Positions 1 through 36,187 of a stretch of DNA of 36,187 bases are shown here, one piece after another. The notes beneath the pieces are model-generated. The model saw only the letters and a list, made by a program, of their open reading frames with translations, made no database searches and was not told where the DNA came from. The stretch is from Bacteroidia bacterium (GTDB lineage: Bacteria > Bacteroidota > Bacteroidia > SpSt-205): the NCBI GenBank assembly GCA_025062295.1, contig JANXAJ010000021.1:1-36187 (forward strand). Direction: 5' to 3'. The position numbers were made by a program, and so were the translations under genes. How positions within the stretch are numbered: the first letter of the stretch is position 1; each line of letters begins with the position of its first letter.

Positions 1-29
1 GGCGGCAGCCACCGAAGGTGGCTGCCGCC
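1..29. repeat. Perfect GC-rich palindrome at the left window edge
   Basis: Two 13-nt arms, GGCGGCAGCCACC and its exact reverse complement, flank the 3-nt loop GAA. A related palindrome sits at the right window edge and shorter relatives lie at 14103-14126 and 22426-22447. The A-run (33-38) is on the right side. For leftward transcription the U-run would therefore come before the hairpin, so this is not a standard intrinsic terminator for the minus-strand operon ending at 148. It is better read as a dispersed palindromic repeat, possibly cut by the window edge. The remaining bases up to 147 show no gene. Confidence 0.7.
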
Positions 30-147
30 GCTAAAAAACCCTTATCCCCTCAAAATTATCCCTACACGAGCACATGCCAAAAAGAGTAAAAAAATCAGCC
101 ATGCCTCCCCAAAATTCTATACTCCTCTCCTTCTAAAATTTTCTCTT

Positions 148-840
148 TCATCCTCCCTCGCTCTCCTCTTGCGGCTCAGGTACAAATCGGTAGCCCACCC
201 CCTTGAGCGTCTCAATATAGCCAGCTCCTATCTTTTCACGCAATTTGCGAATATGTACATCTACTGTGCGGGGTATGACATAAGTATCACTTCCCCATAC
301 TCTATCTAAAAGAGCATCTCGAGAGAAATACTTGTAGGGACGGCTGGCCAAAGTGAAAAGTAATTCAAACTCCTTTTTGGAGAGAGGGATAACTTGGCCC
401 TCTCGATGGACGGCGTACTCGTCCGGAACAATTTCTAATCCTGGGAACTGAAGGCGTTGAAGCGGGGCTGCTCGTCGAGTCAGTGCTTTGAGACGACTCA
501 GAAGCGCTCGAGGACGAATAGGCTTGACAAGAAAATCATCGGCTCCTGCCTCAAATCCAGCTAATTCAGCAAATTCCTCCGAACGAGCGGTCAGAAAAAT
601 AATATAGCTCTCGCGAGTCTCTGGCAGTTTTCGCAAGCGACGACACACCTCCAGTCCATCCATGCCTGGCATCATAATGTCTAGGAGGACAATACTAGGC
701 TGATATTGTTGCGCAAGCTTAAGAGCTGTTTCTCCTTCTTCGGCGAGAAGGGGTTCATATCCCTCCTGCCGCAGGTTATATGCAAGAATCTCAAGGACAT
801 CAGGCTCATCATCTACCACTAAAACCTTCCGGTTGAGCAT
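148..840 (-). CDS. OmpR/PhoB-family two-component response regulator
   Basis: A 230-residue DNA-binding response regulator. An N-terminal receiver domain (about 4-120) has the acidic pair D10/D11, phospho-acceptor D54 in VLLDIMMPGMDG, T84 and K107 in DFLVKP. A winged-helix DNA-binding domain (about 130-222) ends with the typical YIETLKGVGYRF strand-turn. It is the last gene of the minus-strand unit after mqnD, with a 12-nt gap and no partner kinase beside it. The only histidine kinase in the window (29152-30495) lies far away and carries its own receiver domain. A weak AACCTTTG box (854-861, minus) inside the end of mqnD could give it some independent expression. Family assignment is secure, target genes are unknown. 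Confidence 0.93.
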   Translation of the reverse strand: MLNRKVLVVDDEPDVLEILAYNLRQEGYEPLLAEEGETALKLAQQYQPSIVLLDIMMPGMDGLEVCRRLRKLPETRESYIIFLTARSEEFAELAGFEAGADDFLVKPIRPRALLSRLKALTRRAAPLQRLQFPGLEIVPDEYAVHREGQVIPLSKKEFELLFTLASRPYKYFSRDALLDRVWGSDTYVIPRTVDVHIRKLREKIGAGYIETLKGVGYRFVPEPQEESEGG

Positions 841-852
841 TTGACCAAAGTA

Positions 853-1692
853 TCAAAGGTTGCGTGAAGCTAAGGTAAATTTCTCTCCTCCTGTCTCCCC
901 TATTAGATGCTGGACATGACGGAGGTACTGCTTGATGGCAGCCTTACCAAGAGGACCGAGGCAATAGCTAAAACGATTGACATACAGAGCGATATGGGCT
1001 CTCTGGAGAGACATATCCATTTCTTGGGCTCGCTGAGCAATGAATGTCCACAGGCCTGGAACCCTATCTTTCCATGCAAGGCGTAGGCTTTGACGCAGGT
1101 ATCGGATAAGCGGACGTGCAGGTATCCCCCGCCGGATGACCACTCCACCTAAGGGAACGGGATACCCCGTTTGCTGAGTCCAATATGCTCCCAAATCTTG
1201 AATACATACAAGTCCCCATTCCTTGTACCGAAAGCGACTCTCATGAATAATCACGGCTGCTTCTAAGTCTCCTCTTACTAAGGCTGGGATCAGCTCGTTG
1301 TATCGCATCTCTACCAGATGGCTAGCCGTTGGCATAAAGAAGCGAAGGAGGCTGTAAGCTGTCGTCCTAAAACCAGGAATGCCGATTCGCTTCTCCGAAA
1401 GGGACTCTACAGGCAAAGCGGAGCGGGCCACTAAAAGCGGACCTACACCATATCCTAAGGCTCCTCCCACAGGCAAAAGCCGATAAACTCTTCTTGGTAA
1501 AAAAGCGTACTGAAAAAAGGAGATTTTTGCTACATCAATACTCCCTTGCATCACAAGATGATTGAGGGTCTGAATATCTTCGTACAGAAAATGAAAACTA
1601 AAAGGAGAACGCACCTGCTGCAGAGCTAAAGCTCCCCAGATGAAGGTATCATTCGGACAAGGGCTAATAGCTACCGAGAGCTGTCTCTTCAT
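853..1692 (-). CDS. mqnD: 1,4-dihydroxy-6-naphthoate synthase, futalosine menaquinone pathway
   Basis: MqnD converts cyclic dehypoxanthine futalosine to 1,4-dihydroxy-6-naphthoate in the futalosine route to menaquinone. The 279-residue protein starts with the family signature ISPCPNDTFIWG (9-20). It has the two-lobed periplasmic-binding-protein-like fold without a signal peptide. The conserved His of IHESRF (H150) corresponds to the catalytic His of the family. The start is taken at ATG 1692, which overlaps the dNK stop codon (TGATG), so the two genes are probably translationally coupled. A TTG one codon upstream is also possible. No other mqn gene is adjacent. The amidohydrolase at 23358-24470 might belong to the same pathway. 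Confidence 0.92.
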   Translation of the reverse strand: MKRQLSVAISPCPNDTFIWGALALQQVRSPFSFHFLYEDIQTLNHLVMQGSIDVAKISFFQYAFLPRRVYRLLPVGGALGYGVGPLLVARSALPVESLSEKRIGIPGFRTTAYSLLRFFMPTASHLVEMRYNELIPALVRGDLEAAVIIHESRFRYKEWGLVCIQDLGAYWTQQTGYPVPLGGVVIRRGIPARPLIRYLRQSLRLAWKDRVPGLWTFIAQRAQEMDMSLQRAHIALYVNRFSYCLGPLGKAAIKQYLRHVQHLIGETGGEKFTLASRNL

Positions 1693-2300
1693 CAAAAGAG
1701 AGTTACCACTCGGCGCACCACTTGATCCACGAGAAGGGCGGGTCCATCCTCGCGTCCATGCAGCTCATCCATTTCAATCACTAGTTTTGGTCCGCGATTG
1801 TAGCTTACATACCAAGCCTCATAAGCATGGCTCAGTTTCCGAAGGTACTCTAAGCTGATGTACTCCTCATATGGCCGCCCACGAGATAAAATCTGTTCAA
1901 CGAGCGTTGGAACAGAGGCTCGCAGATAAACGAGAAGGTCAGGCGGCTGAACTAGCGAAGCTATTTTCTCGTAAAGAGCCCGATATACCTCATACTCTCG
2001 CGCAGGAAGAATCTCCATCTCCCGCAGCACAGGTGCGAAGACTTCTGCATCCTCGTAAAGAGTCCGATCCTGGATATAATTCTGACCGCTGCGCTGAATA
2101 GAGAGGGTAATTTCCAAGCGCCGATTGAGAAGATAGACTTGCATGGGGAAGGCCCAGCGAACCATATCCTGATAGAAGTCTAAAAGGAAAGGATTATCCT
2201 TATCGTCTTCGTAGGCTGCCTCATAACCTAAGGCATGACTGAGAAGATAGGTAGCATAGGTTTTTCCAGCTCCAATATTGCCTGCGATAGCAATATGCAT
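1692..2300 (-). CDS. Deoxynucleoside kinase
   Basis: A 202-residue salvage kinase of the dNK/dGK-dAK family that phosphorylates deoxynucleosides with ATP. The P-loop is GNIGAGKT (7-14). The DR motif is at D78-R79 in IQDRTLYED and the arginine-rich lid is RGRPYEEY. The size fits the Bacteroidota/Firmicutes type (about 200-220 residues). The ATG is 1 nt after the psd stop codon and the stop overlaps the mqnD start. The base specificity (dA, dG or dC) cannot be read from the sequence. Confidence 0.9.
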   Translation of the reverse strand: MHIAIAGNIGAGKTYATYLLSHALGYEAAYEDDKDNPFLLDFYQDMVRWAFPMQVYLLNRRLEITLSIQRSGQNYIQDRTLYEDAEVFAPVLREMEILPAREYEVYRALYEKIASLVQPPDLLVYLRASVPTLVEQILSRGRPYEEYISLEYLRKLSHAYEAWYVSYNRGPKLVIEMDELHGREDGPALLVDQVVRRVVTLF

Positions 2301-2301
2301 A

Positions 2302-2961
2302 TTACCACTGGGCTATGGGGGTAAGAGCCCCACGCACTTTATCGCCTAATCGGACCCTGATTTGAGCCGTGAGAGGGAGCAATACCTCCACCCGAGAACC
2401 AAACTTGATAAACCCAATCTCCTGTCCTGCGCGTAAGGACATACCTTCCTTGGGATAAGTAGAGATTCGCCGAGCCATAATCCCTGCAATTTGCCGAAGG
2501 CCGTAGTAGCAAGCAGAGTTTCCCCCTTCAACTGCCATAAAGGTCTGTTCATTGAGGAGGGAGGCTTTTGGATGCCAAGCCACTAAGTAAGTCCCGCGCA
2601 TGTAATCCAGTCGCCGCAGCACCCCGGGCGCAGGAGCCCAGTTGACATGAACATTGAAGGGAGACATAAAAACGCTGACTTGAAGCATCTCCTCGTGAAA
2701 ATAGCGAGGTTCAAAGGTTCGCTTAATTTCAACTACCTCTCCGTCGCAGGGGGCATACACGACTCCAGGCTCGCTGGGACATATTCGTTTCGGATACCGA
2801 AAAAAGGAAAACACAAAACCAGTCCAGATGAGCCATACTCCACTACTCAAAAGGCTCACCCAGAAGGGAGGACCCCAGAGTAGAAGAAGAAGCCCCACCA
2901 CTACGCCTCCTGTGATCGTTCCCCCTACCCACAGGCGTCCCTCTGGATGTACCCGGATCAT
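2302..2961 (-). CDS. psd: Phosphatidylserine decarboxylase, short archaeal-type
   Basis: Makes phosphatidylethanolamine from phosphatidylserine at the inner membrane. The 219-residue protein has two hydrophobic segments (about 12-30 and 34-55), then the decarboxylase core with APCDGEV (70-76) and HVNWAPAPG. The self-cleavage site is G188-S189 in FIKFGSRVEV. Ser189 would become the pyruvoyl group of the small subunit. Length and layout match the short Psd class common in Bacteroidota. Start 2961 (MIRVHPEG) overlaps the radical SAM stop by ATGA. Upstream in-frame starts at 2967 or 2997 are possible but less likely. No phosphatidylserine synthase gene is in the window. Confidence 0.92.
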   Translation of the reverse strand: MIRVHPEGRLWVGGTITGGVVVGLLLLLWGPPFWVSLLSSGVWLIWTGFVFSFFRYPKRICPSEPGVVYAPCDGEVVEIKRTFEPRYFHEEMLQVSVFMSPFNVHVNWAPAPGVLRRLDYMRGTYLVAWHPKASLLNEQTFMAVEGGNSACYYGLRQIAGIMARRISTYPKEGMSLRAGQEIGFIKFGSRVEVLLPLTAQIRVRLGDKVRGALTPIAQW

Positions 2962-3986
2962 ACCCATGTACGAACCCCTTCTGAACAGTTTCGGCAAATA
3001 TCAATACTTTCTCTGGCTTGAAAAACACGCTGACGGAAAGCATGAGCTTTTGAACTTCTCCATATCTGCGAGAAAGGCTGCGTTTGAAGGGAGCCGAATC
3101 CATGTTGAGCATTCTTATCGAAGCAGCAAGGGACCACTTGCCCATCCCATGTAACCTCCGCCGCCCGCCAGAGACGCCAGCAGCGATTTGGCAATTTACC
3201 CTTCAGACGGACAGTGCCTTTTTCTCCCTTTTCGTATCTAGAGAATTCCTCGGGAATCCATTCATCATAAGCGTCGCTCGTAGGAGAGAGAAGCTGGGCT
3301 GTTTTTATGCGAAAGTAATCTACCCCTACTGCTTTCGCCCAAGTGCGAAAAGCAGAAATCTCATGAATATTATGCCGAAAGGCGATGAACTGAAGTTCTA
3401 CAAGAGGGAAGCGACTGCGCATGCGACGACGCATGAGCAGGAGACGCTTCACTCCTTCTTGGACCACTTCAAGATTCCCTCCTCGCCGATATCGCTGGTA
3501 CGATTCAGGGGTCATGCCGTCTAACGAGACCCTCAAATGCGTAAGACCAGCGGTAATCAACTCATAGCAGTGCTCTTCTGATAGAAAATGTCCATTCGTA
3601 CTAAGAGAGGAGAGGAGATTATACCGACTCACAAGAAGGATAAGGCGCCCTATCTCAGGATGAAGAAGCGGCTCTCCTTGGAAATAGAAAAGTACGCCCC
3701 ATAGATAGGGATGAACTTCCTCTAAAAGCGCTTCTAAAAGAAGAGGGTCTAATCGCCCCATCGGACGAGTAAAGCCCCGCAAGCCTGAGATGCAGTGAGG
3801 ACATCGCAAATTACACGCAGTGGTTGGCTCTACGCCGAGAAAAAGGGGGTAAGCCGGGATACTCCAGCCCAGCTTCAATCGGGCAAGGAGATAAGTTAGT
3901 CCTACCTTTAGCCCATGAAATCCTCGGCCCAGGCTCAGCATACGCCAAGTAGCTTCAAGCCCTCCAAGGATCCATCGTCCCCGCAT
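2958..3986 (-). CDS. Radical SAM/SPASM-domain protein, function unknown
   Basis: The 342-residue protein has a radical SAM 4Fe-4S motif CNLRCPHC (C58, C62, C65) after the strand GVEPTTACN. It then has the usual barrel with FYFQGEPLL and a conserved STNGH. The C-terminal SPASM-like region has cysteines in NRCWRLW, VVPCCFDKN and ICRNCSEG, which suggests one or two extra clusters. It is the first gene of the operon with psd, dNK, mqnD and the response regulator, and overlaps psd by 4 nt. A near-consensus -7 box TATCTTTA lies 7 nt before the ATG. No RiPP precursor was seen next to it, so peptide modification is not supported. The substrate is unknown. Confidence 0.85.
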   Translation of the reverse strand: MRGRWILGGLEATWRMLSLGRGFHGLKVGLTYLLARLKLGWSIPAYPLFLGVEPTTACNLRCPHCISGLRGFTRPMGRLDPLLLEALLEEVHPYLWGVLFYFQGEPLLHPEIGRLILLVSRYNLLSSLSTNGHFLSEEHCYELITAGLTHLRVSLDGMTPESYQRYRRGGNLEVVQEGVKRLLLMRRRMRSRFPLVELQFIAFRHNIHEISAFRTWAKAVGVDYFRIKTAQLLSPTSDAYDEWIPEEFSRYEKGEKGTVRLKGKLPNRCWRLWRAAEVTWDGQVVPCCFDKNAQHGFGSLQTQPFSQIWRSSKAHAFRQRVFQARESIDICRNCSEGVRTWV

Positions 3987-3993
3987 ATTGTAG

Positions 3994-4001
3994 TAAAGAT
4001 A
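3994..4001 (-). promoter_or_regulatory. Near-consensus -7 promoter box for the radical SAM-psd-mqnD operon
   Basis: On the minus strand the octamer reads TATCTTTA, 7 of 8 positions matching Bacteroidota TAnnTTTG. It ends 7 nt before the ATG at 3986. No clear -33 TTG was found. The rest of the 3987-4086 gap holds no gene. Confidence 0.45.
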
Positions 4002-4086
4002 CTAGGTAGCTAAGGTAATCGCCCAGGACTTGCTCCCAAGCCTCCTTAGAAAATCTCACCCTTCTCCCTAGAAAAGGGCTCACTCC

Positions 4087-4956
4087 TCACAGGGGAAAAG
4101 GTACATTCATCATTTCTAACATAGCAAGCATGCCATAGAGTCCCCCTAAAACCAACAAGAACCTATCCGTAAGCAGCTCTTGAGTCGGCTCTCCCCCTTG
4201 CTTATTATGAGTGAGATGATAATAGCGGAAAAGCCCCATTACCACTATAGGTAGGGTTCCCAGAAGCCACATGAAAGCATTCTGCATCAGATACAGTACA
4301 TATACCACAAGAGTCAGCGTAGCAGAGATATTCATCACTTGGTCCAGATAATACACACTATAAAGCCGAAGACTCTTCCGGTTTAGAGGGGCTTCTTTAG
4401 GTGAGACTATTAGAAGCTCATGTCGCCTTTTGCCGAAGGCCAAAAAGGTAGAAAGAAAAAAAACTGTCATAAAAAGGTAGGTTGAAACAGGGATGCTCCC
4501 AATTACTGCCCCTCCATAAATGCGGAGGATAAATCCAGCAGCGATGCTAAATACATCCAAAAGTGCTATCCGCTTGAGCCAGAGCGTGTAAAGCAGGTTA
4601 TTGAGCAAATAAAGAAATAGAATCATGGCGAAAAGAGGTTTGAGCAAAAATCCACCTAATATACTACCTACAGCAAGGAAGGCAGCTACAGCTAGAGCGC
4701 TATGAGGAGCTATCGCCCCTGAAGCAATAGGACGAAACCGCTTATAAGGATGACAGCGATCCGCTGGAGCATCATACGCGTCATTGAAGGCATAGACTGC
4801 TGACGAGGTAAGACAATATAACCCAAACCCGATCGCTGTCTCCTCAACTACATCCCAACGACGAGCAAAGATCATCGGAGGCAGGATAAAAAAATTTTTC
4901 ACATACTGCTGAGGGCGCAGGAGCCGAATCCAGTTCAGAAGCTGGCGATAAGGCAT
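4087..4956 (-). CDS. UbiA-family decaprenyl-phosphate phosphoribosyltransferase-like protein
   Basis: A polytopic membrane protein of 289 residues with about eight to nine hydrophobic helices. The N-terminus LLRPQQYVKNFFILPPMIF is typical of the decaprenyl-phosphate phosphoribosyltransferase branch of the UbiA superfamily. It is followed by the aspartate-rich motif NDAYDAPADR (58-67) and HPYKRFRPIASG. The second Asp region is YDAP/LDVFSIAAGF. Such enzymes move phosphoribose or a prenyl group onto a lipid carrier. The start is placed at MPYRQ (4956), just inside the pgpA end (22-nt overlap), because the upstream extension lacks family similarity. It pairs with pgpA, which fits a membrane-lipid role. 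The exact substrate is inferred. Confidence 0.8.
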   Translation of the reverse strand: MPYRQLLNWIRLLRPQQYVKNFFILPPMIFARRWDVVEETAIGFGLYCLTSSAVYAFNDAYDAPADRCHPYKRFRPIASGAIAPHSALAVAAFLAVGSILGGFLLKPLFAMILFLYLLNNLLYTLWLKRIALLDVFSIAAGFILRIYGGAVIGSIPVSTYLFMTVFFLSTFLAFGKRRHELLIVSPKEAPLNRKSLRLYSVYYLDQVMNISATLTLVVYVLYLMQNAFMWLLGTLPIVVMGLFRYYHLTHNKQGGEPTQELLTDRFLLVLGGLYGMLAMLEMMNVPFPL

Positions 4957-5375
4957 AGAAGAGTATAACACGCAGCCACCCCGTCGTCTGCAAAAAGACC
5001 CCATCCATTAGGAATCCTTTCCAATGCATCGGCAGGCCAAAGCTTGACAATATCCCAGAAGCGAAAGAGAAAAAAACTTGCAACCAAATCCCCTATAGAA
5101 AGGGGAGAATATATAACTGCTATCGCTAAAAATGCAAGACCTTCATCCACCACGAACCAGCTCGGGTCAGGCTCCTGGAGAGGGCTTATTTGGAGATAGC
5201 TCCACACAGATAGAAGGAGAAAAAGTAGAAATATCGCTAACCTCAAAAAGAGAGAAGATTGATTCATCATCCAAACAAAGGGCATAGCGAATAGAGTACC
5301 CCACGTAGCTGGGAAAAATGGCAGCCATCCAAGCCCAGCCCCACTTGCCCAGAGAAAGGCTATTTTCCGACCCAT
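4935..5375 (-). CDS. pgpA: Phosphatidylglycerophosphatase A
   Basis: Dephosphorylates phosphatidylglycerophosphate in phosphatidylglycerol synthesis. The sequence shows the PgpA signature blocks GAGLGWLPFFPATWGTL near the N-terminus, DPSWFVVDEG in the middle, and FRFWDIVKLWPADALE followed by GWGLFADDGVAA near the end, with four hydrophobic segments. The usual PGTxG is PATWG here, a mild departure. I prefer ATG 5375 (MGRKIAFL), which gives the normal spacing to the first motif. A GTG at 5393 would add six residues. The gene overlaps the UbiA-family gene by 22 nt and lies about 66 nt downstream of gyrB. No good promoter box was found here. Confidence 0.88.
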   Translation of the reverse strand: MGRKIAFLWASGAGLGWLPFFPATWGTLFAMPFVWMMNQSSLFLRLAIFLLFLLLSVWSYLQISPLQEPDPSWFVVDEGLAFLAIAVIYSPLSIGDLVASFFLFRFWDIVKLWPADALERIPNGWGLFADDGVAACYTLLCLIASF

Positions 5376-5441
5376 ACCAGCTAAAATCCTCACAGGAGCT
5401 TTTGCTGAAATGTGCTCTCAGCCCTTTTGTACTCTCTCCAT

Positions 5442-8715
<3,274 letters not shown>

Positions 8716-8719
<4 letters not shown>

Positions 8720-10131
8720 CGCATAGTAAAAGTCAGATAAACCTGTCGCCCCTGCGCATCAATTCCCTCTATGACCAGGCGCCCTCGTACCTTCTGAAGA
8801 AGCTCCTCAAGCTCTTTAGGGGATTCGGGGGTATACCCATTCAGCTTGAGAAGGATAAAGCCCTCGGAAAGGCCCATCTGACTCAGAATCCCACTTCGGA
8901 GGTTTTGGATTCGAAAACCCCGACGAACACCCCACTTCTCAGCTTCTCGGGCACTAATAGGGACAATATCCGCTCCCAAAGCTTCTGAGCGATATATCTC
9001 TCGTCGGAGGAGCTTTGTCTCTCCATCCTCATTTGTCAAGACGGCCATAGTCTCATAAAGCTTCCCTTGACGACGATACAGGAGCTTGACCTTATCGCCA
9101 GGACGATGTTGAGCTAGTCGCTCTAATAGCTCCGCTTGGGTCTGAACCGGCATATCTTCTATAGCAAGAAGAATATCACCCGTTCGCAGACCCGCTTTAT
9201 CGGCTGCCCCTCCAGGATAGACCCGTCCCACATACAATCCCTGAAGCTCTTCAGGTGAGGCATCCCCAATCTTTTCCTCAGCTAAGTCCAATGTCTCTAT
9301 ATCTAAAAAAGCTCGTTGAACTATGCCGTAACTCTTCAAATCTTCTACGACCTTTCGGACGATATTGACAGGAATAGCAAATCCATATCCCACGTACGAG
9401 CCTGTACGAGAAGCAATAGCAGTATTGATACCTACAAGCTGTCCTTTGAGATTGACTAAAGCACCGCCACTATTGCCCGGATTGATGGCTGCATCGGTTT
9501 GAAGGAAAGACTCTAAGGGGAGGCTACCTTGGAGGAGGTTGAGATTACGTCCTCGAGCGCTAATGATACCGGCTGTAACTGTGTAAGTGAGATTATACGG
9601 GTTTCCAATCGCTAAGACCCACTCACCTATTTGGACAGAATCAGAATTTGCTGGAAGTAAGGGTGAGAGGTTAGTAGCTTTGACTTTGAGTAAAGCAATA
9701 TCTACTCCCGCATCAGCCCCTACTAACTCTGCTTCTAAAGTCCGCTTATCAGCAAAGGTTACAAGAATCCGAGTCGCATCCTTCACTACATGAAAGTTAG
9801 TTACGATGTATCCATCGCGGCTCCATACTACTCCGGATCCAGCACTATATATGCGCTGGGTGCGAGGAAGCCAGAGCCCCCAGTAGCTCCAGAAGTCGTC
9901 TCCAGCTAAGCGTTCCCCATATGCTCGGATAAAGACCACAGCGGGGGTTGCTTTTCGTGCAGCTTCAATAAAGGCTGTGCCGCCAGGCGTTTCATCAAGT
10001 CGGATCTGCCGCAAAGGAACAACCGTCACAGGGACGGCAGGAGAACCCTTCTCTCTAAGAAAGAGATAGACCCCAGTCCCCGCCACTCCCGCAGATACTA
10101 CCCCTACCACCAGAGGAAGAAGACGCCGCAT
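8716..10131 (-). CDS. HtrA/DegP-family periplasmic serine protease with PDZ domains
   Basis: Envelope quality-control protease, 471 residues. It has an N-terminal signal anchor (about 4-24), a trypsin-like domain and two PDZ regions. The catalytic triad is H114 (TNFHVVKDA), D144 (GVDIALLKV) and S221 (NPGNSGGALV). PDZ1 begins near GLYVGRVYPGGAADKAGLR. A second, divergent PDZ-like region ends the protein. The start is ATG 10131 (MRRLLPLV), which gives a normal signal sequence. The longer in-frame reading to 10158 would be translated from inside the promoter. TACCTTTG ends 4 nt upstream. The gene overlaps the downstream methyltransferase by 4 nt. Confidence 0.94.
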
Positions 10132-10135
10132 AAAG

Positions 10136-10143
10136 CAAAGGTA
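10136..10143 (-). promoter_or_regulatory. -7 promoter box for the htrA-type gene, leaderless spacing
   Basis: The minus strand reads TACCTTTG, an exact TAnnTTTG, then CTTT and the ATG at 10131. The 85-bp gap to thiE (10132-10216) contains this box and no gene. Confidence 0.72.
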
Positions 10144-10216
10144 CTCTAAGTTAGCCACAGCAGATAGGAATACCTTTTCTCGACCTCATCCAACATGGTA
10201 AAAAGAGTCAGAGCCC

Positions 10217-10849
10217 CTACTCCTTCGGTACAATCTGGAGAAGGTTTCGAGCCACTTGAATAGGGTCTTCTGCCGCACAAAATGCTGAGAGCACCGCAAC
10301 TCCATGGAGTTTTGGAACAGACTCAAACAAAAGTTTGGCTCGCTCCACTGTAATCCCCCCAATGGCTATAACTGGATGAGTAATAGCCTCTACAAAGGAG
10401 CGAAGTCCTTCTATCCCCAAGGGAGTGCGGGTAGGGACTTTTGTGGAGGTCTCAAATACAGGACCGACCCCCACATACGCTAAGGGGAAATGTCGTATCG
10501 CAGCATATCGCTCCAGAGAGTGAACAGTTGCCCCAATCACCATAAGAGGGGGAATTCGGCGAAATGCTTCCTGAAGAGGCATATCCTCCTCCCCTAAATG
10601 AAGACCCGTCGCCCCCACTTCTACCGCTAGCTCTAAATGGTCATTAATGATAAGCTGCGCATGATATTGGCGAACAAGCCGAGCGATTGTCTGCACCTCC
10701 TCAAGATGAAGGGCTCGATCATACTCTTTTCGACGGTATTGAATGGTGGGCACCCCTGCTTCTAAAGCCATCCGAGCTAAATCCACATGAGAGTAGCGCT
10801 CTTGGACCGTCGTATCCGTTAGTATATGGACTCGTCCAATATGTAGCAT
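10217..10849 (-). CDS. thiE: Thiamine-phosphate synthase (ThiE/TenI family)
   Basis: Joins the thiazole and pyrimidine moieties to give thiamine phosphate. The 210-residue TIM-barrel shows QYRRK (37-41, in place of the usual QLREK), IND (68-70), LHLGEEDM (83-90), GPVFETSTK (129-137) and IGGI (163-166). The pyrophosphate-binding GPxFxTxTK is intact, which favours ThiE over the non-synthase TenI. GATVHS replaces the common GxSxHS. It is the last gene of the five-gene unit from 13409 and lies 3 nt after the CBS gene. No other thi gene is in the window. Confidence 0.85.
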   Translation of the reverse strand: MLHIGRVHILTDTTVQERYSHVDLARMALEAGVPTIQYRRKEYDRALHLEEVQTIARLVRQYHAQLIINDHLELAVEVGATGLHLGEEDMPLQEAFRRIPPLMVIGATVHSLERYAAIRHFPLAYVGVGPVFETSTKVPTRTPLGIEGLRSFVEAITHPVIAIGGITVERAKLLFESVPKLHGVAVLSAFCAAEDPIQVARNLLQIVPKE

Positions 10850-10852
10850 CTC

Positions 10853-11533
10853 TCAAATATCTAAATACCGAAGGAGAGCAGCTAACTGCTCGCGGGCCTG
10901 GCGCTCCATCAAGCTATCCCCATGAGTAGCCACGACCTTGTATCCTTTCCGCTCTAAGAGGCTCAAGCTGCGCGTCAAATAGATAGTATTGACCTTGAGA
11001 ACTATATAAATCTTCTGAAAATCATTCTCATGAGGGAGGATATAAGCCGAGAGAATGCGTATCTCATCACTTTCCAAAATTGAGGCAATCTCAGCTAAGC
11101 TGTAATCCCGCAGAGGCATCTCCAGTATGACGACGGTACCAGGCTCCCGGACTGCAGCAAGCTGGCTCCACCAAATAGCTAACTTCCTCAGCGTCAAAAG
11201 ACCTCTATACTCCCCATCCTCTCCTGCTATCGGCAGCTCAAAAACTTTATATTCCTTCATCTTCTGAAGAGCCTCGTAAAGAACATCAGAAGGAGAAAGA
11301 GGAGGCAGAGAGAGAGGAGAAAATAGCTCAAGAGGGATATGAGGCTCAGCTTTCCGAAGGGCTTTTTTCGGCAGAAGGCCGAGATATCGCTTCTCTTCCG
11401 AAATCAGTGGAAGGTGAAGCAAGTGAGGGTATTTCTGGAAGAGATGGCGCGCCTTCCCAACAGAGTCTTGAGGAGTGAGAAAAGGTGAAGGAAACCAAGC
11501 CAGCGTACCTACACTAACAGGAGAGGAGGTCAT
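10853..11533 (-). CDS. CBS-domain protein with C-terminal ACT-like region
   Basis: The 226-residue soluble protein has two CBS motifs: about 10-65 (HLPLISEEKRYLGLLPKKAL) and 75-135 (FELPIAGEDGEYRGLLTL). After these, from about 145, comes EPGTVVILEMPLRDYSLAEI and a beta-alpha-beta pattern like an ACT or NIL domain. CBS pairs usually bind adenosyl ligands and act as sensors. A CBS protein beside an alpha/beta hydrolase is a familiar arrangement in Bacteroidota, but its ligand and partner are not known to me. The ATG overlaps the hydrolase stop (ATGA). Confidence 0.8.
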   Translation of the reverse strand: MTSSPVSVGTLAWFPSPFLTPQDSVGKARHLFQKYPHLLHLPLISEEKRYLGLLPKKALRKAEPHIPLELFSPLSLPPLSPSDVLYEALQKMKEYKVFELPIAGEDGEYRGLLTLRKLAIWWSQLAAVREPGTVVILEMPLRDYSLAEIASILESDEIRILSAYILPHENDFQKIYIVLKVNTIYLTRSLSLLERKGYKVVATHGDSLMERQAREQLAALLRYLDI

Positions 11534-12330
11534 ATAAGAATCTCTTGCAAAAATCGGCGCAGTATGGCGTGAAAGCGCTCAGGCTGCTCCATCATAGGAG
11601 CATGCCCACATTCATCAATGAAGTGAAGCTGAGCATGAGGCAAAAGGTAAAAAAAGCCATAAGCTGCAGAGACAGGAGTAATAGAGTCATTGAGACCCCA
11701 AATTAGGCAGGTCGGAGCGCTGATCTGCCGAAGAAGAGGACCTATAAAGTGACGCTGAGCATCTCGGGCTATCTTGAGGATACGGAGCGCTTTCGCGCTG
11801 TCATTGACAAGAGTATAAATCTCCTCTATAAGGTCTGGTGTAGCATGGCGAGGATCATAGAAAGTATACCGAACCCGTTCCGTCACATAGTCGCGACTAC
11901 TGCGACGAGGAAAAGAACTACCCATACCTTCTTCAAAAAGGCCTGAGCTACCCGTCAGCACTAGTGCCCGCACCGCTTGAGGGTAGCGATGAGCAATAAG
12001 AAGCGCCAAATGTCCCCCTAAAGAGTTGCCTATCCAGACAGCAGGAGGCAACTTTTCCCCTTCGTAGAAGTACCACAGATATTGGACTAAGCCCTCAAGC
12101 GATGGCTCAATCGGACTCTCCTCAGAAATCGGAAGAAGGGGCACATATAAGGCATATTGAGTCCCTACATAATGAAGAAAGCTATCCCAATTGCTCAACG
12201 CCCCAAAAAGCCCATGAACTAAAATCAAAGGCGGCGCCTCCGGAGAACCAGCCCATGCATATTTGTATGCCTCTCTCTTAGAGAGATGCCATGTGAGGGG
12301 AGGATGAAGCAGAGAAGGAGAGGGCTTCAT
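11530..12330 (-). CDS. Alpha/beta hydrolase
   Basis: The 266-residue alpha/beta hydrolase shows the oxyanion strand LILVHGLFG (35-43), nucleophile S103 in GNSLGG, acid D215 in WGLNDSITP and H243 in CGHAPMMEQP, so the triad is complete. The cap region around 130-195 is helical. There is no signal peptide, so it is cytoplasmic. The substrate cannot be told from sequence; esterase or C-C bond hydrolase are the usual options. It lies 6 nt after the amidotransferase gene and overlaps the CBS gene. Confidence 0.88.
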   Translation of the reverse strand: MKPSPSLLHPPLTWHLSKREAYKYAWAGSPEAPPLILVHGLFGALSNWDSFLHYVGTQYALYVPLLPISEESPIEPSLEGLVQYLWYFYEGEKLPPAVWIGNSLGGHLALLIAHRYPQAVRALVLTGSSGLFEEGMGSSFPRRSSRDYVTERVRYTFYDPRHATPDLIEEIYTLVNDSAKALRILKIARDAQRHFIGPLLRQISAPTCLIWGLNDSITPVSAAYGFFYLLPHAQLHFIDECGHAPMMEQPERFHAILRRFLQEILI

Positions 12331-12336
12331 GATTTT

Positions 12337-12942
12337 CTAAACATTTTTAGCAGGAGAAGGCGTTAGGCTTCGCACCCACGACTCAATCAGTAGGGGTCCA
12401 CCCGGTGTCAGAATAGAGTCAGGATGAAACTGAACCCCCCAGATTGGATATGTAGGATGCATAATAGCCATGCAGTGCCCTTCATCATCCCATGCTACGA
12501 CTCGCAAAGGCTCAGGGACGTAGCTCGCATGAAGGGCATGATAAAGCCCAACAGGCAGCGGATCAGGCTGTCCCTGAAACAGCCCTTCCCCTGTATGATG
12601 TATCAGTCGTTGAATACCAAATAGGGGACGCCCCATCGGTTCTACTTTACCGCCAAAAATATGAATGAGATATTGATGCCCGAGACAAATTCCCAGAAGG
12701 GGAGCCACAGGAGCAGGACGCAAGAGGGAGGGCAAAACCTCTGATAAATAAGCAGGATGCCCAGGTCCGGGGCCGACCACGATTCCCTCCCACGGATAGT
12801 GATAAATTTCTGCTGGCATGATATCATCGGCTGGACGAAGGGTCACCTCCGCCCCTGCCAGCTCTAACAGTGCTACAATATTGAAGGTAAAGGAGTCATA
12901 GTTGTCTATGAGAAGGATATGAGGCTTCTCATGCCTCCTCAT
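12337..12942 (-). CDS. PabA/TrpG-like class I glutamine amidotransferase with altered triad
   Basis: The 201-residue glutaminase resembles the ammonia-supplying subunit of aminodeoxychorismate or anthranilate synthase. It shows IDNYDSFTFN (12-21), VVGPGPGHP, nucleophile C86 in GICLGHQ and H173 in GVQFHPDS. The third triad member, normally Glu of FHPES, is Asp175 (codon at 12418-12420). No PabB/TrpE partner is near, so the choice between pabA and trpG is open. The ATG overlaps the end of the thioredoxin-like gene (ATGA), placing it second in that unit. Asp may still support activity, or the protein may have lost glutaminase function. Confidence 0.83.
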   Translation of the reverse strand: MRRHEKPHILLIDNYDSFTFNIVALLELAGAEVTLRPADDIMPAEIYHYPWEGIVVGPGPGHPAYLSEVLPSLLRPAPVAPLLGICLGHQYLIHIFGGKVEPMGRPLFGIQRLIHHTGEGLFQGQPDPLPVGLYHALHASYVPEPLRVVAWDDEGHCMAIMHPTYPIWGVQFHPDSILTPGGPLLIESWVRSLTPSPAKNV

Positions 12943-13409
12943 AAATCTGCAAGGAGACGACTCACTGGCACCTCCTCTCGATGAATAGCCCGCAGCCGCC
13001 CGTTGCGGTCATAGACATAAATCGTAGGAGCAATACTATAGCCAAAAAACCCATCAAACTTAAAGTCCCTGTCCCGCAAGACAAACGTGTTTGGCAAGCC
13101 CTTGAGATGGGCTTCCTGAAACTGCCTTAGGGCTTCCGCCGTCTCCGTAGAGACCCATATCAACTGAACTTCTTTCAAGGCTTGAGGATTCTCTCTGAGA
13201 AAGGCGGCTTGCTTTTGACAGTGATCGCAGTAGGGGTCAAAAAAGAGAACAATCCGCCCTTTTTGAGGAGGAGGAAGGTCTCTATCGGTAAAGGGCTGAC
13301 CCTCAAGGGTGTAGAGGAGAAATCGAGGAAACTGTTGAGCCGGCGGGTACTTCTCAGGCTGAGCCCAGAGAAACAAGCCGCCGCTCAGAGTCAAGAGGAG
13401 AAGCCGCAT
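12939..13409 (-). CDS. Secreted thioredoxin/TlpA-like protein
   Basis: A 156-residue protein with a short signal peptide (MRLLLLTLSGGLFLWAQ) and a thioredoxin-like fold. The redox motif is C61-D-H-C64 in FFDPYCDHCQKQ, and the cis-Pro region is SIAPTIYVYD. It probably acts in the periplasm as a thiol-disulfide reductase or in cytochrome maturation, as TlpA/ResA relatives do. The start at 13409 gives the signal peptide. The longer in-frame reading to 13520 runs through a divergent promoter and the neighbouring gene. A perfect TATTTTTG box ends 5 nt upstream. It is first in the unit that ends with thiE. Confidence 0.85.
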   Translation of the reverse strand: MRLLLLTLSGGLFLWAQPEKYPPAQQFPRFLLYTLEGQPFTDRDLPPPQKGRIVLFFDPYCDHCQKQAAFLRENPQALKEVQLIWVSTETAEALRQFQEAHLKGLPNTFVLRDRDFKFDGFFGYSIAPTIYVYDRNGRLRAIHREEVPVSRLLADL

Positions 13410-13414
13410 AACCT

Positions 13415-13422
13415 CAAAAATA
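13415..13422 (-). promoter_or_regulatory. -7 promoter box for the thioredoxin-like to thiE unit
   Basis: The minus strand reads TATTTTTG (exact TAnnTTTG), then AGGTT and the ATG at 13409. It sits only 17 nt from the opposing box at 13440-13447, so the two promoters share DNA. Confidence 0.68.
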
Positions 13423-13439
13423 AGCAAAAAGCCTCTTCT

Positions 13440-13447
13440 TACCTTTG
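13440..13447 (+). promoter_or_regulatory. -7 promoter box for the NSS transporter operon, leaderless spacing
   Basis: TACCTTTG matches TAnnTTTG exactly and is followed by TGAAG and GTG at 13453. The position where a -33 element would lie overlaps the opposing -7 box at 13415-13422. Confidence 0.7.
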
Positions 13448-13452
13448 TGAAG

Positions 13453-14961
13453 GTGGAGCAGTGGGGTAGTCGTCTCGGGGCTCTTCTTTCACTGATCGGG
13501 GGTGCAGTAGGGCTGGGCAATTTCCTGCGTTTTCCCTTTCAGGCAGGAAAGTGGGGAGGCGGAGCTTTTCTTGTTCCTTATGTCATTGCATTGATAGGAG
13601 TCGGCCTACCGCTTATCTGGATAGAAATGGCACTGGGGCGGGCTGGTGCTCGGCACGGAGTTCAGAGTGCCCCCGCTATCCTCCATGCCCTTATAGGGAA
13701 GAGAGGGTGGATGATTGGACTGCTAAGCGTCTATGTGAGCCTGAGCGTTGGAGTCTATTATGCTTATCTCACGGGGTGGACCCTCGGCTATACCTATCAC
13801 GCCCTCTTAGGAACCTTCTCAAATTTCTCTCTAACGCAAACTGTAGCTTTTCATGAGCAGTTTTTAGAGAGGGAAGCTATTATTTTCTGGCTACTGACAT
13901 GGATAATAGCGGGACTTATCCTCCAGCGCGGACTGCAGAAGGGACTTGAGCGAATGAATCTGTGGGGCATCCCTCTCCTTTTCCTTTTAGCGGTAGGAAT
14001 AGCTGGGGGAGCTATAATGGTGGGTGAAACGGGGCGTTGTCCGACTTGTGCCTCACAAGTAGGCTTAGCTTATCTCTACTTGCCTCGGTGGACGGAGTTA
14101 GGGCAGCCAGCCGTATGGCTGGCTGCGACCGGGCAAGTTTTTTTCTCTATAGGAGTAGGCTTTGGAATGTATCCCGTATATGCAGCACATGCCCTCCGTA
14201 GCAATCCCGTACGAGAGGGTTTCCAAACAGCTGCAGCTAATACAATAGCAGAGGTCGGACTGGGCGGGCTCATCGTGATCCCCCTGGTTACCGCATTTTT
14301 AGGACTGCCTTACGTTCAAGAGAAAGCAAGCTTCAGCATGGGATTTGCTGTAATGCCCTTTGTCCTAAATGAATGGGGGGGGCGTCTTTTGATTGCGGCG
14401 TGGTACTTTCTTCTCTTTTTAGCGGCTCTTAGCTCGCTCTTAGCGATGGGATGGGTAGGAGTCACCTGGCTGAGCGCATCCCTAGGCGGATCGCCTCTTC
14501 GGTGGGTATGGCCCCTAATAGGGAGCCTTATTCTCTTAGGCATTCCACCCATTTTCGGATACCAGCACGGAGCATTAGACTTGTACGATCAAATAGGAGG
14601 AACTCTTTTTCCCGTCATTGCGGCTCTTGGGTACTGGTGGGCTTTTCATCAAGTAAAAGGATGGGAGATACTCAAGCAAGAATCGCCAGGCCTTCTGGGA
14701 AAGGGCTGGCTCCTCATTCTGCGATGGCTGCCGCCTCTCTTTTTAGGAGGGCTCTTGGGAATGAGCCTATTCCAACCCTCCGCAGGCGATTGGGTAGGAG
14801 CTTTTCGCCACCTTCTTCATCATGGTCATTGGCCCTGGGCGCCAGAAGCTCTCCCTGCCCAGCTTCAAAGAACTCTTTTTGCTTCTATTTGGAATCTCCT
14901 CAGTGGTGTATCCCTAATCCTACTCGCTGGAATCCTCGTAGTTTTGCGAAAACGTGCGTGA
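13453..14961 (+). CDS. Neurotransmitter:sodium symporter (NSS) family transporter
   Basis: A Na+-coupled amino-acid or amine transporter of the LeuT fold, 502 residues with about 11-12 membrane helices. The N-terminus EQWGSRLGALLSLIGGAVGLGNFLRFPF holds the unwound TM1 Na+/substrate motif (GGAVGLGNFLRFP). TM6 has GQVFFSIGVGFGMYP. The GTG at 13453 gives the family start (M/V-EQWGSRLG). An in-frame GTG at 13447 would lie inside the -7 box. The end overlaps the next gene by 8 nt. A 24-bp palindrome lies inside the gene at 14103-14126 over QPAVWLAA. The substrate is unknown. Confidence 0.92.
   Translation: MEQWGSRLGALLSLIGGAVGLGNFLRFPFQAGKWGGGAFLVPYVIALIGVGLPLIWIEMALGRAGARHGVQSAPAILHALIGKRGWMIGLLSVYVSLSVGVYYAYLTGWTLGYTYHALLGTFSNFSLTQTVAFHEQFLEREAIIFWLLTWIIAGLILQRGLQKGLERMNLWGIPLLFLLAVGIAGGAIMVGETGRCPTCASQVGLAYLYLPRWTELGQPAVWLAATGQVFFSIGVGFGMYPVYAAHALRSNPVREGFQTAAANTIAEVGLGGLIVIPLVTAFLGLPYVQEKASFSMGFAVMPFVLNEWGGRLLIAAWYFLLFLAALSSLLAMGWVGVTWLSASLGGSPLRWVWPLIGSLILLGIPPIFGYQHGALDLYDQIGGTLFPVIAALGYWWAFHQVKGWEILKQESPGLLGKGWLLILRWLPPLFLGGLLGMSLFQPSAGDWVGAFRHLLHHGHWPWAPEALPAQLQRTLFASIWNLLSGVSLILLAGILVVLRKRA
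14103..14126. repeat. Intragenic palindrome related to the window-edge repeats
   Basis: Perfect 10-nt arms GCAGCCAGCC and GGCTGGCTGC around GTAT, inside the NSS transporter gene. The arms share the GCAGCCAGCC core with the right-edge palindrome. The encoded residues QPAVWLAAT match normal NSS family sequence, so it need not be an insertion. Confidence 0.6.
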
Positions 14962-17782
14962 AGAGGTCCAGTGGAACTGGAAAGGCTTATGGATAGGAAT
15001 TCCTTCCTCTGAAAAACCGTATCTTCAAGTAGCTTTCGTCCTTTTAGCTTTTAGCTGTATCTGGAGCTTCACAGGGTGGCTCAATAGATACAACTTCTCC
15101 GAAGCACTCATGCCCTTCATTTTTCAGGAAGAGCGCATAGAGCCGATTCAAGAAAAAGAGGTGAATTATCGGACTTATCTTATAGAAGCTCCGGTTCGCT
15201 GGGCCTATGAAGTGCATATAGCGGATATTCTTCTCCCGCAATGGCAGGGATTTGGAATCGGATGGTTACTTATGATAGTGGGCTGGAGTGCGCTCTTAGG
15301 AGCAGCCAGTCGAGCGACGGGCTTCCTCCCCTATCTGATCTATTTTGCTTGGGTAGCGTGGGTCTTTCTTAGTGGCACTGCCCAAGCTTGGGTAGGAATG
15401 GATCCCTGGTATATGGTTTCTCTAGCTCTTTCACTTCTACCTCTGCTTCCGATATACCTCACTGGAAGTGGGATTTGGCATCTGCGGATTAGTCGTGTGG
15501 TCTTACTGACGCTCTGCTTGGGAGGTCTCATCTTAGGAGCACCAGCTGGTTGGAGAGGATGGTATATATGGTATGATAGTCTAACTTATCCAGGCATAAT
15601 CGCGTATGCAATAGGGGGAATCGTTGGGCTTCAGGTACCTATTGCACTTCTAACTACTCTTATTTATCCACCTGCTTTGCGTCGCCAGCGAATGGTAGGC
15701 GTATGGATGCTTCTTAGCCTGAGCGGGAGCATTATCCTACTCTTACTTTTTCTGCCAGAAGAGCCAGCTTATACCCTCACAATAGCTCTAATTGCTGTAG
15801 GAATTCTGACAGGTCTTATTGGGCTTCAGCCTTATTATCCTGTATTAGGCTCTTCTCTGCGCCAGCCCTCTGCCTTCTTCTGGGGATGGGTAGCCCTCTC
15901 CCTAATCGCTCTGAGCACTTTTGGGTATCATGGATGGAATCATCAAGACCTCTACATCTATCGGCAAGCGGAGCTTTGGCGAGCTACGCTTATAGGAGGA
16001 ATAGCAGGAATAACTATATACCTTTTGTGGAACTTTTTCCCTCTGTGGCGTGCAGGCAAGATGACTTACTGGGACTTAACTAAAAGTATGCGATTTCCCT
16101 TAGCAGGCATCTACTTTTTAGAGATAGGGTCTATTTTATGGAGCGAAGCAAATCGGAATTGGTCCTCAACTCGCCTTCCTTCTCGCCTTCATGCTGTTGC
16201 TCAAGCAGAATCAGCTCTCCTCGCTGGTCAGTGGGACAGAGCTGAGGCTCTCTACCGAGAGGCGCTCTACATCCTTCCTTACGAAGCCAAAGCAAATTAC
16301 AACTTAGGACGGTTAGAAGGACAAAAACGGGAAGAAGGAGAGAAAGCCGCTGAGAGATATGAACGCGCCCTCCTTAGTAAGCCTTTTCAACCAGCTGCCT
16401 TAGAAGCTTCAATAGTGTGGTTAGCATTAGATAGACCTGTGCGAGCCCTCCAAACCCTTCAGAGATACTATCGCCGCTGGGGAGGAGATGCTATAATATG
16501 TAATCAGTTAGCCTTTGTATTTTACAAGCTGGGAGAATTAGATTCTGCGGTCTTCTACTGGAAAGAAGCGATTCGTTTGAGCCCGGGGAGCCCACAGGCT
16601 TACGCTCACTTAGCGCTCCTTTATGCCCAGCATGAGCGAGAAAGCTGGAGCATTCGCTTTGCGCAGCACATTGCCAAATGGAAAGGACTCTCTTCTGCGG
16701 TTCAAGAAAACTTAGCTTATCTGCGTCTGCGAGGGCTTCTCACGGAAGGTATTTTTGCTGGATGGAATGCCCAATGGCTCGGAACTACTACAGATACGAG
16801 TGTGATTGGTCGCTTCATAGCCGCCCTTCGCAGGCGAGCTTTAGCTGAAGCGGTTGCTTTTCTTCCTTACTTCTGGGAGAATGACCCTGAAATTGCCCCC
16901 CATCTCACCCGGCAGGTAGCAATCGCCTTTCTAGAGGAGCACATGCCTCGTCGTGCGGCTGAGCTTTTTCTTTCGGCGAAGACCCCTTTGGATTCTCTCT
17001 ATGCGGGGTATGCTTTAGCAGAGGCAGAATGTTGGGACTTTGCGTATAACCTCCTCAGCCAGCTTTTAGCAGCTTCTCCCGCCCTCCAAGCAGCAAGCCG
17101 ACGAGAGATGAGTCTTTTACTGTCAGCAGCTGGTCAGCCTCAAGAAGCCCTCCTGATTGAGCCAGTGGAAAGCTGGACAGATATGGATTACCTCCGCTTT
17201 GCTTACTATGCTTACCGCCGGAAAAACATTCAAGACTTTGTGAGGATCATACGACCGTGGATAGAGAGGGGGGCTACCTATGATGCACCCTATGAGTGGG
17301 TAGCTCGGCTCTTTCTTCTTCAGGGAGATACAGCTGGAGCTCGGGATAATATTCAGGCTGGACTGCAGCGGATACCGCACTCAGCTCGGCTTCGCTTGCT
17401 TGAAGCAGAGATAGCGCTCCAGCAAGGACTTGAGAAGGAAACTCACATGCTTTTGAATTCTACATATCAGTATCTGCGTTCTCCTCAAGATACTCTGCAC
17501 TGGAAGCTCCTTCAGCTTAAGCTAAGTAAATCCCCGCAGCAAGCATACCAATTAGGTCAACGCTTCCCGGGAGCAATACAAGCTCATCTCCAGTGGGCTT
17601 CCCACCTTGTAGGTAGGGGAGAAATCGCTGAAGCTCATGCTTTTCTCAGTCAGGCTTTAGAAATAAATCCATACGATCCAGAGCTCTGGCGAGCGTATGC
17701 AGCTGTGGCAGAGAAACTTGGGATGCAGGAAGAGGCAGAATTTGCCCGAAAGAAGCCAGATCCATGTCCGTCTGCATTATAG
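14954..17782 (+). CDS. Large membrane protein with C-terminal TPR domain, function unknown
   Basis: A 942-residue protein of two parts. Residues about 25-390 hold some ten hydrophobic helices with no family I recognise. Residues about 410-935 are soluble helical repeats of TPR type, for example AESALLAGQWDRAEALYREA, NQLAFVFYKLGELDSAVFYW and EAHAFLSQALEINPYDPELW, first and last being the clearest. The layout suggests a membrane-anchored scaffold that assembles other proteins, but no partner can be named. The GTG start overlaps the transporter stop by 8 nt and the end overlaps purN by 19 nt, so all three are co-transcribed. Confidence 0.82.
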   Translation: MREEVQWNWKGLWIGIPSSEKPYLQVAFVLLAFSCIWSFTGWLNRYNFSEALMPFIFQEERIEPIQEKEVNYRTYLIEAPVRWAYEVHIADILLPQWQGFGIGWLLMIVGWSALLGAASRATGFLPYLIYFAWVAWVFLSGTAQAWVGMDPWYMVSLALSLLPLLPIYLTGSGIWHLRISRVVLLTLCLGGLILGAPAGWRGWYIWYDSLTYPGIIAYAIGGIVGLQVPIALLTTLIYPPALRRQRMVGVWMLLSLSGSIILLLLFLPEEPAYTLTIALIAVGILTGLIGLQPYYPVLGSSLRQPSAFFWGWVALSLIALSTFGYHGWNHQDLYIYRQAELWRATLIGGIAGITIYLLWNFFPLWRAGKMTYWDLTKSMRFPLAGIYFLEIGSILWSEANRNWSSTRLPSRLHAVAQAESALLAGQWDRAEALYREALYILPYEAKANYNLGRLEGQKREEGEKAAERYERALLSKPFQPAALEASIVWLALDRPVRALQTLQRYYRRWGGDAIICNQLAFVFYKLGELDSAVFYWKEAIRLSPGSPQAYAHLALLYAQHERESWSIRFAQHIAKWKGLSSAVQENLAYLRLRGLLTEGIFAGWNAQWLGTTTDTSVIGRFIAALRRRALAEAVAFLPYFWENDPEIAPHLTRQVAIAFLEEHMPRRAAELFLSAKTPLDSLYAGYALAEAECWDFAYNLLSQLLAASPALQAASRREMSLLLSAAGQPQEALLIEPVESWTDMDYLRFAYYAYRRKNIQDFVRIIRPWIERGATYDAPYEWVARLFLLQGDTAGARDNIQAGLQRIPHSARLRLLEAEIALQQGLEKETHMLLNSTYQYLRSPQDTLHWKLLQLKLSKSPQQAYQLGQRFPGAIQAHLQWASHLVGRGEIAEAHAFLSQALEINPYDPELWRAYAAVAEKLGMQEEAEFARKKPDPCPSAL

Positions 17783-18345
17783 CTTACTCAGGGCGAGGAC
17801 GACTTGCTCGGGCTGTGGCAGCATACCTTCTACAGCGTCAGGTTCCTGTGAGAGGAGTGATAGATCGCCCCACAGCCCATATCAGAGCATTAGAGGAGCT
17901 CGGAGTCAAGGTCTCTCTACTTCAACCCCAAGAGTGGCTCCCTTTCTGCGAGCAAGAAAAGGCAAAACTCATTGTGCTGGCAGGTTATCTATCTCTTGTT
18001 CCGGCTCCTGTTGTTCAGCAGTATCTAGTCGTGAATAGTCATCCTTCGCTCCTTCCTGCATTCGGAGGGAAAGGAATGTATGGATACAAGGTTCATCAAG
18101 CAGTGGCCCAGGCAGGGGCTGCTGAGAGTGGTTTCACTATTCACTTAGCCTCTGAGCAATATGATGAAGGACCCATTCTATATCAAGTGCGTCTGCCTGT
18201 AGAGGGACTCTCTCCTCAGCAGATGGAGGCTTGGATCCAAGCCGCAGAAAAAGAGGTGTATCCAGCGTTTATCTATCGGCTCTGGTGCGAAGAAGCCACC
18301 ATCCCCCTAATAAAGCGCTCAAGCTCAGAATCCCTAAAGCAATAG
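17764..18345 (+). CDS. purN: Phosphoribosylglycinamide formyltransferase (GART)
   Basis: Transfers formyl from 10-formyltetrahydrofolate to GAR in purine synthesis. The 193-residue protein has LAGYLSLVPAPVV, the catalytic N91 and H93 in VNSHPSLLPAFGGKGMYG, SGFTIH and D134 in YDEGPIL, all in the Bacteroidota form. The N-terminal phosphate loop, normally GSGxN, reads SGRGRLARA, so the conserved Asn is missing. The ATG overlaps the TPR gene. Its last 77 nt overlap the convergent PHP gene, which adds a short non-conserved tail after EVYPAFIYRLW. Confidence 0.88.
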   Translation: MSVCIIAYSGRGRLARAVAAYLLQRQVPVRGVIDRPTAHIRALEELGVKVSLLQPQEWLPFCEQEKAKLIVLAGYLSLVPAPVVQQYLVVNSHPSLLPAFGGKGMYGYKVHQAVAQAGAAESGFTIHLASEQYDEGPILYQVRLPVEGLSPQQMEAWIQAAEKEVYPAFIYRLWCEEATIPLIKRSSSESLKQ

Positions 18346-19402
18346 ACTGAATAGCCGTCGCCATCCTATCAATCCCTGGGATGTCTCGCCGATGAGGGCC
18401 TGACCGAACTAACGCACCCGTGTAAGCTTCCACTTCAGATGTATAGGCTTCAATCCGAAGATAAGTATCATATACACGAATGGAGTAAGTTATTTCATCC
18501 GAATCATAAGCTACCGCTCGGACGGTCCCTCCTTGTCCAATAATACGCAGCGTATCCACCCGATGGGAGAGCTGCACACGCAGAAGGGTATCCCCTTCTA
18601 TCTTAATCAACCGAAACCGAGGATATGGGCCAGAAAGCGGAAAGGGGGTACGATTCTTATACGCTACGGTTCGTCCGCCTAGCAGAGCCCTCTCCAGCAG
18701 CTTAATAGAAGCAGAGGAAGGAACCCCTACTTCTGTCCAGCGACTCATCACCTGATGAGGGTTGTAAGCATCATGCGCATTGTCGCTAGCAATAATCGAA
18801 GCATAATGACCCGAAGAAAGTGCGCTATCCCATTCAGCGACTGAATCTCCGTACCGATTGAGCACTTCCACTGCATCATATCCTCCGAGAAGACTCAGCT
18901 CCTGACCTGTATACCCATGAAGAAAACGAGGATGTGCTAAAACCAGGAATCGGGTCGTTGGTCGTAAGAGGGCTATGATATGCTGCTTTGCCGAAAGCGT
19001 TTGGAAGAAGGGATAGTCCCACCATACTACCTTTTCGGCCCAGAAGCAGAGCTGATGAACCTTTCCTATCCCCCAGCCATGCTCGTAGAGAAGAATAGGA
19101 CTACTTGGATTGATCCGCTGATACTCAGACAGTCCTATCCATGTGTAGCCCAGGCTATCATAGACAGAAATGACCTCTTGGGGAGAGCGCCGACCGGCTG
19201 TTAAGCCACCCCAGTTTTGGGTATGAATATGAAAGTTGGCACGGCTCCATTCAAGCGTGTCTCCCTGAAAAGGATTGTACCATGACTTTCCCGTAAAAGG
19301 TCTGATCGGTTCAAAGCGATACACAGGAGAGAAAGCAAGCTGACCTACCACCCCCCCTAAAACAAATAGGAGAATACTCCCTCCCCTCCTAAGCCAGTGC
19401 AC
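18269..19402 (-). CDS. Membrane-anchored PHP-type metal-dependent phosphoesterase
   Basis: The 377-residue protein has an N-terminal hydrophobic segment (about 8-25) and a C-terminal one (about 350-372), so the domain between faces the periplasm or outside. Metal-binding motifs of the PHP domain are FHIHTQNW (H58, H60), LSEYQ, VLAHPRFLHG and ASDNAHD. The remainder up to about 345 looks like a beta-rich accessory region. PHP proteins hydrolyse phosphoesters, but this substrate is unknown. The GTG start overlaps the aminotransferase stop by 14 nt. The 3' end overlaps purN tail-to-tail by 77 nt. Confidence 0.8.
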   Translation of the reverse strand: MHWLRRGGSILLFVLGGVVGQLAFSPVYRFEPIRPFTGKSWYNPFQGDTLEWSRANFHIHTQNWGGLTAGRRSPQEVISVYDSLGYTWIGLSEYQRINPSSPILLYEHGWGIGKVHQLCFWAEKVVWWDYPFFQTLSAKQHIIALLRPTTRFLVLAHPRFLHGYTGQELSLLGGYDAVEVLNRYGDSVAEWDSALSSGHYASIIASDNAHDAYNPHQVMSRWTEVGVPSSASIKLLERALLGGRTVAYKNRTPFPLSGPYPRFRLIKIEGDTLLRVQLSHRVDTLRIIGQGGTVRAVAYDSDEITYSIRVYDTYLRIEAYTSEVEAYTGALVRSGPHRRDIPGIDRMATAIQSIALGILSLSALLGGWWLLRTRADR

Positions 19403-20597
19403 GCAAAGCTTGTATTAGCCGAGGAAGACCTGCCTGAATATCAGCTAAAGACACGGCATAACTGAGCCGAATATGCTTGTCTGAGCCAAACCCCATCCCC
19501 GAGACTACCGCCACATCCCATTCAAGGAGGTACTCAACCAGCTCCTCTACATTAGGGATAAAGCTGCCTCGAAGAGTCCTTCTTCCTATAAACTCAGATA
19601 CGTCCAAGAAAAAGTAAAATGCCCCTTCTGGAAGGTAGGGCTGCGTTTCTGGGAGGTGAGCTTGGAGAAAGGCATAAATATAGTCCCGCCTTTCCCTAAA
19701 TGCTTGAAGCATTGGCGAAAGGATTTCCGTGAGATTGCTTTGCAGTCCCGCGAGTGCAGCCTTCTGAGCGATCAGATTCGCTCCAGCTGTGACTTGTCCT
19801 TGGACCTTGATAGCTGCTTGCGCGACAGAAGGAGGAGCGATGAGATAGCCCAAACGCCACCCTGGCATCGCAAATGCCTTGGAGAAACCATTCACGATCA
19901 CAGTGCGGTCAAAGAGAGTAGGAATCTGAGCTGGCGATACATGTACTCCCTCATACCGAATAAGCTCATAAATCTCATCGGATAAGACCCATACTCGGGG
20001 GTAAGACTCTAATACCTCGGCTAAACTCTGAAGTTCCGAAAGCGTATAGGCTGTCCCTGTAGGATTTGAAGGCGAACATAAAATCACCAGGCGGGTATGC
20101 CGAGAGAGGACAGAATCCAACTGCTCAGGGGTGAGTTTGTACCCTTGATGAGCGGTAGTCTGCACTACTCTGGGATAGCCGCCAGCTAACTGCACTATGG
20201 GCAGGTACGAGACCCAATAGGGCGCTGGTAGGATAACCTCCTCTCCCGGCTCCAATAAGCTCAAGAGCGCATTGAAGATTGCCTGCTTAGACCCATTTGA
20301 GACTACGACTTGACTCGGATGAAAGGAAAGCCCATACCGCCTCTGGTAGTAGGCGGCTATTGCCTCTCGGAGAGGCATAAGGCCTGCAACTGGGGGATAA
20401 GGAGCATGCCCTTCTTGGATAGCAGCAATAGCTGCCTCTCGTAAGGCCAGAGGCACAGGGAAATCAGGTTCTCCCAAAATAAGCGAAAGAATAGGCCTAC
20501 CCGCAGCTCTCAACTCGCGCACTCGCTGAGCCATCGCCAGCGTCTGAGATTCACTCAGCGCCGCTATACGCTGGGAGACCTCAATCCCGCCCGTCAA
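19389..20597 (-). CDS. PLP-dependent class I aminotransferase, aspartate aminotransferase-like
   Basis: Fold-type I aminotransferase of 402 residues, similar to the Iβ/Thermus-type aspartate and broad aminotransferases. It shows GEPDFPVP, APYWVSY, SPSNPTG (175-181), SDEIYE and the PLP lysine K240 in NGFSKAFAMPGWRLGY. The C-terminal IRLSYAVS carries the carboxylate-binding Arg. The likely start is TTG 20597, overlapping the TetR stop (TTGA), because the family N-terminus (SQRIAALSESQTLAM) leaves no room for a later start. It may act on aspartate, tyrosine/phenylalanine or alanine. Confidence 0.9.
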   Translation of the reverse strand: MTGGIEVSQRIAALSESQTLAMAQRVRELRAAGRPILSLILGEPDFPVPLALREAAIAAIQEGHAPYPPVAGLMPLREAIAAYYQRRYGLSFHPSQVVVSNGSKQAIFNALLSLLEPGEEVILPAPYWVSYLPIVQLAGGYPRVVQTTAHQGYKLTPEQLDSVLSRHTRLVILCSPSNPTGTAYTLSELQSLAEVLESYPRVWVLSDEIYELIRYEGVHVSPAQIPTLFDRTVIVNGFSKAFAMPGWRLGYLIAPPSVAQAAIKVQGQVTAGANLIAQKAALAGLQSNLTEILSPMLQAFRERRDYIYAFLQAHLPETQPYLPEGAFYFFLDVSEFIGRRTLRGSFIPNVEELVEYLLEWDVAVVSGMGFGSDKHIRLSYAVSLADIQAGLPRLIQALRALA

Positions 20598-21247
20598 GAC
20601 AAAATAGTAATCCGCGGAAACTTCAGCCGATTCAACGTAAAGCGAATCGCCTCATAGGCACTATCCAGCACATTCTGCCCCATCAGCTCAAGCGGAATTC
20701 GCAGATAAGTCTCTATCGCCTTCTCCGTATCCTGAAAGCCTTCCGATTCATCGCTAAGCCAAAATTGAATCAATCCCCAGTGAAGTCCCCACAAAACATC
20801 TAAATAAAGATTCTCTAAGTGACGCGATTGAATCTCATCCGCAATCACTCCCTCCTGGATGACTTCTGCCATGTGGCTGCGAAACTTTCGCTGATAGCCC
20901 CGAAGAAGAGAAAAGCTAATATAAGTCTTTGAAATAAAACTCCTATCCTTTACCGCAATCTCAAAGAATGTGAAGAAATAAGCAAGGATTTTCTCCCGAG
21001 CGGTATAGTTCTGATAGGTTTCGGAGCCTCTGAGAGCGGCTATCACCTCATCTGCATAGGTGGTCCATACTTTGCGACCAACTGCTTCTAGCGAAGCAAA
21101 ATACTTGTAAAAGTCCGCCTCTGAGATGTCGAGAGCTTTACAAAAAGAGTAAACACTCATTCCCTTGATTTTGTCCTCTACGACAAGCTGCTTGTAGAGG
21201 TCAATAATCCGTGCCTCCAAGGCAACCTCTTTTGATTTTGATGCCAT
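20594..21247 (-). CDS. TetR/AcrR-family transcriptional regulator
   Basis: A 217-residue regulator. The N-terminal helix-turn-helix (about 10-60) contains KGMSVYSFCKALDISEADFYKYF, close to the TetR DNA-binding consensus. The C-terminal ligand-binding part is all-helical and similar in style to Bacteroidota TetR proteins. The start is ATG 21247 (MASKSKE), 4 nt after a perfect TACCTTTG box. The longer in-frame reading to 21370 would run into the divergent sugar kinase gene. It heads the aminotransferase-PHP unit and is divergent from the sugar kinase, so it may control both, but no operator can be pointed to. Confidence 0.85.
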   Translation of the reverse strand: MASKSKEVALEARIIDLYKQLVVEDKIKGMSVYSFCKALDISEADFYKYFASLEAVGRKVWTTYADEVIAALRGSETYQNYTAREKILAYFFTFFEIAVKDRSFISKTYISFSLLRGYQRKFRSHMAEVIQEGVIADEIQSRHLENLYLDVLWGLHWGLIQFWLSDESEGFQDTEKAIETYLRIPLELMGQNVLDSAYEAIRFTLNRLKFPRITILS

Positions 21248-21251
21248 GGGG

Positions 21252-21259
21252 CAAAGGTA
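21252..21259 (-). promoter_or_regulatory. -7 promoter box for the TetR-aminotransferase-PHP unit
   Basis: The minus strand reads TACCTTTG, exact, then CCCC and the ATG at 21247. It lies 12 nt from the opposing box of the sugar kinase gene. Confidence 0.72.
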
Positions 21260-21271
21260 CGAAAAGGATAT

Positions 21272-21279
21272 TTTCTTTG
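21272..21279 (+). promoter_or_regulatory. -7 promoter box for the sugar kinase-NlpC operon
   Basis: TTTCTTTG matches TAnnTTTG at 7 of 8 (T for A at position 2) and is followed by TAGAT and GTG at 21285, the same 5-nt spacing as gyrB. Confidence 0.5.
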
Positions 21280-21284
21280 TAGAT

Positions 21285-22136
21285 GTGGTATGGATAGGAG
21301 AAGCCGGAGCCACAAAAACGGACTGGATAGAGCTCTCTACAGGACGACTGCTTAGGACCGAGGGACTCAATGCAGAAATAGAGGGATGGGAGCAAGCCGC
21401 TCAGAAGCTGCAAATAGCTGCCTGCCATTTTCAGAGAGAAGGCTTAACTATAAATCAGCTCCACTACTATGGTCCTGCTCTTCACCAGCCTAAAAGCCGA
21501 GAATTCATGCGCCGCCTTCTTTCTGAAGCGTTTGGTATTTCAGTAGACGCAATTTCAGTGTATCACGACCTTATAGGCGCAGCTCGGGCAGCATGGGGCA
21601 CTCAAAAAGGCATTGTAGGTATCTTAGGCACTGGCTCTAACTGTGCCCTGTGGGACGGAACCCATATTCAAAAGCAAGCAGGGGGGCATGGTTATCTTTT
21701 GGGGGATGAGGGAGGAGGAGCTGATTTAGGACGAAATTTTCTCAGCGCTCTCTTGCATGGTGAGGTGCCAGCAGAGGTAGAAGCAGCTTTTTGGCAAGAG
21801 AATCCCTATCCTGAAGCACAAACTCCCCTTGAGCTCCGATCTTTAACCTACCGCACTCAGCGCCCCTCCGCCTTTTTAGGAGGATTTGCTCCTTTCCTGA
21901 GCCGCTGGCAGCAGCATCCGTGGGTAGAAGCTCTGGTCCGAGAAAGGATACGCCGTTTCATCCAACGCACTTGGTATAGCTGGCGGCAGGAGGCCGCCAT
22001 CCGATATGTAGGAGGTGTGGCTCAAGCGTTTCAGAAGTTAGTACAAGAAGAAACCGAAAGAATAGGTGGCATCTGGGCTGGAGTGGTGCCGAATGTGGGA
22101 GTAGCCCTTCTCACCTATCATCGTCAGTATGGGTGA
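21285..22136 (+). CDS. BadF/BadG-family N-acetylglucosamine kinase-like protein
   Basis: ASKHA-fold sugar kinase of 283 residues, of the Bacteroidota BadF/NagK type. The phosphate-1 loop GEAGATKTDW (5-14), the phosphate-2 loop GILGTGSNCALWDG (about 112-125) and GYLLGDEGGGADLG are present. The adenosine region has VGGVAQAF. The start is placed at GTG 21285, which gives the family-like MVWIGEAGATKTDW. An in-frame ATG at 21246 would begin inside the opposite promoter. It overlaps the NlpC/P60 gene by 8 nt, suggesting recycling of peptidoglycan amino sugars. Confidence 0.85.
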   Translation: MVWIGEAGATKTDWIELSTGRLLRTEGLNAEIEGWEQAAQKLQIAACHFQREGLTINQLHYYGPALHQPKSREFMRRLLSEAFGISVDAISVYHDLIGAARAAWGTQKGIVGILGTGSNCALWDGTHIQKQAGGHGYLLGDEGGGADLGRNFLSALLHGEVPAEVEAAFWQENPYPEAQTPLELRSLTYRTQRPSAFLGGFAPFLSRWQQHPWVEALVRERIRRFIQRTWYSWRQEAAIRYVGGVAQAFQKLVQEETERIGGIWAGVVPNVGVALLTYHRQYG

Positions 22137-22875
22137 GTGGATGTGGATTCCTCGGCATGGAATAGTCCCTCTACGAGCTGAACCTTCTCATCGGAGCGAG
22201 CAGGTTTCGGAACTTCTATGGGGAGAGCCCCAGCAGATACTGGATACCTATAAAAACTGGGTATTTGTTCGGGGACACTTGGATGGATACAGTGGATGGA
22301 TAGAAGCAGGCACCCTTTTTCAAGCATATTACGACGGTTCTGGCTGGTCGCTTGTCCAGTGGAGGCAAGCCCCCCTCTTTCATCACCGCCGACAGATAGG
22401 GTGGGTTCCCCTCGGCTCGCTTTTCCCAGCCAGCGGACGCTGGCTGGCTGCCACGGGAGAGTACACAGTCCATCCAACCGCTCTTATGGAATGGCATCTG
22501 CAAGGCTTTCACCTCCAGCGATGGCTACCCCTTTTTCGAGGGACGCCTTATCGGTGGGGGGGCAAAACCCCATGGGGCATAGACTGCTCAGGCTTCACCC
22601 AGCTTCTCTACCGGCTCACTGGACGGCTCCTCCCCCGAGATGCCTATCAGCAAGCTGAAATTACTCTGGCCGTCAAAACCCCGCAGGTAGGAGACCTCGT
22701 TTTCTTCACGTCTCAAGGGATGTCTCCCATCTCCCATGTCGGGCTTTATATCGGCGAAAGTACTCTCCTTCACGCAACTCCCGCTCAAGGGATCAGTCAA
22801 GTTCCACTTCATCATCTCTATACTCATTCATTCCACAGCTTTCGTACATATGTAGCAGAGGATTTCGTTATTTAG
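22129..22875 (+). CDS. SH3-NlpC/P60 peptidase, likely cytoplasmic murein-peptide hydrolase
   Basis: The 248-residue protein has two SH3b-like domains (about 10-60 and 65-115), then an NlpC/P60 domain from about 130. Catalytic residues are C153 in GIDCSGFT, H203 in ISHVGLYIG and H215 in LLHATP. No signal peptide is present. The layout matches the gamma-D-glutamyl-L-diamino acid endopeptidases (YkfC/DppVI) that cut murein peptides in the cytoplasm during recycling. Its overlap with the amino-sugar kinase supports that idea. A 22-bp palindrome at 22426-22447 encodes PASGRWLA between the two domains. Confidence 0.88.
   Translation: MGEWMWIPRHGIVPLRAEPSHRSEQVSELLWGEPQQILDTYKNWVFVRGHLDGYSGWIEAGTLFQAYYDGSGWSLVQWRQAPLFHHRRQIGWVPLGSLFPASGRWLAATGEYTVHPTALMEWHLQGFHLQRWLPLFRGTPYRWGGKTPWGIDCSGFTQLLYRLTGRLLPRDAYQQAEITLAVKTPQVGDLVFFTSQGMSPISHVGLYIGESTLLHATPAQGISQVPLHHLYTHSFHSFRTYVAEDFVI
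22426..22447. repeat. Intragenic palindrome related to the window-edge repeats
   Basis: Perfect 10-nt arms CCAGCCAGCG and CGCTGGCTGG around GA, inside the NlpC/P60 gene. The right half runs on as CTGCC, resembling the GGCTGGCTGC arm at 14117-14126. Both intragenic copies encode W-L-A-A-T-G in the right half. Confidence 0.55.
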
Positions 22876-22890
22876 TTCAAATCATAGGCT

Positions 22891-23394
22891 GTGGCAGTTC
22901 TGGTATTGAACTACGACTATCAGCCCATACACATCACTACATGGAAACGCGCTATCATACTTGTACTCAAGCAGAAGGCAGAGGTTATAGAAGCTCGAGC
23001 AGATAAAACACTTCGGACAATGCGTGTAGAGTACCCTTTCCCCAGTATCATTCGTCTCATGCGATATGTGCCTGTGCCATATAAGCAGATTCCTCTCACG
23101 AGACAGAATATCTTTCGGCGAGATGGCTTTCGGTGCGGCTACTGCGGCACCTCTCAAAACCTAACAGTAGATCATGTGATTCCCCGTAGTCAAGGAGGGG
23201 ATGATAGCTGGGAAAATCTTATTACAGCTTGTGAAGCGTGTAATCACCGAAAGGGGAATCGAACCCCCCAACAGGCAGGAATGCCTCTCCTTATCCGCCC
23301 GCGTCGTCCTCATTATCTCCTTTTCTGGCTGAAAGGGGCAGAAGAAATAGATCATTCATGGCGACCTTACCTTATGTTGGAAGTGCGAGTGTAA
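22891..23394 (+). CDS. HNH endonuclease-like protein
   Basis: The 167-residue protein has a C-terminal zinc-finger HNH motif: C82 and C85 (CGYC), DHVIPRSQGG with H95, N109, and C114/C117 followed by NHRKGN. The N-terminal 60 residues (LVLNYDYQPIHITTWKRAIILV) match the widespread McrA/HNH group found as a single copy in many Bacteroidota genomes. It starts with GTG 15 nt after the NlpC stop and overlaps the amidohydrolase by 37 nt. Its DNA target and role are not known, and nothing around it suggests restriction or homing. Confidence 0.85.
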   Translation: MAVLVLNYDYQPIHITTWKRAIILVLKQKAEVIEARADKTLRTMRVEYPFPSIIRLMRYVPVPYKQIPLTRQNIFRRDGFRCGYCGTSQNLTVDHVIPRSQGGDDSWENLITACEACNHRKGNRTPQQAGMPLLIRPRRPHYLLFWLKGAEEIDHSWRPYLMLEVRV

Positions 23395-24470
23395 AAGGAC
23401 CCACAGGTGTTTTCTCCCCTGATTGGCTTTATTACGAGAAAAAGCTATGGTCTCAACCTACCCTCTGGCTGAGGGAGGGAAAAGTAGAAGGATTGTCACC
23501 AGAGAGACACCCTGATGCTCAACGGATAGAAGGGCTTCTATCACCGTGCTGGGTCAATTGCCACACGCATTTAGAATTGTCCCACCTGCAAAGCAAGGTG
23601 CCACACAGTCTTGGCATGATGGACTTTATTCGGCGAATGGGGCGGCACCGAGGGCAAGCCTCAGCTATCCTAATTCGCTCAGCCTTGAGTCAAGCCCTAG
23701 AAGAGGGGACCTGCGCTTTCGTCTCCCATCAGAATGTACCCTTGCCTTTATCTGCGCTTCCTGAAGGCGTACGAGTTTATCCTTTAGCTGAATTTTTCGG
23801 ACGGCGTCGTCAAGGAAGCCACGCTCGGTTTCGCCAAGCAAAAAAATTGGGCTATCCGCTCACACCTCATAGCTTGTATGCCCTGAGCCCCTCTCTCCTC
23901 CGCTTAGCCAGACGAAGAAGTAGCTTCCCTAAAAGCCTTCACTTCTTTGAGAGCTTAGAGGAGAAGCTTTGGCTTGAGCAGGGAAGAGGGCCCTTCAAAG
24001 CCTTTTTTCAATCTTTTGAGCATCATCCCCGTCCTCCCCGATGGAAGTGGCAACTCGGATACCTTCATCGGCACTCCCCTGCCCTTTGGCTCGTACATGC
24101 AACAGAGGCAGCCCCTAAGCAGATGGAAGTACTTCTCCAGAAGTTTCCTCGCCTTTATGTGGTACTCTGTCCTGAAGCAAACTATTATCTTTTCCGCCGC
24201 ACTCCCCCCCTCAGCTTCTGGCGTGGGTATCCCACCCGCCTTCTTTTAGGAACAGACAGTTTGGCAAATGCGAAATCTCTTTCCCTATGGCCTGTGATCC
24301 GCCGGTGTTGGATGAGCGGCTTCACCCTATCCGAAGCGCTCCAAGCAGCTGTAGACACACCCCGTCAATGGATAGCAGCGCCGCCCTTATGGGTACGCAT
24401 CGCTAATCTCAGCCATCAAGGCGAAATCACCCCAGAGAGTCGAGCTATCCTCTTTAGTCCCACTTCTTGA
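23358..24470 (+). CDS. Metal-dependent amidohydrolase, possible aminodeoxyfutalosine deaminase
   Basis: The 370-residue protein is of the amidohydrolase superfamily, cytosine/adenosine deaminase-like branch. The strand-1 metal motif is NCHTHLELSHL (H69, H71). Further ligands are likely H of LVHATEAA and D of LLLGTDSLAN. The usual HxAE deaminase motif is less clear than in TrzN/ATZ types. NxHxHLELSH with GTDSLA is a pattern I associate with hydrolases annotated near the futalosine pathway, and mqnD is in this window, so an MqnX-like deaminase is a reasonable guess but not shown. The start overlaps the HNH gene. A stem-loop begins over its stop codon. Confidence 0.75.
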   Translation: MATLPYVGSASVKGPTGVFSPDWLYYEKKLWSQPTLWLREGKVEGLSPERHPDAQRIEGLLSPCWVNCHTHLELSHLQSKVPHSLGMMDFIRRMGRHRGQASAILIRSALSQALEEGTCAFVSHQNVPLPLSALPEGVRVYPLAEFFGRRRQGSHARFRQAKKLGYPLTPHSLYALSPSLLRLARRRSSFPKSLHFFESLEEKLWLEQGRGPFKAFFQSFEHHPRPPRWKWQLGYLHRHSPALWLVHATEAAPKQMEVLLQKFPRLYVVLCPEANYYLFRRTPPLSFWRGYPTRLLLGTDSLANAKSLSLWPVIRRCWMSGFTLSEALQAAVDTPRQWIAAPPLWVRIANLSHQGEITPESRAILFSPTS

Positions 24471-24503
24471 GGCGGTAACCACCCCAATAGAGCTACTGCC
24501 TCA
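24468..24503 (+). other. Stem-loop over the stop codon of the amidohydrolase gene
   Basis: Arms TGAGGCGGTA (24468-24477) and TACTGCCTCA (24494-24503) pair at 9 of 10 positions plus one G-U. No T-run follows, so it is not a canonical terminator, but it is the only strong hairpin in the 128-bp gap before the receptor gene. Confidence 0.4.
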
Positions 24504-24586
24504 GAGGTAATCCCACCCCCACCACAAGCCCTTTTCCTACGCATCGGCTTCAAGATAGCCTTCACAAATAGTTTGTTTGGAGCGTT

Positions 24587-24594
24587 TATTTTCG
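24587..24594 (+). promoter_or_regulatory. -7 promoter box for the TonB-dependent receptor gene
   Basis: TATTTTCG matches TAnnTTTG at 7 of 8 and is followed by CACA and the GTG at 24599. The 4-nt spacing is the same as at htrA, tetR and galE. Confidence 0.5.
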
Positions 24595-24598
24595 CACA

Positions 24599-27592
24599 GT
24601 GGGCCGATATCTTTTCTGGCTGGGAGTCCTCACCCTCTATGCTCAGGAGGAGCGAGAGAGACCGAAAGACTGGTTCAATCTGCGTCCGGCACCTCCTTCG
24701 CCATCCTCTATTACGATCACGGGGGAAGTACACTCTGAAAAAGGCGAGCCCTTGCCTGGGGCATATGTCCGAGTGTCTGGAACCGTCCAAGGAGCCGTTG
24801 CCGGTCTGGATGGAAGCTTCAAGCTCACCTTGCTCTCTCCCTCCGATTCCATCCGACTAGAGGTCTCGTTTATTGGCTATGAGCCTGCGACTTTTTCCTT
24901 CTCCCCCAAGGAGTTGAGACAAAAGCTCAGCCTAACCCTCAAAGAGACAAGCGTGCAGGTTCAAGAAGTGGTCATTTCTGCCAGTCGTCTGAATGAAGCT
25001 ATCATCTCCTCACCCGTTACTGTGCTCAAAATGAATGTAAGGGAGATTCAAGACCTACCAGGCATTAATCTTTTCCAAAACTTGACATTCCTCAAGGGCA
25101 CTGAGAATGTCTCCTCTAGCCTCACCTTTCAGATAATCAACACGAGAGGTTTTAACTCCACCACGAATCCTCGCTTTGTACAGAGACTGGACGGAGTCGA
25201 GATGCAGGCTCCCGCACTAAACTTTCCCATTGGAGCCATCTCAAACACGGGAGACTTGGATATAGAGAGTGTAGAACTGCTGCCAGGCCCGAGCTCTGCC
25301 CTCTACGGACCCAATGCTTTTAGCGGCATTCTGAATGTATATAGCAAAGACCCTTTCCGGTTTCCAGGCCTCTCGGCTTCGGTGCGGGTAGGTGTCAACC
25401 ACATAGATGGACGCGACACTACTCCTCAACCACTCTATGAGCTCGCCTTCCGATACGCCAAAAGCTGGAATAATCGCTTCGGAATAAAGGTCTTTGCAAA
25501 CTGGATGGATGCTCACGATTGGATAGCACAGGATCAAACCGATATGGGATTCTATGCGGGGGCTCGTGGCTCTTACACCGTACCAGGAGCAACAAATCCC
25601 GGCTACGATGCCGTCAATCGCTACGGCGATGAAGCTCGCATCGCCCCTTCAACGGTTCGCTCTATTGCTCTCAACTTAGGACCTGCTTTAGGGGGAGGAT
25701 TACCAGACGATACGACCGACTTAGATTTTTATTTGGCTCGCACAGGCTACTGGGAAAAAGAGATCATTCGGTATAATGCCCGCCTCCTCAAGGGCACCAC
25801 CAGCCTTTATTACCGAATCACAGATAAGCTCCAGCTTAGTTATATGGGCTACATCTCCACAGGAGCTACAGTCTATCAGACCTCCAATCGGTATAGTCTT
25901 CGGGATTTTCTATTTGGCGTGAATAAGGTAGAACTGAGCAGTCCCCACTTCAAGGTATGGGGATACACTCTTTTAGAAAACTCCGGGGGGAGTTTTGACA
26001 GCCGATTTGCCGCTGTCAATCTATTAGACCGATCAAAGCCCCACCAGAACTGGTTTGTTCAGTATGTCTTAGCTTACACAGGGCAGCTTCGCCGAATCGC
26101 TTCAGCAGCGGGACTTGACCCGACAGAAATGGGCATACCGCTCGGGGGCGATCACCCCACCGCTCGAGTATTTGCCGACTCTGATAAGGCTCAGCAGCTC
26201 GTATCTGCCCTTCAAGCCTTAGGAACCCCTCCAGAGATATACAACCTCTTCAAAGGAGAGGCTCGCCCAGCCCCAAACTCACCTGAGTTCCGAGAACTTC
26301 TCCGTCGGATCACAGAGCTGCCCAATTTTGCCCAAGGTGGAGCAGGATTCTATGATCGGAGTGCGCTCTATCATTTGGAGGGACAATATGACTTATCCCC
26401 TGCTCTCCGATGGCTCAGCCTGCTCATCGGCGGCAACTATCGCCTCTATCAGATGAACTCCAGAGGAACGATTTTCGCTGACACCGCCGGCCCAATTCTA
26501 TTAGGAGAGTATGGGATATTTGGACAGATTCAGCGAACCTTCCTTCAAGAACGACTTCGCTTGTTGGGCTCTCTTCGGTATGATAAAAACCAAAACTTCA
26601 AAGGACAATTCACTCCTCGAATCGGCTTTATCATAGCCGTAGACCCGAAAAAGCACCACCTTCTGAGAGCCGCATATCAGACTGGCTTCCGCATGCCCAC
26701 CCTCCAAGCTCAATACATCAATCTCAACGTTGGTCGCTTTCAGTATATCGGTGCCACCGAATGGTTCAATCGGTATTATGGACTCGAGGGCAATAACTAC
26801 TCGGGTGAATCAGTCCGAGCTTTTCAAGATTCGCTGGCAGCTCGGACGAGAGGCACCAGTAATCCAGCCGATTATGCCGACCTCCTACGAACTCTACCAA
26901 TGGATGTGATCCGTCCCGAAAGAGTGTCTGCAGTAGAGGTCGGGACTCGTCATCTTTTAGTAGAAAGGATTTACATAGATATAGACTACGCTTATTCGTA
27001 TTTTCAAAACTTCATGAGCACTTTGGATTTCTTTGGTCCTCGACGATATCTCCAGCCTGATGGTACATGGGTAATTGGACGACTCACCCCTGACTCTGTA
27101 GCGGCTCGGGCGTATGCACCGTATCGGCGCTTCTTCAACACTCGTACGCCAGTATATACCCATCACCTGGCAGTTCAACTTCAATATACTCTCAGCCGAC
27201 AGCTTTTTCTCAATACTAACTTCACTTATGCTGAGATCATCTTAAGTGAGGAGGCGCGTCTGGACCGTCTCATTGCTAACTTCAATACACCACGCTACAA
27301 AGCTGGAGCTACTTTGATTGGACGCGACCTCCTCCCGAATCGCCGAGGAGGCTTTGCTCTTAGCTATCGCTGGATAAACGCCTATCTTTTCGAGGAGTCC
27401 TTTTACGAATGCATTATCCCCACTTATCAACTGATAGACCTACAGCTATCATACAAATTCCCCCGCTTACGGAGTCTGATCCGGCTGGGTGGGCAAAACC
27501 TCCTCAATCATCGCCACATACAGGTACCAGGCGGACCAACCGTCGGAGGATTGTATTATATTCAGTGGGTGTATGATCCTTTTCTTCCCTAA
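24599..27592 (+). CDS. TonB-dependent outer-membrane receptor with carboxypeptidase-regulatory-like domain
   Basis: The 997-residue outer-membrane receptor starts with a signal peptide (MGRYLFWLGVLTLYAQ). A carboxypeptidase-regulatory-like domain follows (about 38-115: ITGEVHSEKGEPLPGAYVRV, SFIGYEPATF), then the plug domain (QEVVISASR; ELLPGPSSALYGPNAFSG) and a 22-strand barrel to the end. This order is typical of Bacteroidota. No SusD partner is adjacent, so a polysaccharide PUL is not indicated. The cargo is unknown: iron chelates, vitamins or peptides are possible. It starts with GTG at 24599. Confidence 0.92.
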   Translation: MGRYLFWLGVLTLYAQEERERPKDWFNLRPAPPSPSSITITGEVHSEKGEPLPGAYVRVSGTVQGAVAGLDGSFKLTLLSPSDSIRLEVSFIGYEPATFSFSPKELRQKLSLTLKETSVQVQEVVISASRLNEAIISSPVTVLKMNVREIQDLPGINLFQNLTFLKGTENVSSSLTFQIINTRGFNSTTNPRFVQRLDGVEMQAPALNFPIGAISNTGDLDIESVELLPGPSSALYGPNAFSGILNVYSKDPFRFPGLSASVRVGVNHIDGRDTTPQPLYELAFRYAKSWNNRFGIKVFANWMDAHDWIAQDQTDMGFYAGARGSYTVPGATNPGYDAVNRYGDEARIAPSTVRSIALNLGPALGGGLPDDTTDLDFYLARTGYWEKEIIRYNARLLKGTTSLYYRITDKLQLSYMGYISTGATVYQTSNRYSLRDFLFGVNKVELSSPHFKVWGYTLLENSGGSFDSRFAAVNLLDRSKPHQNWFVQYVLAYTGQLRRIASAAGLDPTEMGIPLGGDHPTARVFADSDKAQQLVSALQALGTPPEIYNLFKGEARPAPNSPEFRELLRRITELPNFAQGGAGFYDRSALYHLEGQYDLSPALRWLSLLIGGNYRLYQMNSRGTIFADTAGPILLGEYGIFGQIQRTFLQERLRLLGSLRYDKNQNFKGQFTPRIGFIIAVDPKKHHLLRAAYQTGFRMPTLQAQYINLNVGRFQYIGATEWFNRYYGLEGNNYSGESVRAFQDSLAARTRGTSNPADYADLLRTLPMDVIRPERVSAVEVGTRHLLVERIYIDIDYAYSYFQNFMSTLDFFGPRRYLQPDGTWVIGRLTPDSVAARAYAPYRRFFNTRTPVYTHHLAVQLQYTLSRQLFLNTNFTYAEIILSEEARLDRLIANFNTPRYKAGATLIGRDLLPNRRGGFALSYRWINAYLFEESFYECIIPTYQLIDLQLSYKFPRLRSLIRLGGQNLLNHRHIQVPGGPTVGGLYYIQWVYDPFLP

Positions 27593-27802
27593 TCTGACTC
27601 CACACGGCTAAAAGACCGACACAAGACCCCAATAAGAAAGAGAAGCAAACCTTACAAAAGCAGGCATAGAGCTTAAGAAGAGAAGCATGAGAAATTACAG
27701 CTGCGTCTTCGGAATATTCCTTCCTCCAGTGGGATGCACTCCTCCAGAGAATAGATAAATCCCTCTACAAAGACATTTACAGCGCCCAAGAACTCCTATA
27801 CT
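27593..27802. other. Convergent intergenic gap with no recognised gene
   Basis: 210 bp between the receptor stop and the stop of the minus-strand DUF4476-like gene. It contains a short palindrome GGAATATTCC and no T-tracted hairpin. A 23-codon frame at 27687-27758 has no supporting signal. Confidence 0.6.
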
Positions 27803-28171
27803 TCAGCGTTTCTCCCGAGCTTTTTCCCATTTCTCCCACCAGCGCTGAAACTCCCTTCGTCCGCTCTCAGTCGTAAAGAGCGGTTCTAACTCCTGCCGCA
27901 GCTGATTTGGATTATATACCCGAGCAGCGGCAAAGCGAAGTACCTCTATCCGACTACTTTCATGATCAAGTGTCCACAAGAGATCACGCAGCTGGGCAGC
28001 TGAGAGGCAGTGCTCAGGTAAAACTGACCGCAGAAGTGTGATACGGCTGGACTCAATACTTTGAGAAGCCACCTCCAAGCGAAAATAGTTGAACTCCACT
28101 TCGCTCATAGAAGCGACAATACATGGCTGCCCCCATAGTAAGCTCGCCCAAAGTCCTGCCCACTTTTTCAC
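27803..28171 (-). CDS. DUF4476-like small secreted protein
   Basis: A 122-residue protein. Starting from GTG 28171 it has a signal-like N-terminus (MKKWAGLWASLLWGQPCIVAS). The body shows the DUF4476 pattern: HCLSAAQLRDLLWTLDHESS, RIEVLRFAAARVYNP and LEPLFTTESGRREF, an alpha-helical module seen almost only in Bacteroidota. An in-frame start at 28216 would destroy the signal peptide. A TATATTTG box (28185-28192) lies 13 nt upstream. The function of DUF4476 is not known. The highly charged tail WEKWEKAREKR is unusual. Confidence 0.65.
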   Translation of the reverse strand: MKKWAGLWASLLWGQPCIVASMSEVEFNYFRLEVASQSIESSRITLLRSVLPEHCLSAAQLRDLLWTLDHESSRIEVLRFAAARVYNPNQLRQELEPLFTTESGRREFQRWWEKWEKAREKR

Positions 28172-28184
28172 AACTATAAAGGAA

Positions 28185-28192
28185 CAAATATA
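28185..28192 (-). promoter_or_regulatory. -7 promoter box for the DUF4476-like gene
   Basis: The minus strand reads TATATTTG, exact TAnnTTTG, ending 13 nt before the GTG at 28171, so a short leader is expected rather than a leaderless start. Confidence 0.5.
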
Positions 28193-28222
28193 TACTTCTT
28201 CTTTAGATAAAGCCAACCCGTG

Positions 28223-29164
28223 TCAAGCATTTTCGCCTGCTAAGGCCTTCTGAAAAGCGGCAATCGTTCGTTGAATCCCCTCCTCCAGAGAAACTTGCGG
28301 CTGCCATCCAATGTATTCAGTCAATTTTTGGGGAGAAAGGGCATTGAGGCGAATCTCGCCAAGCTTAGGAGGATGATAAATCGGCGGTGCTTGAACCCTA
28401 AGAAGAGTAGCTATCTGAGTGTAAAGCGCATTCACACTGGTCTGATAACCAGTACCCACATTGAAAATCTCGCCCTGTGCACGCAAGGGATGCTCCAACA
28501 CCATCGTGCAGGCTCGTACTACATCTTCCACATAGATAAAATCCCGGGTTTGTTCTCCATCTCCGTATATAAAAGCGGGGTGTCCTCGGAGAAGCTTATA
28601 GATGAATATAGCTACGACGCCCGCTTCCCCAAGAGGGTTTTGACGAGGACCAAATACATTAGCCAAACGGAGAATAGTGAAAGGAATGCCATAAACATGA
28701 GAAAAAAACTTAAGATATAACTCACCCGTCAGCTTAGCAATCCCATATGGAGATTCTGGCTGAGGAGTCTCAGCTTCAGAGATAGGAAGAATAGGCTTTT
28801 CTCCATAGATAGCACCACCGGTAGAAGTGAATATAATCCACGGACGCTGATACTTGAGGGCTTCTAAAAGATGAAGAAATCCAAGAATATTTGTTTGCGC
28901 ATCTTGCACTGGTGATTCTATGGAAGTGCGAACATCCACTTGGGCAGCGAGATGAAATACCACCTCATAAGTGTGATTCTGAAAATGGGCTTGAACCGAT
29001 TCAGAATCGCAAAGGTCTATATGATAGAAAGGGACACAAGGTGGAAGGTTTTCGCGACGACCTGTACTCAAATTGTCAAGGACTGCCACAGTGTGAAAAG
29101 GCAGGAGAGCCTCTACGAGATGAGAGCCAATGAAGCCAGCTCCTCCCGTTACTAAGATTCGCAT
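28223..29164 (-). CDS. NAD-dependent sugar epimerase, GalE-type
   Basis: Extended short-chain dehydrogenase of 313 residues, likely a UDP-glucose or UDP-N-acetylglucosamine 4-epimerase. The NAD motif is GGAGFIG (7-13). The catalytic residues are S114/T115 in FTSTGG and Y140-K144 in SPYGIAKLTG. GDGEQTRDFIYVEDV and FNVGTGYQTSV are typical. It overlaps the histidine kinase end. A perfect TAGCTTTG box inside that upstream coding end sits 4 nt before the ATG at 29164, so it has its own promoter. No glycosyltransferases are near. Confidence 0.9.
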   Translation of the reverse strand: MRILVTGGAGFIGSHLVEALLPFHTVAVLDNLSTGRRENLPPCVPFYHIDLCDSESVQAHFQNHTYEVVFHLAAQVDVRTSIESPVQDAQTNILGFLHLLEALKYQRPWIIFTSTGGAIYGEKPILPISEAETPQPESPYGIAKLTGELYLKFFSHVYGIPFTILRLANVFGPRQNPLGEAGVVAIFIYKLLRGHPAFIYGDGEQTRDFIYVEDVVRACTMVLEHPLRAQGEIFNVGTGYQTSVNALYTQIATLLRVQAPPIYHPPKLGEIRLNALSPQKLTEYIGWQPQVSLEEGIQRTIAAFQKALAGENA

Positions 29165-30495
29165 TCAGCAAAGCTACGCCAGTGAAGATAAAAGGTAGTC
29201 CCTCTGCCAGGAGCAGAGACTACTTCAATACTTACTCCCTGTTGAGTCAGGATTGCATGAGCCAGTGGCAGACCCAAGCCTGTCCCCTTTTCACCGTCGG
29301 TACCGAGCCGACTGCGACGCTTACCAGGCTCCCAAAGGGCCGCTACCTCCTCAGGTTCCATTCCAATACCGGTATCGCTTATCTCTACAAGCACCCCTCC
29401 CTCCTCTGGCTGAACCCGCAGCATCACTGTTCCTCCTCTCGGAGTGAATTTTACTGCATTTGAGAGAATGTTATATAATGCCTCTGCCGTGTAGGTAGGA
29501 TCCCCCCAGCTCTCTAAAGGCGCTACCTCGGCTCTCCACTTGATTCCTTTCACTTCTAGCTGGGGAAGAATAAGTGCATGAAGACGCCTCGCCATTTCTA
29601 CCCAGGAAAAAGGTTCTTTCTGAAAAACTATCTCCCCCTGAGAGAGCCGACTCAAATCTAAAAGGTTTTTTACATACCGTTCCAGTTCTGTAAGACTCTC
29701 CTGAAAGATAGAGGTATATCGGTGAAAAGCAGAAGGGTCACTTCCATCCTGACGGAGAAGGACTGCTAGGTGGCGCAGCCCACTAAGAGGCCCACGAAGG
29801 TCATGAGATACAATCTTAATCCAGGCTTCCCTTTGAGAGGAAAGAGCCTTAAGCTCTTTTAGAGCCTGAGCGAGGTCAGCGGTTCGGCTTTGTACCTGCT
29901 GCTCAAGCTCCTCAAGCAGCCGAAGGTGAGCTTCTCTAACAAGGGAAGTATGAAAAAAGATCGACTTTGCCTCCTCCTGAGCAGTAGAAGCACCTCCCGA
30001 GGAAAAAAGACGCGCTTCCCAAGAACTCCGCAACTCCAACAGAGCGTCCAGTGTTTCGCATGATAAGATCGCCTGTAAGTAAGCCAAAAGCCCCTGCCCA
30101 AGCCGAGTGCGCTCCTCAAGTTCTCTTTCACTTTCGTAGCTGTGAAGAGCCTCTCGGACAGTCAGGCGAAGGTCCTCCACTTCCCACGGCTTAGCTATGT
30201 AGCGAAAAAGACGGGCATGATTTACGATTCGTCCTATGTTCTCTGCGCCAGCCTGTCCTGTCAAGAGGATAAGCCGACTCCGAGGAAAACGTCGATGAGC
30301 CTCTATGAGGAAGTCATCCCCCCGCATTCCAGGCATCAAGTAATCGGCAATAATCACCGCTGGCTCCCTCTCTAAGAGGGAAAGCCCTTCCACCCCGCTG
30401 TAGGCCCCCTCTATCCATGCACCTAACGGAAGGAGCTGAGCTGCAAGCGCTTCTACCACGGCCGGTTCATCATCTACAATCAGAATCGTATGCAT
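29152..30495 (-). CDS. Receiver-histidine kinase hybrid
   Basis: A 447-residue signalling protein with no membrane segment. An N-terminal receiver (1-120) has D8/D9, phospho-acceptor D51 in ADYLMPG and K102 in IAKPW. A linker with a coiled-coil (about 120-225) leads to a HisKA domain with H231 in IVSHDLRGPLSG. The GHKL domain shows N346 in NILSNAVKF, DTGIGM and GTGLGLPLA. It therefore takes its input from another phospho-relay or cytoplasmic signal. No output regulator is adjacent. The -7 context (TAATATCG) is weak, though the spacing to ATG is 4 nt. Confidence 0.92.
   Translation of the reverse strand: MHTILIVDDEPAVVEALAAQLLPLGAWIEGAYSGVEGLSLLEREPAVIIADYLMPGMRGDDFLIEAHRRFPRSRLILLTGQAGAENIGRIVNHARLFRYIAKPWEVEDLRLTVREALHSYESERELEERTRLGQGLLAYLQAILSCETLDALLELRSSWEARLFSSGGASTAQEEAKSIFFHTSLVREAHLRLLEELEQQVQSRTADLAQALKELKALSSQREAWIKIVSHDLRGPLSGLRHLAVLLRQDGSDPSAFHRYTSIFQESLTELERYVKNLLDLSRLSQGEIVFQKEPFSWVEMARRLHALILPQLEVKGIKWRAEVAPLESWGDPTYTAEALYNILSNAVKFTPRGGTVMLRVQPEEGGVLVEISDTGIGMEPEEVAALWEPGKRRSRLGTDGEKGTGLGLPLAHAILTQQGVSIEVVSAPGRGTTFYLHWRSFAECES
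29169..29176 (-). promoter_or_regulatory. -7 promoter box for the epimerase, inside the upstream coding sequence
   Basis: The minus strand reads TAGCTTTG, exact, then CTGA and ATG. The box codes for part of the last residues of the kinase, so coding and promoter sequence overlap. Confidence 0.65.
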
Positions 30496-30525
30496 ACAGC
30501 GATATTACGAATAGTAAGCCTTCTG

Positions 30526-30533
30526 TATATTTG
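30526..30533 (+). promoter_or_regulatory. -7 promoter box for rho
   Basis: TATATTTG, exact TAnnTTTG. The distance to the ATG at 30587 leaves a leader of about 50 nt, unlike the leaderless genes. The leader holds the hairpin at 30540-30559. Confidence 0.6.
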
Positions 30534-30539
30534 CAAAGG

Positions 30540-30568
30540 AACCCGTTGAACAAACGGTTTTCTGTTTT
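30540..30568 (+). promoter_or_regulatory. Possible attenuator hairpin in the rho leader
   Basis: Arms AACCCGTT (30540-30547) and AACGGTT (30553-30559) form 7 bp with one bulged C around GAACA, followed by a T-rich run TTCTGTTTT. It looks like a weak intrinsic terminator between promoter and ATG. rho is autoregulated by transcription attenuation in E. coli. The stem is short, so function is uncertain. Confidence 0.35.
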
Positions 30569-30586
30569 AGCACACCAAAATGCCTT

Positions 30587-32185
30587 ATGACCAAAGAAGG
30601 CCAAACTTTACAAGAGTATGAAGCCCGTCTTAGAAAGTTGGAACGGGCAGCGCTTATTCAGGAGGCTCGAGCTGCGGGCATCCCTTCTCCTCATCGGACT
30701 AAGTCTGAGGAGCTGATTGAACGGCTAGTGCTGCTCAGAGCAGAGGCTTTAGCTCGGGCTACCTTTACCATGGAAATGCCTCAGAATGGAGACGGAGAAG
30801 AGCACCTCAGCGGTCGTCTCTCCTCTATCCAGTCAGCCCAAGAGGAAATGGAAGAAACTTCTCCTCTCTCAGCCGAGCCCCTGCTTGTCTCCTCTGAGGA
30901 AGACCAGAGCCTGCCTGAGAATACTTTCCTCCCCTTTACTGAGCACACCCAGACGACAGAGCTTTCCTCTCTTATAGAGCCCGCTTCCTCCTTAGGGCCT
31001 GAATCCCCCTCTGTTGACTTCTCCCCTGTCCGAGAGTCTTCCATCACAGAACTGCTGGAGCAGCTCACCGTCCCAGCAAGTGGTGTGCTCTGGCTTGACA
31101 AAAAAGCCCCCCACGGCATCCTTCGCTCTCCGTATTATAGCTACAAGCCTTCCCCCGACGACATTTATGTTCCAGCCTCTCTCATTCGGAAACATGGGCT
31201 CCGAATGGGAGATACAATTGAAGGGCGAATCCGACTCCCAAAGGAAGGCGAACGCTATTACACTTTAGTGGAAGTAGAGAAAGTGAATGGATTGCCGCTA
31301 ATGCATCTTCGAAACCGCGCTTCGCTGGAACACCTAACTCCTCTTTTTCCGACTGAGCGATTTCGCCTCTCAGAGGGAACAAATGATCTTTCGCTTCGAG
31401 TCGTAGATCTGTTTGCTCCTATCGGCAAAGGGCAGCGAGCCCTCATCGTGGCTCAGCCTAAAACAGGAAAGACCATCCTCCTTCAGAAAATTGCAAATGC
31501 TATTCTCCGAAATCATCCAGAAGCATATGTGATTGTCCTCCTGATAGACGAACGACCCGAAGAAGTTACTGATTTTGCTCGGAATGTACCAGCCGAGGTG
31601 ATTGCTTCTACCTTTGATGAGCCTGCAGAGCGTCAGGTGGAAGTAGCCGAAATTGTAATTGAAAAGGCCAAGCGACTGGCAGAGAGCCGGGTGGATGTGG
31701 TGGTCTTGCTGGATTCTATCACTCGGCTGGCTCGTGCCTATAACGCCGCCACCCCCGTTTCGGGACGCATCCTAACAGGTGGAATGGACTCTGCTGCCCT
31801 TCATAAGCCAAAGAGATTTTTCGGGGCTGCCCGTAAAATAGAAGAGGGCGGATCCCTCACCATCATCGCTACAGCCCTAATAGACACAGGTAGCCGAATG
31901 GATGAAGTAGTCTTTGAAGAATTCAAAGGCACAGGGAACATGGAGCTGCAGTTGGATCGGCAATTAGCCAATAAGCGCATCTTCCCTGCCATCAATGTTT
32001 TGGAGTCCGGCACCCGCCATGAAGAACTGCTAATAGAGCCAGCTCAGCTCGGGCGAATCTGGCTCTTGCGAAAGTTTTTATCAGAAATGAAGCCTATAGA
32101 AGCAACGGAATTCCTTTTAGACCGGATGCGTCATACCCGAACGAATGAAGAGTTCTTAGAGATTATGAGTAAATGGTCGGAGTAA
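30587..32185 (+). CDS. rho: Transcription termination factor Rho
   Basis: Hexameric RNA-dependent ATPase that terminates transcription, 532 residues. An N-terminal SAP-like helical segment (about 8-55) is followed by an insert rich in Glu, Ser and Pro (about 60-150), a Bacteroidota trait. The RNA-binding OB domain (about 160-240) contains [15 protein letters not shown]. The ATPase core has AQPKTGKT with K near 295, [13 protein letters not shown] and [12 protein letters not shown] with GGMDS. The ATG is preceded by a leader of about 50 nt. The stop overlaps rlmN by 13 nt. Confidence 0.97.
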
Positions 32186-33192
32186 AAGCCATTGGATGGA
32201 CCTTCTCCCCGAGAGAGTGGGAAAGATGGGTAGAAGAAAAAAGAGAATCCCTCTACCGAGCTCGCCAAATATGGCATTGGATTTGGAAGAAGGGGGTATA
32301 TAACCCAGCTCAGATGAGTGATGTTCCACTTTCCATACGCACAGCTCTTGACTCGGAGGTCTTCTTCCCCATGCTGGAGCTAGTGCGAAGTCAAGAAAGC
32401 AGAGATGGAACGCGAAAATTTCTCTGGGCTCTACCAGAGGGAGGAAAGGTAGAAACAGTCTGGATTCCACACCAAAACCGCTATACGGTCTGCATATCCA
32501 GCCAAGTGGGCTGTAGTCTCAACTGCCGCTTCTGTGCGACGGGACAGCTTGGGCTGGAACGCCAACTAAAAGGTTATGAAATTTTACTGCAAGTGTATGC
32601 AGTAAAGCATCTCTTAGGGCTCCCAATCACAAATGTAGTCTTCATGGGTATGGGCGAGCCTCTCCTCAATTACTCAGCTGTAATAGAAGCTGTAGAAGGC
32701 CTAACTCAGCGAATGGGCTTCAGTGGGAAGCGCCTGACTATCTCTACTGTAGGAATCCCAAAAGCAATTCAACGACTGGCAGAAAGGTCAGAGCCTTTTG
32801 AACTAGCCTTTTCCCTCCATAGTGCTATCCCAGAGAAAAGAAGGGCTTTGATTCCTTTAGCTGCTCATATCTCCTTAGAAGAGCTTCAGACAGCGCTCGG
32901 CTTATATTGCGAAAAGCGAAACGAATGGATAACTTTGGAGTATGTTCTATTAGAGGACATCAATGATCAAGAAGCAGACGCTGAGGCACTCAGAGAATTT
33001 ATTAAGCCCCCTCTCCGAGCCAAAGTTAACTTGATTGAGTATAATCCAGTTCCTGAGCTTCCCTTTCGGGGCTCTCGCCGAATAAAGGATTTTCAGCAAG
33101 CGCTCCTAAAGCGGAGGATCATCACAACTATTCGGCGCAGCCGCGGGGCAGATATTGCCGCAGCATGCGGCCAGTTGAGTCGCCGATTCTAA
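32173..33192 (+). CDS. rlmN: 23S rRNA/tRNA adenine-C2 methyltransferase RlmN
   Basis: Radical SAM methyltransferase that makes m2A2503 in 23S rRNA and m2A37 in tRNA, 339 residues. The cluster motif [11 protein letters not shown] is preceded by the conserved VCISSQVG. Further signatures are [22 protein letters not shown] and the C-terminal [11 protein letters not shown] with the methyl-carrying cysteine. It overlaps the rho end and is transcribed with it. Confidence 0.96.
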
Positions 33193-33200
33193 CTGCAGTT

Positions 33201-33229
33201 TTTGCCTAAGGCTGTTTTCTATACCTTTG
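33201..33229 (+). promoter_or_regulatory. Full Bacteroidota promoter (TTTG -33 and TACCTTTG -7) for the Fic-DUF3822-rsmD unit
   Basis: A TTTG (33201-33204) is followed 17 nt later by TACCTTTG (33222-33229), an exact TAnnTTTG. The ATG at 33252 lies 22 nt further, so a short leader is expected. This is the only box in the window with a recognisable -33 element. Confidence 0.65.
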
Positions 33230-33251
33230 TACAATAGAGAAGCATAAGGGT

Positions 33252-34697
33252 ATGAGCACGATATTAGCTACTCATGGACTCAACTTCCGCTCTGTCTGGG
33301 TAGACCTTCCCTTTAGCCGCTGGGACTTACTCGCTCCTTCCTGGAAAGCTCGTCACCAGTATTTAGACTCTCAAGGTGAAAAGAGCTTCTACGAACGGGA
33401 TGCGTACGCCCACTGGGCGCGGGACTTCCTCGCTCTTCAAGGGATTGCCCGATTTTCTGCAGAAGGTTGGAGGCTTTATCAGGAGAGCGGCTATGAGAGC
33501 ACTGCTCTACTGCCCAGTGAAGTTTATCCATCGGTGAAGGAGGCGCATGCTTCTCTTCAGGGACTTGTAGAGGGAATGCAGCTTATGGCTCAGGAAGCGC
33601 GCAGGGGACAGGCCTTGGATGTAGCTACTTTCTTAAGGGCAGTGGAGAGAGCTTATGGACAAACCGTCTCTTTTCGCACCACACCGCTCAATGGACCCCT
33701 GCGAACGCTACCTCCCACGGAGATAGAGCCTACGCTTGGCGCACTCTTGTCAGAGATCCACACTCAATTCAGCAGTGGAGTTTCTCCTCTTGCACTATCG
33801 GCGTGGGCTCATCATGTACTCACTCAAGTCCGTCCCTTTGCCGATGGAAATGCCCGTGCCGCTTTTCTTCTGAGCCAGTATATTTTGTGGCGAGCTGGAC
33901 TGCCTGGGCTGCACTTCAAGCCTTCTCAACGGCTCTCTTATTACAAAGCTCTTCAAAAAGCTGATGAAGGCACCCTTCTTCCATGGGCACAAGCCTTTTT
34001 GCTCTTCCTTCAGCAGGCGGTACTTTACGCTCTAAGCTGGGGAGGGCGTCCCCGTGAAACTACCCGTGATGCTGCCCTCCAGTCCTTCAACCAGCGCTTT
34101 GCTGATTGGCGTAGCCGCCATGACCGTGAGCGCTCTCAACGCATTATGAATAATCGTTACACCATCTTTGACTATATGGAGGAGAGCCTGCGTAGTATTG
34201 CCACTGATCTTGACCAAAAGCTCAAAGTAGAAGAAGGTCGCAGTCCTCGGGTCCTCGTCGCCAAGGCCTACCCAGACTCACCCTACTACTATCAGTTTAC
34301 TACAGACATTATAGAATACGCCCGAGCTCATGGATACTACTTCAATCGTGGACTTCCCCGAGGGTGGTTCAAGCTCAAATTTTCCCTGTCTGCAAATAAA
34401 AAGTATCAGCTCGTATTTAGCCTACATCATGCGGGACACGAGGATGCTACCTTAGTAGTTGGGGCTTTTTTCCACTTCTTAGAGCCCCTCAAATATCAGC
34501 AAAAGCGGCTTAGACGGCGTCGCACCCCTCGCCGAAAAGAAAAAGCCATTTACCTTTTTGCCCCTCTACCTTTCAAGGCAGAACCCATAGCATTCTCTAT
34601 AGAGCAGAATATTCCAGGGGTTCGTTCGCTTCTGCGAGAGTATGCAGAGAATTTGGTAATCCAAGCTCTCAATGAACTTACTAATGAAATCTATTAG
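33252..34697 (+). CDS. Fic-domain protein with degenerate catalytic motif and unknown C-terminal domain
   Basis: The 481-residue protein has a helical Fic-like region (about 80-260). A segment like the N-terminal Fic inhibitory helix (ESTALLPSEV, 82-91) precedes it. The core has PLALSAWAHHVLTQ and then VRPFADGNARAAF (193-205), aligned with HPFxDGNGRxxR. The catalytic His is R194, the glycine is A201 and the last Arg is F205, while PFxDGN and R202 are kept. AMP transfer in the usual way is therefore doubtful. The C-terminal 220 residues are unknown, with a basic patch RLRRRRTPRRKEK (about 420-432). A full promoter lies upstream. DUF3822 follows after 3 nt. Confidence 0.75.
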   Translation: MSTILATHGLNFRSVWVDLPFSRWDLLAPSWKARHQYLDSQGEKSFYERDAYAHWARDFLALQGIARFSAEGWRLYQESGYESTALLPSEVYPSVKEAHASLQGLVEGMQLMAQEARRGQALDVATFLRAVERAYGQTVSFRTTPLNGPLRTLPPTEIEPTLGALLSEIHTQFSSGVSPLALSAWAHHVLTQVRPFADGNARAAFLLSQYILWRAGLPGLHFKPSQRLSYYKALQKADEGTLLPWAQAFLLFLQQAVLYALSWGGRPRETTRDAALQSFNQRFADWRSRHDRERSQRIMNNRYTIFDYMEESLRSIATDLDQKLKVEEGRSPRVLVAKAYPDSPYYYQFTTDIIEYARAHGYYFNRGLPRGWFKLKFSLSANKKYQLVFSLHHAGHEDATLVVGAFFHFLEPLKYQQKRLRRRRTPRRKEKAIYLFAPLPFKAEPIAFSIEQNIPGVRSLLREYAENLVIQALNELTNEIY

Positions 34698-34700
34698 TTC

Positions 34701-35591
34701 ATGACCATCGCCAAACCCCTTCCTGTTCAAGACATCTATACCTCTTCAGCTCTTAATCCGGCTTCCCTCAGCATCTATCACTTAGGAATTCTTTTAGATA
34801 ATGACCACTTTTTATATAGCATCTCCACTGCCCAGAATGAACCTCTTTTCGTGCGTTTATATAAGAATCGGGAAGGATTAGAGATTTCCAGATTTCTGGA
34901 TGCGGTCTGGCATCAAGACGATTTTCTGCGCAAACGGTTTGCCCACGTCCTCTTTCTTATGGATGTAGAGAAATGGATGGTGGTACCCTCAGAATATACG
35001 CCTGATGGAAAAGAAATGGAGTTCCTGCGAGCGTACTATGAGATTCGGGCTGGAGGAGATGGAGAGGTAGTATATAGAGCTCATAAGGAGATCCTCCGAG
35101 GGAGCGGAGCAGCATTTCTCGCTCTTCTCCCCGTTTCTCTTTATGAGTACCTCCAGGCCCGCTCAGGAACCTTAGAAGCGCACCATCTTAGCTATCGGTA
35201 TGTTCAATTGTCTCGGCACCTTATTCAGACTCATCTTCAACATCGTCCATATATTGGAATAGTGTGGCTCTTTCTGGGAACCTTTTACTACTGCTTTTTT
35301 GCAGGAGAGCAACTCCTTTTCGTAAATCGCTTCTCTGCAGCAACTACTGAAGATGTTCTGTATTATATCCAAGGCCTTCACAACCTTTTAGGCATAGACA
35401 AGGGACAAGTCGGAATAGCAGTGGCGGGCTATTCCACTCTCAAGCCATATGTGATGACCGTCATGTACCGATTTTTCGGGACGGGATACAAAGACTTAGG
35501 AAAGCTATTTTCTACCCCTTCTACTCTCAAAGAAGTGGGTTTGGCAACGGAGGATCTTCTTTTCCTTACAATGTTCGGTGCGGATAATTAG
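34701..35591 (+). CDS. DUF3822-family protein
   Basis: The 296-residue protein resembles the DUF3822 family, a Bacteroidota protein usually next to rsmD, as here. Visible traits are an N-terminal beta-strand pattern (SLSIYHLGILLDNDHFLYSI), VLFLMDVEKWMVVPSEYTP in the position of the family core, and IVWLFLGTFYYCFF, all compatible with an actin-like/PilM-like fold, which I infer only weakly. No signal peptide is present. Function is unknown. It is co-transcribed with the Fic-like gene (3-nt gap) and overlaps rsmD by 14 nt. Confidence 0.7.
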   Translation: MTIAKPLPVQDIYTSSALNPASLSIYHLGILLDNDHFLYSISTAQNEPLFVRLYKNREGLEISRFLDAVWHQDDFLRKRFAHVLFLMDVEKWMVVPSEYTPDGKEMEFLRAYYEIRAGGDGEVVYRAHKEILRGSGAAFLALLPVSLYEYLQARSGTLEAHHLSYRYVQLSRHLIQTHLQHRPYIGIVWLFLGTFYYCFFAGEQLLFVNRFSAATTEDVLYYIQGLHNLLGIDKGQVGIAVAGYSTLKPYVMTVMYRFFGTGYKDLGKLFSTPSTLKEVGLATEDLLFLTMFGADN

Positions 35592-36108
35592 AGGAAAATG
35601 GCAAGGACGCCAGATACCTTTTCCAAAAGGGGCTCCAACTCGCCCTCTGACCGAAAAAGCTCGTGAAGCCCTTTTTAATATTTTATCAAATCGGTGGACG
35701 ATAGAAGGAAGCCGAGTGATAGATCTTTTTGCAGGTGCAGGCACAGTGGGCTTGGAATTTCTTTCTCGCGGCGCTGCTCACGTTACCTTCGTGGAAAGAG
35801 ATAATCAGGCGGCATCCCTCTTGCGCAGCTTAGTTCATCAGTGGAATGCCCCTGCGGAAGTTTACCAGGAGGATGTTCTGCAGTTTCTTCAGCGTCCCCC
35901 TCAGCCAGCGGACTTTGTCTTCGCTGGTCCTCCCTTTCGGTATTGGCAGAAAAAGCTTGTGATTACCCTAATATTTAGTCGTGGCTGGCTTTGCCCTGGG
36001 GGATGCTTTATCTTAGAACACCCTGTCTATGAGTCTTACCGTGAAATGCCCTATTTCTGGCGGGAAGAGCGATATGTAGCAAGTGCACTGAGTTTTTTTC
36101 GCGGTTGA
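35578..36108 (+). CDS. rsmD: 16S rRNA guanine(966)-N2 methyltransferase-like protein with altered motif IV
   Basis: The 176-residue protein is of the RsmD family, which methylates G966 of 16S rRNA. The N-terminus MRIIRGKWQGRQIPFPKG and RPLTEKAREALFNIL are characteristic, and the SAM motif DLFAGAGTVGLEFLSRG is intact. Motif IV, normally DPP(F/Y), reads G117-PPF in VFAGPPF (codon GGT at 35926-35928), so the catalytic Asp is lost. GTG start 35578 overlaps DUF3822. The change needs only one base (GAT to GGT), so it could also be a sequence error. Confidence 0.85.
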   Translation: MRIIRGKWQGRQIPFPKGAPTRPLTEKAREALFNILSNRWTIEGSRVIDLFAGAGTVGLEFLSRGAAHVTFVERDNQAASLLRSLVHQWNAPAEVYQEDVLQFLQRPPQPADFVFAGPPFRYWQKKLVITLIFSRGWLCPGGCFILEHPVYESYREMPYFWREERYVASALSFFRG

Positions 36109-36159
36109 AGAAGGTTTAGAGGTTGCCTCTCAAAATACTCCTCAGCTGGAGCAAGGAAG

Positions 36160-36187
36160 GGTGGCGGCAGCCAGCCACCGTAGGTGG
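36160..36187. repeat. Truncated GC-rich palindrome at the right window edge
   Basis: The left arm GGTGGCGGCAGCCAGCCACC is followed by the loop GTA and GGTGG, where the window ends. It is the same type as the left-edge palindrome (arm GGCGGCAGCCACC, loop GAA). The 51 bp between rsmD and this element show only weak hairpins (AGAGG-TTG-CCTCT near 36120) and no gene. Confidence 0.6.

Follow-up and report, generated by a model that had tools for sequence, protein, structure and literature searches.

Genes and features at the locus

The DNA analysed (the window, 36,187 nucleotides in all) comes from the genome of a Bacteroidia bacterium. Towards its 3' end, between rlmN and a gene for a DUF3822 protein, lies a gene encoding a protein of the Fic fold. 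The features of this region are:

32173..33192, + strand: rlmN (23S/tRNA m2A methyltransferase), the upstream neighbour (Pfam Radical_SAM and RlmN_N; synteny; CxxxCxxC kept)
33201..33229, + strand: Bacteroidota-type promoter in the rlmN-fic gap, TTTG-N17-TACCTTTG, recognisable in 9/11 genus genomes
33252..34697, + strand: gene for a putative Fic-fold pseudoenzyme of 481 aa, ATG start (open reading frame; Pfam Fic; orthologues in 11/11 genus genomes)
33438..33440, + strand: Q63, at the position of the inhibitory Glu in the IETGxxE helix of canonical relatives (MAFFT alignment of a low-identity region, hence alignment-dependent)
33534..34037, + strand: Fic core, aa 95-262 (block of the AlphaFold model with pLDDT mostly >85; Foldseek matches to FICD and BT_2513)
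33828..33866, + strand: degenerate Fic motif, V193-RPFADGNARAA-F205, with R194 encoded by CGT at 33831-33833
34107..34694, + strand: C-terminal 'NRxLPRGWFK' domain (aa 286-481), showing the strongest conservation in the protein and found alone in genomes G059 and G240 (no library match)
34485..34550, + strand: Arg/Lys-rich loop, aa 412-433, net +10 by charge count, predicted to be disordered (AlphaFold pLDDT <50)
34701..35591, + strand: DUF3822 gene (Pfam), 3 bases past the fic-like gene
35578..36108, + strand: rsmD orthologue overlapping the DUF3822 gene; motif IV DPPF changed to GPPF, with Gly117 encoded by GGT at 35926-35928

At the level of fold the protein belongs to the Fic domain family, as the first-pass annotation of this DNA had proposed. 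Pfam Fic (PF02661) matches residues 151-212 with 31.8 bits against a curated cut-off of 24, and phmmer finds human FICD at 5.5e-12 over residues 140-247. An AlphaFold (AF2) model, built from a 9-sequence alignment and with a pLDDT of 76.9 overall that is high across most of the Fic core, retrieves FICD in Foldseek (E 6.2e-10) together with BT_2513 (PDB 3cuc; TM 0.70 of target).

Comparisons were made across 11 genomes labelled as the same genus of uncultured Bacteroidota, the named records of which are Bacteroidia metagenome-assembled genomes; the series is presumably of hot-spring origin. Each of the 11 carries one intact orthologue, 479-506 aa long and 56-66% identical to the window copy, and none has a stop or frameshift. 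Sequencing or assembly error was discounted as 11 independent genomes carry the gene, and a recent pseudogene as the gene has no stops, is syntenic and possesses its own promoter.

Throughout the genus the genes run in the order rho-rlmN-fic-DUF3822-rsmD, with the end at rsmD lost to contig ends in G001 and G009, and this sustains the earlier proposal of an operon with DUF3822 and rsmD. The fic-DUF3822 gap ranges from -4 to +6 bases, so that the two genes are probably co-translated. As DUF3822 and rsmD are adjacent in other Bacteroidia too, the fic-like gene appears to have joined an older pair. Upstream, rlmN ends 59 bases before the fic-like gene. The promoter claimed for the gene is present in this gap, but it is of the Bacteroidota type, for which the -7 consensus is TAnnTTTG (PMC9723704); no sigma-70-type site was found in the gap. 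The Bacteroidota pattern occurs 3 times in the window versus 0.36 expected by chance. The locus does not resemble a class I toxin-antitoxin system: among open reading frames of at least 90 aa no small antitoxin gene adjoins it, the neighbours being rlmN and DUF3822.

The RsmD of this operon has itself changed. In 9/9 genus members with readable sequence its motif IV is AGPPF where DPP[FY] would stand, while five RsmD relatives outside the genus (G046, G161, G059, G240 and G109) keep the Asp. No second gene of RsmD strength was found in the seven genus genomes searched. Judged by its motif, the operon RsmD is a second dead-looking enzyme, with a catalytic-motif change that extends across the genus.

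The Fic motif and the inhibitory helix

Residues 193-205 of the window protein read VRPFADGNARAAF and, compared with HxFx[DE]GNGRxxR, are changed at the His, the second Gly and the second Arg. Reading the codons confirmed the substitutions first noted here (His to Arg, Gly to Ala, Arg to Phe), and all three positions are altered widely across the genus. The catalytic His expected of a Fic AMP-transferase is Arg194 in 10/11 genus genomes, which is more than free drift would give, and it is written with four codons (CGT, CGC, CGG and CGA); it is therefore neither an assembly error nor the product of recent decay. The phosphate-binding residues of such an enzyme are also replaced, the second Gly by Ala201 in 11/11 and the second Arg (205) by Phe in 10 genomes and Leu in one. 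D198 is kept in 10/11 (one Glu counted in), as is N200. Outside the genus, 19/19 Fic-bearing homologues have an intact HP[FY]xDGNGRxxR. Nor is the Doc kinase motif HxFx[DN]xNKR with its His present, the window motif being RPFADGNARAAF.

Both the second Gly and the second Arg have been described as needed for phosphate binding, and a side chain at the former as interfering with the binding of triphosphate (PMC8401265). The Gly-to-Ala and Arg-to-Phe changes hit residues that enable ATP phosphate binding, despite the DGN being kept in the window protein. A genome-wide search found no second Fic match in 10/11 genus genomes. G008 has an extra gene with a better-scoring Fic domain (G008:C2:136217-136468; 51.6 bits, in a 211-aa open frame).

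One genome departs from this pattern. G001 (L067/L039) has His194 (CAC), but it has Ile198 and Ser200, its motif reading IHPYAIGSARGAF, so that active-site positions vary in different ways within a single genus. The retention of DGN claimed by the first-pass annotation accordingly holds for the window protein and fails in G001, where both Asp198 and Asn200 are lost. A close homologue with an intact His had been named as the observation that would point to sequence error or recent decay; G001 is formally such a homologue, yet its motif is broken elsewhere. With the motif columns left out, a Fic tree nests G001 inside the genus, albeit with an uncertain root, and the His194 of G001 may therefore be a reversal, which is as likely as its being ancestral. 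A genus tree from rho, rlmN and DUF3822 did not place G001, the outgroup branch being too long.

Changes are also apparent N-terminal to the Fic core. Every canonical relative for which N-terminal sequence was inspected has an IETG[IVL][IV]E helix, as in self-inhibited Fic proteins. At the position of the inhibitory Glu, the genus has an invariant Gln (11/11; MAFFT, and alignment-dependent) and so lacks the conserved residue which defines class II (self-inhibited) Fic proteins. In known Fics this Glu and the gamma-phosphate compete for the second Arg (PMC3667792). With the change of Glu to Gln and the loss of the second Arg, both partners of the Glu-Arg contact would have gone together in the genus. 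The Fic His has a role in FICD-type deAMPylation, and the pairing of inhibitory Glu and Fic His that marks such a deAMPylase is here replaced by Gln and Arg. The Glu supports deAMPylation (PMC6408439). Within the flap, the genus has lost, or varies at, the conserved residues N148, K143 and P154. Deletion in the flap was considered as added evidence and rejected: the flap is short against those of the nearest relatives, but similar in length to that of FICD, and the claim is consequently confined to the loss of conserved flap residues.

The C-terminal domain and the reversal of constraint

The C-terminal part of the protein is a domain of about 196-207 aa (starting at about residue 275-286 and ending at 481), somewhat smaller than the 220 residues originally assigned to it. 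It has no match in Pfam, NCBIfam, PADLOC or PDB sequences. A fold search of the PDB likewise gave no match, which is weak evidence given the modest model used (pLDDT 70). RamC_N, at E 0.089, was taken as a chance hit. A profile of the domain found it in 7 non-genus genomes among 395 sampled of the class; additional copies turned up elsewhere in the phylum, and the order of G059 supplied another. Of these non-genus genes, 19 carry a Fic domain. The window protein and the canonical protein of G109 are homologous over their full length (hhalign E 4e-48, 460 columns). On sequence grounds, the former is a member of a Fic-plus-NRxLPRGWFK-domain family, defined here, and the domain is the usual C-terminal part of this Fic family, which has a scattered distribution in Bacteroidota. 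The description of an unrecognised fused domain with a basic patch stands in that the domain is unrecognised and has such a patch; it is not, however, a private fusion, being the C-terminus of a family and occurring alone in a sister lineage. In G109 (L062:256-880), small HTH-type, antitoxin-like open reading frames adjoin the canonical Fic-plus-C-domain gene, as in a toxin-antitoxin neighbourhood.

The sister lineage consists of two species of another family, G059 and G240; each encodes the C-domain as a free-standing protein (224 and 213 aa, respectively), and neither genome gives any Fic match. A tree of the C-domain joins them to the genus with support of 99/96 and nests the two together among canonical Fic proteins (92/89) as sister to G161/G109, although the branch of the standalone proteins is long. 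For the genus and the G059/G240 lineage the Fic domain has become dispensable. A second apparent standalone domain, in G615 (L075, G615:C136), was rejected since a frameshift lies between an intact Fic domain and the C-domain, and weak hits in G543 and G320 were set aside because of their stops. An origin from phage or plasmid was also rejected, as no C-domain relative was found in viral contigs and plasmids gave weak hits to the Fic core only.

The pattern of conservation is reversed in the genus. Among canonical proteins the Fic core exceeds the C-domain in conservation in 105/105 pairs (mean +0.23), whilst within the genus the C-domain comes out ahead in 55/55 pairs (mean -0.23). Mean identity within the genus is 51% for the Fic core versus 83% for the C-domain core, and non-synonymous differences per site are 0.34 versus 0.11, figures which do not amount to a proper dN/dS because synonymous sites are saturated. 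R142, W185, P195, G199, R202, Y230, A237 and D238 are nevertheless invariant in the Fic core, and from W185 onwards these are largely structural. Within the motif loop P195, G199, A201, R202 and A204 are invariant in 11/11, and the loop is richer in invariants than the remaining Fic core (6/15 versus 16/153, p 0.006). This conserved island suggests that the old pocket may still bind something, and both it and the retention of R194 count against the main reading proposed below.

These data bear on three alternative explanations. The Fido protein AvrB, whose catalytic motif is divergent, acts as a rhamnosyltransferase (PMC10866546), and because it is an active enzyme despite that motif, His-independent catalysis of another transfer by the Fic domain, for example of a sugar from a nucleotide-sugar, has been retained as a rival. 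The five invariant loop residues would suit such an enzyme. It is improbable, however, given that the Fic core is the least conserved part in the genus, the opposite of what is seen in active relatives, that Asp and Asn are lost in G001, and that two residues described as needed for phosphate binding (PMC8401265), the second Gly and the second Arg, have given way to Ala and Phe. The same island, with G199 and R202 kept and D198 and N200 largely so, could belong instead to a pseudoenzyme that senses nucleotide, binding it in the Fic pocket without transfer and thereby switching the C-domain. This seems decidedly improbable with the second Gly and second Arg replaced throughout the genus, since a side chain at the Gly is described as hindering triphosphate binding (PMC8401265). 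Finally, the Fic domain may be decaying and tolerated, with the C-domain alone mattering and eventual deletion to follow as in G059/G240. That a sister lineage has the C-domain without a Fic gene, and that Fic-core identity is low, agree with such a relic, but a relaxed domain would scarcely have avoided stops and frameshifts at this level of divergence, stayed within so narrow a range of lengths or kept its eight invariant residues, and we regard this explanation as very unlikely.

The C-domain has, in addition, acquired charge. Its Arg/Lys-rich loop carries +7 to +10 throughout the genus versus -4 to +5 in relatives elsewhere, and appears to be a gain in the genus.

A probable binding role and its relation to known Fic proteins

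The first-pass annotation had offered a pseudoenzyme among its readings, and this is well supported by genus-wide changes, by their incidence at several independent catalytic and regulatory positions, and by the reversed conservation. The protein is probably a Fic pseudoenzyme dead for AMPylation, in which the C-domain is the functional part and the likely partner is RNA or a ribosome-assembly intermediate. Its ancestor would have been a self-inhibited (class II-like) Fic protein with the family-specific C-terminal domain. The capacity for AMP transfer may have been lost in the ancestor of the genus, or early inside it, whilst the fold itself, down to the outline of the old active-site loop, presumably stayed on as a structural platform and function passed to the C-terminal domain. 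This domain, equipped with its newly gained loop, most likely serves to bind a partner, for which RNA or a ribosome-assembly intermediate is the best guess in view of the probable co-expression with DUF3822 and RsmD and of the neighbouring rlmN. As the C-domain has no recognisable fold or function, RNA binding is suggested by charge and neighbours. A role as a nucleic-acid-binding regulator, also raised earlier, is helped as a hypothesis by the basic loop and the rRNA-modification neighbours. It is conceivable, though unlikely, that the protein is a non-catalytic RNA- or ribosome-assembly factor acting with DUF3822 and the RsmD lacking its catalytic Asp, the sister lineage keeping the C-domain only; if true, a conserved operon of 'dead' enzymes would serve as a binding machine.

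The closest counterparts are class II-like Fic proteins of Bacteroidota that carry this C-domain too (for example those of G109, G161 and G046; fold as BT_2513). They share the order of N-terminus, Fic domain and C-domain as well as the fold, but have HP[FY]xDGNGRxxR and the inhibitory Glu, whereas the window protein lacks both and has the basic loop. Among characterised proteins, BepC of Bartonella has a Fic domain which acts without its motif and appears to work by protein binding (PMC7842960). The window protein is similar in its apparently non-catalytic Fic domain, yet BepC, a secreted effector that also has OB and BID domains, keeps the His and both Arg, with only Asp changed to Lys; in the window protein the motif damage is wider, and no secretion parts were seen. 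AvrB (PMC10866546) likewise combines a Fic fold with a divergent catalytic motif, but it is an active glycosyltransferase effector for which no sequence match or shared extra domain with the window protein was found.

Replacement of the catalytic His has already been described in Doc clade D2 (His to Gln) and in the His-less Beps (PMC4454073, PMC8401265), and its loss is thus not new in kind. D2 consists mostly of single-domain Doc proteins (Qx[FY]x[DE][GV]NKR), the His-less Beps are secreted effectors, and a C-domain of the window type is not described for either. What is new is an undescribed domain of about 200 residues and an unusually clean comparison of before and after, alongside a genus-wide catalytic change flagged in the adjacent RsmD. 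Fic domains are usually read as AMP-transferases, and the clear non-enzymatic case in the literature consulted, BepC, is a secreted bacterial effector. Here, by contrast, the pseudo-Fic is vertically kept, chromosomal and apparently housekeeping. With active-looking relatives on one side and a Fic-deleted lineage on the other, the step from enzyme to binding protein is open to dissection by domain swaps.
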